DNA of 64,000 nucleotides from an uncultured Latescibacterota bacterium. GTDB taxonomy: Bacteria > Latescibacterota > UBA2968. Location: assembly GCA_951812755.1 (NCBI GenBank), contig OX638329.1, positions 4,906,522 through 4,970,521 on the forward strand, read 5' to 3'. The notes below the pieces were generated by a model. That model made no database searches. It was not told where the DNA came from and saw only the letters and a list, made by a program, of their open reading frames with translations. Both the position numbers and the translations under genes were made by a program. Below, piece after piece: positions 1 to 64,000 of the stretch. Numbering within the stretch: position 1 is the stretch's first letter; each line of letters starts with the position of its first letter.

Positions 1-908
1 TCTTGAATCGCCAGACCGCTCGAATACGCAATACACCCTTGCCCGCGCAAGTGTTCCAAATGCCCCAACGCCGCATGCCCGATATTCAGTATCTCATCCC
101 CCTCACCTTTTACCCAGCGGGGCGTATCTACTCTCTCGCGCAACGCGAGAAACTCGCCCGAATTCAACACCTGCTCACCGTGATCTGGCACAACAAATCG
201 CCGCGTCAACAAACCTGGATCCAATTGCGTGGAGCGTCCATCGCCCCCAATTACGGAAATATGAACATGACTTTTCACATCAAATAAAATCGGCTCTGGC
301 GTAGGCACAGAAGTAAAAATAGCATCTGCCCCATCAATACAGGTCTCAATATCCGCGACCATCTCCAGATCACAGGAAATATCCCCCCCAACATCTGCAC
401 AATACGCCGCGCGCCTCTCTGCCGTCCTGCTCGTTACACGTATGGTCTCTGGCGCCAGAGTCACATCAATACACTTGCCCATTGCCTGTGCAATACGCCC
501 CGTCCCCAGAATCGCCGCCGTGCGTACAGGCGTCTTCGCCAAATACTTTGCGCCCAACGCGCCCGCCGCACCCGTACGCATATTGGTAATATACTCGGCA
601 TCCAGCGTGACTCGGTCGCCCCTCCGCACATCCTCCAATTCGATCACAGCGGTTCTCGAACCCAACCGCCCCACCTTGACATCCGAACGCTCTTCGATAA
701 CCTTTTGTCCCATAAATCTCCCCTTCCACCAGCCCGGCATCACCAGACGAAAAAGGTCCATCTCTCCCTCGCGCGAAACTTCCTCTTTACGCAACGGATT
801 GACCATTTTCCCAAGACCATAGAGCCGAAACGCCTCGTCGCAACTCTCGACAAAATCCCGCGTTGTCATCACCGCAGCGATTTGCTCATCTGAAATATAC
901 TGTCTCAT
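1..908 (-). CDS. Ornithine cyclodeaminase/mu-crystallin family protein (C-terminus cut by window edge)
   Basis: The frame is open from the ATG at 906-908 to the window edge, about 302 codons, so the 3' end is missing. A GGAG sequence lies about seven bases before the start. The protein shows the family hallmark RTGAAGALGAKYLA near residues 110-125, followed by a Rossmann glycine motif (ILGTGRIAQ) for NAD(P) binding. A later segment, VIGGDGRSTQLDP, matches the second conserved block of the family. Members include ornithine cyclodeaminase, alanine dehydrogenases and imine/ketimine reductases, so the exact substrate cannot be assigned. It is divergent from the CBM9-like gene on the other strand and lies at the border of the catabolic region. 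Confidence 0.88.
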   Translation of the reverse strand, partial: MRQYISDEQIAAVMTTRDFVESCDEAFRLYGLGKMVNPLRKEEVSREGEMDLFRLVMPGWWKGRFMGQKVIEERSDVKVGRLGSRTAVIELEDVRRGDRVTLDAEYITNMRTGAAGALGAKYLAKTPVRTAAILGTGRIAQAMGKCIDVTLAPETIRVTSRTAERRAAYCADVGGDISCDLEMVADIETCIDGADAIFTSVPTPEPILFDVKSHVHISVIGGDGRSTQLDPGLLTRRFVVPDHGEQVLNSGEFLALRERVDTPRWVKGEGDEILNIGHAALGHLEHLRGQGCIAYSSGLAIQ

Positions 909-934
909 GTATCATCTCCTGATTCGTCTATCCA

Positions 935-963
935 TTGACATTTGTTTTTGGGCGATCTATTTT
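935..963 (+). promoter_or_regulatory. Sigma70-type promoter candidate
   Basis: TTGACA at 935-940 is followed after 17 bases by TATTTT at 958-963. It sits in the divergent intergenic gap and would drive the CBM9-like gene at 1012 and the C45-type gene behind it. It is a prediction from consensus only. Confidence 0.5.
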
Positions 964-1011
964 AGGGCTATAGGGATATAATATAATCAACTGAACCGGA
1001 CGGGGTGATGA

Positions 1012-1773
1012 GTGAGACTATTTACACTCAAAACAGCCTCTCTAATTTTACTTCTCGGGGAGATTTTCATGACACAATCAATTCATGCCGATCGCCCAAT
1101 GTACACTATTTATCGCGCAGGCACACCAATTGTAATTGACGGACGCCTAAATGAACCCGCATGGGTCGCAGCCCCAGACGTAGGAGCTTTTGTATTTCCG
1201 TGGTACGAATCGGGCAAAAAAGAACAAACCATAGCCAAAATGCTTTGGGATGACACTTATTTATACGTCTCGTACATCTGTGAAGATGCACATATTTGGG
1301 CAGAACACACCGCGCGCGATTCCGACGTGTGGAAAGACGACACCGTCGAGGTATTTACAGCACCCAACCCCAATCAGCCCCAGGCTTATTTCAATATTGA
1401 AATGAACGTACTCGGCATCTTTCTCGACCAATTTCATCCACAAGGCCCGGACGCGCCCGTACCCGGCGAGTGGAACGGCGAAGGTATTCAGATCAAAACG
1501 CAAATCGTCGGCACATTAAACGATGACAGCGACGAAGATGAATACTGGATATTGGAAGCCGCCATACCCTTTGCAAATTTTGCACACGTCGCCGTGCATA
1601 CCCCCCCAGAGATAGGTGACATCTGGCACCTCAATCTAAATCGTCTGGGCGGCAAAACCAATGAGCAATTTAGCCAGTGGTCGGGCAGCCGCACGCCGCA
1701 GCCGCAATTTCATTCACCAGATGATTTTGGACGGGTGGTATTCTCGGATAAGGCGAGTCCATTCTGGCGGTAA
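1012..1773 (+). CDS. Secreted carbohydrate-binding family 9-like (CBM9/DOMON-like) protein
   Basis: Beta-sandwich domain resembling CBM9-like ligand-binding modules. The opening YRAGTPIVIDGRLNEPAW (about residues 33-50) and the later W-x-DD-T-x-Y-V, DDTVEVF and FNIEMN segments are the usual block pattern. The GTG start at 1012 gives a 26-residue hydrophobic N-terminus that looks like a signal peptide, implying export. An ATG at 1069 with a better GGGGAG ribosome site would remove most of it, so the start is uncertain. Family members bind sugars or occur in sugar-processing enzymes. There is no catalytic domain here. The C45-type gene starts 19 bases after the stop, suggesting one transcript. 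Confidence 0.72.
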   Translation: MRLFTLKTASLILLLGEIFMTQSIHADRPMYTIYRAGTPIVIDGRLNEPAWVAAPDVGAFVFPWYESGKKEQTIAKMLWDDTYLYVSYICEDAHIWAEHTARDSDVWKDDTVEVFTAPNPNQPQAYFNIEMNVLGIFLDQFHPQGPDAPVPGEWNGEGIQIKTQIVGTLNDDSDEDEYWILEAAIPFANFAHVAVHTPPEIGDIWHLNLNRLGGKTNEQFSQWSGSRTPQPQFHSPDDFGRVVFSDKASPFWR

Positions 1774-1792
1774 TCGCAAAAGGAGAAAAAAC

Positions 1793-2869
1793 ATGTCGCA
1801 AACATTGCCATTGCTCGAAGTCAGTGGTTCGCCAACCGAGCGAGGTCGTGCGCATGGCGAGGCATTTAAGGAACTGATCCGGGACCTGGTCGCCATCAAT
1901 TTTGAAGATATGGTCCAGGGAACACAGGGCTATCTGACAAAAGAGCGCGTATATGAAATTGTATCAACTTACGCGGGCCCCAATCGCGACTATGCACCCC
2001 ACCTGTTTGAAGAAATGGAAGGGATCGCCGAGGCAGCGGATGTACCCGTAGAAGACCTCCTCGCATTAAATGGCTTTTTGGAATTGCACGACTATTATTC
2101 CGATGCATTTCTGGTATCGGGTTGCACATCATTCATGGTTCCGGGAGACACATCGGGCGAAGGCGCGTTAATCGCGCAGAATTACGACCTCTCGTCAATC
2201 TATGCAGCAGCAGCAATTCTGGTCAAAGTCAAAAACGATCACGCCCCCGACGCACTCTTTTACACATCTGCCGGGATGCTGGGCTGCGCGGGAGTAAACG
2301 ACGCAGGCATTGGCGTCGTCATCAACAACCTCGTCCCATCAGATGCATCGGGTGGCGTGCTGTATCCCTTCATCATTCGGCGCATCCTGGAATCCGTGCG
2401 AATCGGAGATGCCATAGATGCAGTTATAGCAAAACCGAGAGCATCGGGTATGAATTACGTGATATGCGATGAAAATGGCGAAATATACGACCTTGAAACC
2501 ACGGCGAGAGAATACGAAGTCATCTGTCCCTTTGATGGACCCATGGCCCATTCAAATCACTATCTGACAGACCGGCTCAAGCCCTTTGAACGACGACAAT
2601 GGGATCAACGCGGACAGAGCATCTTGCGCTGGGGCCGTGCGACCAGGTTATTAAAATCCTGCGACAAACGCAATGCAGACACCCTGAAAAATATGCTATC
2701 AGATCGGGTAAATGCCCCCATGGGTATATGCCGCCACAACGAAATTCACAATGGCGAAGCCTGCGGTCAAACCATTGCTGGCATCGTGCTCGATCCCCCG
2801 GGACGAAAAGCGTGGTACACCAGGGGGCCGACCGGTGAAAACGAGTGGGTTGAATATAGTCTAAATTAA
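1793..2869 (+). CDS. C45 family autoproteolytic acyltransferase/hydrolase
   Basis: Member of the Ntn-hydrolase C45 group (acyl-CoA:6-aminopenicillanate acyltransferase-like), which hydrolyses or transfers amide-linked acyl groups after self-cleavage before a cysteine. The key segment SGCTSF places the candidate nucleophile at about Cys111. The N-terminal GSPTERGRAHGEAF block and the internal GCAGVNDAGIGVVINNL block are also typical. The protein is 358 residues if started at the ATG at 1793, which has AGGAG seven bases ahead; the frame extends further upstream but that part overlaps the CBM9-like gene. The natural substrate is unknown. A strong terminator follows. Confidence 0.85.
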   Translation: MSQTLPLLEVSGSPTERGRAHGEAFKELIRDLVAINFEDMVQGTQGYLTKERVYEIVSTYAGPNRDYAPHLFEEMEGIAEAADVPVEDLLALNGFLELHDYYSDAFLVSGCTSFMVPGDTSGEGALIAQNYDLSSIYAAAAILVKVKNDHAPDALFYTSAGMLGCAGVNDAGIGVVINNLVPSDASGGVLYPFIIRRILESVRIGDAIDAVIAKPRASGMNYVICDENGEIYDLETTAREYEVICPFDGPMAHSNHYLTDRLKPFERRQWDQRGQSILRWGRATRLLKSCDKRNADTLKNMLSDRVNAPMGICRHNEIHNGEACGQTIAGIVLDPPGRKAWYTRGPTGENEWVEYSLN

Positions 2870-2888
2870 AAAAAGCCTTATTCCTGTT

Positions 2889-2930
2889 AAGGCCGTTGCG
2901 AGAGGTAATCCTCCTGCAACGGCCTTTTTT
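2889..2930 (+). terminator. Rho-independent terminator after the C45 gene
   Basis: An 11-base perfect stem (AAGGCCGTTGC pairing with GCAACGGCCTT) with a 16-base loop and a T run. Its 3' edge touches the stop codon of the convergent sulfatase gene. Confidence 0.85.
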
Positions 2931-4332
2931 ATCCCCCTTCACTCGCCGCCGTAATAAATCGCCTCTCCCTTTGGCTTTTGAGCACCTGTTGTTCAATCTC
3001 TTCGGGATCACCCCAAATTTCCAATAGCCGCTCGCACATGGCATCGCGTATTTCGCGGTGTTCTGCCGACTCTGACAAATCGTTAAACTCGCCGGGATCC
3101 TCTGCAATATTGAACAACTCGAGCGGATCTCCCGGGCTCATATTGAGTTTGTAATCGCCCTTTTTAAGCATACCCACGGGCCGGATAACACCGTGCGCGA
3201 GGTATTCACAAAAGGCTTCGTCCTTCCAGGTCTCGCCATTGATCAGCGGCAAAAGACTATCGCCGTCAAGAGGCGCAATATCCATCGAAGCGCCAGCGGC
3301 TTCCAGTATGGTAGCGATGAGATCAACGAGTGAAACATTTTGGGCAACGCGCAATCCACCCGGAACATGCCCGGGCCAAACAATCTGAAGAGGCACGCGA
3401 GAGGACGCTTCATACATATTTGATTTGCGCCACATACCGTGTTCGCCATTCATTTCCCCGTGATCTGAGGTATGCACGATAATCGTATTTTCAAGCTGGC
3501 CGGTTTCTTCGAGCGCATCGATGAGCCGGCCTATTTTTTCGTCCAAATAGGTGATAAGCCCGTAATAACCCGCGCGTCCCCTCCGCACGAGTTCTTCGGG
3601 AAAGTCGGTCATGCCAAACATCAGACGCAGGCGTTTATAGACCGGGTGCATATTTTCCAGATGGCCTTCGGGGATATCGGGCATATCAATCTGATCGCGC
3701 GGATACATATCCCAAAACCGCCGCGGAACCACAAGCGGAAAATGAGGCGCGATAAACCCCACATTGATACACCAGGGCTGTTCTTTGCGAGCGGGATCTT
3801 TGATATACGCCAGAGCAGCCTCTTCAACCTGATCATCAACCTGTATCTCAGTCGTTGTACCCGGCCCCGCTTGTGCAATACCACCCCAGGGCTTTTGCGC
3901 TTCAACAACCCCCGCATCCCAATTGCCCTCGCCGCGCGGGACACCGTTTTTTGTCCACAATTCCGCATGCAAATCGCGTGCGAGTTGCGTGCGAAAACCG
4001 TGCAATTGATCGAGACCACAAAAGTGCTGCTTGCCCGATATGACAACATCGTAACCGACATTTCGCAAACGATGCGCCCATGTAACCGTATCCGACGCCA
4101 TGGGAAAACCATTGTCATAAGTACCGATACGACTGATATAACGCCCCGTCATAAATGACATCCGTGACGGACCGCAAATCGGCGAATTGCAATAAGCATT
4201 GTCAAATGTAACCCCCATCTCAGCCAGGCGATCCATATTGGGCGATTGCACCAGTGAATGCCCGTGAATACTGCTGTATTGAGGGGCATGCTCATCAGAC
4301 ATAATAATCAGAATATTGGGCTTATCAGACAT
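2929..4332 (-). CDS. Type I sulfatase (arylsulfatase family, formylglycine-dependent)
   Basis: A 467-residue sulfatase that cleaves sulfate esters, probably from a sugar. The N-terminus carries the metal-binding MSDEHAPQ segment. The signature CGPSR at about residues 53-57 gives the cysteine that a formylglycine-generating enzyme must oxidise. SGKQHF, HTSDHGEMNGEHGMW and the RVPLQIVWPG block follow in normal order. No signal peptide is visible, so action in the cytoplasm on imported sulfated sugars is more likely than export. The start has AGGAG eight bases ahead. It is followed 15 bases later on the same strand by nothing from this operon; the epimerase gene lies just upstream, so both may be co-transcribed. 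Confidence 0.93.
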   Translation of the reverse strand: MSDKPNILIIMSDEHAPQYSSIHGHSLVQSPNMDRLAEMGVTFDNAYCNSPICGPSRMSFMTGRYISRIGTYDNGFPMASDTVTWAHRLRNVGYDVVISGKQHFCGLDQLHGFRTQLARDLHAELWTKNGVPRGEGNWDAGVVEAQKPWGGIAQAGPGTTTEIQVDDQVEEAALAYIKDPARKEQPWCINVGFIAPHFPLVVPRRFWDMYPRDQIDMPDIPEGHLENMHPVYKRLRLMFGMTDFPEELVRRGRAGYYGLITYLDEKIGRLIDALEETGQLENTIIVHTSDHGEMNGEHGMWRKSNMYEASSRVPLQIVWPGHVPGGLRVAQNVSLVDLIATILEAAGASMDIAPLDGDSLLPLINGETWKDEAFCEYLAHGVIRPVGMLKKGDYKLNMSPGDPLELFNIAEDPGEFNDLSESAEHREIRDAMCERLLEIWGDPEEIEQQVLKSQRERRFITAASEGG

Positions 4333-4347
4333 AAATACTCCTGTTCT

Positions 4348-5385
4348 TCACGCCGAAATAACATCCGCAGGTTCACCGGCTTGATCGGCGAGTGCGGTAT
4401 CAAAAATATTTTCAAGCGTACACTGCGGCTCGTATCCTATCAGCGTGCGCGCCTTGCTATTATCAGACCAATAGATCCACTGCATGGGCACCTCAACCGC
4501 AAAAGGCGGAACACCCGTTATCTCTGCAAGATAATCTGCGACCTCGGGGAAAGCGAGCGGGCGATAAATCGGCGCATTGAACGCCTCGCCAACCGCCGCG
4601 GGATGGTCGAGCGCACAAATACACACCCGCGCAGTATCGCGTGCATCAGAAGGCGACCACATCCACGGACGACCCTCGCGATCGGTGACAGCACAGGGTT
4701 GGTCGGGACGCTCGGCGCGGTCGAGCATATCCTGTGCAATAGCCGCGCCATCCGGATGGTAAATACCACTTTCCGGTCTATTAGCAGCTTCGCGGATGCG
4801 TCCTGCCACAAACTGAACATTCCAACGCCCCAGCACTTCTTTGCCCGCAAACATGCCAGATGGGCGAATAATAGACAACTGAAGATCGTGTCCATTCATA
4901 TACCCTTCGGCCATCGCTTCATTGATATATTTCAGCGTGCCATAAAGCCCACGCGGACGCTTGGGATGAATTTCATTGATGGGCTGATAACAGGGCGGAA
5001 TATGCTGATTGCCCATCGGATAAACCGCGTCGGTACTGACATGGACAAACAGATGGAGTTTATCGGCAAATGGTACAGCCGCCTCAAAAAGATTATACGT
5101 ACCTGTAACATTAATCTCGTAAAACGTCTGATTGTCCATACCGCGCGGTGGACCCAAAATATTTGCCGTATGAACAACCGCATCTACACCATCCACAATA
5201 CTGCAACACAACGCCGCATCTCTGAGATCGCCCTCAATCTTTTCAATATCAAACGGATCGAGCTTGAATTTCTTGGGATCGTCGGGAAGAATCAGCGCGC
5301 GAACATCATCTCCACGCTCAACCAACTGCTTGACGACATTCGCGCCCAAACGCCCCGTTGCACCTGTGACGAGGATTTTGCTCAT
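4348..5385 (-). CDS. NAD-dependent epimerase/dehydratase (extended SDR)
   Basis: Extended short-chain dehydrogenase fold acting on a (nucleotide-)sugar or sugar-acid substrate. The N-terminal MSKILVTGATGRLGANVV is the TGxxGxxG dinucleotide site, DLRD and HTANI blocks follow, and the catalytic region has a Ser-Thr pair (HVSTDAVYP) and YGTLKYINE with the YxxxK pair. The ATG at 5385 was chosen over an 18-residue longer frame because homologues begin at MSKILVTG and a GAGG lies before it. It sits 15 bases upstream of the sulfatase start, so the two probably form an operon. The substrate is not identifiable. Confidence 0.85.
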   Translation of the reverse strand: MSKILVTGATGRLGANVVKQLVERGDDVRALILPDDPKKFKLDPFDIEKIEGDLRDAALCCSIVDGVDAVVHTANILGPPRGMDNQTFYEINVTGTYNLFEAAVPFADKLHLFVHVSTDAVYPMGNQHIPPCYQPINEIHPKRPRGLYGTLKYINEAMAEGYMNGHDLQLSIIRPSGMFAGKEVLGRWNVQFVAGRIREAANRPESGIYHPDGAAIAQDMLDRAERPDQPCAVTDREGRPWMWSPSDARDTARVCICALDHPAAVGEAFNAPIYRPLAFPEVADYLAEITGVPPFAVEVPMQWIYWSDNSKARTLIGYEPQCTLENIFDTALADQAGEPADVISA

Positions 5386-5435
5386 AGTTTGCCTCATTGC
5401 TGTTGTGAATGGATGGATAAACCCCTGTGTTTGGT

Positions 5436-5840
5436 TCATTGACTTTTGAGATGGAGAAGGTTTTTTATCTCAACATTTGGCAAGTGCTCCTTTAATTCAG
5501 AAAAGAACAATACCATCAGATCTTTCCACAATCCCCCGTGATTTTTCACCAAAAACTCAATTTGGGCTTGATGCTTTGAGGTATGGTAGGTGACATCAGT
5601 AGATAAAAAATAATCCCCCCAGTAAACGTGGAAAGGCTCAACGCCTCGCCCTGTTTGTTTTTTAGAAATCATCAGTTTATTGTTTTTCTGATGAATTGTT
5701 ACCAATTGGTTGAGTTTCGCTTTGGCCTGAACAAGCGGCACATCTGGAAAAGAGACCAGCCAGCCCATTCGGAATGTACCGTCGGGTTCTACGATAGGAA
5801 ATTTTGGTTTTAGTCGAGCGGAGGAATTATCAATTTTCAT
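5436..5840 (-). CDS. Hypothetical protein, 134 residues, second gene of an unknown pair
   Basis: I do not recognise the family. The protein is hydrophilic, without a signal peptide or membrane segment, rich in Lys and aromatic residues (WGDYFLSTDVTYHTSKHQ, GGLWKDLMVLFF). GAGG lies eight to ten bases before the ATG. The gene begins 26 bases after the stop of the 116-residue gene at 5867-6217 on the same strand, which looks like a translationally linked two-gene unit. Its base composition is more AT-rich than the enzyme genes around it. A role as the partner (for example antitoxin or immunity protein) of that gene is only inference from context. Confidence 0.6.
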   Translation of the reverse strand: MKIDNSSARLKPKFPIVEPDGTFRMGWLVSFPDVPLVQAKAKLNQLVTIHQKNNKLMISKKQTGRGVEPFHVYWGDYFLSTDVTYHTSKHQAQIEFLVKNHGGLWKDLMVLFFSELKEHLPNVEIKNLLHLKSQ

Positions 5841-5866
5841 TTTTTTTGCTCCTCAAAATGGATTGG

Positions 5867-6217
5867 TTAGTCGCTTGCCAAAAAATTCTCCACGAGTTCA
5901 AAGCTCGCCTTTTGGTTTAATGTGTCAAAACTACTCGGGGCAAACCGATAAAATTCTCCTTCAAGGATGCACTCCAGCCAATCGTTTTTGAGCAAGTCAT
6001 CCAATGTATTTGATGAGATAGTCATTTTGACCAATGCACAGTGTGAGTGCAAAGCGGGATTTGCCAAAGCAAAAAGACGTGCCAACTCAATTTGTGCAAC
6101 AGGCACCGCCCAAAAACTGCCCTCTCCACCGAGTTCTCTAGCTCTCTCGGCATTGAGGCCATTTTGAACAATGTCTAAAGCACTCACCAAATCCGTTCCA
6201 GTGATGAATTCTTCCAT
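5867..6217 (-). CDS. Hypothetical protein with a faint ADP-ribosyltransferase-like pattern
   Basis: Small protein of 116 residues. The order TGTD...A..I..NGL, then GGEGSFWAVP, then LARLFALANPA and a hydrophobic strand ending LVKMTIS resembles the layout of small ADP-ribosyltransferase-fold domains (HGT...GL...G.GFY/W...A..YA). The usual histidine is a threonine here, so activity is doubtful and the similarity may be accidental. It starts six bases after the stop of the ABM-domain gene and ends 26 bases before the 134-residue gene, so these three may share one transcript. No strong ribosome site is visible at the start. Confidence 0.6.
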   Translation of the reverse strand: MEEFITGTDLVSALDIVQNGLNAERARELGGEGSFWAVPVAQIELARLFALANPALHSHCALVKMTISSNTLDDLLKNDWLECILEGEFYRFAPSSFDTLNQKASFELVENFLASD

Positions 6218-6223
6218 TGTTTA

Positions 6224-6526
6224 CTATACTTTGGACAAGCGATGTACAACTTCAAATCGCTCGGACTCTGTCGGCTGCGACCAGAGATCACTTGCGCCAC
6301 TCATAACAGCTTCCCGCTCGGGACTGGCGCGCCAGCCCTCGTAGATTTCTTCATTCTTCCAAATCACGAGCGTCGTAATCTTCGTCTCATCTGCAAGAGC
6401 GTGAAGCGTCTGACGGCTAACAAATCCGGGAGCCTGACTCTGGGCAATACCATTGCGATTCAAAAGATCGCGAGCCTCATCAACACAATCATCTTTAGCC
6501 CAATGATGCGTAAGTACGCCGATCAT
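6224..6526 (-). CDS. Antibiotic biosynthesis monooxygenase (ABM) domain protein
   Basis: A 100-residue single ABM (dimeric alpha-beta barrel) domain. The pattern is an N-terminal beta strand with HHW, an EARDLL helix, then APGFVSRQTLHA, then TTLVIWKNEEIYEGWRASPER, the classic W-x-s-xx-h-xxW-xxSxx block of these proteins. Family members are quinol monooxygenases, haem-degrading enzymes or simply ligand-binding subunits; the reaction cannot be read from sequence. The ATG at 6526 was preferred over one 12 bases upstream because a GGAGG sits five bases before it. It is the first gene of a probable minus-strand operon running down to the sulfatase. Confidence 0.75.
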   Translation of the reverse strand: MIGVLTHHWAKDDCVDEARDLLNRNGIAQSQAPGFVSRQTLHALADETKITTLVIWKNEEIYEGWRASPEREAVMSGASDLWSQPTESERFEVVHRLSKV

Positions 6527-6640
6527 TGAAACCTCCATTCGATGTTAGAATATCCCTATACGAGCAACACAGGATATCGCTATGCCATGCTTGCGCGTAC
6601 ACCCACACTGACCATCCCGCTTCATCCTCCACGCTTCTTA

Positions 6641-6766
6641 GCGGTCAGTGGTCAGCCCATCCTGCTTCCGCCCAGTGGATTGCGGCTCAAAACCATGCCG
6701 CAATGACGGCTTTCATGCACAGATTTTGCTGACTGCTCCCAACCCTTAATTCTTAATTCTTAATTC
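6641..6766. repeat. Intergenic 7-bp tandem repeats
   Basis: The 238-base gap 6527-6764 has no supportable gene. It holds two degenerate heptamer tracts: GGTCAGT/GGTCAGC at 6641-6655 and TTAATTC-T repeats at 6745-6766. The same words recur elsewhere in this window (for example 12015, 40381 and 50909). Confidence 0.7.
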
Positions 6767-7622
6767 ACACCTCACACTTCTCCCCCGACTCCTGCGACTT
6801 CTCGAGCGCCTCAAGCACAGCAACGGGCGTAAGCATCGAACTATCGGTTTCATCTGTTTTACCCGTACTGAACATGTGGCAAAAATCGAGAACACCTGTA
6901 AGATACGTATTCTCATCGTACGAAATCACGCGATCGGTGCGCCCCTTTTCCCCAATCACAGAAACGTGGAAACCCACGCGACCTTCGCCAACGAGATTCA
7001 TCGTTGAAATCGCGCCACTTGCAGAATAAAGCGTCGCAGTGTGATTTTGTTGCCCGCGATTGAGCTGCACATACGTAATATCCTGATCGAGCAAGCGCAC
7101 GACCATATCGACCTGATGAATCCCATAAAAAAAGACACCGCCATATTCAGAATCAATATCGCAAGGCCCCGTCGAAACAACTGAAATAATGCGCCCGAGT
7201 CCTCGAACATCCTCTTGCAACTGCGCGAAAGACGCCTGTTTGGGCAAAACCGAAAAAGAACACACAGGCACACTGAGTTCACGCGCTCGAGCCAGAAACT
7301 CTTTGCCTTCGTCGAGGCGATAGCAAAACGGCTTATCGACAAAAAGAGGAATTTTGGCCTCCAGCAATGGACGCACCGCAGGCAGGTGATATTTGGGATG
7401 GCGATGATCCACAATAGCCGCGTCAACCTCTCCGATCAGATCCTCGGGATCTCGCACAATATTGGGAATCAGCCCCCGCTCCTGTGCATCTTTCGCATCG
7501 CCCGGCGTCTCTCCCCAAACATGGGTAACGCTAAAACCGGGCACCAGTCTATCAATATTAATAGTTTTTGCAATCGCCACAGTATGGCTATTCTCCGCCC
7601 CAATAATGCCAATAGTGGGCAT
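6765..7622 (-). CDS. Gfo/Idh/MocA family oxidoreductase
   Basis: NAD(P)-dependent oxidoreductase of 285 residues. MPTIGIIGAENSH is the N-terminal dinucleotide-binding strand, VDAAIVDHRHPKYHLPAVRPLLEAKIPLFVDKPF contains the conserved D/E-KP substrate-site lysine, and YGGVFFYGIHQVDMVVRLL corresponds to the D-xGxH-xxD catalytic region. It is shorter than the usual 330-400 residues, with a compact C-terminal domain. AGGAG lies seven bases before the ATG. The substrate, probably a sugar or inositol derivative, is unknown. The neighbour upstream on the same strand is an enolase-superfamily dehydratase. Confidence 0.87.
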   Translation of the reverse strand: MPTIGIIGAENSHTVAIAKTINIDRLVPGFSVTHVWGETPGDAKDAQERGLIPNIVRDPEDLIGEVDAAIVDHRHPKYHLPAVRPLLEAKIPLFVDKPFCYRLDEGKEFLARARELSVPVCSFSVLPKQASFAQLQEDVRGLGRIISVVSTGPCDIDSEYGGVFFYGIHQVDMVVRLLDQDITYVQLNRGQQNHTATLYSASGAISTMNLVGEGRVGFHVSVIGEKGRTDRVISYDENTYLTGVLDFCHMFSTGKTDETDSSMLTPVAVLEALEKSQESGEKCEV

Positions 7623-7753
7623 ACAATACTCCTTTCCGTTGTCAGTTATAGTAGGATGTAGGCCAGTGCTACGCCTTTTTTGTGCATTTGTGGATCAAAC
7701 GGCGGGCGACCCGGTGGAATCGTCCCTACACATCTGCGTAAAACGCTCAAATG

Positions 7754-7777
7754 AACTGGCCTGGAAAGCGGCCAGTT
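7754..7777. repeat. GGCCAGTT palindrome (copy 1)
   Basis: Perfect 8-bp inverted repeat, AACTGGCC and GGCCAGTT, separated by eight bases and followed by GTACACCGCT. A larger version lies at 39438-39503 and a degraded one near 50965. The rest of 7623-7817 contains no gene, only words such as TGTGGATCAAA and TGCGGATCAAC that recur in the genome. Confidence 0.75.
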
Positions 7778-7817
7778 GTACACCGCTCATTCGCGTTTTT
7801 TCTGCGTCATCTGCGGA

Positions 7818-9059
7818 TCAACTCCACAGCCTATCATTCACCTGCTCCTCATTCCACGCATCTGTCGGTTCAAAATAGCCCGGCAAATTGGGATTGATGT
7901 GCTCTTTAATTGCTTCTTCATTCAAATCAACGCCGAGCCCGGGCGTGTCGGGCACCTGAATATAACCATTTTGAACAATGGGATTGGGCGAGCCAGTAAC
8001 GAGCGTATTCCACGGCGGATAATCAACAGCGTGGCATTCCAGAACCAGAAAATTATTTGTCGCAGCCGCACAATGCACACTCGCCATCGTCGCAACTGGC
8101 GTCGCCGCCATGTGCATCGCCATCGCAATACCGTGTTCTTCCGCGTAATCACCAATCCGTTTGGTCTCGAGGATCCCTCCCGATGTGGCGAGATCCGGAT
8201 GAATAATAGAAACAGCCTTATTATCGATCAGCGGCTTGAAATGTTCCAAAAGATAAATATCTTCACCCGTGCAAACCGGGGTCGCAGTTGCGTTTTTGAG
8301 GCGCACCCATTGATCGGTAAGTTGCCAGGGAATCATATCTTCCAGCCATGCGAGATTAAACCGCTCGAGTGCGCGCGCAAGGCGAATGCACGACTCCACA
8401 TTGATATGTCCAAAGTGATCAGCAGACAGAGGAATCTCATACCCTACAATATCGCGCACGACTTCCACATATTGAACGAGAACATCGATACCCTTATCGG
8501 TAAGCTGAATACCCGTAAAAGGATGCATAACCTGCGTGGTTTCCAGCATGCCCGCGGGAGAAGACACCGTACCCGGAATACCTTTGAGCAAACGCACGCC
8601 AATATCCATCTTGAGAAAAGTAAAACCTTGCTCCATGCGCGCCTTCAAGCGATTGCCCATCTCTTCGGGATCCGGCGTTGTGTGAGTATCGCAATAAATG
8701 CGGATCTGATCGCGGAATTTCCCACCCGCGAGCTGGTAACAGGGCACGCCATAAGCCTTACCCGCCAGATCCATCAACGCCATCTCCACGCCACACACGC
8801 CGCCGCTCTGCCGTGCATGCCAGCCAAACTGTTTGATCTTGCGAAACAGCTTATCCACATTGCAGGGATTTTCACCCAAAAGTTGACGCTTCAGTTGCAA
8901 AGCGTAAATATGGCTGGCCCCATCGCGCACCTCTCCCAAACCGTAGATACCTTGATTGGTATCCAGGCGAATGAGCGTAGAGCGCATAGGCACACCGGAA
9001 ATATTGACAACGCGCATATCGGTAATTCTGAGATCCGACGGGGATGAATGGGTATTCAT
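7818..9059 (-). CDS. Enolase-superfamily sugar acid dehydratase/racemase (MR/MLE type)
   Basis: A 413-residue mandelate racemase/muconate lactonizing type enzyme. It has the N-terminal capping domain (DTNQGIYGLGEVRDG, ALMDLAGKAYGVPCYQLAGGK), then the barrel with LKMDIG (KxD), metal ligands in SADHFG, WLEDMIPW and CTGEDIY, and a His in MAMHMAATPVA. These residues suit abstraction of a proton next to a carboxylate, typically dehydration of an aldonate or uronate-derived acid. GGAG lies before the ATG. A second enolase-superfamily gene begins 25 bases upstream on the same strand, so both probably work in one catabolic route. The precise substrate cannot be named. Confidence 0.9.
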   Translation of the reverse strand: MNTHSSPSDLRITDMRVVNISGVPMRSTLIRLDTNQGIYGLGEVRDGASHIYALQLKRQLLGENPCNVDKLFRKIKQFGWHARQSGGVCGVEMALMDLAGKAYGVPCYQLAGGKFRDQIRIYCDTHTTPDPEEMGNRLKARMEQGFTFLKMDIGVRLLKGIPGTVSSPAGMLETTQVMHPFTGIQLTDKGIDVLVQYVEVVRDIVGYEIPLSADHFGHINVESCIRLARALERFNLAWLEDMIPWQLTDQWVRLKNATATPVCTGEDIYLLEHFKPLIDNKAVSIIHPDLATSGGILETKRIGDYAEEHGIAMAMHMAATPVATMASVHCAAATNNFLVLECHAVDYPPWNTLVTGSPNPIVQNGYIQVPDTPGLGVDLNEEAIKEHINPNLPGYFEPTDAWNEEQVNDRLWS

Positions 9060-9084
9060 AAAATTGCTCCTTTACCTTCTTCCA

Positions 9085-10290
9085 TCACGGCCGCATGGGC
9101 GATCCATCCGGTGCCCGCGTTTGCGTCCACTGAATAATCTCATCTTCGGGCGGATATTTTGCAGCGAGATCTTCGTCAATATCAATGCCCAGACCGGGAT
9201 TATCATTGGGATACATATAGCCCTGACGCACCTCGGGCAAACCGGGAAACATATCATAGACGAGATCGTTGAAACGGCACCACTCCTGAATGCCAAAATT
9301 GGGCGCCCACAGATCCAGGTGCAAATTAGCCGCGTGACCAACAGGTGATGTATCGCCAGGACCGTGCCAAGCCGTTCGCACATTGTACATATTGGCATAA
9401 GCAGCGACATTGCGCGCAGGAGTAATACCACCCATCTGGCTGACATGCATGCGAATAAAATCAATGAGCCGCTCTTGAATAAGAGGCATCCATTCATGAG
9501 GATGATTGAAGAGTTCGCCCATCGCCAGGGGCGTAGCACACTGCGCGCGCATGTGGTGAAAATACGCATTGTCTTCCGGCGCGAGTGCATCTTCCAAAAA
9601 GAAAAGTTTGAAAGGCTCCACATCTTTGGCGAACTGGATAGCGTCAATTGGGCGCAAACGCTCGTGAATATCGTGCAAAAGCTCAATTTCAGGCCCAATC
9701 TCCGCGCGCACATGCTCAATCATATCGCACATGCGACGGCAATATTCTCGCGGGTGATAATAAGCCCCATCGGGCGCGCCATCGGGTTTTTGAATACTCT
9801 CTGACTGCCCCCCGTACCCGCCCATCTGCACGCGGATATGGCGATAGTCCTGTGCCATAAAATGACGCACACTATCCACCACTTCGTATTTGTCGCGCCC
9901 ATTGGCGTGTGCATACGTATCTGCTGCCTCTCGACACTTCCCACCCAAAAGTTGATACACGGGCATACCCGCGCGTTTGCCCTTAATATCCCACAACGCC
10001 TGATCCACCCCCGATATGGCATTATTGAGCACGGGACCATTGCGCCAATACCCATTGATCATGCTCATCTGCCAGATTTCCTCAATGCGATCCACATCGC
10101 GTCCCATAACAAAGGGCTTGAGATGTTTTTCAATAGCCGTACGCACCGCGTGAAATCGCTGCGTAAATGTCGCACATCCCAACCCGTAAAGTCCGGGTTC
10201 CGACGTAATAATTTTGACAATAACGAGCCGCGAACCCGCAGGCTGCGTCACAATGGTTTTGACATCTTGAATGGTTACAATCTCTGACAT
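9085..10290 (-). CDS. Enolase-superfamily dehydratase of the mannonate dehydratase (ManD/RspA) type
   Basis: A 401-residue protein with the features of the ManD subgroup: an N-terminus of the form I.DVK..VT.P.GSRLV.VKI.T, GPVLNNAISGVDQALWDIKGK, then HDIHERL, FFLEDALAPED, GELFNHPHEW and WHGPGDTSPVGHAANLHLDL. Metal ligands are Asp in the first and Glu in the next two blocks; the WHGPGD His and the HDIH His are the likely acid/base residues. ManD enzymes convert D-mannonate (or D-gluconate) to 2-keto-3-deoxygluconate, but many members have weak or other activity. GGAG lies before the ATG. A probable operon partner starts 25 bases downstream. Confidence 0.88.
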   Translation of the reverse strand: MSEIVTIQDVKTIVTQPAGSRLVIVKIITSEPGLYGLGCATFTQRFHAVRTAIEKHLKPFVMGRDVDRIEEIWQMSMINGYWRNGPVLNNAISGVDQALWDIKGKRAGMPVYQLLGGKCREAADTYAHANGRDKYEVVDSVRHFMAQDYRHIRVQMGGYGGQSESIQKPDGAPDGAYYHPREYCRRMCDMIEHVRAEIGPEIELLHDIHERLRPIDAIQFAKDVEPFKLFFLEDALAPEDNAYFHHMRAQCATPLAMGELFNHPHEWMPLIQERLIDFIRMHVSQMGGITPARNVAAYANMYNVRTAWHGPGDTSPVGHAANLHLDLWAPNFGIQEWCRFNDLVYDMFPGLPEVRQGYMYPNDNPGLGIDIDEDLAAKYPPEDEIIQWTQTRAPDGSPMRP

Positions 10291-10335
10291 GTCAGCTCCG
10301 TTTAAAAAACTCTGTCTTAGAATAAGTTAAAAAAT

Positions 10336-10365
10336 AAAAGGCTTTGATTTAAACCAAAGCCTTTT
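10336..10365 (-). terminator. Terminator hairpin overlapping the end of the DUF2283 gene
   Basis: AAAAGGCTTTG and CAAAGCCTTTT pair around a TTTAAA-containing loop; on the minus strand a T-rich tail follows. The stop codon of the DUF2283 gene (10349-10351) lies in the loop, so coding sequence and terminator share bases. Confidence 0.7.
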
Positions 10366-10588
10366 GTGCATTTGAGAAACCCCCAACCTCAACAGATACG
10401 GCATCAAACCGCTCATCGCCGGGGCGATAAGATAGCAATTCTATGCCAATAGGCTGCCCGCTCGTCTCATCTTTAATAATAATAATGCCATCGCCTATTT
10501 CCGTACACAGTTGATTTTTGCGAGGTGACTGCCAGTAAATCGTCAGCAACTCGGCCTCAGCCTCATAGAATACCTTGACCTGAGCCAT
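10349..10588 (-). CDS. DUF2283 domain protein, candidate antitoxin
   Basis: A 79-residue protein with the DUF2283 pattern: VKVFYEAEAELLTIYW, then EIGDGIIIIKDETSGQPIGIELLSY. Members are small beta-rich proteins often found next to RelE/DUF4258-like genes. The ATG at 10588 was chosen because GGAGA lies seven bases before it and homologues start near MxxVKVxY; a longer frame lacks support. The start lies inside the upstream gene (26-base overlap), which implies translational coupling. An antitoxin role is inferred from this arrangement, not shown. Confidence 0.78.
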   Translation of the reverse strand: MAQVKVFYEAEAELLTIYWQSPRKNQLCTEIGDGIIIIKDETSGQPIGIELLSYRPGDERFDAVSVEVGGFSNAQKALV

Positions 10589-10886
10589 ATACGCGTCTCC
10601 CTTCTTTAATTGCATCCGTTCTATAAGCCGTAATAATAAAACCTTCCCCATTTAGACGACGTACAACAACGACCATCCAATACTTTTCTTTTGCGCCATA
10701 AAATAATAGAATGTCTTCATCTCTACTACTTTCGCGCACTTCAATAGGATCTCTCAATGTATTTTTTATTTTGTCAATCCTATCCTCAATATCGGGATGT
10801 TTTGAGACAATTTTTTGCCAATATCCACGATTTGTGCGAACTGTAAATCCCAGTGGTGTCAAAATAGTAAAAAGAAGGTCATTCAT
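10563..10886 (-). CDS. Small RelE/BECR-like nuclease-fold protein, candidate toxin
   Basis: A 107-residue protein with a pattern common in small DUF4258/PBECR-like proteins: KHPDIEDRIDKIKNTLRDP, EVRESSRDEDILLFYG, WMVVVVRRLNGEGFIITAYRTDAIKEG. The alternation of a helix with strands and the final T-A-Y-x-T-D segment suggest the BECR (RelE-barnase-EndoU) fold that many ribonuclease toxins use. It overlaps the DUF2283 gene by 26 bases in the same direction. No membrane or signal segment is seen. Toxin activity is inference; another role for this widespread pair is possible. Confidence 0.72.
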   Translation of the reverse strand: MNDLLFTILTPLGFTVRTNRGYWQKIVSKHPDIEDRIDKIKNTLRDPIEVRESSRDEDILLFYGAKEKYWMVVVVRRLNGEGFIITAYRTDAIKEGRRVYGSGQGIL

Positions 10887-10947
10887 AAATATAACGGGTT
10901 AAAGGAATGGTGTCAGCCTATAATGATGTGGTGTTCGATAGCCATCC

Positions 10948-11988
10948 TTACATTCCCTCGGGCAACGCGAGGTCAAAGCGCCTTGCAGCTTCGCGGAGTT
11001 TTTCCGCCGTACCTTCCGGAATGGGAATACCCTCGTCAGACCGCTGGACAAGGGTGCGATTTTCGGGTTCGCCGGGCATGAGAATATCGTCGAAGCCATC
11101 TGCCCTGGGCAATGCTTTGAGTTCATCGATCAAATTATCGACGTGGTCTTTGTAATCATCCAGATCTATAAAAAAGGAAATATCAATCGCAGCGACAATG
11201 CCGTTTTGTTTTTTCGAGTTTTCGCCCCCGCGCAATACGGGAACGAGCAGCGGATTATCGACCATCAAACTGGACAAACACTGAAAAATAAGAGCAAGAC
11301 CCGATCCCTTGGGACCACCCGCCGGACGCAGAATAGCCCCTTTACGCGCATCCGTCGTCGGATTGCCCTCGGCATCGAGTGCCCAGTCTTCGCCCAGCGG
11401 CACGCCCTTATCCTGCGCGAGCTGAAGTTTGCCACCCGCTGCCACACTGGTCGCCATATCGAGGCTGATGGGAGCGCGTTTGTTTGCCGGAACCGCAACA
11501 GCTATCGGGCTATTGTGTACGCCCGCTGCCTTCGCGCCAAAAGGAGCCATATTCGGCGGGCTGCAAACAATGGCAATACCCGCAAAGCCCTCCTGTGCCG
11601 CCATCAAAGAATAATAAGCCATCGCGCCCTGATGCGTGACATCGCTGAGCAACACCCATCCGATACCCACATTTTTCGCCTTTTCAATGGCTTTTTTCAT
11701 TGCGGGAACAGTCGCCACAGGTCCAAGAGCGCGATCGCACGCAATGTGGGCAACCGCTGGCGATTCTTTGACAACGCGAATATCGGGCTGGGGATTCATC
11801 GCACCCGTTTTGATATTGTCGAGATACGTAATGACGCGCAAAACCCCGTGTGAATCAACCCCGCGCAGATTCGCCCAAATAAGCACTTCTGCTTCTATGG
11901 CGGCATCTTCAGGCGGCAGGCCCGCGTTTTCAAAAACGGATTGAATAAACGGTTCGAGATGTTCTGCGCGAATGCGAATGTCCGACAT
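10948..11988 (-). CDS. Ldh family (malate/L-lactate/ureidoglycolate-type) NAD(P)-dependent dehydrogenase
   Basis: Belongs to the Ldh_2 oxidoreductase family, which reduces or oxidises 2-hydroxy/2-keto acids. Characteristic blocks are ANLRGVDSHGVLRV (catalytic His), VTHQGAMAYYSLMAA, NSPIAVAVPANKRAPISLDMATSVAAGGK, GGPKGSGLALIFQCL and MPGEPE near the C-terminus. The ATG at 11988 has AAAGGA five bases before it; a seven-residue longer frame exists. The likely substrate is a 2-keto acid from the dehydratase pathway encoded nearby. The gene stands alone between a small toxin-like pair and the divergent sugar-acid operon. A second paralogue is at 37099. Confidence 0.92.
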   Translation of the reverse strand: MSDIRIRAEHLEPFIQSVFENAGLPPEDAAIEAEVLIWANLRGVDSHGVLRVITYLDNIKTGAMNPQPDIRVVKESPAVAHIACDRALGPVATVPAMKKAIEKAKNVGIGWVLLSDVTHQGAMAYYSLMAAQEGFAGIAIVCSPPNMAPFGAKAAGVHNSPIAVAVPANKRAPISLDMATSVAAGGKLQLAQDKGVPLGEDWALDAEGNPTTDARKGAILRPAGGPKGSGLALIFQCLSSLMVDNPLLVPVLRGGENSKKQNGIVAAIDISFFIDLDDYKDHVDNLIDELKALPRADGFDDILMPGEPENRTLVQRSDEGIPIPEGTAEKLREAARRFDLALPEGM

Positions 11989-12014
11989 GGCAATCCTTTC
12001 CAATGTCAATTACG

Positions 12015-12040
12015 AATTAAGAATTAAGAATTGGGAATTG
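12015..12040. repeat. Heptamer tandem repeat (AATTAAG/AATTGGG)
   Basis: Four degenerate 7-bp units in the divergent gap 11989-12202, same word family as the tracts at 6745, 34616, 40381 and 50998. Confidence 0.7.
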
Positions 12041-12093
12041 TCCCAGATCTCAACTCCGGTGTGGAAGACGAGATAACTGACTACTCAGAAACC

Positions 12094-12122
12094 TTGACTT
12101 TGAGATTTTTATGCGCTATGCT
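12094..12122 (+). promoter_or_regulatory. Sigma70-type promoter candidate for the five-gene sugar-acid operon
   Basis: TTGACT at 12094-12099, a 17-base spacer and TATGCT at 12117-12122, about 80 bases before the first start codon at 12203. Confidence 0.5.
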
Positions 12123-12202
12123 GTCTGACAAATTAGGTTCACCTTTTTGAAGCGTCAAGATAATCTCAACAGTCAAAAAGAAAAACAACTTCTGGAGGGC
12201 TT

Positions 12203-13762
12203 ATGAAACAGTGCTTTGAACATTATCGGACATTGCGAAAAGAGATGGATGCGTGGTTAGATCAAAGCAGGCGCATGGATCCGCCGAGCAAGCATGGCGG
12301 AGGCGAAGACGAAGCAAACTATTCGCTGGCCTGGTTCCCCCACTATCTCATCACCGGGAATGACGGAGTGCGGGAACACTTTGAACACCTGCGCGATATG
12401 CTGGCCGGATGGGTGGAACGGGACTGCCTGCACGGCTATGAACCCGAAGCCGAAGCCCATCACGGAACCGAACCCTTTCTGCTCTTTTTGCCGCGTTACC
12501 TCGGATTATTTCCCGAAGATGAAAAAGCAAACGCGCTACTACAAGACGCAGCCGAACACATCGGCAACTGGGTTGAAGGCATTCCCGAATGGTTTGACTG
12601 GGAGCGCAATCGGTTTTACGGATATTATATTGGCACGCGCACAGTAGGACGAGACGACGGCTACGATACCGAAATTGCCGAGCACTTCCGCTTTGTCCAC
12701 ATTGCCCTTGCCGCACACAGAATGACGGGACAAGACCGGTATCTGGACTGGGCTTTGCAATACGGCAAGCGTCGGGCAGAGATGATTGTCGCCATACCAG
12801 ATGGTCCCTTGCCCATTGCCTGGGATGCAAACGGACAACCGAGATTTGGCAGACAGGCGACCGGACAACAAAAAAAGGCGGCACAAGCCGGACATCACGT
12901 CCCTGGCGATCCGCTCATCGGAGTCGAAGTGCTGCTGGCTTCAGGCGTCATATACGCCCTGGGCGATCTGTTTGAGGCATCGGGGGACACTGTATTTCAC
13001 CAGGCAGCGCGGCGCATTTCAGAACCAATGGTCAACGAATTGCTGGACCCGTATTCAGATCCCGGCGCAGCGGCGATTTCCCATTTTAGACGGCAGTTTT
13101 CCGATTCCTCTCTGGATGAGGCAATTCGGGCGCAAATCGCGCGTTTCCCCGATATGCAAAAAGGCGAATTGGCCATGGTCTTTCCACAGGCGCGCCGCCG
13201 CGATTGGCCCGGCGTGGGCAAGCGCAACGACATGACGTATTGGGGAATATGGAATGGCGACGGCTCCGTAACACCAACAACAGAGCCGAGCACTGCGGCA
13301 CTAACACTGGCATATCAGGTGACCGGTGATAAAAGCTATGCCGAACGCGCATTAAAGCAAGCGGCAGACAAGCTGACGATGGCGCGTCGGGTGCTGCGCG
13401 GTGGCAGAGAACACGCCGATATGGGAGGCGCAGTCTGTTCGACAACGGCTGGACATGGCCGCAACTGGGGCATTGGACCCGTGACCGGATGTTACGGCCC
13501 ATTGCTTTTGGGCACGCGAGAAGTAAAAAGCAAAGTGACGCCGACAGTCGAAGTAAAACACGCCAATGGCGAGCACGGCGTACCCCATCAAATCCTTCCG
13601 CTTGTGATCCATTCCGGAACAGATGTGGATGGCGTGATGTTTTACAATGGCGGCGATTCAGATATCTCATTTTCGTGGCGTTTTGAGGACAATGGGTGGC
13701 AGGTTCTCACCGTGGAAGCCGCCGCAGTTGTCAATCAGGAATTGACGGGAGTAATGGCATGA
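12203..13762 (+). CDS. Uncharacterised protein, probable (alpha/alpha)-barrel sugar-active protein
   Basis: A 519-residue protein without signal peptide. Repeated helical segments with aromatic and acidic clusters (SLAWFPHYLITG, HHGTEPFLLFLPRYL, EIAEHFRFVHIALAAHRMTGQDRYLDWALQYGKR, TAALTLAYQVTGDKSYAERALKQ) look like the six-hairpin glycosidase or epimerase fold. I cannot match it to a named glycoside hydrolase family or point to a proven catalytic pair. GGAGG lies before the ATG. Its stop overlaps the start of the aldo/keto reductase (ATGA), so it heads an operon with two sugar-acid enzymes, a porin and an oxidoreductase. A role in carbohydrate breakdown is inferred from this context. Confidence 0.75.
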   Translation: MKQCFEHYRTLRKEMDAWLDQSRRMDPPSKHGGGEDEANYSLAWFPHYLITGNDGVREHFEHLRDMLAGWVERDCLHGYEPEAEAHHGTEPFLLFLPRYLGLFPEDEKANALLQDAAEHIGNWVEGIPEWFDWERNRFYGYYIGTRTVGRDDGYDTEIAEHFRFVHIALAAHRMTGQDRYLDWALQYGKRRAEMIVAIPDGPLPIAWDANGQPRFGRQATGQQKKAAQAGHHVPGDPLIGVEVLLASGVIYALGDLFEASGDTVFHQAARRISEPMVNELLDPYSDPGAAAISHFRRQFSDSSLDEAIRAQIARFPDMQKGELAMVFPQARRRDWPGVGKRNDMTYWGIWNGDGSVTPTTEPSTAALTLAYQVTGDKSYAERALKQAADKLTMARRVLRGGREHADMGGAVCSTTAGHGRNWGIGPVTGCYGPLLLGTREVKSKVTPTVEVKHANGEHGVPHQILPLVIHSGTDVDGVMFYNGGDSDISFSWRFEDNGWQVLTVEAAAVVNQELTGVMA

Positions 13763-14736
13763 AATATCGCACCCTGGGACAGACCGGCCTCGCAGTATCG
13801 GAAATTGGATTGGGCGCCTTTCCCATCTCTGGAAGACAACAGCGAGCAGATGGAAGCATTGAAGTGTGGTCGGGCACAAGCGATGCGGAATCCATCGCGC
13901 TGATCCATCGGTGTGAAGCACTCGGTGTGAATTTAATCGATTCTGCGGAAGGCTATGGCGACGGACACAGCGAAGCACTCGTCGGACAAGCGCTACAGGG
14001 ACGGCGAAATAAATGGATTATAGCGACCAAAGTGCAGCCAAACCGGGACATTGACCAAAACGACGAAAAATCGGTACACAACCGGATTGTCGAAGCATGC
14101 GAAAACAGCTTAAAACGCATGCAAACGGATTTTATCGACATTTATCAACTGCACGCGATCCCACATGAATGGGCCATGCCCGCCGTGATGAAAACCCTTG
14201 AAAAATTGCAACGGGAGGGCAAAGTCCGGTGGTACGGTATCTCGACCAACAACCGGGAAGCCATCGATAAACTGCGGGCATTGGGACCCATTCACATTTT
14301 GCAAATCGGATACAATTTGTTGGAACGCAGTGCCGACGCATTATTGCACTGGTCAAAAGAACAAAAAATAGGCACACTAATCCGCGTACCCCTGGCAAAG
14401 GGCCAATTGACCGGAAAATACTTTGGGCAGAATGCCGAGCAAATACCGCAAAACGATTTGCGGTACGAGCGGTTTCAGCGTCCCGAAGTTCAAGAGGGAT
14501 TGAAGAAATTACCCGAACTTTTGTTCTTACAAACAGAGCAACGAACCATGGCGCAAGCATCTCTGCGGTTCGTATTAGATCATCCCGGCGTTTCATGCGT
14601 CATTGCCGGCGCAAAAAACCGACAACAAGTTGAAGACAATACAGCAACGTCAGACATGCCACCGCTCACACGAGAAGAACTGTATCGCGCCCTTCCCATC
14701 GCAGATGCGATTGGTACAGCGGGATGGATTGGGTGA
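13759..14736 (+). CDS. Aldo/keto reductase
   Basis: A 325-residue NADPH-dependent aldo/keto reductase. MKYRTLGQTGLAVSEIGLGAFP is the family start. The catalytic residues appear as NLIDSAEGYGDGHSE (Asp and Tyr), IIATKVQ (Lys) and DIYQLHAIPHE (His). The phosphate-binding segment FVLDHPGVSCVIAGAKNRQQVEDN sits near the C-terminus. The start ATG overlaps the previous stop codon, so translation is probably coupled to the upstream gene. It would interconvert sugar aldehydes or ketones and alcohols in the pathway of this operon, or act on a dehydration product from the next gene. Confidence 0.93.
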   Translation: MKYRTLGQTGLAVSEIGLGAFPISGRQQRADGSIEVWSGTSDAESIALIHRCEALGVNLIDSAEGYGDGHSEALVGQALQGRRNKWIIATKVQPNRDIDQNDEKSVHNRIVEACENSLKRMQTDFIDIYQLHAIPHEWAMPAVMKTLEKLQREGKVRWYGISTNNREAIDKLRALGPIHILQIGYNLLERSADALLHWSKEQKIGTLIRVPLAKGQLTGKYFGQNAEQIPQNDLRYERFQRPEVQEGLKKLPELLFLQTEQRTMAQASLRFVLDHPGVSCVIAGAKNRQQVEDNTATSDMPPLTREELYRALPIADAIGTAGWIG

Positions 14737-14787
14737 CAGCGGTCAGCTATCTCCTGTAAACCGGGTCTTGAATATAGGAGGATTATC

Positions 14788-15927
14788 ATGAAAATTACCG
14801 CATTAAAAACATTCGTCGTACCCACAACGGGAAACTTTTTCGTCAAAGTTGAAACAGACGAAGGGATTTACGGATTGGGAGAAGCGGGCTTAAAGCGTCG
14901 CGGAACCGCGATAGCCGAAGTGATCCATTCGTTTTCACCAGACGTCATCGGGCAAGACCCCTTTCGGATTGAGCACTTGTGGCAGGTCATGTTTCGCGGC
15001 GGGTTTTTCCCGGGCGGCGTGGTACAGTCATCGGCAGTGAGCGCTGTTGATATCGCGCTCTGGGATATCAAAGGCAAAGCCCTGGGCGTACCCGTCTATG
15101 AACTATTGGGCGGAAGAACCCGAGACAAAGTGGCGTGTTATCCGCATATTGGCGAACGGGACAATATCGACCGACTGGTCGCAAATTGCAAGCAACGACA
15201 AGAAGAAGGCTGGAAATTTGCTCGATGGGGCATGAGCGATCCCACAGACCCCAATGTATTTGAACCTTCGCGCGCTGTGCGTCACGGCATCGAACAGGTA
15301 AAAGCCGTGCGTGAAGCCTGTGGCGATGAACTGGAAATCTGCGTAGATGTTCACACGCGACTGGATCCCGCCTGGGTCATTGCATATTGCAAAGGCGTGG
15401 AACCCTATCGCCCATTTTTTATCGAAGACCCATTGCGCAGTGAAAGTACACAGAGCCTGCGCCTCGTGCGACAAAATACGCATCTGCCCTTAGCCATTGG
15501 TGAACAATTCGATAGCAAGTGGAAATTTCAGCAGGTAATCGAAGAAGATTTAATGGACTATTGCCGCGTTGACCTCTGCATTGCGGGCGGTTTGACCGAA
15601 GCCAAAAAGATCGCGGGCTGGTGCGAGACACATTATATTAATCTGGCCCCACACAATCCACTGGGCCCCGTGTCAACAGCCGCCTGCTTGCACCTGTGTT
15701 TATCCTCTTCTCTCGTCGGCGTACAGGAATTGCCCAGACCTCCTATGACCACCTTGACAGATGTATTCCCCAAACAAATGCCCTACGCCAACGGCCATCT
15801 GCTCGTTCCCGAAGGTCCGGGATTGGGCATTGAATTAAACGAAGACGCGCTCACAGACATGGCCCCTCCCGAACCATCGACAGGATCGGGATTCCGCCGC
15901 GAAGACGGCTCGTACACAAATTGGTAA
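14788..15927 (+). CDS. Enolase-superfamily dehydratase, galactonate dehydratase-like
   Basis: A 379-residue MR/MLE-type enzyme. MKITALKTFVVPT and VETDEGIYGLGEAG form the capping domain. The barrel has FARWGMSD, CVDVHTR, FIEDPLR, IGEQFDSK and NLAPHNPLGPVSTAACLHL, resembling D-galactonate/gluconate dehydratases (Asp, Glu, Glu metal ligands and the APHNPxGP His). The expected product is a 2-keto-3-deoxy sugar acid. The spacing to the aldo/keto reductase (51 bases) and the porin gene 13 bases later support one operon. AGGAGG lies before the ATG. Substrate naming would need biochemical data. Confidence 0.9.
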   Translation: MKITALKTFVVPTTGNFFVKVETDEGIYGLGEAGLKRRGTAIAEVIHSFSPDVIGQDPFRIEHLWQVMFRGGFFPGGVVQSSAVSAVDIALWDIKGKALGVPVYELLGGRTRDKVACYPHIGERDNIDRLVANCKQRQEEGWKFARWGMSDPTDPNVFEPSRAVRHGIEQVKAVREACGDELEICVDVHTRLDPAWVIAYCKGVEPYRPFFIEDPLRSESTQSLRLVRQNTHLPLAIGEQFDSKWKFQQVIEEDLMDYCRVDLCIAGGLTEAKKIAGWCETHYINLAPHNPLGPVSTAACLHLCLSSSLVGVQELPRPPMTTLTDVFPKQMPYANGHLLVPEGPGLGIELNEDALTDMAPPEPSTGSGFRREDGSYTNW

Positions 15928-15940
15928 AAGGAGCATAAAG

Positions 15941-16720
15941 ATGCGGAAACAACACTGCGGCCTACTCGCACTGATCGCTTGCATCCTCCTGCAGCCGGCC
16001 GCGGTAATCGCCCAAACCTCATTCCAATTTCAATACGGCAAACTCACAAACCCATTTTCCGGGGACGCGGAATACACCTCTATCCTCACCGTGCAACAGG
16101 CAGCGCAGTGGCGATATGGCGACAGTTTCTTTTTTATCGACTTCCTGGAAGATGGCGTTCCGGACGGCTTCAACGACAAAAGTATCTACGGAGAATGGTA
16201 TCCGACCCTCAGCATTGGCAAACTGACGGACACCGAGTTCAACCTCGGTCCCATCAGAGATATTTCCGTAATCGCTGGATTCAATGCCGATTCCGATGCC
16301 AACGTCCTCAAATACCTCCCCGGCGTCCGGGCTTCGTGGAACGTACCTGGCTTCTTCTTTGTCAACACCGACCTGACCGCCCTGATCGACGCCAGCAGCG
16401 GCACAGCGAACGGCGGCGCGCCCACTACGAGCAACAGCTTTGTATTCGACATCAATTGGGGGGCTGCCTTTGGAATCGGTAGCCAGTCTTTTGGGTTCTT
16501 CGGCCATGCAGAGTACATCGGCTCCCAGACCAACGAATTTGGCAGCGAAGTCAAAAGCTGGATTCTCGCACAGCCACAACTCACCTATGACTTGAGCAAG
16601 GCGATAAACGGCGAGGGCAACACGCTCTTCGTCGGCATCGAATACCAGTACTGGTGGAACAAACTCGGCACCACCACTACCGAAAATGTCGTACAATTAT
16701 TGGTCGTATGGCAACTCTGA
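15941..16720 (+). CDS. Tsx-like outer-membrane channel protein
   Basis: A 259-residue protein with a 24-residue signal peptide ending AVIAQ and a run of amphipathic beta strands ending in an aromatic-rich last strand (NVVQLLVVWQL), as expected for a beta barrel inserted by the BAM machinery. Segments such as FQFQYGK, WRYGDSFFFIDFLEDG, SIYGEWYPTLSIGK and TLFVGIEYQYWWNK match the nucleoside-channel Tsx family (Channel_Tsx). Known Tsx passes nucleosides. Here the gene sits inside a sugar-acid operon, 13 bases after the dehydratase, so uptake of a sugar acid or oligosaccharide is my inference. Confidence 0.85.
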   Translation: MRKQHCGLLALIACILLQPAAVIAQTSFQFQYGKLTNPFSGDAEYTSILTVQQAAQWRYGDSFFFIDFLEDGVPDGFNDKSIYGEWYPTLSIGKLTDTEFNLGPIRDISVIAGFNADSDANVLKYLPGVRASWNVPGFFFVNTDLTALIDASSGTANGGAPTTSNSFVFDINWGAAFGIGSQSFGFFGHAEYIGSQTNEFGSEVKSWILAQPQLTYDLSKAINGEGNTLFVGIEYQYWWNKLGTTTTENVVQLLVVWQL

Positions 16721-16750
16721 TTTCTTTAAAAGAACAAAAGGAATTTCACC

Positions 16751-18007
16751 ATGAAAGTGCGAATCGGCATCATCGGGTGTGCGCGAATACTAAACGCCCA
16801 TCTGCGAGGCTATAAAATCCTGCGGGAAAACGGTTTTGGCGATCTATTTCAAATCACGGCTTTGTGCGCGCGCAAAGAAGAAGACGCCCATCGCTTCCGC
16901 AAGCGAGGCGAGGGTCCCGGTCCTCGCCCAGCACCTGTTGACGCACCTGGCGATCCGCTCAATGCGCCGCATTCGTTTATCAGTGACCTGCATCCCGATA
17001 GCGATACAGAAGTGTACACCAACTACAATGAAATGTTGGAAAAGGGCAAAATCGACGCAGTAATCATTCTGACTGGACACGACAATCACCACAGCATCGC
17101 CATCGACGCCATGAGAGCTGGCAAACACGTCTCGGTCGAAAAACCAATGGCAATCTCGGTCAAAGCGGCCCAGCGAATGTGTGAAGTCGCCGACGAAACC
17201 GGACAAATTTTGAGCATTGACGAAAACGTGAATTTCAATCTCGCCACATGGGCCAGCCAGTGGGCCGTAGAAAAGGGCCTGATTGGCGATGTACAAATGC
17301 TTTATCGCGGCGTCATTGGATTTCGCAATTCGCGTCCAGACCTCGTAGCTGCGCGAACGCCCTGGCGTCAGAGCAAATTGGGCGCGGGCGGAGGCGTTGC
17401 CATCGATCTGGGCGTCCACCTTTTTAACGGCGTCCGCACAATTTGTGGTCCCATAAAATCGGTGCAAGCCCTGTGGCGAACGCTCGAACCTGTGCGCGTC
17501 TTAATGTCCGACGACGATCGCGCTATAGTCAATCAAATCGAAAATCAAGTGGATGATGCTTTTTTTGCCAACTTTGAATTTGAAAATGGCGGCATCGGGC
17601 ACATGGCCGTTTCGAGAAGTGCGCGGGGAACACAGATCGGCGTACCCGGCGGCACGAATATTTGGGGCAGCAAAGGGGCGATTTCAGACGGGCAATTATT
17701 TGGCGAAGACGGCACATCGGAAAATGTAGAAGACCAATTTCAACGCGAAGCCGAACCCTCGCGCATATCCGAAGTCATGCCGCGCGGAATCACCGATGCA
17801 TTTGCGCTTGAGAACCTGAACTGGTTGCAAGCTATCGCAAATGGCAAACCCGTCCAGATGAGCGGCGAAGAAGGCACCATCGATCTGGCATTGAGCTATG
17901 CGATTCTCGAATCTGGCTTGCTCGGACGCGCCGTTACCTTAGACGAAATGTTAAAAGGTGAGGTGGAAGGGTATCAGAAAGAGATTAACGATTACTACGG
18001 ATTATGA
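16751..18007 (+). CDS. Gfo/Idh/MocA family oxidoreductase
   Basis: A 418-residue NAD(P)-dependent oxidoreductase, last gene of the operon that begins at 12203. MKVRIGIIGCARI is the nucleotide-binding start; IDAVIILTGHDNHHSIAIDAMRAGKHVSVEKPMA carries the EKP motif; GGGVAIDLGVHLFNGVRTI carries the catalytic Asp-x-x-x-His. A proline-rich insertion (GPGPRPAPVDAPGDP) near residues 55-75 follows the first strand-helix unit and is unusual for the family. AAAGGA lies before the ATG. Substrate unknown; oxidation of a sugar or sugar acid ring is the usual reaction. Confidence 0.9.
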   Translation: MKVRIGIIGCARILNAHLRGYKILRENGFGDLFQITALCARKEEDAHRFRKRGEGPGPRPAPVDAPGDPLNAPHSFISDLHPDSDTEVYTNYNEMLEKGKIDAVIILTGHDNHHSIAIDAMRAGKHVSVEKPMAISVKAAQRMCEVADETGQILSIDENVNFNLATWASQWAVEKGLIGDVQMLYRGVIGFRNSRPDLVAARTPWRQSKLGAGGGVAIDLGVHLFNGVRTICGPIKSVQALWRTLEPVRVLMSDDDRAIVNQIENQVDDAFFANFEFENGGIGHMAVSRSARGTQIGVPGGTNIWGSKGAISDGQLFGEDGTSENVEDQFQREAEPSRISEVMPRGITDAFALENLNWLQAIANGKPVQMSGEEGTIDLALSYAILESGLLGRAVTLDEMLKGEVEGYQKEINDYYGL

Positions 18008-18122
18008 TCCACGGAATGGTGCACAACTGCGACGCCTCACCAGCAGTTCACGACACAAAGGAACACGAAGGAAGGCAAAAAGGCAAGGTACCGGGGGTTG
18101 GTAGGTTTGGGTGGTTGGGCGG

Positions 18123-18150
18123 ACTGACTACTGACCACTAACTACTATCA
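18123..18150. repeat. Heptamer tandem repeat (ACTGACT-like)
   Basis: Four degenerate 7-bp units just before the PhyH gene. The adjacent bases 18048-18120 contain an ACAAAGGAACACGAAGGAAGG tract and G/T-rich words but no gene. Confidence 0.65.
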
Positions 18151-18164
18151 CATTGGAGCACGCG

Positions 18165-18926
18165 ATGAAAATCTCACCAGAACATCGACAACAATTGGAT
18201 GAACAGGGCTATGTCATCATCCCCAATGTACTCTCTGAATCCGAGATATCGCACTACCGCGCGCTACTGTTGCACCTCGCCGAACAAGAGCGCGGAGACG
18301 GCTCGGGCCGGGTGCATACCAGTGGTAGGGGCCAGCATGTGCGGTGGTTGGTGAACAAGGGAAAACCTTATGAAAAGCTGGTAGCACATCCCAAAGTCGT
18401 GCCCTATTTTGAATATATGCTCGGCGAAGATTATACGCTCAGCACGCTCACGTCAAACGTGATCTATCCAGGCGCTGAAGACAATGCATTTCACGTCGAT
18501 AATGCACTGGGAAAAATGCCAGAGCCACTCCCCTCATTTCCGATGTTTGTCAACACCCTTTGGCTCCTGAACGACTTTACCCCGGAAAACGGGGGCACGC
18601 GCTTTGTGCCCGGCAGCCATCGGTTCTTAAAAAAACCGCCGCCAAAAGACCACCCACACGCCCTATGCCATCCCGACGAGATGCGCCTCTCAGCCCCAAA
18701 AGGATCGGTATTTTTGTTCAACGGCGCAATATGGCACGCCACAGGATCCAACCGAACAGATGACGCCCGCGTATGCCTGATCTGCTTCTGCTGCCGGTCA
18801 TTTCTAAAACCGATGTTCGATTTTGTCCACTACCTTAAACCCGAAGTGGTGGATCGAGCCACACCCGAAATGAAGCGCATCTACGGATTTAATTCTCAAC
18901 CCCAGCCGCCGGACGTGCGCGATTAA
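18165..18926 (+). CDS. Phytanoyl-CoA dioxygenase (PhyH) family protein
   Basis: A 253-residue Fe(II)/2-oxoglutarate-dependent oxygenase. The N-terminus LDEQGYVIIPNVLSESEI is typical. The iron site is FHVDNA (HxD, His about 109) with a distal His in GAIWHATGSN, followed by the 2-oxoglutarate-binding Arg in DDARVCLICF; LNDFTPENGGTRFVPGSH is the conserved strand between them. The ATG at 18165 was preferred over a TTG 12 bases upstream because GGAG stands six bases before it. Members hydroxylate varied small molecules, including lipids, amino acids and halogenated compounds, so the substrate cannot be assigned. An enolase-superfamily gene follows. Confidence 0.92.
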   Translation: MKISPEHRQQLDEQGYVIIPNVLSESEISHYRALLLHLAEQERGDGSGRVHTSGRGQHVRWLVNKGKPYEKLVAHPKVVPYFEYMLGEDYTLSTLTSNVIYPGAEDNAFHVDNALGKMPEPLPSFPMFVNTLWLLNDFTPENGGTRFVPGSHRFLKKPPPKDHPHALCHPDEMRLSAPKGSVFLFNGAIWHATGSNRTDDARVCLICFCCRSFLKPMFDFVHYLKPEVVDRATPEMKRIYGFNSQPQPPDVRD

Positions 18927-19010
18927 ACCGATCTCACAGGCATCAATCGCGCCCCCGATTCGCTATTGAATCGGGGATATTTTTCGATAATCCAACAAAA
19001 GAGGCAAGCC

Positions 19011-20153
19011 GTGAAAATTACCGATGTCAAAGCCACAACATTAAAAGGCTACAAAGATTGGAACTATGTAAAAGTGGAAACCGACGCCGGCATATCGGGC
19101 ATAGGAGAAGCGCATCCGGGTGAAGGTATAAGCGACGCAGTGACAAAGCGATTGCGCCCCATGCTAATCGGGCAAAATCCCCTGAACGTCGAACCGCTCT
19201 ACACGCGGATGCTCGACCGCAGCACCGGGCAATCTACCGCAGGGATACTCCTCGGCGCAATCGGCGGCGTGGAAACAGCACTCTGGGATGTTGCGGGCAA
19301 AGCCATTGGCGTGCCGGTCTATCAATTGCTCGGCGGAAAATATCGAGACCGATTGCGGATGTACGCCGATGTAGGCAGGGGGCGGAATCGAACAAACACT
19401 CCTGAAACATGGGCCGAACGCGCCAAAGAGGGTGTGGCAGATGGATTTCAGTCCATCAAGTTCGACATCGACGGATCTGCAAACGAATTGCAACACGACC
19501 CCGTAGATCGCGGCTTGTCACTCGCCGAATTGGACAAAATGGAAGCCATGGTTTCCGCAGTCCGCGACGCCGTCGGATACGACATCGACCTGTGTATTGA
19601 TTGCCACGGAAAATACAATGTGCGCGACGTACTCTTACTTGCCCAACGCCTGGAAAAATTCAACCTGATGTTCCTCGAAGACCCCGTGCCTCCAGAAAAT
19701 ATCGACGCCATGGGCAAAGTAACGGCTTCTACATCCATACCGATCTGCACGGGCGAATGGGTCCACCGCAGAGACGGATTTCGCGGGCTAATCGAGAATC
19801 AGGCATGCGACATGCTACACATCGATATTTCGGCGACTGGAGGCATGCTGGAAGGCAAAAAAATCGCCGACCTGGCAGACCTGTACTACATGCCCGCCGC
19901 ATTCCACAACATCGTATCGCCGCTGGGAATGGTGGCATCCGCGCATGTAGGCGCAACCGTGCGAAATCTCCACACCCTGGAACTGCCCTACCACGCAGAC
20001 CAGATAGAATGGCGATGGGACCTCGTAATCAGCGACGAGCCATTGATTCAAGATGGACAATTTATACTCCCCGAAAAACCGGGCCTCGGTGTCGAATTCA
20101 ACGAGGACTTGGCGCGTGCACATGTGAAAGAGGGGTATGACTTTTTTGAGTAA
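19011..20153 (+). CDS. Enolase-superfamily sugar acid dehydratase (MR/MLE type)
   Basis: A 380-residue enzyme; the GTG at 19011 gives the standard N-terminus (M/V)KITDVKATTLKGY, and a GAGGC lies before it, while the longer frame upstream has no match to the family. The capping domain has VETDAGISGIGEAHPG and ALWDVAGKAIGVPVYQLLGGK. The barrel shows SIKFDID (KxD), CIDCHGKY, FLEDPVPPEN and CTGEWVHRRDG. It is the fourth member of the superfamily in this window and not closely similar to the other three. The usual chemistry is acid-sugar dehydration or epimerisation. It may be read with the PhyH gene upstream (84-base gap). Confidence 0.9.
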   Translation: MKITDVKATTLKGYKDWNYVKVETDAGISGIGEAHPGEGISDAVTKRLRPMLIGQNPLNVEPLYTRMLDRSTGQSTAGILLGAIGGVETALWDVAGKAIGVPVYQLLGGKYRDRLRMYADVGRGRNRTNTPETWAERAKEGVADGFQSIKFDIDGSANELQHDPVDRGLSLAELDKMEAMVSAVRDAVGYDIDLCIDCHGKYNVRDVLLLAQRLEKFNLMFLEDPVPPENIDAMGKVTASTSIPICTGEWVHRRDGFRGLIENQACDMLHIDISATGGMLEGKKIADLADLYYMPAAFHNIVSPLGMVASAHVGATVRNLHTLELPYHADQIEWRWDLVISDEPLIQDGQFILPEKPGLGVEFNEDLARAHVKEGYDFFE

Positions 20154-20184
20154 ATGTCACCAGAATAATTTCCGCTGACTCTTA

Positions 20185-20219
20185 GTATCATTATTGGTAT
20201 CATAAATTATCAAGATAAT
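20185..20219. promoter_or_regulatory. Putative operator upstream of the HicB-like gene
   Basis: Two direct GTATCAT copies 12 bases apart (20185 and 20197) are followed by the 14-bp palindrome ATTATCAAGATAAT at 20206-20219, ending 19 bases before the start codon. Ribbon-helix-helix proteins often bind such arrays; autoregulation is inferred. Confidence 0.45.
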
Positions 20220-20238
20220 CGAAAACGGAAGACATGAA

Positions 20239-20565
20239 ATGAGTAACCATTACACCTACCGCATCACATGGTCTCCTGAAGACAACGCGCATGTGGGTCT
20301 ATGCGCTGAATTTCCATTGTTAAGCTGGCTGGCACCTACTCCCGATGAGGCTTTGGAAGGTATCCAGCGGCTTGTACGAGAATGCCTCGCAGATCTGCAC
20401 GCAACCGGAGAAGAAATACCGCAACCAATAGCAGACCGCACCTACAGTGGAAAGTTCATAGTGCGCCTACCGCCGGAATCGCATCGTGCGCTCGCCATAC
20501 AAGCCGCAGAACAAGGTGTGAGCCTGAACCGCCTTGTGAGTGCGCGACTCGCAAACACCACCTGA
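20239..20565 (+). CDS. HicB-like protein (type II antitoxin family), no HicA beside it
   Basis: A 108-residue protein with the HicB layout: an N-terminal partial RNase-H-like part (YTYRITWSPEDNAHVGLCAEFPLLSWLAPTPDEALEGIQRLV) and a C-terminal ribbon-helix-helix domain (GKFIVRLPPESHRALAIQAAEQGVSLNRLVSARL). In HicAB systems HicB neutralises the HicA ribonuclease and represses the operon. No hicA-like gene lies up or downstream in either direction, so this copy is solitary or regulates something else. A solitary DNA methyltransferase gene begins 56 bases later on the same strand. Confidence 0.88.
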   Translation: MSNHYTYRITWSPEDNAHVGLCAEFPLLSWLAPTPDEALEGIQRLVRECLADLHATGEEIPQPIADRTYSGKFIVRLPPESHRALAIQAAEQGVSLNRLVSARLANTT

Positions 20566-20621
20566 TTGATATTGCAGAATAAGCGAGATTGATGAGTTCT
20601 TCTTGTGAGAGGAGTTCCGCG

Positions 20622-21566
20622 ATGAAAGCCATTGAAAAATTAGGACTGGATTACAGATCAGAGATCATAGGACAATCCCTGATCTTACAGGCAGACTGTT
20701 TTGAATGGTTCAGCCGGATACCCGAAAATAGCATCCATGCAGTTGTAACTGATCCGCCTTATGGCGTTAAAGAATACGATTTGAAGCAACTAAAAAAACG
20801 GGAAAGTAATAATGGAGGAATCTGGCGCATTCCACCCTCATTTGACGGCCATAAACGCGCACCCTTGCCCAGATTTACGGCGTTAAATCAGAAAGAGCGC
20901 GAGACTCTAAGGCGATTCTTTATAGAATGGGCGCGGCTGGTGGTCAATACACTGCGACCAGGTGGTCATGTATTTATTGCAACCAATGTGTTTCTCTCTC
21001 AGTTGGTTCTTTCGGCACTGGTGGAGGGCGGATTGGAATTTCGAGGCCAGTTAATTCGGCTTGTGCGAACACTCCGGGGCGGAGACCGCCCTAAGAATGC
21101 CGAAAAGGAATTTCCCGAGGTATCATCTATGCCGAGAGGCTGTCACGAACCATGGGGAATTCTGCGAAAACCAATGCTTCCGAAGATGAAGGTGAGTGAC
21201 TGTCTGAGAGAATTTCAAACAGGAGGACTGAGAAGGCGTCCTGATGGCACACCATTTGGCGACGTGATTATGAGTGAACGAACTCCGCGAAAAGAACGAG
21301 ATATTGCGGATCATCCCAGCCTAAAGCCGCAATCGTTCCTCCGTCAGATCGTATATGCGGCACTTCCCCTCGGAGAAGGTGTCGTTGTTGATCCATTTAT
21401 GGGATCGGGATCCACAATTGCAGCAGCAGAGGCCGTGGGTATCTCATCTATTGGGATAGAAAGACATCAAGAGTATTTTGAGATGAGCAATGATGTAATT
21501 CCAAAGTTGGTAGTTTTAGAGTCTCCAGGTAGTATTAGTTTGGATGCACAACTACAATTATTGTAA
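20622..21566 (+). CDS. Solitary DNA methyltransferase, N6-adenine/N4-cytosine type, beta class order
   Basis: A 314-residue site-specific DNA methyltransferase. The catalytic motif IV DPPYG is at residues 44-48 and the AdoMet-binding motif I (DPFMGSGSTIAAAEAVG) near residue 258, so the target-recognition part lies between them as in the beta class. HPSLKPQSFLRQIVYAALP precedes motif I, typical of the family. The ATG at 20622 has GAGGAG before it; a longer frame begins 11 residues earlier. No restriction endonuclease, specificity subunit or other defence gene is adjacent, so a regulatory or orphan enzyme is likely. The target sequence is unknown. Confidence 0.9.
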   Translation: MKAIEKLGLDYRSEIIGQSLILQADCFEWFSRIPENSIHAVVTDPPYGVKEYDLKQLKKRESNNGGIWRIPPSFDGHKRAPLPRFTALNQKERETLRRFFIEWARLVVNTLRPGGHVFIATNVFLSQLVLSALVEGGLEFRGQLIRLVRTLRGGDRPKNAEKEFPEVSSMPRGCHEPWGILRKPMLPKMKVSDCLREFQTGGLRRRPDGTPFGDVIMSERTPRKERDIADHPSLKPQSFLRQIVYAALPLGEGVVVDPFMGSGSTIAAAEAVGISSIGIERHQEYFEMSNDVIPKLVVLESPGSISLDAQLQLL

Positions 21567-21612
21567 GTCAGGTACTTTATAGATCCAGTTTTCCATCATT
21601 TGGTTTTAGTCG

Positions 21613-21640
21613 TTGACAAGGGATGGTAGATTTCTATATT
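21613..21640 (+). promoter_or_regulatory. Sigma70-type promoter for the oxidoreductase-isomerase pair
   Basis: TTGACA at 21613-21618, a 16-base spacer and TATATT at 21635-21640, 49 bases before the ATG at 21689. Confidence 0.6.
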
Positions 21641-21688
21641 CATGCGGCTTTTGAGAAACTATAGACGCACATAGAAAAAGGAGACATT

Positions 21689-22846
21689 ATGGAACTCAAC
21701 ATCGGCATGATCGGATATTCATTCATGGGCAAAGCGCACAGCAATGGATTCCGCCAATTGCCCGCGTTTTTTCCCGAACTCGGCGTAAAACCCGTATTAA
21801 AAGTAATCTGTGGACGCAACCTCGATGCCGTAAAAGACGCGGCTGAAACATACCAGTGGGAAGAATACGAAACCGACTGGGAAAAAGTCATCGCCCGGGA
21901 CGACATCGACGTCATCGACATCTGCACACCCGGCGACCAGCACCTGCCCATGGCACTCGCCGCATTAAAAGCAGGCAAACACGTCATCTGTGAAAAACCC
22001 CTCACAAACACCCTCGCAGAAGCCAGAGAATTATTGACCGTGGCTGAAAACACCGACAAAAAAACCATGGTTGCATTCAACTACCGCCGCGTACCCGCGG
22101 TAGCATTGGCGCGGCAATTGATCGCCGAAGGGCGGATTGGGGAAATTTATCACTGGCGCGCTGTTTACTTGCAAGACTGGATCATAGATCCCGACTTTCC
22201 GCTCGTCTGGCGATTGGAAAAAGACAAAGCCGGTTCGGGACCGCACGGCGACCTGAACGCGCATATCATCGACCTCGCCCTGCATCTCGTAGGCGATATC
22301 GACAGCGTGGTCGGCGCAGATACCACCTTCATCAAAGAACGCCCGCTACTCGAAGCCGTTGACGGGGGCCTGGGGGCGCAAGGCGGCGAACAAATGGGGC
22401 AGGTGACCGTTGACGATGCCACCATGTTTTTGGCCCGGTTCCAAAATGGCGCACTCGGCACATTTGAAGCCACGCGATTTGCCGCCGGACGGCGCAACTA
22501 CAACCATTTTGAAATCAACGGAAGCAAGGGAAGCATCGCGTTCAACCTGCAAAAAATGAACGAATTGCAATTTTATTCGCGCGACGACGAAGATCATATC
22601 CAGGGCTTCCGAGAAATTATCGTAGGTGAAGGCAGTCAACCCTTTATGGGCGCGTGGTGGCCGCCGGGACACATTATTGGCTGGGAACACACATTCACGC
22701 ATGAATTCAGGGATTTCTTTGAAGCAATTGCACAGGACGGCACCTTTTCACCCGACTTTGCCGAAGGCACAAAAGTACAGGCCGTCCTGGAATCCGTAGT
22801 CGATTCGGCAGCGACAAAAACCTGGCAAGACGTACCAAAAATTTAA
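21689..22846 (+). CDS. Gfo/Idh/MocA family oxidoreductase
   Basis: A 385-residue NAD(P)-dependent oxidoreductase. NIGMIGYSFMGKAHSNGF is the N-terminal dinucleotide site; DVIDICTPGDQHLPMALAALKAGKHVICEKPL carries the EKP lysine; GPHGDLNAHIIDLALHLVGDI carries the catalytic Asp and His. Length and blocks are close to inositol/sugar dehydrogenases of bacteria that also encode a neighbouring sugar isomerase, and such an isomerase gene follows about 150 bases later. AAGGAGA lies before the ATG. The substrate is probably a cyclitol or sugar; not resolvable from sequence. Confidence 0.93.
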   Translation: MELNIGMIGYSFMGKAHSNGFRQLPAFFPELGVKPVLKVICGRNLDAVKDAAETYQWEEYETDWEKVIARDDIDVIDICTPGDQHLPMALAALKAGKHVICEKPLTNTLAEARELLTVAENTDKKTMVAFNYRRVPAVALARQLIAEGRIGEIYHWRAVYLQDWIIDPDFPLVWRLEKDKAGSGPHGDLNAHIIDLALHLVGDIDSVVGADTTFIKERPLLEAVDGGLGAQGGEQMGQVTVDDATMFLARFQNGALGTFEATRFAAGRRNYNHFEINGSKGSIAFNLQKMNELQFYSRDDEDHIQGFREIIVGEGSQPFMGAWWPPGHIIGWEHTFTHEFRDFFEAIAQDGTFSPDFAEGTKVQAVLESVVDSAATKTWQDVPKI

Positions 22847-22865
22847 AATAAACAAAAGTCTCCGC

Positions 22866-22980
22866 AGATGTACGCAGATAGACACAGATAGACACAGATA
22901 AAAGGCTTTTAAGCACGGGATGGGCAACGGGCTAAACATCTGTATTCATCTGCATTCATCTGCGTTCATCTGTGGATCCA
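22866..22980. repeat. Degenerate 10-bp tandem repeats between two sugar genes
   Basis: Units of the form GACACAGATA at about 22878-22901 and CATCTGNNTT at 22939-22978 lie on opposite orientations, so the tract can form an imperfect long hairpin. Similar decamers occur at 37031-37065. Confidence 0.7.
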
Positions 22981-22995
22981 AATAGGAGTGAAGAA

Positions 22996-23994
22996 ATGGC
23001 AAGACCAGTTACATTATTCACCGGACAGTGGGCGGACTTGACACTGGAAGTCATGTTGCAAAAAGCCAGAGACTTTGGCTATGACGGCGTGGAACTCGCC
23101 TGTTGGGGCGACCACATGGACGTGCGCGAAGCCGCATCGAATGACGGCTATGTACGCGAAAAAAAGGAATTGCTCGAACAATACAGCATGCAATGCTTTG
23201 CCATTAGCAATCACCTGGCCGGGCAGGCGGTATGCGACAACATCGACGCGAGGCACGAGGCGATTTTGCCGCCCCATGTGTGGGGCGATGGCGACCCCGA
23301 AGGCGTGCGGCAACGCGCCGCCGAAGAGATGATAGCAACAGCCGAAGCCGCAAAAGCCATGGGTCTGACAGTCGTCAACGGATTTACCGGATCCTCAATC
23401 TGGCATCTGTTGTATTCTTTCCCCCCGGTGTCACCCGATCAGATTGACGCTGGATTTAGCGACTTTGCGGATCGCTGGAATCCCATTCTGGATGTCTTTC
23501 AAAAGAACGACGTGCGATTCGCACTCGAAGTGCATCCAACAGAAATCGCATTTGATATTGCTTCGGCTGCCCGGGCATTAGAGGCACTGGAGAACCGACC
23601 AGAATTTGGCTTCAATTACGACCCCAGCCATCTGGTCTATCAAAATGTGGATTATGTTGGCTTTATCCGCGAGTTCAGCGACCGGATCTATCACGTCCAC
23701 ATGAAAGACTCTTACCTGTCGCCTAACCCCAAACGAGCGGGTATATTTGGCGGGCATACAAATTTCGGCGATCCAGACCGCAGTTGGGATTTCCGCTCAG
23801 TGGGGCGCGGCAGCGTGGATTTCGAAGAAATTATTCGCGCATTAAACGACATTGGCTACGATGGACCGCTCTCCGTCGAGTGGGAAGATTCGGGCATGGA
23901 CCGCGAACATGGCGCAACCGAATCCTGCGCCTTTGTCAATGAAATCGACTTTGAACCCTCAGACGTGGCATTTGACGCGGCGTTTGAAGAATAG
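22996..23994 (+). CDS. Sugar phosphate isomerase/epimerase (xylose isomerase-like TIM barrel)
   Basis: A 332-residue TIM barrel of the AP-endonuclease family 2 / sugar isomerase type. Metal ligands appear in the expected order: FALEVHPTE (Glu), FNYDPSHL (Asp and His), [10 protein letters not shown] (His and Asp) and LSVEWEDSG (Glu). [12 protein letters not shown]-like opening ([16 protein letters not shown]) is standard. The ATG at 22996 follows AGGAG by eight bases; a frame eight residues longer starts without one. It most likely acts with the oxidoreductase encoded just upstream on a keto-sugar or keto-inositol. A terminator hairpin follows. Confidence 0.92.
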
Positions 23995-24015
23995 TACAGT
24001 GATCTGCGATCAACA

Positions 24016-24073
24016 GTCAGCCCTCCCATTCACCACCCAAATAGGGCGGAATAGTGAGGGCTGACATTTTTTT
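24016..24073 (+). terminator. Terminator or attenuator before the solute-binding protein gene
   Basis: GTCAGCCCTC (24016-24025) pairs perfectly with GAGGGCTGAC (24056-24065), followed by a run of seven T. The loop is 30 bases. It ends only 13 bases before the next start codon. Confidence 0.75.
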
Positions 24074-24085
24074 GGAGAATACTCA

Positions 24086-25696
24086 ATGGCACGCTATCTA
24101 TTTCTCGCACTATTGATGCTAATAACCGCTTGTGAACAACAGACTGGGCGCGGTGGCGATTCTGTCGGACTGGATCCCGCGCTAGAGACGGACGGTGAGT
24201 CGTTACGCACAGTCGTTTTTGGGCGCGGTGGCGATTCCGTGGGACTGGATCCCGCGCTGGAGACAGACGGCGAGTCGTTTAAAGTATGCGATAATATTTA
24301 CGAAACACTCGTCGCATTTGTGCCCGAACGCACCGACCTCGCACCCGGATTAGCGACTTCATGGCAAGCATCAGAAGACGGTTTGACCTGGACATTTCGT
24401 TTGCGCGAAAATGTCGTCTTTCACGACGGCACACCCTTTAATGCCGATGCCGTGGTTTTTTCACTCGCGCGGCAATTCAAACCAGATCACCCTTTCAACA
24501 AAGTAGAAGGCGCGTATCAATACTGGGCAGGCATGTCCATGAGCGACATCGTAAAAGACGTCCGCAAAATAGACGACCTGACCGTATCCATTGACCTGAA
24601 ACGCCCAAACGCCCCCTTCCTCGCAAATCTGACGATGAATTTTTGCGCCATCGTCAGCCCTGTTGCCGTCGAAAAATGGGGAGCTGATTTTGCACGGCAT
24701 CCCGTGGGCACGGGGCCGTTTCGATTTGTCGAATGGATCAAAGACGACCGCGTGGTATTGGAACGCAACCCCGATTATTGGGGACCTGCCCCAAAAATTG
24801 ATCGCCTGATTTTTAGAAGCATCCCCGAAAACTCCGTCCGACTAATCGCTCTAACCCAGGGATCTATCGACGGCATGGACAACCTGGTGCCGGACTTCTT
24901 ACCGACAATTGAATCAGATGAAAATCTCGCATTGCTGTCTCAGCCGGGGATGAACGTGGGCTATCTGGCAATGAACATGGACAAAGAACCATTCCAGAAC
25001 CTCAATGTGCGGCGCGCCGTAAACCACGCAATCAACAAACAATCCCTGATCGACAACCTGTATCAGGGCCTGGCCATTCCCGCGGTCAATCCAATTCCGC
25101 CAACCCTCTGGAGTTATCGGCAAGAAACACCCGGCTATGAATACGACCCGGAAAAAGCCAGAACACTCCTATCCGACGCGGGATTCCCAAACGGGTTCAA
25201 AACCACCCTCTGGGCCATGCCCGTACCCCGTCCCTATATGCCACAACCCCAGAAAATCGCCCAGGCGATCCAGGCCGATTTACAAATAGTTGGCATTGAA
25301 GCTGAAATCGTCACTTATGAATGGGGAACATATCTGGATAAAGTTCAGCGCGGGCAACACGACATGGCATTGCTGGGCTGGACCGGGGACAACGGCGATC
25401 CCGACAACTTTCTCTATATTCTGCTGGACAAAAGCGCGACCCAAATGCCAGCCAATAATATTTCCTTTTATCGCAGCGACCCCTTGCACGACGTATTGGT
25501 AGCCGCCCAGAAAGAATCCGACAAAGCAAAACGCACGGCCCTGTATCAACAGGCTCAAGAAATCGTCTTTCACGACGCCCCCTGGGTACCCCTCGTACAC
25601 GCAACCCAAACAGCGGCATTCCGCACCCGCGTCAAAGGATTTAAGCTACACCCCACCGGGAGCAAATGGTTTCACGATGTGATGATTGAAGAGTAA
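24086..25696 (+). CDS. ABC transporter substrate-binding lipoprotein, family 5 (peptide/oligosaccharide type)
   Basis: A 536-residue solute-binding protein. The N-terminus ends in a lipobox (LITAC, Cys16), so it is lipid-anchored. Family 5 blocks follow: DGLTWTFRLRENVVFHDGTPFNADAVVFSLAR, HPVGTGPFRFVEW, NPDYWG, NVRRAVNHAINKQSLI and LGWTGDNGDPDNFL. The first part after the lipobox is odd: a 25-codon segment (GRGGDSVGLDPALETDGES plus a tail) occurs twice in tandem at 24146 and 24221, with mostly synonymous differences. The matching permeases are probably the two genes at 31480 and 32500, now 5.8 kb away. Substrates of this family are peptides, nickel or oligosaccharides; context favours a sugar. 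Confidence 0.93.
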   Translation: MARYLFLALLMLITACEQQTGRGGDSVGLDPALETDGESLRTVVFGRGGDSVGLDPALETDGESFKVCDNIYETLVAFVPERTDLAPGLATSWQASEDGLTWTFRLRENVVFHDGTPFNADAVVFSLARQFKPDHPFNKVEGAYQYWAGMSMSDIVKDVRKIDDLTVSIDLKRPNAPFLANLTMNFCAIVSPVAVEKWGADFARHPVGTGPFRFVEWIKDDRVVLERNPDYWGPAPKIDRLIFRSIPENSVRLIALTQGSIDGMDNLVPDFLPTIESDENLALLSQPGMNVGYLAMNMDKEPFQNLNVRRAVNHAINKQSLIDNLYQGLAIPAVNPIPPTLWSYRQETPGYEYDPEKARTLLSDAGFPNGFKTTLWAMPVPRPYMPQPQKIAQAIQADLQIVGIEAEIVTYEWGTYLDKVQRGQHDMALLGWTGDNGDPDNFLYILLDKSATQMPANNISFYRSDPLHDVLVAAQKESDKAKRTALYQQAQEIVFHDAPWVPLVHATQTAAFRTRVKGFKLHPTGSKWFHDVMIEE

Positions 25697-25745
25697 ACGA
25701 TCCAGGCATCGGACATCTTTTTTTAGGGAATAGAAAACCACACAG

Positions 25746-25787
25746 AAGCCCAACGGCCCCTCCAAACCGTTGGGCTTTTCCTATTAG
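25746..25787 (+). terminator. Terminator hairpin, left copy of a pair
   Basis: AAGCCCAACGG and CCGTTGGGCTT pair, followed by TTCCTATTA. A near-identical hairpin lies at 31364-31400, just before the ABC permease genes. Confidence 0.8.
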
Positions 25788-26135
25788 AGCCTTAATGGAA
25801 CAGGTCAAAAGATTTCATTTTAAAAATTGCCTATCAGTGTGGGTTTACGTCTTTATCGACTTTTAGCAAGGTGTGCAAGGCCAAAAAATAAAACCACATA
25901 TCAAAAAAATGGAAACTGGGACAAATTCTGAACTGTAGGACAAAGGTTTGGCATTGACTTTGCGAACGCTTGTGTAAATTTTTCTATAGCTATCTGAAAA
26001 AAGTATCATTCAAGCAAATTAAAGTATCTCAGATGTGATACCAACATGCGCTATTTATACAAGTCCTGAGCGATCAGCCGGGCAAATCTGTTCACACTAT
26101 TGTGTGACTGAAATCTCAAATGAAAAGAGAAACCA
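25788..26135. other. Long untranslated gap before the LRR gene
   Basis: About 350 bases, AT-rich, with no supportable gene. A TTGACT at about 25953 and a TATAGC at 25984 are too far apart for a standard promoter. Near 26000-26040 there is a loose inverted pair (GTATCA and TGATAC). Nothing else recognised. Confidence 0.4.
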
Positions 26136-29051
26136 ATGCGTAACCTGATTTTGTTCACACTATCCACACTCGCGCTTTTGATACATCCGCTGTCTCTTCC
26201 AGCGCAAAATAGCTTTTCTATTGCGCTGGATGTAAATAGTGCGGCGAGCGATCAAGACGTTACCCCGGATTTTGATGGCGATGGTATGGTTGGCTTCTCT
26301 GACTTTTTGGCGTTTGCAGGTCTGTTTGGGTCACGTCAGGGCGATGGGAGGTATGAAGCAAAGTATGATCTGGACAGCGACGGCGCAATAGGATTTTCCG
26401 ATTTTCTGATCTTTAGTGCCAGCTTTGGCAAAGAGGTATCTTCCCCAGGGGGAGATGCAACGCAGGTTGCCATTCCGGATGCGAATCTACGTGCTGTTAT
26501 CGAGAGTAGTCTCGGCAAGTCGATCCATGCGCCAATCACTCAGGCAGAGATGGCGAGCTTAACTCACCTTGCTGCACCGAACAAGGATATTCGCGATCTG
26601 ACCGGGCTTGAGTTTGCTATTAACCTGATAACCTTAGACCTTGGTGAAGCGGAAGTGAGCGGGTATATAGTCAACAGCAACGAGATATCCAACCTGTCTC
26701 CACTATCTAACTTGACCAGCCTAAGAGAGTTGAATCTTTCTGACAACAGCATATTGGATGTGATGCCACTATCTAATTTAACCAGCCTAAGAGTGCTGGA
26801 TCTTAGCATCAACAGCATATCGGATGTGTCTGCACTGTCAGGACTGACCAGCCTGGAGGAGCTGCGTCTCGTCGGCAACAGCATATTGGATGTGACGCCG
26901 ATAGCTAATTTGACCAGCCTAAGAGTGCTGCAGTTTAGCAGCAACAGCATATCGGATGTGACACCGCTATCTAATTTAACCAGCCTGGAGGGGTTGAATC
27001 TTGTCGGTAACAGCATATCGGATGTGACGCCGATAGCTAACTTGACCAGACTGGAATGGCTGTCTCTTGACAATAACAGCATATCGAATATGGCGCCGCT
27101 ATCTAATTTGACCAGACTGGAAACGCTGGGTCTTTCCAACAACAGCATATCGGATGTGACGCCGCTATCTAATTTGACCCATCTGGAATTGCTGTTTCTC
27201 TCCAGCAACAGCATATCGGATGTGACGCCGCTATCTAATTTGACCCGTCTGCAATTGCTGGAGCTTTCCGACAACAGCATCTCAGACCTCGCACCGCTGG
27301 TGGCAAACACGGGATTGGGTAGTGGAGATGAGGTTAGGGTGGAGAACAACCCCTTGAGTGCCACATCAATCAACACACACATTCCAGCCCTTCAGAGTAG
27401 AGGGGTTAGTGTACTCTACTCTCGTAGCAGTGGTGGCGTGCCACCGCCCCCTCCGCCCCCTGGTGGTGGCAGTGCAACGAACGTTGCCATTCTGGATGTG
27501 AACCTGCATGCGGTCATTGCGGTCAGTCTCGGCAAGTCGATCCATGCGCCAATCACTCAGGCAGAGATGGCGAGCTTAACTCGCCTTGATGCATCGAATG
27601 AGAATATTCGCGATCTGACCGGGCTTGAGTTTGCAATTAACCTGACAGAGTTGGTCCTCGGTGGAAACGAAGGAAGCTTGTGGGAGGGAAACATCAATGA
27701 GCTATTCAACAACCTTTCGCTATACTTGACCAATCTAATAGAACAATGGATTAACTTTTCCTTCAACTTTTCTGTCAACAGCATATCGGATGTGACACCA
27801 ATATCTAACTTGACCAGGCTGGAAGTGCTGGATCTTTCCTACAACAACATATCGGATATGACGACGCTATCTAACTTGACCAATCTAAGAGCCCTGGATC
27901 TTTCCGGCAACAGCATATCGGATGTGACACCAATATCTAACTTGACCAGGCTGGAAAGGCTGAATCTTTCCGGCACAAGCATAGTGAATATGTCTGCACT
28001 GTCAGGATTAACGAGTCTGGAAGTGCTGGATCTTTCCGGCAACAGCATAGCGGATGTGACACCGATATCTAACTTGATCAATCTGGAAGTGCTGGATCTT
28101 TCCTACAACAGCATAGAGAATCTGACGCCGATATCCAACTTGACCAAGCTGGAATGGCTGCTTCTTTCCGGCACAAGCATGGCGGATGTGACACCAATAT
28201 CTAACTTGACCAGGCTAAGAGTCCTGTCTCTTTCCGACAACAGCATATCGAATGTGACGCCGCTTGTGACGCTTCTATCTAACTTGAATAACCTGATATT
28301 TCTGGATCTTTCCGACAACAGCATATCGAATGTGACGCCACTATCTAACTTGACCAATCTAAGAGCTCTGACTCTTTCCGACAACAACATATCAGATGTG
28401 ACGCCACTATCTAACTTGACCCGTCTGGAATGGCTGGATCTTGAAGACAACAGCATAGCGAATGTGGCACCGATAGCTAATTTGACCAGCCTGGAATTGC
28501 TGGAACTTGACAACAACGGCATATCGAATGTGACACCGCTATCCAACTTGACCAATCTAAGATGGCTGGATCTTTACGACAACAGCATAGCGGATATGAC
28601 GCCGATATCTAACTCGACCCGTCTGGAATTGCTGTCTCTTTCCGACAACAGTATATCGAATGTGACGCCGATATCTAACTTAATCAACCTGAAATTGCTG
28701 TCTCTTTCCGACAACAGTATATCGAATGTGACGCCGATATCTAACTTAATCAACCTGACAGGGTTGGAACTTAACAACAACAGCATCTCAGACCTCGCGC
28801 CGCTGGTGGCAAACGCGGGATTGGGTGAAGGAGATTGGATTGAAGTAAGGAACAACCCCTTAAGTGCCACATCAATCAACATACACATTCCAGCCCTTGA
28901 GAGCAGAGGGGTCGAGGTAGATTTTAGCGCATCGAAGCTCGCGGTGAAAAACAAAGAACGGGGGATGCCCCTCCGGATGATAGAACCGTTTGGAATGAAA
29001 AAATGGAAGGTGGGCGATAATTTGAGAAAAAGTCGCTTGAATAATTTTTGA
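26136..29051 (+). CDS. Secreted leucine-rich-repeat protein with Asp-rich EF-hand/dockerin-like module
   Basis: A 971-residue exported protein (signal peptide about 1-24). Residues 44-99 hold two Ca-binding-like loops, DFDGDGMVGFSDFLAF and DLDSDGAIGFSDFLIF, each ending in a FG pair. Then comes an LRR cap, a first array of 22-residue internalin-like repeats (NLTSLRELNLSDNSISDVTPLS pattern), a proline/glycine linker near residues 435-446, and a second cap and longer array. The two halves are clearly duplicates. Members bind proteins or glycans at the surface. No LPXTG, membrane anchor or C-terminal sorting motif was seen; the C-terminal about 45 residues are basic. Repeat copies make recombination or assembly error possible. 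Confidence 0.9.
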   Translation: MRNLILFTLSTLALLIHPLSLPAQNSFSIALDVNSAASDQDVTPDFDGDGMVGFSDFLAFAGLFGSRQGDGRYEAKYDLDSDGAIGFSDFLIFSASFGKEVSSPGGDATQVAIPDANLRAVIESSLGKSIHAPITQAEMASLTHLAAPNKDIRDLTGLEFAINLITLDLGEAEVSGYIVNSNEISNLSPLSNLTSLRELNLSDNSILDVMPLSNLTSLRVLDLSINSISDVSALSGLTSLEELRLVGNSILDVTPIANLTSLRVLQFSSNSISDVTPLSNLTSLEGLNLVGNSISDVTPIANLTRLEWLSLDNNSISNMAPLSNLTRLETLGLSNNSISDVTPLSNLTHLELLFLSSNSISDVTPLSNLTRLQLLELSDNSISDLAPLVANTGLGSGDEVRVENNPLSATSINTHIPALQSRGVSVLYSRSSGGVPPPPPPPGGGSATNVAILDVNLHAVIAVSLGKSIHAPITQAEMASLTRLDASNENIRDLTGLEFAINLTELVLGGNEGSLWEGNINELFNNLSLYLTNLIEQWINFSFNFSVNSISDVTPISNLTRLEVLDLSYNNISDMTTLSNLTNLRALDLSGNSISDVTPISNLTRLERLNLSGTSIVNMSALSGLTSLEVLDLSGNSIADVTPISNLINLEVLDLSYNSIENLTPISNLTKLEWLLLSGTSMADVTPISNLTRLRVLSLSDNSISNVTPLVTLLSNLNNLIFLDLSDNSISNVTPLSNLTNLRALTLSDNNISDVTPLSNLTRLEWLDLEDNSIANVAPIANLTSLELLELDNNGISNVTPLSNLTNLRWLDLYDNSIADMTPISNSTRLELLSLSDNSISNVTPISNLINLKLLSLSDNSISNVTPISNLINLTGLELNNNSISDLAPLVANAGLGEGDWIEVRNNPLSATSINIHIPALESRGVEVDFSASKLAVKNKERGMPLRMIEPFGMKKWKVGDNLRKSRLNNF

Positions 29052-29097
29052 CACTTCGGCTTTCGCACCACCGAGAAATCACTTTGTGATCAAAAAT

Positions 29098-29138
29098 AAA
29101 AACGGCAGTGGGTTATAACACTCACCGCCGTTTCTTTT
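29098..29138 (+). terminator. Terminator after the LRR gene
   Basis: AAACGGC and GCCGTTT form the stem base, extended by mostly paired AGTG/CACT bases, followed by CTTTTGTT. Confidence 0.65.
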
Positions 29139-29279
29139 GTTATCGCGCGCAGGCTCCGGTCGAGTTTGATTGCGCCCCTTGCTCTGATCTTCAAAATCCT
29201 GTATCATAGCGTACAATTGAACCTCTGTTAAACTTGTACACTGTCCGATAGGTTTATCCCAATCCAGAGAATTGACACC

Positions 29280-30053
29280 ATGCCAGATACCAAATTACAT
29301 CCCGATCCCAAAGCCTGTGCGGTCGCCCGTGCGGTCTGCGACGTGGTCCACCCCAATACCGTCATCTTGTTCGGATCCCGCGCCCGGGGCGACTTTACGC
29401 CCGATTCCGATATTGACCTGCTCATCATCACGGATTCCCAGCAGATAGACCAGCAGGAATATATGCGCTCCAGCGAGGCGGCGCGCCGCAAAGTCCAGGA
29501 AGTTTACGGCCACTCCATGGGTGTTGACCTTGTCCACCTGAGCGAGGACGTTTTCCACGACGGTCGCCGTGCCCGAAACCATGTCGCAGGGCAGGCTGTC
29601 CGCGACGGCGTCGATATACATGGCGCAAAAATAATCTATGACAACCCGGAACCGACCAACTGGCCCGACATACGACAGCGAATCATCAATGCCGAACGAG
29701 AACTCCGCGTTCTGAATGTCTTAGTCGAAGCAGATGCCGACCAAGAAGCCATCGGCTTCCATGCCCAACAGGCTCTTGAAAACGCGCTAAAAGGCTGGAT
29801 TTCAGCACTCGATACCGACTACAAAAACACCCACGACTTATCCGGTCTATCGGCCATCATCAGAACCCATCTCGAAGAGAACGACACTCCCGCTGGTGAA
29901 AAGCTGACATGGCTGACCGACTATGCTGTAAGATACCGCTATCACGGCATAGAGGTCTGCGTGGAAGACCGTTTCGAGTTGCTCGCTGCGGTAAAAGAAA
30001 CCGTAGAGACTATCATCGCCCGCATTCGGACACTGAGTAAAATGACTGAATAG
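29280..30053 (+). CDS. Nucleotidyltransferase-HEPN domain fusion protein
   Basis: A 257-residue protein. The N-terminal half is a minimal nucleotidyltransferase: ILFGSRARGDFTPDSDIDLLII has the GSx10-DxD core and GVDLVHL supplies the third Asp. The C-terminal half is a HEPN domain (FHAQQALENALKGWIS, THDLSGL, WLTDYAVRYRYHG). In MntA-HepT toxin-antitoxin pairs these are separate genes and HEPN has an Rx4-6H RNase motif; here it reads R-x3-H within the YAVxxRYxG version that is usually inactive. So an NTase with a helper HEPN domain, as in antibiotic nucleotidyltransferase-like proteins, is more likely than a ribonuclease toxin. Start ATG chosen from the frame; no strong ribosome site is obvious. 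Confidence 0.88.
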   Translation: MPDTKLHPDPKACAVARAVCDVVHPNTVILFGSRARGDFTPDSDIDLLIITDSQQIDQQEYMRSSEAARRKVQEVYGHSMGVDLVHLSEDVFHDGRRARNHVAGQAVRDGVDIHGAKIIYDNPEPTNWPDIRQRIINAERELRVLNVLVEADADQEAIGFHAQQALENALKGWISALDTDYKNTHDLSGLSAIIRTHLEENDTPAGEKLTWLTDYAVRYRYHGIEVCVEDRFELLAAVKETVETIIARIRTLSKMTE

Positions 30054-30075
30054 GAAAGTGATGGGTAGCTTACTG

Positions 30076-30229
30076 ACTGATGTTACGCATGTCTTACGTT
30101 TTTGTCATGCTGAGGAAGCCGTCAGGCTGACGAAGCATCTTTTACCTCTGAAGTAATAGATTCTTCGACTCCGCTGCGCTCCGCTCAGAATGACAGACAC
30201 ATGATATTGGGCCTGTGCGTAACGTCAGT
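30076..30229. repeat. MITE-like element with terminal inverted repeats
   Basis: ACTGATGTTACGCA at 30076-30089 matches, in inverted form with one mismatch, TGCGTAACGTCAGT at 30216-30229. Inside lies a second nested inverted pair: TGTCATGCTGAGG-type bases at 30103-30116 and CTCAGAATGACA at 30184-30195. No protein is encoded. It looks like a small non-autonomous element or a structured repeat; core words of this type are common in many bacterial genomes. Confidence 0.7.
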
Positions 30230-30274
30230 TACTGATATGAATTTTACATTGATAAAGAATCAGGGTCGGTTATA

Positions 30275-30296
30275 TTTTACACGATTACCGTGAAAT
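30275..30296. promoter_or_regulatory. Imperfect palindrome before higB, candidate HigA operator
   Basis: TTTTACACG and CGTGAAAT flank ATTAC, 28 bases before the higB start. HigA-type antitoxins repress their own operon through palindromes in this position; inferred here. Confidence 0.4.
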
Positions 30297-30323
30297 CGAT
30301 AAAATCCAAAAGAAGAACACTTC

Positions 30324-30614
30324 ATGATTGAGTCATTTGGAGATCCTGCAACAGAAGATTTATTTCATAACAGACAAACGCGACGCGCCCGTAGCTTTCC
30401 ACCGAATATTGTACGTGCTGCTTTAAGGAAATTGGATGTCATTGAAACGGCACATCGCCTACAAGACTTGCGGACACCGCTGGGCAATCGCCTGGAATCC
30501 CTGAAAGGTAATCTTCAGGGATTTTACAGCATCCGTGTCAACGAGCAATGGCGGATCATTTTCCGATGGTCCGAAAATTCTGCGCATCAGGTATCGCTGA
30601 CGGACTATCATTAG
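30324..30614 (+). CDS. higB: HigB-like type II toxin (RelE/ParE superfamily mRNA interferase)
   Basis: A 96-residue toxin of the plasmid-maintenance killer family. MIESFGDPATEDLFHN, ALRKLDVIETAHRLQDLRTPLGNRLESLKG, GFYSIRVNEQWRIIFRW and VSLTDYH are the standard order. HigB cleaves mRNA on the ribosome at adenine-rich codons; conserved basic residues here include Arg in SIRVNEQWRIIFRW. The antitoxin gene begins 16 bases after its stop, toxin first, as usual for HigBA. Complete and apparently intact. Confidence 0.95.
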   Translation: MIESFGDPATEDLFHNRQTRRARSFPPNIVRAALRKLDVIETAHRLQDLRTPLGNRLESLKGNLQGFYSIRVNEQWRIIFRWSENSAHQVSLTDYH

Positions 30615-30630
30615 GCTATTGGAGACAATC

Positions 30631-30942
30631 ATGCTGCCAGAAAATCGTATTCCGACGCATCCAGGTGAAATCCTTTTGGAAGAATTTCTGAAACCCCTGG
30701 GAATGACTCAAGTGGCATTTGCCAAACACATTGAAGTGCCACTTCAGAGGATTAACGAGATCATCCATGGCAAGCGGGGTGTAACCCTTGAGACAGCCTG
30801 GTTATTTTCTCAAGCACTGGGCACAACGCCTGAGTTATGGATAAATCTTCAACGAAATCATGATTTAGCTAAGAGCCGACCAAGGAAAAAGACTCCAAAG
30901 CTTCAAGCAGTGAATGCGCGGAATCAGTCACAACCTGAATGA
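30631..30942 (+). CDS. higA: HigA-like antitoxin (HTH XRE family)
   Basis: A 103-residue antitoxin. RIPTHPGEILLEEFLKPLGMTQVAFAKHIEVPLQRINEIIHGKRGVTLETAWLFSQALGTTPELWINLQ is the full HigA helix-turn-helix pattern. The ATG at 30631 was chosen because GGAG lies six bases ahead; a TTG four codons earlier is possible. It should bind the toxin and repress the operon via the upstream palindrome. The C-terminal tail is basic. The pair lies within the accessory island between the ABC genes. Confidence 0.95.
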   Translation: MLPENRIPTHPGEILLEEFLKPLGMTQVAFAKHIEVPLQRINEIIHGKRGVTLETAWLFSQALGTTPELWINLQRNHDLAKSRPRKKTPKLQAVNARNQSQPE

Positions 30943-31048
30943 CAAGATATATTTGCATAACATCTGTTACTTTGGTAAAAAAATCTACCATCAAAAGAAA
31001 AGGGACGCACGTATATTGACATTCCTTTTCTTATTCAGAGAATTAAAA

Positions 31049-31321
31049 ATGAACAAATCAAGAATATTCGCAGACTTTCACAACGCGGATGTAAAAGGCA
31101 GGGTGCGTTTGAATTGCGCTGGGACCGTGAAAGACCTCGCATGCCAGAAAATTTCTCTACAAGAAGGGCAATCGCTAATTCTTTACAGCGAAGATTTAGA
31201 AGTTGACGGTGTGGTTCGACACTCTAAAAAAGAAAATTTGTGGGTTGCTGTGATTGATTGGGATGCCATTCGAGAGGTTGCCCCTGTAGTGTCTCAAACA
31301 GAACATTACAGTCCGGTTTGA
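31049..31321 (+). CDS. Hypothetical protein, 90 residues
   Basis: Not recognised by family name. MNKSRIFADFHNADVKGRVRLNC-type start and strands LACQKISLQEGQSLILYSEDLEVDGVVRHSKKENLWVAVIDWDAIRE suggest a small beta-barrel-like soluble protein. The ATG at 31049 was taken because the upstream 45 codons are AT-rich and unlikely to be coding; no clear ribosome site is visible. It follows HigBA by about 100 bases and precedes the right copy of the paired terminator, so it is probably the last gene of the island. Confidence 0.65.
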   Translation: MNKSRIFADFHNADVKGRVRLNCAGTVKDLACQKISLQEGQSLILYSEDLEVDGVVRHSKKENLWVAVIDWDAIREVAPVVSQTEHYSPV

Positions 31322-31363
31322 TAGCCTTCAAACAATGGCATAGATTCCCAAACCCGTCACAAA

Positions 31364-31400
31364 AAGCCCAACAGTCTAAACCGTTGGGCTTCTTCTATTA
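31364..31400 (+). terminator. Terminator hairpin, right copy of a pair
   Basis: AAGCCCAAC and a near complement ending GTTGGGCTT with a short loop, followed by CTTCTATTA. It copies 25746-25787 closely, including the flanking CTATTA. Confidence 0.75.
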
Positions 31401-31479
31401 ATGGATATTGCGCTTAGGCTAAATTTGTCGGATATTGCTTGGGTATTCATTACGACAACTCTTTTTTGAACAACTACCC

Positions 31480-32490
31480 ATGCATATCTACATCCTCAAA
31501 AGACTACTGGCACTGATCCCCACACTATTGGGCATTACAGTGCTGGTTTTTTTTATGGTACATCTCGTACCGGGAGACCCTGCACAGATCATGCTGGGCG
31601 AACGGGCAAGTGCCGAAAGTCTGGCTACCTTGAGACGCGACCTGGGCCTGGACCAGCCATTGCATATACAATTTGGACGCTATCTATCCGACCTGGTGCA
31701 AGGCGACCTGGGTCGATCAATTAAATCGCACGAACGCGTATCCGTCGAACTAATGGCGCGTTTTCCCGCCACCATGGAACTCACCTTTGCAAGCATGATA
31801 TTTGCTTGCATACTCGGCATTGGTGCAGGTATAGCGTCCGCAGTCCGACGCGGTACCTGGTGGGATTATATCGGCATGACAGCATCGCTGGCAGGAGTCT
31901 CGGTACCAATCTTCTGGCTGGGATTATTGCTCATCCTCGCCCTTGCAGTCTCCCTACCGTTATTCCCCGTCTCCGGACGGCTCAGTTCTCATGTATTTAT
32001 CCCCACATGGACTGGATTTTACCTCATAGACAGCCTGATGGCAGGTGACCTCCCGAGTTTTGCCGACGCACTCTGGCATTTGATTCTGCCCAGTATAACG
32101 CTGGGCACAGTCCCTGCCGCCGTAATTGCACGCATGACCCGGTCGAGCTTGCTGGAAGTCCTGCGCGAAGATTATGTACGCACCGCCTGGGCAAAAGGCT
32201 TATCTGAACGAGTCGTCATATTGCGCCACGCACTAAAAAATGCGTTCATCCCCGTCTTAACCGTAATCAGCTTACAATTCGGTTATCTATTGGGCGGCGC
32301 TGTCTTGACCGAAAGTATATTTGCCTGGCCCGGGGTCGGGCGCTGGTTGCTCCTCTCTGTTTACGCGCGCGACTTTCGGGCAATACAAGGGGGCGTACTG
32401 ATCGTCGCTACCACCTTTGTCCTGATCAACTTAATCGCAGATCTATTATACGCCTATCTGGACCCACGGATCAAATACGGCAAGGAATAA
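31480..32490 (+). CDS. ABC transporter permease, DppB-like
   Basis: A 336-residue inner-membrane permease of the peptide/nickel family. The ATG at 31480 gives MHIYILKRLLALIPTLLGITVLVFFMVHLVPGDPAQ, the usual first segment. About six membrane spans follow, with the EAA-like loop RMTRSSLLEVLREDYVRTAWAKGLSERVVILRHALKNAF that touches the ATPase, and LTESIFAWPGVGRWLLLSV. No ATPase gene is near, as for many such systems. Its partner permease starts nine bases after its stop. The solute-binding gene at 24086 is the likely third component, now separated by an island. Confidence 0.94.
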   Translation: MHIYILKRLLALIPTLLGITVLVFFMVHLVPGDPAQIMLGERASAESLATLRRDLGLDQPLHIQFGRYLSDLVQGDLGRSIKSHERVSVELMARFPATMELTFASMIFACILGIGAGIASAVRRGTWWDYIGMTASLAGVSVPIFWLGLLLILALAVSLPLFPVSGRLSSHVFIPTWTGFYLIDSLMAGDLPSFADALWHLILPSITLGTVPAAVIARMTRSSLLEVLREDYVRTAWAKGLSERVVILRHALKNAFIPVLTVISLQFGYLLGGAVLTESIFAWPGVGRWLLLSVYARDFRAIQGGVLIVATTFVLINLIADLLYAYLDPRIKYGKE

Positions 32491-32499
32491 CGCCACAAA

Positions 32500-33369
32500 A
32501 TGGCACACATTCAAGACACCTTACAAACACCACCACAAACCACCGCGCTATTGATCTGGCAGCGATTGCGCAAAAACCGCCTCTCCCTTGTGGGTAGTAT
32601 ATTGATCGGCGGCTTTTTGTTCCTGGCATTCGCAGCACCATTAATCGCCCCCGCCGATCCAATGGCGCAGGCACTCTACAATCGCTTGTCGCCCCCAACG
32701 CTCGAACATCCATTCGGCACAGATGATTTTGGCCGAGACATATTGAGCCGCGTCATCTATGGCGCGCGGATTTCCTTACGAGTCGGAGTATTCGCCGTAC
32801 TAATCGCCCTTATACTGGGCACCTGCATTGGGGTCGTCGCGGGCTATTGGGGGGGATGGATAGATCAAATATTGATGCGTATGATGGACCTGCTACTCGC
32901 CTTTCCGAGCATATTGCTCGCAATCGGCATCGTGGCTATCCTGGGACCCGGCCTGGAAAATGCCATGTTGGCCGTCGGCATTGTGGCCATGCCGCAATAT
33001 GCACGCCTGATTCGCGCGTCCGTCTTAACCGTGCGAGAAACCGATTATGTCATGGCCGCACGCGCCCTGGGAGCATCCGATTGGCGCATACTATGCGTAG
33101 CTGTCTTGCCCAATTGTCTCGCCCCATTGATCGTCCAGGCAACATTGGGATTGGCAACCGCAATCCTCGACGCTGCAGGATTGAGTTTTCTCGGCCTGGG
33201 CGCGCAACCCCCCACTCCCGAATGGGGAGCAATGTTGAGCCAGGGACGCGAACTGATTGTGCGCGCGCCCTGGGTACTCACCTTTCCCGGCGGAGCGATC
33301 TTTTTCACAGTACTGGCATTTAATCTGGTCGGCGATGGTCTGCGAGACGCGCTGGATCCAAAGGCTTAA
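32500..33369 (+). CDS. ABC transporter permease, DppC-like
   Basis: A 289-residue permease, second of the pair. It has an N-terminal tail, then RKNRLSLVGSILIGGFLFLAFAAPLIAP, PFGTDDFGRDILSRVIYGARISLRVG (family hallmark), and the coupling loop RASVLTVRETDYVMAARALGASDWRILCVAVLPN. DppC-type proteins pair with DppB-type ones as heterodimers. The stop codon shares bases with that of the convergent M16 gene (a TTAA at 33366-33369), so the two transcripts end face to face with no room for a separate terminator. Confidence 0.94.
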   Translation: MAHIQDTLQTPPQTTALLIWQRLRKNRLSLVGSILIGGFLFLAFAAPLIAPADPMAQALYNRLSPPTLEHPFGTDDFGRDILSRVIYGARISLRVGVFAVLIALILGTCIGVVAGYWGGWIDQILMRMMDLLLAFPSILLAIGIVAILGPGLENAMLAVGIVAMPQYARLIRASVLTVRETDYVMAARALGASDWRILCVAVLPNCLAPLIVQATLGLATAILDAAGLSFLGLGAQPPTPEWGAMLSQGRELIVRAPWVLTFPGGAIFFTVLAFNLVGDGLRDALDPKA

Positions 33370-34601
33370 TTCAACTCTGCCATCGGACCGAGTGCGACAA
33401 GCGCGGGATCCGCATCAAGAGGATATTGTTCGAGATAATCGGCAATGCGTTCTGGCGTGACGGCATCGATCTCCGCGCGTTCTTCCTCGAGCGTTTTGAG
33501 TGGTGTATTAGTGCTCAGGCTACCCACAATTTGAGAAAAGCGAGAAAGACCGTTTTCCCCACTGCAAATAATACCCGTCGCCTGTTTGGTCTTGGCGCGC
33601 TGAAGCGCGTCGCTATCAATACCGTTCTTTAAATCCGCCATTTCGCGCCGCACAATATCGAGAACCTGAGACACATTTTGCGGATCCACGGACAGATAAA
33701 CGTAAAAAAGCCCCGCATCACTAAAATTGATATACTCTGCCGACGCTTCATCAGCCAGACCCTCTTGAATAACAGACCAGTAGAGCCGGCTATTTGTCGA
33801 TGCGCCCAAATAAACAGAAAGCAGATCCGCAGTAGCGGCATGATCATCGGAAGATGGCGGCGCGGGAAGCGCGAGCGCGATATGTTCGCGCGCCACACCA
33901 TCGCGTTGCACAACGCGGTTTGAAGCGTGAAAAGTCGGGATAGATTGCGCCCGACCATTATCAGACACCTGCCAGTCTCCGCAATGTGCTTCAACAGCGC
34001 GAATAATTTCATCGCGATCAAACGCGCCTGTAATGACAAACGTGAGATTGTTGGGACCATAGCGCCGCTGGTGATATTCCGCCATCAAATCACGGGTAAT
34101 GGACTTCACCGTATCCTCTGTACCCAACACACTCTGCCCTAAGGGATGATCGCCAAAAGCCTCTTGAATGAGATCGTCGATAATAAGCGCGTCGGGCTGG
34201 TCGTGATACATCGCAATCTCTTCGAGAATGACCTTCTTCTCCATATCAAACTCGTCCGATGGCAAATTGGCGCGCATCATATCGCTGAGAATCTCGATAG
34301 AATCCGTCGCCCGATCACTTTGCACCCAGTGAAAATAGGCTGTACCTTCCCACCAGGTATAGGCATTCCACATCGCGCCCAAATCATCGACATCGAGCGA
34401 AAGTTGCCGCCAGTCGCGCCTGGGCGTCCCCTTGAAACACATGTGTTCGAGAAAATGTGAAATCCCCAAAAGGTCTGAAGCTTCATCGCGCGATCCCGTT
34501 TGGGCAAAAAAGCCCAGCGCAACCGAACGAATGCGCGGAATAGTTTCAAAAACAAGCGTGAGGCCATTGTCGAGAGTATGCGTGGAAAAGGGTGAAGACA
34601 T
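33366..34601 (-). CDS. M16 family zinc metallopeptidase (active-type subunit)
   Basis: A 411-residue M16B peptidase. The inverted zinc motif HxxEH is intact at His49-Glu52-His53 (HFLEHMCFKGT), and a distal Glu in KKVILEEIAMYHDQPD completes the site. The C-terminal half has NSRLYWSVIQEGLADEASAEY, the usual second-domain block. GGAG lies before the ATG. It is followed upstream on the same strand by a PhyH gene and then a second M16-type gene whose zinc site is destroyed; bacterial M16B enzymes often need such a partner. A role in processing small peptides in the periplasm or cytoplasm is not resolvable; no signal peptide was seen. Confidence 0.93.
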   Translation of the reverse strand: MSSPFSTHTLDNGLTLVFETIPRIRSVALGFFAQTGSRDEASDLLGISHFLEHMCFKGTPRRDWRQLSLDVDDLGAMWNAYTWWEGTAYFHWVQSDRATDSIEILSDMMRANLPSDEFDMEKKVILEEIAMYHDQPDALIIDDLIQEAFGDHPLGQSVLGTEDTVKSITRDLMAEYHQRRYGPNNLTFVITGAFDRDEIIRAVEAHCGDWQVSDNGRAQSIPTFHASNRVVQRDGVAREHIALALPAPPSSDDHAATADLLSVYLGASTNSRLYWSVIQEGLADEASAEYINFSDAGLFYVYLSVDPQNVSQVLDIVRREMADLKNGIDSDALQRAKTKQATGIICSGENGLSRFSQIVGSLSTNTPLKTLEEERAEIDAVTPERIADYLEQYPLDADPALVALGPMAELN

Positions 34602-34615
34602 GAGTTGCTCCGCAG

Positions 34616-34654
34616 GAATTAAAAATTGAGAATTAAAATTAAGAATTGGGAGTG
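34616..34654. repeat. Heptamer-like tandem repeat (AATTAAA/AATTGAG)
   Basis: Degenerate AATT-words with about 7-bp spacing between the M16 and PhyH genes; same family as 12015-12040. Confidence 0.6.
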
Positions 34655-34703
34655 CGAATCAGGTGAAGTGTGACGTGTGGAACGGTTAATTCCAGCCGCC
34701 TTT

Positions 34704-35567
34704 TTACAGATTCTTCGCCATTGCAATCGCTTCGTGCTCGGGCAGATAGGGCACATCAGTGCGATCCCAACTGCGCCTGCCGGCGACACAGTGAATACCC
34801 ATCAGTTGCCGTTTTTGGGGCGTATCGGCCCAATTGACAATGCTTTGTGGCGGTGGACTCGCGATCCACTTTTTCACGAAAAAGGGCATATAGCCATAAA
34901 TAACGATGCGCCGATCCATCGCACTGGTATTGGCACATCCCGTATGCCAGCAGACCACATTCCACAGCACGGCATCGCCTGCATTGAGAGTCATCTTCTT
35001 CATATTGGGCATGGTTTCCAGGGCATCTCTCGAATATTCTTCTTTGGGCGGATAATCCGGATTTGTGTGTGTACCAGGTACCAGTGAAAAGCATCCCATG
35101 TTTTCGGTCTGATCGTCGATAAAATAAAAAACCTTAATCTTGAGCGTATATTGCGGATGTGTCCAGGGCGGCCAGTCTCTGTGCCAGGACGTATGGGCAG
35201 CCGTGCCTGCATGGTGATTGTGATAGAGCATTTCCATCGCCTGATAGTCCGGGCCGACGATATTCTCGACATAGGGAATAACACTGGGATTATTGGCCAG
35301 ATCGAGAATGGTCTCATCTGTGTCGAAATCCGGGCGAATAGTGTGCGCGTACGGCCCATTGCCATAGCCATTACGGAACTTGCCGAGCCGAAGCTCTTCT
35401 TCCCGCTCTGCGAGCATTTCCGACTCGCGGCGTTCAAAAGCCCGCCGCACCCGATCCAGACCAATGGGTTCAATAGCGTTTTTAATCACAATATATCCAT
35501 TGTCATCGTAAAAAGCGCGCTCCTCATCGGTGGGTGTCGAATATTGTATTGCATCGATCATTGCCAT
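34704..35567 (-). CDS. Phytanoyl-CoA dioxygenase (PhyH) family protein
   Basis: A 287-residue Fe(II)/2-oxoglutarate dioxygenase. FYDDNGYIVIKNAIEPIGLDRVRRAFE is the N-terminal block. The iron ligands are HRDW (HxD) and CWHTGC (distal His), with Arg in DRRIVIYGYMPF for 2-oxoglutarate. The ATG at 35567 was preferred over the much longer frame to 35939 because AGGAG lies before it and the extra segment overlaps the neighbouring M16 gene. It stands between two M16 peptidase genes on the same strand, with 37 and 102 base gaps. Substrate unknown. Confidence 0.92.
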   Translation of the reverse strand: MAMIDAIQYSTPTDEERAFYDDNGYIVIKNAIEPIGLDRVRRAFERRESEMLAEREEELRLGKFRNGYGNGPYAHTIRPDFDTDETILDLANNPSVIPYVENIVGPDYQAMEMLYHNHHAGTAAHTSWHRDWPPWTHPQYTLKIKVFYFIDDQTENMGCFSLVPGTHTNPDYPPKEEYSRDALETMPNMKKMTLNAGDAVLWNVVCWHTGCANTSAMDRRIVIYGYMPFFVKKWIASPPPQSIVNWADTPQKRQLMGIHCVAGRRSWDRTDVPYLPEHEAIAMAKNL

Positions 35568-35604
35568 AAATTGCTCCTGTGAGAACTGGGTGAACCTCTT
35601 ACCT

Positions 35605-36843
35605 CTAACGACCTGTCTCCAGCGGTCGAGGACCCAAAACCAGTAATGTACCAGGTCTTGGAGGAAAAGTTTCAATATATTGCGGAATTTGATCGAGGGT
35701 AACGGCATCAATGCCAGCGGCAATTTCGTCAATCGTTCGCACGCGGCCCTCGAGAAACAAGTCTTCGATGATACCGCCAGCGCGGCCCTCGGGCAAATCG
35801 CCAATGGTAAAAAGGCGGCCCTTGAGTACTGTCTTGGCCCGAATGAGTTCTTCAGTGGTGACATCGCGGCGCAATCGCGCAAGCTCCGACTGGCAAACAT
35901 CCAGGGTCTCCTGAGCGCGATCAGCAGTGGTACCTGCATAAACAGCCATCAGACCGCCGCCGCGGTATGCCTGATAAAAAGCCGACACACTATACGCCAG
36001 GCCGCGTTTTTCGCGGACCTCTGTAAATAATCGGCTCGATCCGCCGCCGGCAAGAATGGCAATGGCGAGTTGACCCGCGTAATAGAGGTCGTGACCTCTT
36101 GGAACACCACAAGAAAGCAGACAAATATGGGCTTGTTCCGATGGCTTTTCGTGATGTACACTGCGGTCGGCAACAGAAATGGGATGGACTCCCTCGCTGT
36201 CCGGTGATTCGCCTATCCACCCGCCAAAAACATCGCCAATAGTCTCGATCACAGTTTCCGCATCCAGACCGCCTGCAACCCCAATGAGCAAATGGGCCGG
36301 CCTACAATGTGCATCCCAATGGCGGCGAACGCCCGCAGGTGTAATAGCCGATACCGTATCGGGTTCGCCGAGGGGGATTCTGCCCATCGGTGAGCCAAGC
36401 CCCGCCTTATAGGTCATATACATGGCCTGTTGTATGGGGTTGTCCTCCATGCGTTTGAGTTCCTCAAGAGTGATGGTCTTGGCAATCTCGACCTGGTCAC
36501 TGGGAAAAGACGCACTGCGAAAAAGTTCGGCATAAAGTTCAAGTGCGGGTTTGAATTTGTCGGGCAGGACTTGCGCGAGAAAAGATGTATGTTCGACAGA
36601 GGTCGAAGAACTGCGCCTTATCCCAAGACCGTCAAAAGCATCAAATATAGCGCGTGCGTCATGCCTGGGCGTACCCTTAAAAAGAACATCTTCTGAAATG
36701 CGCGTAATGCCCAATCTGTCGTTGGGATCGTCTTTCGCACCAAAAATAAAACGAAATGAAACAACAAGCGATTGCGCGCCGGGCATGGGTTCGGCCACCA
36801 CGCGAATGCCGTTGTCGAGAGTATAAATTTGTGGCTCAGACAT
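35605..36843 (-). CDS. M16 family peptidase-like protein with destroyed zinc motif
   Basis: A 412-residue M16 homologue. At the position of the HxxEH motif the sequence reads RISED (Arg48, Glu51, Asp52), so both zinc histidines are lost while the fold and the C-terminal GGGSSRLFTEVREKRGLAYSVSAFY block remain. This is the pattern of the non-catalytic subunit of M16B heterodimers, where it supplies the Arg/Tyr pair that grips the substrate. The ATG at 36843 follows GAGG by seven bases; the longer frame adds only 15 residues. It is probably partner to the intact M16 gene at 33366, with a PhyH gene between them. Confidence 0.9.
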   Translation of the reverse strand: MSEPQIYTLDNGIRVVAEPMPGAQSLVVSFRFIFGAKDDPNDRLGITRISEDVLFKGTPRHDARAIFDAFDGLGIRRSSSTSVEHTSFLAQVLPDKFKPALELYAELFRSASFPSDQVEIAKTITLEELKRMEDNPIQQAMYMTYKAGLGSPMGRIPLGEPDTVSAITPAGVRRHWDAHCRPAHLLIGVAGGLDAETVIETIGDVFGGWIGESPDSEGVHPISVADRSVHHEKPSEQAHICLLSCGVPRGHDLYYAGQLAIAILAGGGSSRLFTEVREKRGLAYSVSAFYQAYRGGGLMAVYAGTTADRAQETLDVCQSELARLRRDVTTEELIRAKTVLKGRLFTIGDLPEGRAGGIIEDLFLEGRVRTIDEIAAGIDAVTLDQIPQYIETFPPRPGTLLVLGPRPLETGR

Positions 36844-37030
36844 TGTGGTCCTCACATAAAATTGTAGGAGCAGTGTCTCTGTGATCAATGCAAGGGCGAT
36901 ACTTCAGCGCTCGCCCAATTGGTTTTCATGTAATAACATGAGCATATATTGTCAATACATTATTGTGACATATGCGATCTTCAACGCGGTTCGGGCTTAT
37001 ATCTTTTTACTCGTCATCTTCTCGTAACTC

Positions 37031-37065
37031 TCCATCTGTGTCCATCCGTGTTTATCTGTGGTTGC
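37031..37065. repeat. Degenerate 10-bp tandem repeat
   Basis: Three units like CCATCTGTGT in the gap 36844-37098, which holds no gene. Similar units are at 22939-22978. Confidence 0.65.
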
Positions 37066-37098
37066 ATTTGTTTCTTTTTTCAGGAGGTCATCATCTTC

Positions 37099-38073
37099 AT
37101 GAACATCAAAGTCGAAAATTTGCGTGCGTTATGCCAGTCTATCCTGACTGAGCATGGACTCGACGCGGCTGACGCGCATATTGTGACAGATATTTTAATC
37201 GAAGCCGAATTGCGCGGGCGTCCAACACACGGGATGATCCGCTTGCCCGGCATTGCCGAGCGCGTATCTCAAAGTAATCAATCACCCATGGTCGTAGAAA
37301 AAGATGCGCTGGCTTATGCCCTCATCAATGGACGGGATAATCTGGGCTATCTGGTAGCACATCGGTGTGCGTGCGCCGCGATTGACAAAGCCAAACAGAG
37401 CGGGGTGGGCATTGTGGGCGCGCGCGACACGAGCCACAGTGGGATGCTGGGATATTACGCTTCAATGATTGCCGATGCGGGACTGATCGGACTGGTTATG
37501 TGCAACACAGGCCCGCGCATTGTCCCCTGGGGCGGGCAGCAGCCCGTGCTTGGAACAAATCCCATCGCGGCGGGATTTCCCGCAGCAGAAGGCCAGGTAC
37601 TGGTCGATTTTTCGTGTGCGGCGATTACCAATGGCGAAATATTGATGGCGATCAAAGACGGCAAAGAGATTCCCGCAGGACGCGCATTGGGGCCAGATGG
37701 CAAGCCGACAACTGATCCCGAGCAAGCGCGCGCAGGAGGGGCATTGCCCTTTGGCGAACACAAAGGATATGCTTTGAGTGTAATGATTCAACTTTTTTCA
37801 GGCGTATTGCTCAATGCTGCACCCGTGCCTGAAATGGGAAAAAATTACGGGATTTTTATGCTGGCTATCGATCCTGCAATTTTCTTGGGAATGAACATCT
37901 TTCAATTGGGCGTTGGCGAAGTCATCCACACCATTAAAAATTCAATGCCCGCAGAAGGCGTAACCGAAATTTTGATCCCGGGCGAGCGCGCCTTTAGAGA
38001 ACGCGCGATGCGGATACAGTCGGGGGTGGATATCGACGATGAATTAATAGAAGAACTCCAGCAATTAGCTTAG
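37099..38073 (+). CDS. Ldh family NAD(P)-dependent dehydrogenase
   Basis: A 324-residue member of the malate/L-lactate/ureidoglycolate dehydrogenase family, paralogue of the gene at 10948. AELRGRPTHGMIRLPG supplies the catalytic His; DTSHSGMLGYYASMIADAG, GTNPIAAGFPAAEGQVLVDFSCA and FGEHKGYALSVMIQL are conserved blocks. The ATG at 37099 lies 11 bases after AGGAGG, slightly long. The upstream 150 bases that an extended frame would add are repeat-rich and were excluded. It would reduce or oxidise a 2-keto/2-hydroxy acid. It stands alone before the lysine riboswitch. Confidence 0.9.
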   Translation: MNIKVENLRALCQSILTEHGLDAADAHIVTDILIEAELRGRPTHGMIRLPGIAERVSQSNQSPMVVEKDALAYALINGRDNLGYLVAHRCACAAIDKAKQSGVGIVGARDTSHSGMLGYYASMIADAGLIGLVMCNTGPRIVPWGGQQPVLGTNPIAAGFPAAEGQVLVDFSCAAITNGEILMAIKDGKEIPAGRALGPDGKPTTDPEQARAGGALPFGEHKGYALSVMIQLFSGVLLNAAPVPEMGKNYGIFMLAIDPAIFLGMNIFQLGVGEVIHTIKNSMPAEGVTEILIPGERAFRERAMRIQSGVDIDDELIEELQQLA

Positions 38074-38090
38074 AGATCCCCTCTTTACCC

Positions 38091-38119
38091 TTGACAGCCC
38101 GAATGGGGTTGGCTACCTT
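38091..38119 (+). promoter_or_regulatory. Promoter of the riboswitch-controlled dap operon
   Basis: TTGACA at 38091-38096, a 17-base spacer and TACCTT at 38114-38119. Transcription would begin near 38126, just before the riboswitch. Confidence 0.65.
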
Positions 38120-38128
38120 TCCGTTCCG

Positions 38129-38315
38129 CAAGGGTAGAGGCGCGAGCGATCATCAGTATGCGGCACAAGAGGCGAAACGGGATACTGTTCCACTGTGCCG
38201 ACCAAAAGGGATCGTTCGCCGAAGTCCTGACCTGTTTCGCCGCAGAGCAGGGCTGGTTCAGTGGATAATATCTGCTGAACTGTCACGGGAAAAGTTTCCG
38301 TGGAGTGCTCTCTTG
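38129..38315 (+). ncRNA. Lysine riboswitch (L box)
   Basis: Conserved L-box parts appear in order: GTAGAGGCGCGAG (38135-38147), AGTATGC, GACCAAAAGGGATCG then CGCCGAAGTCC (about 38197-38228), and the closing CTGTCACGGG...CGTGGAGTGCTCTCT (38278-38313). The outer GTAGAG and CTCTCT strands form P1. Lysine binding would stabilise it. It lies directly between a good promoter and a terminator hairpin in front of dapA, so a transcription-attenuation mechanism that turns the operon off at high lysine is expected. This also supports the identity of the next two genes. Confidence 0.93.
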
Positions 38316-38339
38316 TTCGCGAGATTTTCTGCTGTGCTT

Positions 38340-38379
38340 AGCGTCTGGCGATACCCTTGGAAAGCCGGCGCTTTTTTTT
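38340..38379 (+). terminator. Riboswitch-controlled terminator before dapA
   Basis: AGCGTCTGGC pairs with GCCGGCGCT (one bulge and a GU pair), followed by eight T, 28 bases before the dapA start. It should form when lysine is bound. Confidence 0.85.
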
Positions 38380-38406
38380 AGCAAAGTGCAGAAACTGGAG
38401 GTTTTT

Positions 38407-39435
38407 ATGTTAGAAGGATGTCATACAGCGTTAATCACACCCCTGACTGCTGACCAGGCCCTGGACCAGGACGGTCTGGAAAAACTGGTAGCATTTCAGA
38501 TTTCTGAAGGGATTGATGGCCTTTTGGCCTGCGGCACGACGGCTGAGAGTCCAACCCTGAGCAGTGATGAACAAAGTTTGATTACGCGCGTGGTGTGCAG
38601 CCAGGCCAGAGAGCAGTGCCGTGCCATTGGGGGGGCGGGCAGCAACTCGACAGCAAAAACCTTAAAAGCGGCCGAATACGCCGCGCAAGTGGGTGCGGAC
38701 TCCATCCTGCTCGTCGATCCCTATTACAACGGGCCGAGTTCTCTGGAAATCCGCAAAGAATACGTCGAACCCGTGGCCCGTGCATTTCCCGAATTGGACA
38801 TGATCCCCTACGTCATACCCGGTCGGTCCGGCACGAAATTGCTCCCGGAAGATCTCGGCGTCTTGTCTTCCGAATATAAAAATGTGAATACCGTAAAAGA
38901 AGCCACAGGCGATCTGGACAACATGGCGCGCACACGCGAATGTTGTGGCGATGCGTTTTCGATCATGTCTGGTGACGACGACAAAACTTATGACATGATG
39001 ACCATCGGCCAGATTGACGCCGCGGGCGTAATCAGTGTAATTTCCAATGTGGCACCCGGTCCTGTGACAAAAATGGTACACGCTCTCCAAAGCGGGAATA
39101 TGAACGAAGCGGACCGTCTGCACGCCGCATTAAAGCCCTTATTTGGGATGGTCGGCGTTGTGTCTGAAGAAAACACACCTTATGGTGTGACAGAAGTCAA
39201 GGCGCGCAATCCATTGCCGGTAAAAACCCTGATGAATATTTTGGGCATGCCAGCCGGGCCGTGCCGCCAGCCATTGGGAAAAATGAATCGCGCCGGACTG
39301 GACATCGTACTGGGCATTGCCCGCGAAGTACAGGTCAATAGCCCAGAGGTATTTGCACCCGTAGCGTCATTTTTTGGTACAGACATAGCGCAACGCCTGA
39401 ACGATGATTCTGCACTGGAAGGACTGGTGTATTGA
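38407..39435 (+). CDS. dapA: 4-hydroxy-tetrahydrodipicolinate synthase family protein (DapA)
   Basis: First enzyme of lysine/DAP synthesis: pyruvate plus aspartate semialdehyde to 4-hydroxy-tetrahydrodipicolinate. HTALITPLT opens the barrel; GTTAESPTLS is the binding-site block; the Schiff-base lysine is in NTVKEATGD near residue 164; PYVIPGRSGT matches the loop after the catalytic Tyr with an atypical VIP order. GGAGG stands before the ATG. At 342 residues it is some 50 longer than usual DapA, with a C-terminal extension. The family includes other aldolases, but the lysine riboswitch upstream and dapB downstream settle the role well. Confidence 0.9.
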   Translation: MLEGCHTALITPLTADQALDQDGLEKLVAFQISEGIDGLLACGTTAESPTLSSDEQSLITRVVCSQAREQCRAIGGAGSNSTAKTLKAAEYAAQVGADSILLVDPYYNGPSSLEIRKEYVEPVARAFPELDMIPYVIPGRSGTKLLPEDLGVLSSEYKNVNTVKEATGDLDNMARTRECCGDAFSIMSGDDDKTYDMMTIGQIDAAGVISVISNVAPGPVTKMVHALQSGNMNEADRLHAALKPLFGMVGVVSEENTPYGVTEVKARNPLPVKTLMNILGMPAGPCRQPLGKMNRAGLDIVLGIAREVQVNSPEVFAPVASFFGTDIAQRLNDDSALEGLVY

Positions 39436-39437
39436 TC

Positions 39438-39503
39438 AGTAGGTGCGGGTTGAACTGGCCTGAGAGACGGCCAGTTGTACCCCGTTCGAAACCCGCACCT
39501 ACT
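39438..39503. repeat. Nested long palindrome between dapA and dapB (copy 2 of GGCCAGTT family)
   Basis: An outer 14-bp perfect inverted pair, AGTAGGTGCGGGTT (39438-39451) and AACCCGCACCTACT (39490-39503), encloses an inner AACTGGCC/GGCCAGTT pair (39453-39476). It begins three bases after the dapA stop and ends 16 bases before dapB. No T run follows, so it looks like a dispersed repeat or mRNA-stabilising hairpin and not a terminator. Confidence 0.85.
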
Positions 39504-39519
39504 ATTTTGGGGAGCGATT

Positions 39520-40326
39520 ATGATTAAGGTGGGTATCTGTGGTATTGCCGGGCGGATGGGACAGCGAATTTCTCATCTGACCCTTGAAGCCGAAGAACTG
39601 GATTTGGGTGGTGGTGTCGAGTTTCCAGGTCATCCCGTAATTGGAAAAGACATTGGCGAAGTCATAGGCATTCCTCCCAAAGGCATATCTGTAGTGGATA
39701 CTGTCGAGGCGATGACGGACAATGTCGATGTGATCACGGCATTCACAGCGCCCCCCGACCCGACAGTTGTCGCAGCAGAAATAGCGGGACGCGCTGGTGT
39801 GCCGATGGTCATTGGCACAACGGGGTTGTCGCCTGATCAGGTAGAGACCATGACACATGCCCTCAAAAATGTCGCCTGTGTATTCGCGCCCAATTTCAGC
39901 GTAGGGGTAACAATATTAGTACAACTCGTAGAAGAAGCCGCGCGCATTCTTGGCGGCGATTACGATGCAGAAATTGTCGAAGCGCACCACCGGTTTAAAA
40001 CCGATGCGCCTTCGGGAACGGCGTATGCACTGGCCGAAGCCGCAGCAAGGGGATTGAATCGCAACTTGCAAGAAGTAGGTGTATATGGTCGCTATGGCGA
40101 TACGGGCGAGCGGACACGCGAAGAAATCGGCGTACACGCCATTCGCGCCGGCGATATTGTCGGCGAACACACAATCATGTTTGGGGGCATTGGAGAAACC
40201 ATCGAACTCGTCCATCGCGCTCAAAGTCGCGATACATTCGCCTCCGGCGTGATTCGGGCCATCCCCTTTGCCGCTGGAGCCACCCCGGGGATGTATGACA
40301 TGCGCGATGTACTGGGGTTGAAGTGA
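39520..40326 (+). CDS. dapB: 4-hydroxy-tetrahydrodipicolinate reductase
   Basis: Second step of the diaminopimelate pathway, NAD(P)H-dependent reduction. IKVGICGIAGRMGQRI is the nucleotide site; the substrate-binding block EAHHRFKTDAPSGTA contains the catalytic His and Lys; GVHAIRAGDIVGEHTIMFGG and the C-terminal DMRDVLGL are family-typical. A 268-residue length is normal. The ATG at 39520 has GGGGAG six bases before it. It follows dapA by 84 bases that hold a long palindrome, so it may be in the same riboswitch-controlled transcript. The product feeds both lysine and MurE (meso-DAP). Confidence 0.95.
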   Translation: MIKVGICGIAGRMGQRISHLTLEAEELDLGGGVEFPGHPVIGKDIGEVIGIPPKGISVVDTVEAMTDNVDVITAFTAPPDPTVVAAEIAGRAGVPMVIGTTGLSPDQVETMTHALKNVACVFAPNFSVGVTILVQLVEEAARILGGDYDAEIVEAHHRFKTDAPSGTAYALAEAAARGLNRNLQEVGVYGRYGDTGERTREEIGVHAIRAGDIVGEHTIMFGGIGETIELVHRAQSRDTFASGVIRAIPFAAGATPGMYDMRDVLGLK

Positions 40327-40412
40327 GAAGTGTGAAGTAGGAAGGTTGAAGGGTGATCTCGCATTTTTTCTGTGTTTATTTTTAATTCTTAATTCTTAAT
40401 TCCTAATTGATT
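40319..40412. repeat. Two heptamer tandem tracts between dapB and the transaldolase-like gene
   Basis: TGAAGTG/AGAAGTG-type units at 40319-40354 overlap the last codons of dapB, and TTAATTC-T units lie at 40381-40412. Both have 7-bp periods. Confidence 0.7.
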
Positions 40413-40429
40413 TATTGAGGAGGAAGTTC

Positions 40430-42337
40430 ATGAGTGTTGATGTGCATGCGGCATTTGATGCCAGACAAACCCTTGCTGTGGCAGATCGGATTTTGATTTC
40501 ACCACAAGCGGGGTCTTTGCAGAGCCGCGTAGATGAACTCTTAGACGCAATTACAAATAGCGGGGCCTCTGGCGACTTGATTTGCAAAACATTGGTTCAA
40601 CTGGGCATGAATTTTGTCGGACGCGATGCCGAGATTGTTGGATATGGCACTGAGGAAATAGACACTGCTCTCGACAGTGTGTTAGACGCGCTCGATAATC
40701 TGGAAGGCGATCACGCCACAGGTGTTGTAAATGGCTTTTTGGACGACATGAAATCCGTAAATCTGGCCGATAGTCTTTCGGGCTTATTGGCCGAGCGGAT
40801 TGAGTCAAACCTGGACGCTGGCAATCCCGCCCGGTCATTTCTGGAATTGCTCAAGACCAATATGCGCGGCGGTGTGTATTGGCAAATGATCGGCGAAAAT
40901 GTCTGTAAATTTGGCAATGATTTTGCGCGAGGTCTGGAGTACTTGCGACACTATGGCTTTTGTCAGGTCTCCACAAACCCGGTATTGGCTGCCAAAGCAT
41001 TTGACGAAGACTCCTCGCTGGACGATGAACTCAAAGCCGAGATCGCCAGACACGAAGAGTGGAAGGCCGATCCCGAAAAATATGCCGATGACATTGTAAT
41101 GGCTGCCACACTGATTGCGCTGTGGCCCAATCTTTCAATCTTTCGGCCCCTGGCAATGCACACGGGACTAAAAGACTACATGGTGAGTTTTCAACTCAAT
41201 CCCAATATCGCGGATCAGGCCGATGCCAGCATTGAAGATGCGCGCAACGCATATCGCATTGCCGATGATTATTTGAAAGGATATGACAAATTATTGGGCG
41301 TCAGTAATATAACCCTGGATCCCAATATCGTATTCAAGGTCGGCGGTGGACACGAAGCCGCACGAAAAATCACGACCGTACTCAACAGCGAAGGCATTGG
41401 TACAAATAACACTGTCGTTTACACAGTGGCACAGGAAGTGCAACTCGTCATCGATGCCTTTGAAGGCAAAGCCAGAGCGGCGCAGGCGGGTAAGCAAGTG
41501 GTGAGAACTTATGAAACAAATATGGGAGGGCGGTTTGTAAGCCATTTGCGCGAAGTAGAAGCCGAAAAACTATTCGGCGCATTATCAGAAGATCGCGCCA
41601 GTGAATTGCTCGCCGAACTCGCTTCAAATCTGGAAGTCGATATACCCGAAGGGACAGTGGCAGAACAAGCGACAGAAATATGTTCCTATGCCAACCTGAA
41701 ATCTCTGGATCATCCGGTAATTTTAAAAGCTGCCGAAGCCGCCGGTCAGTCTTCAGACGCAATTGTGCAACTCGAAGCCGATTTAAAAAAAGCGGGGACG
41801 GTCATTGCGCGGCGCGTACATTGGATTTTTTACGCGTCTGAAAATCGCCCCAAATGGGTTGCCTACTTGTCGAACACCTACGGTTTATCAGAAGATCAGG
41901 CACAGTGGATTTTGGCGTCAATGGATGTGTTGCCCGCGTCCAAGCGCGTTCCCGATGACACACTTCACGCACTGGGCGAAAACATGTGCCATACAGAATT
42001 TCCCAATCATCAACGCGCCGTTCAACTCGTCTCAGAAGAACCCGATTTTGACCTGGACGAACTCAGGGGATCAATCGGTCATGAATACGAACCCGGCGTG
42101 GCACAGCGACTTTATGAATTGCCCGATTTTCAGAAGGGCTACGATCTGACGCCCTCACTGAAGGATTTTCTCGAGAACGAGGTTCAAATTGATCTGAGCG
42201 GCTGGCAAACGCGGGGCATGGAACCCGGCGACTGGCCCGAATTTGGATCGGTTCAAAAAACCACCACCGAGTTTAAGACCGCGTATGACGCATTTTTGGT
42301 GCGGTGTGTTGACCTGGCCAAAGAAGTTGCTGGATAG
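40430..42337 (+). CDS. Transaldolase family-like protein, large (635 residues)
   Basis: The middle part resembles transaldolase: FCQVSTNPVLAAKAFDED looks like the ...TTNPSLI... block, DPNIVFKVGGGHEAARKI carries a candidate Schiff-base Lys near residue 303, and ILNSEGIGTNNTVVYTVAQEVQ-type bases follow the usual LN..GI..N.T block. Around this lie an N-terminal helical region of about 170 residues and a C-terminal region of about 250 residues that I do not recognise. At 635 residues it is about twice a normal transaldolase. GAGGAGG lies before the ATG. Its place after dapB could be chance. Catalysis is likely but unproven. Confidence 0.72.
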   Translation: MSVDVHAAFDARQTLAVADRILISPQAGSLQSRVDELLDAITNSGASGDLICKTLVQLGMNFVGRDAEIVGYGTEEIDTALDSVLDALDNLEGDHATGVVNGFLDDMKSVNLADSLSGLLAERIESNLDAGNPARSFLELLKTNMRGGVYWQMIGENVCKFGNDFARGLEYLRHYGFCQVSTNPVLAAKAFDEDSSLDDELKAEIARHEEWKADPEKYADDIVMAATLIALWPNLSIFRPLAMHTGLKDYMVSFQLNPNIADQADASIEDARNAYRIADDYLKGYDKLLGVSNITLDPNIVFKVGGGHEAARKITTVLNSEGIGTNNTVVYTVAQEVQLVIDAFEGKARAAQAGKQVVRTYETNMGGRFVSHLREVEAEKLFGALSEDRASELLAELASNLEVDIPEGTVAEQATEICSYANLKSLDHPVILKAAEAAGQSSDAIVQLEADLKKAGTVIARRVHWIFYASENRPKWVAYLSNTYGLSEDQAQWILASMDVLPASKRVPDDTLHALGENMCHTEFPNHQRAVQLVSEEPDFDLDELRGSIGHEYEPGVAQRLYELPDFQKGYDLTPSLKDFLENEVQIDLSGWQTRGMEPGDWPEFGSVQKTTTEFKTAYDAFLVRCVDLAKEVAG

Positions 42338-42354
42338 GCATAAGGCAGATAGCA

Positions 42355-42402
42355 GCGGGGATGAGACCATTTCCAGAATTCGTATTACTCATCCCCGCTT
42401 TT
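42355..42402. terminator. Hairpin between transaldolase-like and lipoprotein genes
   Basis: GCGGGGATGAG (42355-42365) and CTCATCCCCGC (42388-42398) pair perfectly over a 22-base loop, followed by TTTT on the plus strand. The last codons of the minus-strand lipoprotein gene lie in its right arm. Confidence 0.75.
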
Positions 42403-42954
42403 CATCTGTGCGTCTAAAATAGCACCTATTCCTTCCCGATTTGCGACGCGTACAAAATACGATTCTTCGTGCCCTTCTGCCGAAAGCACCATCACATCCC
42501 GTATATTTTCGCCGCTCTCATCCCTCTGTTGCTCCAATCGCCACATCATCACATATTCTGTTCCAGGGTCGCGTTGCCAGGGCACCAGGGGATCTACATC
42601 GACCAGCTTTCGAGGCTCTGCGCCACTAAAGTCCGCGCCTGTAGCAGTATGCACGGTAAACTTAATTTGTCCATTGTGCGTATCGTAAACCACCTGCCCT
42701 TTTTCCGCAAAATTTCGTTGGATATGAGGCTCCATCACCGTCAGTGAATACGTACTGTCGCTGAGCACGAGAATTGTAATTTCTCGCTCCAGATCATCTT
42801 CTCCACGTATCCCGGTCTCGCTCCCTGCATACATAAACCAGGCGCCCATTGGCGTGTCCAATTTTTGTCGCGTCCCAATCTGCTCTTTCTGCTGCTGCTC
42901 TTCAGCGCATCCAGCGATCAGACACAATAATATCACACCCAATACCTGTTTCAT
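42385..42954 (-). CDS. Small lipoprotein, unknown function
   Basis: A 189-residue protein with a signal peptide and lipobox (LCLIAGC, Cys16), so it is lipid-anchored. The body contains predicted beta strands (MGAWFMYAG, EREITILVLSDSTYSLTVME, TGADFSGAEPRKLVDVDP) without a family match I can name. GGAGG lies five bases before the ATG at 42954; a longer frame runs into the dnaJ gene and is not supported. It lies 70 bases after dnaJ on the same strand but a hairpin separates them. Confidence 0.8.
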   Translation of the reverse strand: MKQVLGVILLCLIAGCAEEQQQKEQIGTRQKLDTPMGAWFMYAGSETGIRGEDDLEREITILVLSDSTYSLTVMEPHIQRNFAEKGQVVYDTHNGQIKFTVHTATGADFSGAEPRKLVDVDPLVPWQRDPGTEYVMMWRLEQQRDESGENIRDVMVLSAEGHEESYFVRVANREGIGAILDAQMKSGDE

Positions 42955-42969
42955 GAACCCTCCATATAT

Positions 42970-43000
42970 AAAAGCGGCCCAAACAAAAATTTGGACCGCT
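42970..43000 (-). terminator. Terminator after dnaJ
   Basis: On the minus strand AGCGG and CCGCT with flanking CCAAA/TTTGG pairs form a stem, followed by TTTTATATAT. Confidence 0.75.
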
Positions 43001-43024
43001 CGCCTGTTTTCCGTGTAATGTACA

Positions 43025-44179
43025 CTACCCTCCAAATGCTTCTCTAACGCGATCAAAAAAACCTTTCCCACCCTCTGGCGGCTGTATGTTTTCCAATTTG
43101 GCGAGCCTGGCAAACAACTCCTCTTCTTCCCGGCTCAATTTTGCTGGCGTCCAGACCGCCACGCGCACGAGTTGATCACCCGTGCGATATCCATCTAATT
43201 CGGGAATGCCCTTACCGCGCAATCTAAAAATCCGTCCCGATTGTGTACCCGCAGGGATCTTCATACTCACGCGACCAGTCAGGGTTGGCACTTCTATATC
43301 TGCTCCCAGAGCTGCCTGGCTAAAACTGATGGGCAAATCGTACACAATATCGTTACCGTGTCTTTCAAAATATTCGTGTTCTTCCTCTTCGACAAAGACC
43401 ATACAATCGCCCGCTGGCCCGCCATTTGGCCCTGCATTGCCCTGCCCCTGCAACGGAATATAATTGCCTTCGGAAATACCCGCGGGGATATTGACCGAAA
43501 GGTCCTTTTGCTTCTTCACTCGCCCTTGTCCGTGACAACTATCACATTGCTCCCGCACCACATTCCCATTGCCATTGCACTGCGGGCAGGTTGTGACATT
43601 GACAAACTGCCCAAACAGGGAGCGCGTGGCCTGTCGAATCTGTCCCACGCCACCACACATATCGCATGTTACGGGCGCACTTCCCGGTTTTGCCCCAGCA
43701 CCTCCGCACGTATCACAGGTTTCCAAACGCGATAGCCGAATGGTTTTTTTGGCGCCCTCGGCAATCTCCTCTAAGGTCAAACTGATCGAAATTCTCAAGT
43801 CCTCACCGCGATTTGACCGCCGCGGGCTGCGCCGACCAAACAAATCTCCAAAGATACCTCCGCCAAAGATCTCATCCAGATTGGAAAAAATATCTTGAAA
43901 ATCACCGGCATGTGAAAAGTCTGACCACTGAAAGCCACCGCCCCGAAAGGTACTGCTGACACCTTCGTGCCCAAAGCGGTCATACGCCTGTCGCTTTTGT
44001 GCATCCATCAGCACTTCATAAGCCTCGGCGCCTTCCTTGAACAATTCCTCTGATTGTGGATTATCCTTATTGCGATCCGGGTGATATTTCAGCGCGTGCT
44101 TGCGATAAGCCTTCTTAATCTCATCTTCTGAAGCCCCGCGATCCACCCCCAGTATTTCGTAATAATCTCTTTTGGCCAT
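43025..44179 (-). CDS. dnaJ: Chaperone protein DnaJ
   Basis: A 384-residue type I DnaJ (Hsp40). The J domain has HPD at residues 33-35. A Gly/Phe-rich part follows ([20 protein letters not shown]). Four zinc-ribbon repeats CxxCxGxG are present ([32 protein letters not shown]), then the C-terminal substrate domain. It stimulates DnaK ATP hydrolysis and delivers clients. grpE lies 49 bases upstream and hrcA before that. The dnaK gene is not in the window. Confidence 0.98.
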
Positions 44180-44228
44180 TGACCTTTCCCATCAACATGC
44201 AAAAAGAGCCGCACAGTTGCGACCCTGT

Positions 44229-44882
44229 TCATTGTGTCTTGTCTGCATCCTCGTCCCCTTCCGGGGTCTCCAGTGCGGGTTTGCCCTGGCTTACTACTAC
44301 TTTGGCCGGACGCAACACCTTATCGCCCAGGCTATATCCTTTTTCAATCTCATCTGCGACAATACCGGCATCATGGATTTCCGATGGCATTTGCATTAAT
44401 GCCTCATGCACAGTAGGATCAAATGGTTTGCCAATCGTCTCAATTTCTTTCAAATTGCGATTGTAGAGCACACGCGGAAATTGCTCCATAATCATTTTTA
44501 TGCCTTCTTGAAACCCCTCCGACTCTGTATCCCCATTTTCGCTGTGTGCCAATGCGCGACCAACACCATCTAAAATGGGCAACAAATCGCGAATCACATC
44601 TTCGCTGGCAGATTGTACAAGAGTCTCAAATTCTCGCGCCCTGCGTTTTTTGTAATTCTCAAACTCAGCGGCGAGGCGCATCAACCGATCTTTGTACATT
44701 TCGGCTTCTTCGCGGGCCAAAAATAATGGGGTAGCCTCTATCTTCTCCTTTGGCTCCTCCGACTGATTGGCCTCACCATTAACTTCATCTTTCGCCACCT
44801 CTGCATCCTCCACCGCCTCCTCATCTTCCGCCACTTCTTCTTCCAACGGTATTTCTTGTTTTTTTTCTTTCTTCTGCGCCAT
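44229..44882 (-). CDS. grpE: Nucleotide exchange factor GrpE
   Basis: A 217-residue GrpE, the ADP release factor of DnaK. The first 50 residues are acidic and probably disordered (EEEVAEDEEAVEDAEV), longer than usual; the coiled-coil begins at YKDRLMRLAAEFENYKKRRARE. The domain end has FDPTVHEALMQMPS and YSLGDKVLRPAKVVVSQG, both typical. The gene starts 18 bases after the hrcA stop, so it is in the heat-shock operon hrcA-grpE-dnaJ. Confidence 0.97.
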   Translation of the reverse strand: MAQKKEKKQEIPLEEEVAEDEEAVEDAEVAKDEVNGEANQSEEPKEKIEATPLFLAREEAEMYKDRLMRLAAEFENYKKRRAREFETLVQSASEDVIRDLLPILDGVGRALAHSENGDTESEGFQEGIKMIMEQFPRVLYNRNLKEIETIGKPFDPTVHEALMQMPSEIHDAGIVADEIEKGYSLGDKVLRPAKVVVSQGKPALETPEGDEDADKTQ

Positions 44883-44900
44883 AATTTTTTTACAACTCCT

Positions 44901-45926
44901 CTACCTGCGATCCAACATCTCTTCAGTTAAATTTGCCATATATTGCACCAGGGGAACGAGCCGACCATAGGGCAATCGCGTTGGCCCAATAATTCCAATA
45001 ACACCCGACACATTGCCCACCGAATACGTAGAAGTCAGCAAACTGCAATCCTTGAGCGCGGGCGATTCGTGTTCATCGCCAATCGTGATAGAAATACCCG
45101 CATCGCGCGTGCGATCACTCAACAAATGTGCCACGTATTCACGGGCTTCCAGCATGCCAATCAGACCGGCCAGGCGTTCACTGGAAAAATCGGGCTGACC
45201 AAAAAAGTTGCGCGTGCCATCCATATGCAGATCGGCACTGCTCGGAAATCTGAATAGATGATCGGCACTATTGGCAAGCAAATGCAACAGCTTGGGAGAC
45301 CCGGACGATGCAGACGCAAGCCTTTCTTTGACAGATGCCATAATCTCGCCTATCGTAAGCCCGGAAAGCCGCTGGTTGACCACCCGCCGCGTTTCTTCCA
45401 ACTCATCCTCTTCAATTTCTGAGTCGATTTCGACAACCATAGTCTTAACCAGTCCAGACCGAATAGTCATCACCATCAGCAGCTTGGATTCGCTCAACTT
45501 GAGCATTTCTAAACGCTCAAAAATGCCCTGGGTGAATTGGGGACCAAGTGCGATGCCCAAATTGTGCGATACATCGGCCAAAACTTTGGACACTTGCACC
45601 AGTAAATCGTCGGCGTTGCCCTCTCGCAACCGCTCAACACTATCCCGAATAGACCGCTGTGCAGCCTCGGCGAGTTCCTCCTGATTCATCAGCATATCGA
45701 CATAGTACCGATACCCCTTATCACTCGGCACCCTACCCGCCGAAGTATGAGGCTGGTACAAATAGCCTTTTTCTTCCAGATCGGCCATCGAGTTGCGAAT
45801 GGTCGCCGCGCTGAGTCCCAAATCCATCTTGGAAATTGTGCGCGACCCCACCGGCTCACCTGTTGTGACATAAGTGCCAATCAAAATGTCGAGAATTGCT
45901 TTTTCCCGAAGTGTCAGTTCGGTCAT
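44901..45926 (-). CDS. hrcA: Heat-inducible transcription repressor HrcA
   Basis: A 341-residue HrcA. The winged-helix N-terminus is LTLREKAILDILIGTYVTTGEPVGSRTISK followed by LSAATIRNSMADLEEKGYLYQPHTSAGRVPSDKGYRYYVD. The regulatory domain and the C-terminal IGPTRLPYGRLVPLVQYMANL block are intact. HrcA normally binds the CIRCE inverted repeat of heat-shock promoters and is kept folded by GroE. No CIRCE (GCACTC with a 9-base spacer) could be seen upstream of this operon. The promoter is a sigma70 type at 45994-46022. Confidence 0.97.
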   Translation of the reverse strand: MTELTLREKAILDILIGTYVTTGEPVGSRTISKMDLGLSAATIRNSMADLEEKGYLYQPHTSAGRVPSDKGYRYYVDMLMNQEELAEAAQRSIRDSVERLREGNADDLLVQVSKVLADVSHNLGIALGPQFTQGIFERLEMLKLSESKLLMVMTIRSGLVKTMVVEIDSEIEEDELEETRRVVNQRLSGLTIGEIMASVKERLASASSGSPKLLHLLANSADHLFRFPSSADLHMDGTRNFFGQPDFSSERLAGLIGMLEAREYVAHLLSDRTRDAGISITIGDEHESPALKDCSLLTSTYSVGNVSGVIGIIGPTRLPYGRLVPLVQYMANLTEEMLDRR

Positions 45927-45993
45927 TGCACATCCCTTTCCACCTATATGAAAGGGGAAAAAAACGATCTATCCATGTTGATACATTTTAGTC

Positions 45994-46022
45994 ATGATAT
46001 AGGAAGACTCAGCGATTGTCAA
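45994..46022 (-). promoter_or_regulatory. Sigma70 promoter of hrcA-grpE-dnaJ
   Basis: On the minus strand TTGACA (46022-46017), a 17-base spacer and TATCAT (45999-45994), about 70 bases before the hrcA start. Confidence 0.65.
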
Positions 46023-46030
46023 GCCCCATC

Positions 46031-46068
46031 AAAAAACGGGCTGGCCGACTTATCTGACCAACCCGTTT
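46031..46068 (-). terminator. Terminator after the CXXCH surface protein gene
   Basis: On the minus strand AACGGGTTGG and CCAGCCCGTT pair (one mismatch) and a run of six T follows. It lies between the end of that gene and the hrcA promoter. Confidence 0.8.
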
Positions 46069-46097
46069 CCGATCTCAGACGTGCTTATTTTTTAGTT

Positions 46098-47696
46098 TCA
46101 ACCCACGGGCTTGCCAAAGGCATTGGCAAAGATCAAAAAGTCTGAGAATGCGACCGTACCATCCCCGTCCAAATCAGCCGCAGCATTGTATCCCGGCACG
46201 CCCTCGCTCGTGCCAAAAGCAGAGGCAAAAAGCAAGAAATCGGAGAAATCGACATCACCATCGCCATCCAGGTCAGCACTGCGCGTCTGAGACGGCGCCT
46301 GGCGTATCACGATTAACGCTTGAATTGCAGTCTCGGAAAGCGGCAATCCTAAGATGGAGACAGTATCTCCCACCATCAGATCGGAAATGGGGAAAATAAG
46401 TTGGACAAGATCCTCAACATTGCCAGAAAAAAATATTGCGATAATATCCTCAACATTCGTCTGATCGAGGGTAATCATCAGAGCCTGTGAGACATCCACA
46501 CTTACCTGTTGACCGATGAAAAACGAATTCGTTTCAACATTCACACTCTGAACACTGACCTCTCTGATGTCAACGAGCTCTGGCTCCGTTTGCAGCATGA
46601 CCTGTAAATCAGTTACACTGGCACCATCGACAACCTGAATCAGTGTTGTGGGATCGGCCCCACCCGTTATCATATTCAACCCGACAAAAGCAGATAAGGT
46701 ATCTATATTTCCTTCTGCATTAACCACCTCTTGACTCATTGACAGCGCATAAGTTCCATCCGGCACATATGGGAACTCAAACGCCAGTTGTTCGGGCATG
46801 GATTCCAATACATTGAGATTAGACACGCGTACAATAGCCACTTCGAATGTACCCTCAGCGTTTTCAGGGAGAAGGTCTGGATTTATCAGCACCACTACAC
46901 CAGGTGTATCGGACAACATAACACCCTCGGGCAAAAGACCCATACCGGAAACAACAGCATCTGACAGTTCTACGGTACCCAAGAAATACTGCTGTAGTTC
47001 AGAAAAATTTGGAATCGACTCAAAATCCAAATTGCCAATAAGCACCTGATAGGTCGCTCCTTCGGGCAAATTAACGCTGCCCTTCAGTTTCATGGGATCG
47101 CTGGTATCTGGTGCAATTGCAAACAACCCAATTGGAAATGAAGTGACAACTCCCACATTTTCTATATTGATCCCCCCCACCGGGTTAGGCGTTACGCCCT
47201 CTAAGGGAACATTAAATGTAATTTCAAACTGCTGCATCCCACTCGGCACAGGAGGATTCTTCACATCTTTCTGAAGCGTCACACCGCCAATCACAAACGA
47301 AGTCACAGCAGGCGTAACAGGTTGCTGTTGTACAAAACTATTGGGATCGCCGGGATTAGTCACTTGAATGCTCGCATCTGTCATACCATCGCCATCCGGA
47401 TCACCTAATTCCCGACCATTGGACACGCCATCGCCATCTGAGTCGAGCATTGCGAGCATGGCATTCCACACAACCTGACCGCTACGACCAGGCTGCGTTA
47501 GATAATTATTATTGATATCATTGCCAAAAGGCGTACGAGCTCCACCTCCGGCCGGATTCACATGGCAAGCAGCGCATCCAAGTGCTCTACCATTGGGTAG
47601 CTGATCAACCCGTGCTGGACGTGCATCGGCCTGTCCCCATCCAATAAAAACAATAACCAGAACAGCAAGCAATCTGTGAGAATTCAACCGCAACAT
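46098..47696 (-). CDS. Secreted CXXCH protein with C-terminal Asp-rich module
   Basis: A 532-residue exported protein (signal peptide about 1-26 ending ADARP). A single haem-binding-type CAACH near residue 41 sits in the pattern GCAACHVNPAGGGARTPFG, followed by DSDGDGVSNGRELGDPDGDG, a calcium-loop-like spacer. The middle is a series of beta-strand repeats. The last 70 residues hold two Asp loops, DLDGDGDVDFSDFLLF and DLDGDGTVAFSDFLIF, the same module that opens the LRR protein at 26136. The ATG at 47696 has AGGAGG seven bases ahead. It might be a c-type cytochrome-like or cell-surface adhesion protein; function unknown. Confidence 0.8.
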   Translation of the reverse strand: MLRLNSHRLLAVLVIVFIGWGQADARPARVDQLPNGRALGCAACHVNPAGGGARTPFGNDINNNYLTQPGRSGQVVWNAMLAMLDSDGDGVSNGRELGDPDGDGMTDASIQVTNPGDPNSFVQQQPVTPAVTSFVIGGVTLQKDVKNPPVPSGMQQFEITFNVPLEGVTPNPVGGINIENVGVVTSFPIGLFAIAPDTSDPMKLKGSVNLPEGATYQVLIGNLDFESIPNFSELQQYFLGTVELSDAVVSGMGLLPEGVMLSDTPGVVVLINPDLLPENAEGTFEVAIVRVSNLNVLESMPEQLAFEFPYVPDGTYALSMSQEVVNAEGNIDTLSAFVGLNMITGGADPTTLIQVVDGASVTDLQVMLQTEPELVDIREVSVQSVNVETNSFFIGQQVSVDVSQALMITLDQTNVEDIIAIFFSGNVEDLVQLIFPISDLMVGDTVSILGLPLSETAIQALIVIRQAPSQTRSADLDGDGDVDFSDFLLFASAFGTSEGVPGYNAAADLDGDGTVAFSDFLIFANAFGKPVG

Positions 47697-47806
47697 AAAC
47701 AATCCTCCTGAAGAGGGTGATAATTAGAGACAGCACGACATTGCGTCTCATTTCCGAGAAATGTAGAGCATGTTCTCTTGAAAAGCAACCCCTTCTAAAA
47801 ATTATC

Positions 47807-47880
47807 TTGCAACTTATAGAGAAATGTTTATAATTAGACCTTGTTTTTTTAACATTTTTCTATAATTGAATCTTGTTTTC
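47807..47880 (+). promoter_or_regulatory. glnA promoter region with 32-bp direct repeat
   Basis: TTGCAA at 47807 and TATAAT at 47829 (16-base spacer) form a promoter. The segment TATAATTAGACCTTGTTTTT (47829-47848) recurs as TATAATTGAATCTTGTTTTC at 47861-47880, 32 bases apart. A TCGGCA..TGCCGA hairpin lies at about 47972-47988. No NtrC or sigma54 site was clear. Confidence 0.5.
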
Positions 47881-48041
47881 GGGGCATTATAGCCCGACAG
47901 TGTAACACATATTTAATACATGAGAAATCACGCTGAAACAAACACCATCTATATTCCCTGCCGATATGTTGGGTCGGCAAAACTGCCGATCCTTTCATTT
48001 TTCAATACAGGCCACTTTTCTCACAATGAAAGGAGCAGAAT

Positions 48042-49460
48042 ATGGCCCAAACGCCACAAGATGTTCTTGCAATGATCGCAGATCAGGGCATTAAAGTCGT
48101 CGATTTTCGCTTTACCGATTTTCCCGGACATTGGCAGCATTTTACTGTCATGGCCTCCGAAATCGAAGAAGACACCTTTGAAGATGGACTCGGCTTTGAC
48201 GGATCCAGTATTCGCGGCTGGCAGGCCATCGACGAATCGGACATGCTCGTCATACCCGATCCCGCCACGGCGTTTATCGATCCCTTCCTCGAGGAAACCA
48301 CGCTCGTGATGATCTGTAACATAGCCGATCCCATCACCAAAAGCGGCTATTCGCGCGACCCGCGTTCGGTCGCCCAAAAAGCCGAAGCCTATATGCAATC
48401 CACGGGCATTGGAGATACGGCATTTTTTGGTCCAGAAGCTGAATTTTTTGTCTTTGACGACGTGCGCTTTGGCGAAGGGGCAAACCACGCCTTTCACAGC
48501 GTAGATTCAATTGAAGGCTACTGGAATTCCGGCACAGATGAAGGCCCCAACCTCGGTTACAAACCTCGCCACAAAGAAGGCTACTTCCCCGTGCCGCCCC
48601 ACGACACGCTGCAAAATATACGCACGGAAATGGTACTGACAATGGAAAGTGTCGGTATTGGTATTGAAGTTCACCACCACGAAGTATCAACCGGCGGTCA
48701 GGGTGAAATCGACATTCGGTTCTGTCCAATGGTCACATGCGCTGACCAAATGACATGGTACAAATACATTGTCAAAAACGTGGCGCACAAACACGGCAAA
48801 ACCGCCACCTTTATGCCCAAACCTCTTTTTGAAGACAATGGCACGGGCATGCACACACATCAAAGCCTTTGGCAAGGCGGTGAGCCTCTCTTTGCCGGGT
48901 CGGGATATGCGGGCCTGAGCGAAATGGCTCTGCACTATATCGGTGGCATTCTCAAACATGCGGATGCACTGATTGCATTGACCAACCCGACCACCAACTC
49001 GTTTAAGCGTCTGGTGCCCGGTTATGAAGCCCCGGTCAATCTGGCCTACTCGCAACGCAATCGCAGCGCTGCAGTACGCATCCCAATGTATTCTCAAAGT
49101 CCCAAATCCAAGCGCGTCGAATTTCGGTGTCCAGACCCGAGTGCCAATCCCTACCTGGCTTTCGCGGCCATGTTGATGGCTGGCCTGGACGGCATTCAAA
49201 ACAAAATTGATCCAGGGGAACCACTCGACAAAAACCTCTACGATCTCGAACCCGAAGAAGCGGCATCCATTCCGCAGACACCGGGTTCACTGTCCGATGC
49301 TCTTGACGCTCTGGAAGCAGATCACGACTTTTTGCTCAAGGGAGATGTCTTTACCGACGACGTGATCGAAACCTGGATCGAATACAAGCGCGAAAACGAA
49401 GTTGACGCCATCAACCAGCGTCCTCATCCACACGAATTCGCACTTTATTTCGACGTGTAA
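48042..49460 (+). CDS. glnA: Glutamine synthetase, type I (GlnA)
   Basis: A 472-residue glutamine synthetase that makes glutamine from glutamate, ammonia and [21 protein letters not shown] and [15 protein letters not shown] are N-terminal blocks; [23 protein letters not shown] and [20 protein letters not shown] form the catalytic barrel; [18 protein letters not shown] is the usual glutamate loop. The NLYDLEPEE segment near residue 400 carries the adenylylation tyrosine, so regulation by GlnE is possible. AAAGGAG lies before the ATG. It is a single-gene unit with its own terminator. Confidence 0.98.
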
Positions 49461-49488
49461 TATTGTAAGTCGTTTTTAGAAGTTACAG

Positions 49489-49526
49489 AAAAGCAGGTGG
49501 TCATATTCCGACCACCTGCTTTTTTC
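49489..49526. terminator. Terminator after glnA, also usable by the opposite gene
   Basis: AAAAGCAGGTGGTC and GACCACCTGCTTTT pair perfectly over a 7-base loop with T runs on both sides, so it can serve glnA and the convergent pentapeptide gene. Confidence 0.9.
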
Positions 49527-49545
49527 TCCTGGCCTTCAACCCTTC

Positions 49546-50334
49546 TCAATCCCTCAGCTTCGTCTTCTCATCCCACCTCACCACATCCAGATGTTTTTGT
49601 GAAAAACCAATCGCATCCCGAACATCGGCACCGCGCATATCGGCATTGTCAAACTGGGCTTTGTAGAGATCGGTTTTTTGCATGCGGGCGCGCTGGAGAT
49701 TGGCCTCGCGCAAATCCACTTTGACGAGATCGGCCTCCTGAAGCCTGGCACTTTGCAGATTGGCCCCCTTCAAATTGGCATCGGTCAAATCTGATTTTCT
49801 AATATCGGTTGTACGCAAAATGGCATTTTCGAAATCCACTTTGACCAATATGGCCTCTGACAAATTGGCCTTATAAAAGTTCGCATTTTTGCATTTGGCC
49901 CCGCGCAAATTGCACCCCACCAGTTTCGCTTCCTCAAAATTTGCGTCTCCCATATTTACACCGCTGAGATCAGCCAATTCCAAATCAGCCGGCGATGCCT
50001 GCACGCCTTTCATATTCGCTTTTGAGAGGATCGCATTCTGCAAGAACGCCCCGCTCAGATCAGCACCTTCGAGGTTTGCATCGCGCAAATTGGCCTGTAA
50101 AAGACGCGCGCGCTGTAAGTTGGCACCCGATAAATTGGCACCTCGCAACTGCGCGCCACTGAGAATGGCTTCGCGCATATCGGCATGTTGTAATGCAGCA
50201 TTTTGCAATTCTGCTCGGTTTAGATTTGCACCGGCCAGATCAGCGCGCTCTCCCGCTGTCCCGTTGGAAGCTATCCAGGCCTGATGTCGTGCAAGGATCT
50301 CGCGCACCTGTGCAGGTGAAAGAGTTATGGGCAT
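49546..50334 (-). CDS. Pentapeptide repeat protein
   Basis: A 262-residue protein built from about 40 A(D/N)Lxx pentapeptides (for example ADLSGAFLQNAILSKANMKG, NFEEAKLVGCNLRGAKCKNANF, SDLTDANLKGANLQSARLQEADL), forming a right-handed quadrilateral beta helix. The N-terminal about 30 residues (ITLSPAQVREILARHQAWIASNG) are a short helix region seen in such proteins. There is no signal peptide, so it is cytoplasmic. Some members mimic DNA and protect gyrase (Qnr type); nothing here shows which role applies. Confidence 0.93.
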   Translation of the reverse strand: MPITLSPAQVREILARHQAWIASNGTAGERADLAGANLNRAELQNAALQHADMREAILSGAQLRGANLSGANLQRARLLQANLRDANLEGADLSGAFLQNAILSKANMKGVQASPADLELADLSGVNMGDANFEEAKLVGCNLRGAKCKNANFYKANLSEAILVKVDFENAILRTTDIRKSDLTDANLKGANLQSARLQEADLVKVDLREANLQRARMQKTDLYKAQFDNADMRGADVRDAIGFSQKHLDVVRWDEKTKLRD

Positions 50335-50348
50335 GTGTTCTCCCTTCG

Positions 50349-50906
50349 CTAAATTCTGATGACTTCGTTTTCGGTTATGATCAAATCCATCTTCACATCG
50401 TGTGGTTCGGCAGGCACGCGATCTATGATCTGAAAATCATAAGACAAACCGATTCGAACTGCTTCAGTCCGTACCAAAAAACGGTCGTAATATCCACCAC
50501 CCGACCCAATCCGATGGCCCAGGCGATCAAAAGCGATGCCAGGAACGAGGATCAGGTCAATAGCATGAGGTAACAGCACCATTTTGGGATTTGGAACCGG
50601 TTCGCGCAAGCCATAATGTACAGACCGTAGATCGCTCAATCCCGCAATCGCTTGAAAATCCATGCCCCCTTCTTCCCGAGTAATGGGCACTCCCACCTGC
50701 TTGCCGCTGCCGATAGCTTTTTGGATCACTGTTCTTGTATCCACTTCATTTTTTATCGACACATAACAGGCAATGCACCGTGCAACTTGGTATGCTGGCA
50801 TATCGATCAACCGGCGATAAATACGCAAACTCTTCTCGCGAACAACTCGTTCGGGCATACGAATACGCTCGGCGCGAAGGCGACGTTTCAGATCTAACTT
50901 TGTCAT
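50349..50906 (-). CDS. 5-formyltetrahydrofolate cyclo-ligase family protein
   Basis: A 185-residue enzyme of folate metabolism (5-formyl-THF to 5,10-methenyl-THF with ATP). The strongest block is DLILVPGIAFDRLGHRIGSGGGYYDRFL, with the Gly-rich loop; RAERIRMPERVV and the CYVSIKNEVDT block are also typical. The start ATG at 50906 is near other frames but fits homologues. It lies 15 bases from the pentapeptide gene on the same strand, so both may be co-transcribed. Confidence 0.93.
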   Translation of the reverse strand: MTKLDLKRRLRAERIRMPERVVREKSLRIYRRLIDMPAYQVARCIACYVSIKNEVDTRTVIQKAIGSGKQVGVPITREEGGMDFQAIAGLSDLRSVHYGLREPVPNPKMVLLPHAIDLILVPGIAFDRLGHRIGSGGGYYDRFLVRTEAVRIGLSYDFQIIDRVPAEPHDVKMDLIITENEVIRI

Positions 50907-50908
50907 AA

Positions 50909-51034
50909 TAAGTAGTCAGCAGTCAGTAGTCAGTAGTCAGCCCGCCCAGCCCCTAAACCCTTAATGAACTGGTCTGGACGCAGTTGTACACCGCTTCTTA
51001 ATTCCTAATTCTCAATTCCTAATTCTCAATTCAT
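50909..51034. repeat. Heptamer tracts and degraded GGCCAGTT element
   Basis: AGTAGTC repeats at 50909-50940 and AATTCCT/AATTCTC repeats at 50998-51034 (7-bp periods), with a degraded palindrome copy GAACTGGTCTGGACGCAGTT near 50966-50985 followed by GTACACCGCT, as in copy 1. Confidence 0.75.
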
Positions 51035-51045
51035 CCGCTTCTCGC

Positions 51046-51074
51046 TTGACTTTAATAAATTAAACTGTTAAAAT
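51046..51074 (+). promoter_or_regulatory. Promoter of the uppS-cdsA-dxr-rseP operon
   Basis: TTGACT at 51046-51051, a 17-base spacer and TAAAAT at 51069-51074, 70 bases before the ATG used for uppS. Confidence 0.65.
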
Positions 51075-51143
51075 TTCACAACATTTTTAATCATATTTTA
51101 TCTGCATTTGGGCGGGCAAGTTGAATTTTCCATCGTTAATAAT

Positions 51144-51983
51144 ATGAAAGACACACACATAAATGGCTCTCGCGGTTGTAATCAGCTTCAAGATAAGCTA
51201 AAAGCGCGAGGCAACCTGCCGTCGCACATTGCGATAATTATGGATGGCAATGGACGGTGGGCGCAACAGCGAGATTTGCGCCGCACAGATGGGCATCGAT
51301 CTGCCCGCGAAACCGTACGCGATATTGTGCGTGCCTGTGGCGAACTCGAAATAGATATTCTCACCCTGTTCACCTTTGGTACAGACAATTGGCGTCGGCC
51401 CTGGTCAGAAGTATTATCACTGATGCAATTATTGCGCGACTGTTCACACGAAGAACTCAATGAGTTGCAGGAAAACAACGTGCGCCTCATTGCAACGGGC
51501 GATACGCAGCGGCTGGTCAAGCACTCGCGTAAAGCACTTAAAAATGCCATTCGCGAAACAGCTAACAATACGGGGCTTACGCTTAATCTCGCATTGAGCT
51601 ACGACGGTAAAAACGATATCCTTCAAGCCGTGCAAAGCATTGCTATCGATGTCGTACAGGGGCGCATTTCAACAGACGCGATTGATGCCGATTTATTTTC
51701 CCAACGCCTTTACACAGGTGGTTTGCCCGACCCCGATCTATTGATTCGCACCAGCGGCGAAGTTCGTTTGAGCAATTTTATGCTCTGGCAGTGTGCTTAC
51801 ACCGAATTCTGGTTTACAGATGTACTGTGGCCCGATTTTAAGCGCGAGCACCTCTACGAAGCCATCCGCAGTTATCAAAATCGAGAACGTCGGTTTGGCA
51901 AAACAGGACTTCAATTGCGCGATGAAACGCTCGCAAGCGGAACCAATGGGTCTTCGGAGGGCCTGTGGCAAAGTCCAATCTAA
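51144..51983 (+). CDS. uppS: Undecaprenyl diphosphate synthase (isoprenyl transferase)
   Basis: A 279-residue cis-prenyltransferase that makes the lipid carrier for cell wall synthesis. HIAIIMDGNGRWAQQRDL carries the Asp (about residue 34) that binds Mg-pyrophosphate, GHRSARETV and TLFTFGTDNWRRP follow, and the C-terminal PDPDLLIRTSGEVRLSNFMLWQCAYTEFWF and RERRFGKT blocks are standard. The ATG at 51144 was chosen; a TTG 36 bases earlier is possible. It overlaps cdsA by 19 bases. Confidence 0.96.
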   Translation: MKDTHINGSRGCNQLQDKLKARGNLPSHIAIIMDGNGRWAQQRDLRRTDGHRSARETVRDIVRACGELEIDILTLFTFGTDNWRRPWSEVLSLMQLLRDCSHEELNELQENNVRLIATGDTQRLVKHSRKALKNAIRETANNTGLTLNLALSYDGKNDILQAVQSIAIDVVQGRISTDAIDADLFSQRLYTGGLPDPDLLIRTSGEVRLSNFMLWQCAYTEFWFTDVLWPDFKREHLYEAIRSYQNRERRFGKTGLQLRDETLASGTNGSSEGLWQSPI

Positions 51984-52780
51984 TTCAGCGCGTGTTGGCC
52001 GCCGCTGTTTTTGGTCCAGTTTTAGTGGTGCTATTCTGGTTGGGTGACTATTGGCTATTTGTAATGTGGTGTGGTGTGGTCTCTGTGGGCACCTGGGAAT
52101 TTTATCGCATGCTATCTCAAAAAGGGCTGCAACCCTGGACGGGATTTGGCATTGTTATATCCCTCTCCTGGTGTGCTGTGGCATTTACCATTGGGCCAAA
52201 TGCTTTCGCATTTTTTTTTCTCATATTATTGCTTTTGATGTTTAGCATAGCCCTGTTTCGAGACACCACAGGCTATCGCATGCTCAATGCTGGAGGCACG
52301 CTTTTAGGCGTGCTTTACGTCGGTTTTTTGGGCAGTTTTGTTCTCATAGTGAGAAACTCATTGCCCTTTGGCGCATCAGAACTTGCTGTCCTCATCTTAC
52401 TGGGGATTTGGGCCAATGATACGATGGCCTATTTTTTTGGGCGGTGGTTTGGCCGCTGGCACCCCATTCCCTCCATCAGCGCGGCAAAGACTGAAGCCGG
52501 ATTCATCGGTGGTCTTCTATCTGCTCTTCTCGTCATAGGACTTGGCGCGCAGGTACTTGAGTTATTTAATATAACCCAAAGCCTCATACTCGGCCTTCTC
52601 ATTGGTATTGGGGCATCTTTGGGGGACCTCGTTGAATCCATGATCAAACGCGATATGGACGTTAAAGATACATCGGATTTGATCCCTGGGCACGGTGGCG
52701 TGCTGGATCGCTTTGACAGTGTTTTTTTTGTTTTTCCGCTTGTTTATCTTTATTTTCAACTGATAGCCAGTAGCCAGTAG
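51965..52780 (+). CDS. cdsA: Phosphatidate cytidylyltransferase
   Basis: A 271-residue inner-membrane enzyme that makes CDP-diacylglycerol from phosphatidate and CTP. It has about eight hydrophobic segments and the family signature SMIKRDMDVKDTSDLIPGHGGVLDRFDSVFF near the C-terminus, which holds the catalytic Asp residues. The GTG start at 51965 has GGAGG four bases before it and lies inside uppS, so translation is coupled. The final codons are built from a heptamer-like CCAGTAG repeat (52766-52786). Confidence 0.95.
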   Translation: MAKSNLIQRVLAAAVFGPVLVVLFWLGDYWLFVMWCGVVSVGTWEFYRMLSQKGLQPWTGFGIVISLSWCAVAFTIGPNAFAFFFLILLLLMFSIALFRDTTGYRMLNAGGTLLGVLYVGFLGSFVLIVRNSLPFGASELAVLILLGIWANDTMAYFFGRWFGRWHPIPSISAAKTEAGFIGGLLSALLVIGLGAQVLELFNITQSLILGLLIGIGASLGDLVESMIKRDMDVKDTSDLIPGHGGVLDRFDSVFFVFPLVYLYFQLIASSQ

Positions 52781-52790
52781 ACTAAATTTT

Positions 52791-53945
52791 ATGATAAAAC
52801 GCGTTGCCCTTCTCGGATCTACAGGCTCTATCGGTACAAACACACTGCGTGTTCTGAATAGCCTACCCAACCGATTTGAACTGGTGAGTTTATGTGCCGG
52901 AAGCAATGCCGAGTTGCTGTGTGAACAAGCCGAGTACTGGCGCCCTAAGCGCGTTTGTATTGCCCAGGGGGCAAAAGAGGTGCAGGCGCGTCTTGCCCCA
53001 CTGGGCATTGAAATACTCGAAGGCAATGCGGGTTTACAAGACCTATCAGTCGATCCCGATGTCGACCTGATAATTAACGGCCTGGCGGCAGGCGTGGGAC
53101 TGCGCCCTACGCTATCTGCTGTGCGGGCGGGCAAAGATGTGGCAATTGCCAACAAAGAGACGCTGGTTGTCGCCGGGCATCTGGTAACTGCCTGGGCCAA
53201 ACAGACTGGTGCCACATTATTGCCGATTGACAGTGAGACAACGCCGCTGTGGCAATCATTACAAGAGACGAATCGAGAAGAGGTCAAACGCATTTTACTG
53301 CCCGCCTCGGGCGGTCCCTTTTTTGACTATACGCAAGAACAAATGGCGGGTGTTTCACGCGATCAGGCACTCAATCATCCCACCTGGCAGATGGGACCAA
53401 AAATTACGATTGACTCGGCTACATTGATGAATAAAGGCTTTGAAGTGATCGAAGCGCAATGGTTTCTCGATTTGCCCGTCTCGAAAATCGATGTGATTAT
53501 TCATCGGCAGTCTATTGTGCACTGTCTTATAGAATACGTGGATGGCGGCATGATGGCGCACCTGAGTACACCCGATATGCAGTTGCCAATTCAGCAGGCC
53601 CTGGTACATCCCGAAAAGCTACCCACACAGGTTGAACCCCTGGATCTGACAAAGGTTGGCACATTGAGTTTTTTTCAGCCCGATACAGAGCGATTTCCCT
53701 GCCTTCAATTGGCATATCAAGCCGTGGAACAGGGCGGAACTGCGCCCGCTGTACTCAATGCTGCCAATGAAGTCGCCGTGTATGCTTTTCTCGATGACCG
53801 CATCGGATTTCTCGATATCCCTCGTGTGATTGCACAAGCTCTTGATGAACACGAGGCATCTGAAGATACCCTCGAGGCGGTTTTTGATGCGGACCGCTGG
53901 GGACGAGACCGCGCAAATGAGCTGATTTGTTCACTTGAATCATAG
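52791..53945 (+). CDS. dxr: 1-deoxy-D-xylulose 5-phosphate reductoisomerase
   Basis: A 384-residue DXR/IspC, which commits the MEP isoprenoid route (feeding UppS). IKRVALLGSTGSIGTNTLRV is the NADPH site, VAIANKETLVVAG, LPIDSETTPLWQSL and LPASGGPFF contain the metal and substrate residues, HPTWQMGPKITIDSATLMNKGFEVIEA is a signature, and the helical C-terminal domain is complete. The gene begins ten bases after cdsA in the same operon. Confidence 0.98.
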   Translation: MIKRVALLGSTGSIGTNTLRVLNSLPNRFELVSLCAGSNAELLCEQAEYWRPKRVCIAQGAKEVQARLAPLGIEILEGNAGLQDLSVDPDVDLIINGLAAGVGLRPTLSAVRAGKDVAIANKETLVVAGHLVTAWAKQTGATLLPIDSETTPLWQSLQETNREEVKRILLPASGGPFFDYTQEQMAGVSRDQALNHPTWQMGPKITIDSATLMNKGFEVIEAQWFLDLPVSKIDVIIHRQSIVHCLIEYVDGGMMAHLSTPDMQLPIQQALVHPEKLPTQVEPLDLTKVGTLSFFQPDTERFPCLQLAYQAVEQGGTAPAVLNAANEVAVYAFLDDRIGFLDIPRVIAQALDEHEASEDTLEAVFDADRWGRDRANELICSLES

Positions 53946-53959
53946 AAACGAGGTTTCCC

Positions 53960-55285
53960 GTGATCGTCGATCTTCTCTACTTCTTTTTTGTTTTGGGCGT
54001 GCTGGTTTTTGTACACGAACTCGGGCATTTTTTAGTGGCCAAAAAATCGGGCATCAGGGTTGAAGCCTTTTCACTGGGATACCCGCCCAAAGCCGTGGGT
54101 GTGCAAATTGGTGAGACCGAATACTGCCTTTCGTGGTTGCCATTAGGGGGATATGTCAAAGTCGCTGGCATGGCCGATTTTGGTCACGAAGAAGGCAAGG
54201 GAAAGCCCTGGGAATTTCAGTCCAAGCCGCGATGGATTCAGATGGCAGTGATGGTTGCCGGTCCGGCAATGAACTTTTTTCTGGGCTTTTTGCTATTGCT
54301 CATTCTGCGTATGGCGGCGGGTGAATACGCTTTTTTGGACGATTCGCGCGTGGGTGAAGTTAAGACAGACTCGCCCCTCTATACGGCTGGGCTAAGGCCC
54401 GGAGACCGCATTTTGACCGTTGGAAATACAGCGATAAATGACTGGGAAGAAATGTCAGATGCGTTTCTCCTTCATGCCGGTGATGTCGTGCCCGTTGAAA
54501 TTGAACGCACGCCTGCCTACCAAACAGACAGGACTGAGCGATTGACGATTTCTGTCGATTTGACCTCTCCCCCCCGTGAAGGACTGGGACTGGGATATTA
54601 TATGACCACAGAGGTTGGAGCCGTAATGCCCGGAATGCCAGCCGCAGAAATTGACCTGCAATCAGGCGATGTAATTACATCGGTCAATGGCGTCCCGGTG
54701 ACGATGTGGTGGGAGATGAGCCGCGAGATTTCTGCGCAACCCGGTGTGGAAATCTCTTTGACATGGCAGCGCAATGGCGAAGAGATGACGGCGCAGATTA
54801 TTCCCTCTTCTCAAACTTTTAATGGCGAAATAGTAGGCCGCATTGGCATTGATTCGGCCTCCAAACGCAACCCCATTCCCTTTTTTAAAGCCGTGCGCCG
54901 CAGCGCATCAGAAACCATCATTTTGTCAACGGCTATTTTTGGATTTGTCAAAGACCTGGTCATAGGACAACAATCCAGCAGTGCTCTGGCCGGGCCTGTG
55001 GGCATTTTCCAGATGGTGGGACAAAGTGCTGAGCGCGGTTTTTCCTATCTACTGTGGTTTATGGCCATGCTCAGCATTAACCTGGGTGTGCTCAACCTGC
55101 TGCCCATTCCCATGCTCGACGGCGGCCATCTCACCATTCTCACGATAGAAGGCATTATACGCCGAGATTTATCTGCGCGACACAAAGCCTGGCTTCAACA
55201 AGCCGGATTTGCATTTTTGCTCTTCCTGATTATTTACGTAACCTTCAACGATATCGGGCGCATTTCCGGATGGTTTGGAAACTAA
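53960..55285 (+). CDS. rseP: RIP metalloprotease RseP (site-2 protease family)
   Basis: A 441-residue membrane protease of the S2P family that cuts anti-sigma factors within the membrane. The zinc motif HELGH is at residues 19-23. Two PDZ-like parts lie around residues 130-280 (PLYTAGLRPGDRILTVGNTAIND and PGMPAAEIDLQSGDVITSVNGVPV). The distal LDG motif is NLLPIPMLDGGHL with the metal Asp. Four membrane segments frame them. The GTG start at 53960 has GAGG before it. It ends the operon with a terminator. Confidence 0.97.
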   Translation: MIVDLLYFFFVLGVLVFVHELGHFLVAKKSGIRVEAFSLGYPPKAVGVQIGETEYCLSWLPLGGYVKVAGMADFGHEEGKGKPWEFQSKPRWIQMAVMVAGPAMNFFLGFLLLLILRMAAGEYAFLDDSRVGEVKTDSPLYTAGLRPGDRILTVGNTAINDWEEMSDAFLLHAGDVVPVEIERTPAYQTDRTERLTISVDLTSPPREGLGLGYYMTTEVGAVMPGMPAAEIDLQSGDVITSVNGVPVTMWWEMSREISAQPGVEISLTWQRNGEEMTAQIIPSSQTFNGEIVGRIGIDSASKRNPIPFFKAVRRSASETIILSTAIFGFVKDLVIGQQSSSALAGPVGIFQMVGQSAERGFSYLLWFMAMLSINLGVLNLLPIPMLDGGHLTILTIEGIIRRDLSARHKAWLQQAGFAFLLFLIIYVTFNDIGRISGWFGN

Positions 55286-55307
55286 CGCTCCAACTCACCT
55301 GTTAGAT

Positions 55308-55340
55308 AAAATCCCCCGCAAAAATGTGGGGGATTTTTTT
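55308..55340 (+). terminator. Terminator after rseP
   Basis: AATCCCCC and GGGGGATT pair around GCAAAAATGTG, followed by seven T. Confidence 0.92.
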
Positions 55341-55403
55341 ATTTCTAACCAACTCCCCAGCCTCTCGCTTCTTTGTGTCCTTGTGTCTTTGTGTGAGGCC
55401 CTG

Positions 55404-55745
55404 TCATCTCTCACTTGTCTTTCCCGTCTTTTGAAATGCCTTCATCTCACGCTCTGCGTTCTCGCCAAATCGCTGCTGAATCAGGGCAATGAGCGCATCC
55501 CATTTTTCAGGGTGATCCCCACGATCTTTGAGAAATTTCTCAATATCGGCTTGTGTAACATCATGGCGTTTGAACAGTTTTTTTCGTTCTACCAGCAGCG
55601 AGTCGGGCGCGTGTACATAACGGTGGTGAAGTTCCATAGCATCTGAAAATATCTCGATAAATTTCTTATCCGATAGCTTTGGCGATGAAGCGATCGCGCA
55701 TCCAACCGCACTGAGCAAAAGGCACCAGAGGAGCAGTTTTTTCAT
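55404..55745 (-). CDS. Small lipoprotein, unknown function
   Basis: A 113-residue protein with a signal peptide and lipobox (LLSAVGC, Cys16). The mature part is helical and charged (KKFIEIFSDAMELHHRYVH, VTQADIEKFLKDRGDHPEKWDALIALIQQRFGENAEREMKAFQK). It resembles small DUF4296-like lipoproteins in outline, but I cannot be sure. CAGGAG lies before the ATG. It is between rseP and the divergent mraZ cluster on the opposite strand. Confidence 0.75.
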   Translation of the reverse strand: MKKLLLWCLLLSAVGCAIASSPKLSDKKFIEIFSDAMELHHRYVHAPDSLLVERKKLFKRHDVTQADIEKFLKDRGDHPEKWDALIALIQQRFGENAEREMKAFQKTGKTSER

Positions 55746-55849
55746 AATAGAGTTCCAGGAGAAATTGCACGGCGGCCCTTCCCTAACACCTTCAAAATAT
55801 CCCGCAATAATACGTACATATAAATAACTTGTTTTTCGATATAAAACAA

Positions 55850-55878
55850 TTGACTTTTGAAACGCGAATTACTAAGTT
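55850..55878 (+). promoter_or_regulatory. Promoter of the mraZ division cluster
   Basis: TTGACT at 55850-55855, a 17-base spacer and TAAGTT at 55873-55878, just upstream of the MraZ-box-like repeats. Confidence 0.5.
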
Positions 55879-55894
55879 AAGCGAAGTGTCATAT

Positions 55895-55914
55895 TGTGGT
55901 GGATTGTGGTGGAT
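55895..55914 (+). promoter_or_regulatory. Putative MraZ operator (10-bp direct repeats)
   Basis: TGTGGTGGAT occurs twice in tandem with a 10-bp period and stands between the promoter and mraZ. MraZ is known to bind direct repeats containing TGGG/GTGG words at this spacing to regulate its own cluster. Confidence 0.7.
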
Positions 55915-55972
55915 TATGATTTTTAGCATATCACTTTGTTAAATAATAATTTATCTCCCTCAGGCTTCTCAG

Positions 55973-56419
55973 ATGTCCGATAATCGCCCCACATTTTTTG
56001 GCGAATTTGAAAATATCCCCCTGGATGCTAAGGGCCGCTTAATTGTCCCTGCACCATTGCGGAACGCACTACCCAATGGCGTAAGTTCCATTATCGTCAC
56101 GAAGTTGTTTGATGACTATTTGATGGCATTTGATCCTTATGAATGGCGGCGGCGCATGGATCAACTTCGAGACATGGGACACTCACAACGCTATGAAAGA
56201 CAATTAGTTAGGGCAATGGCGGGGCGTGCATATGAAGTAAAACTCGATCGCCAGGGGCGTGCATTGATCCCACGAAAGCATCTGGATTTGGTCGGTATTA
56301 CAGATCGCGCAACGCTGACAGGCGTTGTGGATTGTATTGAAATTTGGGATCCCGATAAGTATAACGAAGTTCAAAACGACGTCGATATAGAAGCCATAGC
56401 AGAAAAATTAGAATGGTAA
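55973..56419 (+). CDS. mraZ: Transcriptional regulator MraZ
   Basis: A 148-residue MraZ with two AbrB-like SpoVT/MraZ halves: GEFENIPLDAKGRLIVPAPLRNAL and AYEVKLDRQGRALIPRKHLDLVGI. It forms a ring and regulates the division/cell wall cluster by binding direct repeats upstream; such repeats lie at 55895-55914. The ATG at 55973 is 58 bases after them. rsmH follows. Confidence 0.97.
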   Translation: MSDNRPTFFGEFENIPLDAKGRLIVPAPLRNALPNGVSSIIVTKLFDDYLMAFDPYEWRRRMDQLRDMGHSQRYERQLVRAMAGRAYEVKLDRQGRALIPRKHLDLVGITDRATLTGVVDCIEIWDPDKYNEVQNDVDIEAIAEKLEW

Positions 56420-56496
56420 AGAATATTCCAAAATTTGGAATAAATATTTTGAATAAATATTCGAATACTCGACAATTAAATTAAAAACAATAAGTT

Positions 56497-57471
56497 ATGC
56501 ACCACAAGGCCCCAGAGTATCACGTCCCGATTTTGGGGCCAGATGTGTCAAAATATCTCATAACCGATCCCAATGGAATTTATGTCGATGCCACCCTGGG
56601 CGGAGGTGGACACGCTGAAATAGTGCTCAAATATCTGGGACCTGATGGCAAATTGATCGGCATTGACCGCGACCCCAAAGCCATCGAAGTCGCGACAAAA
56701 CGTCTGACTCCATTCAAAGATCGGGTTTATACAGTGCAAGCACCGTTTTGGAATCTCCGACACATTTTGGCAGAACAGGGCCTTGCGACAATCACGGGCA
56801 TTTTATTTGATCTGGGTCTCTCATCTCACCAGATTGACAATGCCGACCGAGGGTTTAGTTTTCAGCAACGCGGTGCGCTCGATATGCGTATGGGACCCGA
56901 TGCAAAATGCACGGCCCGCGAGGTGGTTAATTCGTATTCGCAGGAAAATTTGACCCGCATCATCAAAACTTATGGTGAAGAACGCGCTGCTGCCCGCATT
57001 GCCCGAGCAATCTGTAAAAACAGACCTTTTAACTATACGGACGACCTGGCCGATGTAATTGTGCGGCACAGCTATGGGCCTCGAAAACAAAAGACCCTTG
57101 CGCGAGTATTTCAGGCACTTCGCATTGAAGTGAACGACGAATTGACACACCTTGAAGACGCGCTCCAAACAGCTATTGACCTGCTCAAACCCGGGGGGCG
57201 CATTGGCGTTTTGTCTTATCATTCGCTGGAACACCGAGCTGTCAAACGGGTTTTTGAACTGGGTGTGCGCGATTGTATCGGACCTGTGGATTTGCCCGTA
57301 TGTGCCTGTGATCGTCTGCCCGTATTGACCTTGCCGAGAAAGCGAGTCATTCGACCAAATCGGGCGGAAATCGCTCAAAATCCACGGGCACGCAGCGCAA
57401 CACTTCGCATGGCGCAACGTCTCGGTGTTTCCGCTCAGCCCTGGTTATGCCATCGAGGACCTCTGTCGTGA
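56497..57471 (+). CDS. rsmH: 16S rRNA (cytosine-1402-N4)-methyltransferase RsmH
   Basis: A 324-residue MraW/RsmH that methylates C1402 of 16S rRNA. YVDATLGGGGHAEIVLKYLG is the AdoMet-binding site, GILFDLGLSSHQIDNADRGFSFQQRGALDMRM and LKPGGRIGVLSYHSLEHRAVKR are signatures, and the C-terminal block NPRARSATLRMAQR is normal. The start is the ATG at 56497, 77 bases after mraZ. Its last bases overlap ftsL. Confidence 0.98.
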   Translation: MHHKAPEYHVPILGPDVSKYLITDPNGIYVDATLGGGGHAEIVLKYLGPDGKLIGIDRDPKAIEVATKRLTPFKDRVYTVQAPFWNLRHILAEQGLATITGILFDLGLSSHQIDNADRGFSFQQRGALDMRMGPDAKCTAREVVNSYSQENLTRIIKTYGEERAAARIARAICKNRPFNYTDDLADVIVRHSYGPRKQKTLARVFQALRIEVNDELTHLEDALQTAIDLLKPGGRIGVLSYHSLEHRAVKRVFELGVRDCIGPVDLPVCACDRLPVLTLPRKRVIRPNRAEIAQNPRARSATLRMAQRLGVSAQPWLCHRGPLS

Positions 57472-57761
57472 CTTCGGAACCGCGCCCACCCTGGGGGATT
57501 TATCGCTCTGGTTTTTTATCGGTCATTCTCCTCGTTGCGGGATTGCTGATTTATATGTGGGGACATGTGCAAACTCAGAGTCAGGGACGTGAAATTGATC
57601 GGCTGCGTGCTGAGCAAAAAAACCTTTTGCATCAGCAAGAGCGACTCCTGGCACGCACAGCGAGTTTGAAGCAGAGCAATCGCATTCGCGATATTGCCGT
57701 TCGAGAATTGGGTATGGTGTTCCCAAGTGATCCACCAAAAAATTTATATTTGAGTCGATAA
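57468..57761 (+). CDS. ftsL: FtsL-like cell division protein
   Basis: A 97-residue bitopic protein: short cytoplasmic tail, one membrane span (FLSVILLVAGLLIYMWGHV), then a coiled-coil of heptads (REIDRLRAEQKNLLHQQERLLARTASLKQSN) and a conserved IRDIAVRELGMVFPSDPP end. This is the FtsL pattern of the FtsQLB division complex. The GTG at 57468 overlaps the rsmH stop in GTGA and has GAGG before it; an ATG seven codons earlier is possible. The gene overlaps ftsI by one base. Confidence 0.85.
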   Translation: MTSEPRPPWGIYRSGFLSVILLVAGLLIYMWGHVQTQSQGREIDRLRAEQKNLLHQQERLLARTASLKQSNRIRDIAVRELGMVFPSDPPKNLYLSR

Positions 57762-59839
57762 TGAATAACCGCTTAAGAATAATCGCGCTTTTCGGTATGG
57801 GATTCGCGCTACTTTTGGCGTTTCGACTGGTTTCTCTACAAGTCTGGTCAGTAGAGGCATACACAGATCAGGCGCGCAGTCAGCATGTCAAGAAGCGGGT
57901 TCTACTGGCAGAAAGAGGACGCATTTTTGACCGGCGCGGCCGAGTAATGGCGACAAACTTCGAATCCCAATCGTTCTTTCTCAATCAAATATCCGATAAG
58001 GACAGCCTGCGCGCGCTCGCCGTTCGGTTTTCCCGACAATCAGGGCACGATGAAGCAGATCTCCTGAAAAAGGTCGACCGATCGCGCTCCTTCGTATGGC
58101 TCGCTCGTCAGGTCATTGATGCACCCACCGGGTTGCCAGAAAGGATCGGCCGCATTGTCGAGATGCGGCGCAATTATCCCATGGGGACTCTGGCGGGTCA
58201 GGTATTGGGATATACCGATACCGATGGCCTGGGAATTGAAGGGATTGAACGCGCTTTTAATCCAATCTTGAGAGGTGAGCCAGGTGAATTATCCGCACGC
58301 GTTGATGCGCGAGGTCAAATGCTCAGCACACTCGGCGCAGTTCGACAGATGCCAAAAAATGGCGATGATATCACCCTCACCATCGATGTCGATTATCAGG
58401 CCATTGCAGAGGAAGAATTGCTAAAAGGCATGCAGAAATTCGATGCCAAAAGCGGCATTGCCATTGTGATGGAACCCCATACGGGCGAAATTTTAGCACT
58501 GGCAAACGCGCCCTTTTACGATCCAAATGATTTTTCAAAGTCAGAACTCTGGGTACGGCGCAATCGGGCGGCGACCGATCAGTTCGAGCCGGGTTCGACC
58601 TTTAAGATTGTAGCATTTGCCGCCGCGCTTGAAGCCGGTTTGGTTGAGCCGGAAGATAAAATTTTCTGTGAAAATGGCAGAATGCGTATTGCTGGCGGCA
58701 AGGTGCTTCGAGATTCACATCCCAGTGGCTGGCTGACCGTGCGCGAAGTGATGGAAGAATCGAGCAATATCGGCACGGCTAAAATTGCGCGTAAAGTGGA
58801 AAAAGGTCCCTTATTTCGCCAGATACGCTTGTTTGGCTTTGGCTCCAAAACAGGTGTGGATTTACCGGGCGAAGTCGGCGGTCAACTTCGGCATCCCGAT
58901 GCGTGGTCTGCACGATCTCTCGAAACCATTTCCATTGGACAAGAGATCGCCGTGACCGCCCTTCAAGTCGCCGCTGCTTATAGCGCAATTGCCAATGGGG
59001 GGCGATTGATGACGCCGCGTATTTTTTTAAAAGTTTCTCGCAAAGATTCCACAACGGCCGAGGGATCGCCCAGACCAATTCGACAGGTAATATCGCCTGA
59101 AACAGCGCGTACTCTTACCAGTTTCCTCGAAGGTGTCGTCGAGCACGGCACCGGAAAAAATGCGCGCATACATGGTTTTCGTGTCGCCGGAAAAACCGGA
59201 ACAGCGCAGCAAGTGAAAGAAGGACAACGCGGATACGATCCCAATCGCTACATTCCGTCTTTTGTGGGGTTTTTGCCCGTCGAACGCCCCGAACTGCTGT
59301 GCATAGTGGCTATAGATAGCCCCAAAAGGATTCACTGGGCAAGTCTGGTTGCGGCACCTGTTTTCAAACGTATTGTACAGCGAATTTTGAGCCTGCGGCA
59401 AACGCCTCTGCGTCACAGTGCTCCTCTACTCGATGAACAGCCGCCTCCGCCTCCACGCGCCGACATCCATCTGGTGGGCCTTTCGCGCAAAGCTGCAACA
59501 GATGCTTTGAAACGCCTGGGAATGACCTATCAAATTGCGGGTGAAGGAGACCGCGTTGTTGGGCAGCATATCGACATTGAAGAAAATAATGTCTCGTTGT
59601 TTTTGGCTTCTGCACCAATCGCCGCCCCCGATCGCCGCACAGAAGCCAAAGGTCCAGAGTCGCTTTACATGCCCGATTTGCGCGGAGCACCCGTGCGGCA
59701 GGCAGTTGCACAACTGACACAGTTGGGGTTTCAGATCAAAATTTCGGGTAGTGGACGGGTGATCGCACAGTCGCCCGAACCGGGAGTACCCGTAAAACCG
59801 GGAACAGTGTGCACGGTCGAATGCAAACGAGAAAGCTGA
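57761..59839 (+). CDS. ftsI: Penicillin-binding protein 2/3 (FtsI-type) with C-terminal PASTA domains
   Basis: A 692-residue class B PBP that crosslinks septal peptidoglycan. One N-terminal membrane span; dimerisation domain; transpeptidase with SxxK in GSTFK (near residue 278), SSN in ESSNIG (near 334) and KTGT (near 478). The C-terminal 125 residues hold two PASTA-like repeats (HLVGLSRKAATDALKRLGM and MPDLRGAPVRQAVAQLTQLGFQI), unusual for the proteobacterial type and closer to Firmicutes-like or deep-branching PBPs. It overlaps the ftsL stop (TAATG). murE follows. Confidence 0.95.
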   Translation: MNNRLRIIALFGMGFALLLAFRLVSLQVWSVEAYTDQARSQHVKKRVLLAERGRIFDRRGRVMATNFESQSFFLNQISDKDSLRALAVRFSRQSGHDEADLLKKVDRSRSFVWLARQVIDAPTGLPERIGRIVEMRRNYPMGTLAGQVLGYTDTDGLGIEGIERAFNPILRGEPGELSARVDARGQMLSTLGAVRQMPKNGDDITLTIDVDYQAIAEEELLKGMQKFDAKSGIAIVMEPHTGEILALANAPFYDPNDFSKSELWVRRNRAATDQFEPGSTFKIVAFAAALEAGLVEPEDKIFCENGRMRIAGGKVLRDSHPSGWLTVREVMEESSNIGTAKIARKVEKGPLFRQIRLFGFGSKTGVDLPGEVGGQLRHPDAWSARSLETISIGQEIAVTALQVAAAYSAIANGGRLMTPRIFLKVSRKDSTTAEGSPRPIRQVISPETARTLTSFLEGVVEHGTGKNARIHGFRVAGKTGTAQQVKEGQRGYDPNRYIPSFVGFLPVERPELLCIVAIDSPKRIHWASLVAAPVFKRIVQRILSLRQTPLRHSAPLLDEQPPPPPRADIHLVGLSRKAATDALKRLGMTYQIAGEGDRVVGQHIDIEENNVSLFLASAPIAAPDRRTEAKGPESLYMPDLRGAPVRQAVAQLTQLGFQIKISGSGRVIAQSPEPGVPVKPGTVCTVECKRES

Positions 59840-59842
59840 GAT

Positions 59843-61297
59843 ATGCGCCTGCGAGAATTGCTATCCGACGTGCCAGATGTCGTGAGGATGCGCGGCAATA
59901 ACCCCGATATTGGAGGTATTGCAACCCATTCGGGGGGTGTCAAAGAAGGCGATGTATTTGTCGCGCTCAGTACCGATGGCGACATTGCAGATCGACATCC
60001 ATTTATTTTCCAGGCGATTCAGGCGGGTGCTCGAGCCGTTGTTGCCGAACGCGATGTCGATTTGGGAAATACGGCTTTTGTTCAAACGGCCAACACGCAC
60101 CGCGCACTTGCACACATTGCCCGTCGTTTTTACAACAAACCGAGTGAACAGTTGAAGATGATCGGTGTGACGGGCACCAATGGCAAAACATCGACCGTTT
60201 ATCTCATTCGCGCGGTACTCGATGCGGCTGGTTTTGCACCGGGTTTGATTGGAACTATTGAACATGACCTCGGCACAACACGCGAAATATCGCACAATTC
60301 TACGCCACAGGCACACGACTTACACCGCATGTTTCGCGCAATGGTCAATGCGGGCTGCCGGGCATCTGTGATGGAAGTGACATCACACGGGCTGGCGCAA
60401 AACCGCGTGTTGGGCATTGATTACGAAGTTGCGGTATTTACCAACTTGACACGCGATCACTTGGATTACCACAACACGCCCGACGCCTATTTGGCTGCTA
60501 AGGCACAGCTCTTTGACAATCTCAGATCGGATGCTTACGCAGTCGTCAATACAGACGACGCGGCATCGAAAATATTGATGCAAAAATGTTCGGCACACTT
60601 GTTGCGCTATGGACGCGCAGAAGATGCGACAGTGCGCATTTTAGAGGGTATCACCTCACAGGACAGTACACGACTTTGCTTGCAAACACCACGCGGACGA
60701 ATGGACCTGGAACTGGCACTTCGGGGCGATTTTCAATTGTACAATGCCACTGCGGCTGTCACTGCTGGCCTCGCATTGGAGATCGAACCTGACATCATCG
60801 CAGATGCTTTGCGAGAGATTCGGATTCCAGGTCGTTTTGAAGGCATTGATTGCGGGCAAAATTTTGGGGTATATGTCGATTATGCACACGCGCCAGATGG
60901 ACTAAAAAATGTGCTTCAAACCGCACGCGTATTTGCCCGCGGGCAATTGATTTGCGTATTTGGGTGCGGCGGGGATCGCGACAAGGGCAAGCGCCCTGTA
61001 ATGGGCGACCTATCAGCGCGGTTGGCCGATCTGTCTGTGGTAACATCAGACAATCCACGCACTGAAGACCCCGATGCCATCATTGCCGATATTTTGCCCG
61101 GCCTGGGCGATGCCCCGCACATCGTTGAACCCAATCGCCGACGGGCAATTGAAAAGGCCATTGCAAAAGCGCGAGCGGGCGACCTTGTGCTCATTGCGGG
61201 CAAAGGGCATGAAAATTATCAGGAAATTAATGGGATTAAAACCCCCTTTGACGATCGGGAAGTTGCACGAGAAATACTCAAGTGCAAAGTGGAGTGA
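59843..61297 (+). CDS. murE: UDP-N-acetylmuramoyl-tripeptide ligase MurE (meso-DAP type)
   Basis: A 484-residue Mur ligase that adds the third residue to the peptidoglycan stem. VTGTNGKTSTVYLI is the ATP site; MEVTSHGLAQNRVLGIDYEVAVFTNLTRDHLDYH is typical; VTSDNPRTEDPDAI carries the DNPR motif that selects meso-diaminopimelate over lysine. This agrees with the riboswitch-controlled dapA-dapB genes in the window. The ATG lies three bases after the ftsI stop. Its stop is overlapped by or near to the murF start. Confidence 0.97.
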   Translation: MRLRELLSDVPDVVRMRGNNPDIGGIATHSGGVKEGDVFVALSTDGDIADRHPFIFQAIQAGARAVVAERDVDLGNTAFVQTANTHRALAHIARRFYNKPSEQLKMIGVTGTNGKTSTVYLIRAVLDAAGFAPGLIGTIEHDLGTTREISHNSTPQAHDLHRMFRAMVNAGCRASVMEVTSHGLAQNRVLGIDYEVAVFTNLTRDHLDYHNTPDAYLAAKAQLFDNLRSDAYAVVNTDDAASKILMQKCSAHLLRYGRAEDATVRILEGITSQDSTRLCLQTPRGRMDLELALRGDFQLYNATAAVTAGLALEIEPDIIADALREIRIPGRFEGIDCGQNFGVYVDYAHAPDGLKNVLQTARVFARGQLICVFGCGGDRDKGKRPVMGDLSARLADLSVVTSDNPRTEDPDAIIADILPGLGDAPHIVEPNRRRAIEKAIAKARAGDLVLIAGKGHENYQEINGIKTPFDDREVAREILKCKVE

Positions 61298-61305
61298 TGG
61301 GTTAT

Positions 61306-62673
61306 ATGGAAGGATTAACGCTATCAGATGTAATTGAATCAACCCGAGGCCACTGGACCGGACAGGGTGATCCCACCGCTATTGTGCCAACAGGGGTCAG
61401 TATTGATACGCGGACACTCAAACCGGGCGAAATTTTCTTTGCATTGCCCGGCGAGAAGGTCGATGGTCACCAATTTTTGGACGCTGCATTTGACAGGGGA
61501 GCCTGTGCCGCAGTGGTCACCAGGTCTGGCGCTCGAGAATCGTGGCAAGCTCTGATCGTCGTCGATGCACCTGATTTAGCCCTGGGCGATCTGGCGCGGT
61601 TTTATCGCAGGCGTTTTGATATTCCCGTTATTGGCATTACGGGTAGCAGTGGCAAAACCACGACCAAAGATATGGTCGCAGCTGTTTTGAGCACTCGGTA
61701 TCGGGTTTTGGCAACACAGGGAAATCTCAATAACAGACTGGGGGTGCCGCTCACCTTATTTAACCTGTCGGCACATTGCGATGTCGCAGTTATTGAAATG
61801 GGCATTACCGAACGCGGTGGCATGCGTTATCTGTGCGAAATTGCGCAACCGACCATCGGCATGATAACCAACATCGGGCCAGCACATATCGAGTTTTTCG
61901 GCTCTGTAGAGGGTGTGGCAAAAGCCAAAGGGGAACTTCTGGAATATCTAGACGAGTCTTCTATGACTATCTTGAATCTCGATGACCTGTTTTTGTCCAA
62001 GGAGCAAGCAAAAGTTAAGGGGAGACTCCTGGGCATTGGCATCGAGCAGATATGTCAGTTTCGTGGGGAGGGACTCAAACTGGATCAGAAGGGCTTTGGT
62101 CATTTCTCTCTACAGGGCCATTCTTTTCACCTGTCAATCCCGGGCAAGCACAATGTGTATAACGCGCTAATGGCTGCAACGGCAGGTCGGGCACTCAATG
62201 TGCCCCTACAAGATGCGGCAAAAGCACTTGAAAGTTTTACGCTGACCAAACTGAGAAGCCAGGTGCTGGAACACAATGGAATTCGCATGATCAACGACAC
62301 GTACAACGCCAATCCCGCATCGATGCGGGCAGCACTTGAGACCCTATCACAAATTGAGGTAGATGGTCGGAGGATCGCAGTGGTGGGCGATATGCGCGAA
62401 TTAGGGACAATGACCCACGACGCACATCGGGCGTTGGGGCGCGAAGCGGGCAATCGGCACATTGACGCACTTTTCGCGCTGGGTGACCTGGCACCGGTGG
62501 TCGTTGAAGGGGGGCGCGAAGCAGGTATAGATCAGGCGTGGGCTTATGCAGACCAGGATGCGTTAACCGGGGCATTGCAGGCCTATTTAAAACCCGGAGA
62601 CTTGATGCTCATCAAGGGATCGCGCGGTATTGCAATGGAAAGAATAGTTACAGCACTGGGATTTGAGATGTGA
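61306..62673 (+). CDS. murF: UDP-N-acetylmuramoyl-tripeptide-D-alanyl-D-alanine ligase MurF
   Basis: A 455-residue Mur ligase that adds D-Ala-D-Ala. VIGITGSSGKTTTKDMVAAVL is the P-loop; TQGNLNNRLGVPLTLFNL and EMGITERGGMRYLCEIAQPTIGMITNIGPAHIEFFGS are hallmarks; LNDTYNANPASMRAAL-type bases (INDTYNANPASM) lie in the C-terminal domain. Start choice is uncertain: ATG at 61297, 61306 or GTG at 61294; 61306 gives MEGLTLSDVIE, as in homologues. The next gene in most bacteria is mraY, which is not here. Confidence 0.95.
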   Translation: MEGLTLSDVIESTRGHWTGQGDPTAIVPTGVSIDTRTLKPGEIFFALPGEKVDGHQFLDAAFDRGACAAVVTRSGARESWQALIVVDAPDLALGDLARFYRRRFDIPVIGITGSSGKTTTKDMVAAVLSTRYRVLATQGNLNNRLGVPLTLFNLSAHCDVAVIEMGITERGGMRYLCEIAQPTIGMITNIGPAHIEFFGSVEGVAKAKGELLEYLDESSMTILNLDDLFLSKEQAKVKGRLLGIGIEQICQFRGEGLKLDQKGFGHFSLQGHSFHLSIPGKHNVYNALMAATAGRALNVPLQDAAKALESFTLTKLRSQVLEHNGIRMINDTYNANPASMRAALETLSQIEVDGRRIAVVGDMRELGTMTHDAHRALGREAGNRHIDALFALGDLAPVVVEGGREAGIDQAWAYADQDALTGALQAYLKPGDLMLIKGSRGIAMERIVTALGFEM

Positions 62674-62675
62674 GA

Positions 62676-62721
62676 GGTGCGAGGGGTGGACTTCTCACCT
62701 CTCACCTCTTACTTCTTACCT
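62676..62721. repeat. Heptamer tracts between murF and ftsW
   Basis: GAGGTGC/GAGGGGT units then CTCACCT/CTTACTT units in the reverse sense, 7-bp periods, filling the 53-base gap where mraY and murD would normally stand. Confidence 0.65.
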
Positions 62722-62726
62722 TTTTT

Positions 62727-63932
62727 ATGACACTGACAAACGAACACAGATATGATCGAACCTGGATTCTGTTGCTGCTCATTGTGGTTATGCTGGTGGG
62801 CTTTGGCACAGTAATGGTGTATAGTGCCAGTTCGGGATTGGCGCAACTGCGATTTGACAACAGCAACTTTTTTCTCAACCGCTGGGCCATTCGCATGGTC
62901 ATCAGTCTGGCGGTGATGGTTCTGCTAATTCACATAGACTATCGAGTCTGGCGAAAAAAAGCGCGCTTGATGTTGATGATAGCTTTTGGGTTTTTGCTCG
63001 TGGTACTCATCCTCAAGCTATTTGGCATTGGCAAGGTGCGAGGTGCAACTCGCTGGATACCATTGCCGGGTGGACAATTTCAACCCGCCGACATGATGCG
63101 CGTGGTACTGGTGCTTTACCTGGCCGATTCCCTGACGCGCCGCCAGGATGTAATTGAAAATTTCAAATCGGGCTTTTTACCCCATGCCGTGGTAATCGGC
63201 ACGGCAATGGTGATGATTTTGATACAACCCGATTTGGGTACAGCGGTGGCGATTGGGATAACCTGTGCATTGATGCTCTATCTGGGCGGTGTGCGGTTGC
63301 GGCATCTCATGGCGACGTTCGCGGGTCTTTTGCCCGTTCTGTATGTGATTGTTTTTGTTTTTGGATATCGCCGCGAGCGCGTGATGACCTTTATCTTTCC
63401 CAGTGATGATGTGCAAAATACGGGCTATCACCTCGCGCAATCCCTTCTCGCCCTGGGCAGTGGTGGTTTTTGGGGCACGGGCCTGGGACAGGGCCAACAA
63501 AAATATTTCTTTTTACCCGAGCCTCATACCGATTTTGTATTTAGCATTGTGGGTGAAGAGCTCGGTTTGTGGGGCACCATGCTCGTTTTGATTTTGTTTT
63601 TTATTTTTGGGCGGTGCGGATTTCGCATTGCCCGCACAACCCCTGATACCTTTGGTTTTCTATTCGCGTCTGGTATTACCATTACGATTCTGATTTATGC
63701 TCTGATCAACATGGGTGTGGCCACCGGGTTGCTGCCTGTCACGGGACTTCCCCTTCCCTTTATCAGCTACGGTGGTTCATCCTTGATGTTTACACTCTCC
63801 GCGACAGGTGTGCTCATTGGCATTGGACGGGCGAATACTCGAAACAAAACCCGTCACTCACCTGCTACATCGCAAACCATTCCCCGGCACGCGATGTACA
63901 GACGACATCACCTCATCATTCCCCGACGTTGA
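62727..63932 (+). CDS. ftsW: FtsW/RodA/SpoVE family peptidoglycan polymerase
   Basis: A 401-residue SEDS protein with about ten membrane spans that polymerises glycan at the division site with its PBP partner. Key parts are VMVYSASSGLAQ, GATRWIPLPGGQFQPAD, IQPDLGTAVAIG, and LALGSGGFWGTGLGQGQQKYFFLPEPHTDFVFSIVGEELG, then ATGLLPVTGLPLPFISYGGSSL. The ATG at 62727 was chosen as the others upstream lie in repeats. The C-terminus is basic and longer than usual. No murG follows; murC is next. Confidence 0.94.
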   Translation: MTLTNEHRYDRTWILLLLIVVMLVGFGTVMVYSASSGLAQLRFDNSNFFLNRWAIRMVISLAVMVLLIHIDYRVWRKKARLMLMIAFGFLLVVLILKLFGIGKVRGATRWIPLPGGQFQPADMMRVVLVLYLADSLTRRQDVIENFKSGFLPHAVVIGTAMVMILIQPDLGTAVAIGITCALMLYLGGVRLRHLMATFAGLLPVLYVIVFVFGYRRERVMTFIFPSDDVQNTGYHLAQSLLALGSGGFWGTGLGQGQQKYFFLPEPHTDFVFSIVGEELGLWGTMLVLILFFIFGRCGFRIARTTPDTFGFLFASGITITILIYALINMGVATGLLPVTGLPLPFISYGGSSLMFTLSATGVLIGIGRANTRNKTRHSPATSQTIPRHAMYRRHHLIIPRR

Positions 63933-63943
63933 ACGATTTCAAA

Positions 63944-64000
63944 ATGGTCTCATTCGACGCTGGAACCCGGGTGCATTTTATCGGCATTGGCGGCATAAGC
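63944..64000 (+). CDS. murC: UDP-N-acetylmuramate-alanine ligase MurC (5' end only)
   Basis: Only 19 codons are in the window. MVSFDAGTRVHFIGIGGIS matches the MurC N-terminus (VHFIGIGGIGMSGLA in most). It would add L-Ala to UDP-MurNAc. In most clusters murG stands between ftsW and murC; here only 11 bases do. There is no obvious ribosome site. Confidence 0.75.
   Translation, partial: MVSFDAGTRVHFIGIGGIS

Follow-up and report, generated by a model that had tools for sequence, protein, structure and literature searches.

The lysine riboswitch (L box) is known from the leader of Bacillus subtilis lysC, in which a five-helix aptamer, an alternative helix and an intrinsic terminator are associated with lysine-pathway genes, and the terminator hairpin of which is described as including the antiterminator 3' strand (PMC5836843). 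A 2017 survey of 2785 complete genomes (PMC5584792) covered lysine riboswitches in Firmicutes and Gammaproteobacteria, as well as in some Tenericutes, Actinobacteria, Fusobacteria, Thermotogae, Acidobacteria and Beta-/Deltaproteobacteria; Latescibacterota are not named. In that survey, a lysine riboswitch governs dapA-dapB in Clostridium cellulolyticum and C. cellulovorans, and another governs asd-lysC in the acidobacterium Candidatus Solibacter usitatus. Both dapA-dapB and asd are already known as targets of this riboswitch in other phyla.

We analyzed a 64-kb stretch of DNA (hereafter the window) from an uncultured Latescibacterota bacterium. Its dapA-dapB leader resembles that of B. subtilis lysC in having a five-helix aptamer, an alternative helix, an intrinsic terminator and lysine-pathway genes. 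As in C. cellulolyticum and C. cellulovorans, a single lysine riboswitch precedes the dapA-dapB pair. In contrast to the clostridial units, this one belongs to another phylum, encodes a DapA of 342 aa and is accompanied by another riboswitch ahead of a solitary asd, while relatives of this genome insert a PEP carboxykinase (PEPCK) gene between dapA and dapB. Like Solibacter asd-lysC, the second copy would place asd under lysine control outside the Firmicutes; unlike Solibacter, asd stands alone here as the only one in the genome (TIGR00978), and lysC lies elsewhere without a riboswitch. The original prediction suggested that riboswitch control of dapA-dapB might be undocumented in this lineage, and we found no paper describing lysine riboswitches in Latescibacterota among open-licence publications. 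Automatic annotation of the deposited MAGs may already include the riboswitch. The features discussed below are as follows.

38091-38119, + strand: promoter, with TTGACA (38091-38096), a 17-base spacer and TACCTT (38114-38119); from sequence and conservation in relatives
38127-38318, + strand: lysine riboswitch aptamer (L box, RF00168) with five helices; from the Rfam match and a fold z of -5.4
38129-38136, + strand: 5' strand of helix P1 (CAAGGGUA); from complementarity, forced folds and recurrence in relatives
38308-38315, + strand: 3' strand of P1 (CUCUCUUG); from the Rfam alignment and sequence reading
38340-38379, + strand: intrinsic terminator, with arms 38340-38349 and 38363-38372 and T tract 38372-38379 (eight T); from a hairpin energy of -13.9 kcal/mol and conservation
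38352-38359, + strand: putative antiterminator partner (UACCCUUG) in the terminator loop; from complementarity to the P1 5' strand
38407-39435, + strand: dapA, 4-hydroxy-tetrahydrodipicolinate synthase, 342 aa, ATG start; from TIGR00674, PF00701 and 2yxg
39438-39503, + strand: REP-like palindrome with 14-bp perfect arms (39438-39451 and 39490-39503) and an inner inverted repeat
39520-40326, + strand: dapB, 4-hydroxy-tetrahydrodipicolinate reductase, 268 aa, ATG start; from TIGR00036, PF01113 and PF05173
40430-42337, + strand: possible third gene of the unit, 635 aa, with a transaldolase-type domain; from PF00923 at 46 bits (weak)
G000:C1:3545209-3545387, elsewhere in the genome: second lysine riboswitch, before asd

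The proposed L-box aptamer was borne out by an Rfam search. RF00168 (Lysine) matched 38127-38318 of the + strand over its full model (1-182) with 90.6 bits (E 1.5e-22), compared to a gathering score of 30, and was the sole Rfam match at the gathering threshold in the window. The aptamer folds 5.4 standard deviations below dinucleotide shuffles. Helices P1-P5 and the conserved core (AGAGG, AGUA, GCCGAAG, CUGG, CUGUCA and GUGGAGUGCU) are present in the Rfam alignment, where the core letters match and a few pairs are flagged as non-standard. Both copies in the genome occupy a 5'-leader position upstream of lysine-synthesis genes (dapA-dapB for this copy, asd for the second). Judged by its sequence, the element is a genuine lysine riboswitch, ordinary in itself, with a predicted response to lysine.

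The predicted sigma70 promoter held for its 17-base spacing and its perfect -35 element, but not for its -10 element, which matches TATAAT at just 3 of 6 positions. A strict sigma70 scan of the window did not list this weak -10 promoter. Despite this, we accept it because the arrangement TTGAC(A/C)-17-TAnnnT is conserved upstream of every dapA riboswitch in the phylum (23/23). The expected RNA start (~38126) nearly coincides with the start of the aptamer. The terminator was likewise missed by a strict scan, the loop limit of which (8 nt) is shorter than the loop of this hairpin, and by itself the hairpin is unremarkable compared to shuffles (z -1.4). We accept it because a hairpin followed by a T tract lies 3' of 44/44 homologous aptamers, in agreement with the predicted terminator bearing eight T.

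It is very likely that, at high lysine levels, the L box represses dapA-dapB by terminating transcription, with a lysine response again predicted. In the proposed mechanism, RNA polymerase would start at ~38126. When lysine is low, the P1 5' strand would pair with 38352-38359 within the would-be terminator loop; with this pairing in place the terminator could not close, and dapA-dapB would be transcribed. When lysine is bound, P1 would be kept within the aptamer, allowing the hairpin (38340-38372) to close ahead of eight U, and transcription would end after ~250 nt. This arrangement differs from that of B. subtilis lysC (PMC5836843), as the alternative helix here would consist of the P1 5' strand and the terminator loop.

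Most of the 44 leaders show complementarity between the P1 5' strand and the terminator loop, with helices of 7-15 bp. In 27 of the 44, the alternative helix reached p<=0.05 compared to shuffled tails and was located in the loop. That of the window is 8 bp long (p 0.033) and shorter than those in asd leaders, and strong alternative helices were absent from three asd leaders and some dapA leaders. Computationally, P1 and an alternative helix tied to the terminator are mutually exclusive, a relation that is weak in a minority of leaders. Within the genus the pairing covaries, albeit over few independent events: in asd leaders a P1 strand reading CAAGAGUA faces UACUCU, and in dapA leaders one reading CAAGGGUA faces UACCCU. 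At minimum energy the window leader adopts the antiterminator form (-107.5 kcal/mol vs -99.4 kcal/mol when aptamer and tail are folded separately), these energies applying to RNA in isolation, with neither ligand nor cotranscriptional folding taken into account; lysine binding would lock P1 and so reverse the preference. For several other leaders the minimum-energy form consists of aptamer plus terminator. An antiterminator formed by the P1 3' strand and the 5' arm of the terminator was considered and rejected, as none of the leaders supported it beyond chance (p>=0.14).

Certain lysine riboswitches work at the level of translation, and a good Shine-Dalgarno sequence (GGAGG) lies immediately 5' of dapA. 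This element might accordingly act by opening or closing the dapA ribosome binding site, not by termination. We regard this as improbable, since the eight-T terminator is interposed between aptamer and Shine-Dalgarno, every one of the 44 leaders has a hairpin with a T tract, and the partner of P1 sits in the terminator loop and not at the Shine-Dalgarno. Termination control is instead backed by the Rfam score of the aptamer, by a promoter, terminator and alternative pairing that recur in relatives, by the identities of the genes and by conservation in 22 genomes. That both switched units (dapA-dapB and asd) encode lysine-pathway steps counts for a lysine switch. From these data we infer lysine binding, lysine-responsive termination and a transcript shared by dapA and dapB.

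We examined the distribution of the riboswitch across 64 genomes of the phylum and found it in 24, namely every member of families f1-f3 (22 genomes) and two genomes from family f9; the sister family f4 had none (0/25). Within f1-f3, a copy precedes dapA in 21/22 genomes and asd in 21/22. The genome missing the asd copy (G037) has a contig that begins 199 bases upstream of asd, placing the expected site at a contig edge. The two f9 genomes carry the riboswitch before a DapA gene of canonical length, the product of which is 34-36% identical to the window DapA. Thus, the same switch and operon order go with different DapA lineages.

One complete relative, G038 (OY282377.1, a single-contig chromosome), has a dapA (87% identical) with neither aptamer nor terminator before it. 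Its promoter (CTTGACAG..GTTGGCTACCTT) and Shine-Dalgarno are kept, only ~35 bases apart (L037:4916-5003), and its asd riboswitch is intact. A permissive Rfam search of 12 loci upstream of dapA or asd returned no riboswitch remnants in f4, in other riboswitch-free genomes or at G038 dapA. Lysine-blind dapA expression is predicted for G038, and its deletion allows a natural comparison between a switched and an unswitched version of this promoter. G038 and family f4 also indicate that the riboswitch is dispensable, as would be expected if the window copy were decayed or non-functional and merely retained by descent, leaving dapA-dapB effectively constitutive. This is marginally less probable still than translational control, because the promoter, alternative helix and terminator, along with almost every conserved aptamer position, have been retained across divergent genera. 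A functional, terminating switch remains the preferred reading.

We next consider the genes that it would control. DapA scored 211.2 bits against TIGR00674, a narrow pass over the cut-off of 206.15, and matched PF00701. The original prediction took the leader to support the dapA assignment despite a mixed family and a length above normal, and this assignment was sustained. Of eight genomic homologues in the DHDPS family, only the window DapA exceeded the TIGR00674 cut-off. Its best solved relative is Methanocaldococcus jannaschii DHDPS (2yxg), alignment to which revealed that the active-site segments GTTxESPTL, PYYN, Y...PGRSG and VKEA(TG) are kept, and that the extra length stems from an insertion near residues 250-265 together with a C-terminal extension. 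Close relatives of this DapA outside the phylum were found on two Bathyarchaeota contigs (54-56% identity). The eight superfamily members, the narrow TIGR00674 margin and the 342-aa length might suggest a different DHDPS/NAL superfamily enzyme, with the riboswitch controlling a catabolic aldolase, but this is the least probable of the alternatives, as the protein is the sole member over TIGR00674, falls far under the NanA, KdgD and HpaI cut-offs, aligns at the motifs above (including VKEATG) with DHDPS enzymes, and is encoded beside dapB by a gene carrying a lysine riboswitch. The dapB assignment was supported by score (TIGR00036, 278.7 bits compared to a cut-off of 122), with both domains (PF01113 and PF05173) present. 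In those f1 and f2 relatives whose loci extend that far, the gene order is conserved, with the 635-aa gene after dapB. Elsewhere in the window, on the minus strand (33366-36888), two M16-peptidase-like genes (YfmH-like and YfmF-like) flank a PhyH-type oxygenase, the reading frame of which overlaps that of one peptidase as listed.

The original description of a clean 320-base leader calls for one qualification. Aptamer, promoter and terminator are as described, but a 14-bp palindrome that is repeated in the genome intervenes between dapA and dapB. It belongs to a REP-like family with 41 matches in the genome, and the dapA-dapB gap measures ~85 nt in the window vs 24 nt in most close relatives, which lack the palindrome; in G034 and G037 this position is occupied by a less elaborate palindrome. 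The palindrome may trim, stabilise or partly terminate the transcript, and could thereby partly uncouple dapB.

The 6.5-Mb genome contains two lysine riboswitches in total, the second of which precedes the sole asd. Asd scored 333.1 bits compared to a TIGR00978 cut-off of 301.2 and is of the archaeal/eukaryal type. A search of the genome for a second asd yielded only weak PF01118 matches, the strongest of which (48 bits) was argC-like but below the argC cut-off. Since the genome has just these two copies, lysC and a homoserine dehydrogenase gene, both located elsewhere, are without a riboswitch. A lysA-like gene fell under its cut-off (263.6 compared to 297.9 bits).

In ten riboswitch-bearing relatives, a PEPCK gene lies between dapA and dapB, mostly ~20-150 nt from dapA. 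The enzyme is of the ATP type in two (G018 and G026) and of the GTP type in eight (G019-G024, G011 and G012), with that of G011 and G012 representing a divergent GTP type ~32% identical to the PEPCK of G019-G024. The ATP-type gene of G018 is frame-shifted near its 3' end, reflecting either an assembly error or decay. In all ten genomes the operon PEPCK was the sole PEPCK found. In the genus of the window, dapA and dapB are directly adjacent and the sole PEPCK (ATP type) lies elsewhere. The PEPCK genes found in f4 and f7 are on contigs other than that of dapA or, where the genome is a single contig (G049 and G050), about a megabase from it. On balance, we favor the view that the riboswitch operon of this phylum has a recurring slot for PEPCK between dapA and dapB, filled by differing enzyme types according to lineage, such that lysine would set PEP-oxaloacetate flux; the genus of the window would then represent a shortened form without PEPCK, one member of which also lacks the dapA riboswitch. 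Supply of oxaloacetate for aspartate is a plausible reason for the link. A search of the open-licence literature for lysine riboswitches together with PEP carboxykinase returned no relevant paper.

Taken together, these findings add Latescibacterota, in which we found no such regulation described, to the phyla with lysine-riboswitch control. The link to PEPCK in relatives, likewise without a description that we could find, is the part that deserves specialist attention: the unusual point is that an enzyme of central metabolism, and the sole PEPCK of these genomes, resides within a lysine-riboswitch operon. The two-switch arrangement, with one copy at asd and the other at dapA-dapB, has been maintained across three families. 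The product of asd also feeds threonine and methionine synthesis, a branch that lysine would likewise restrict were asd switched.
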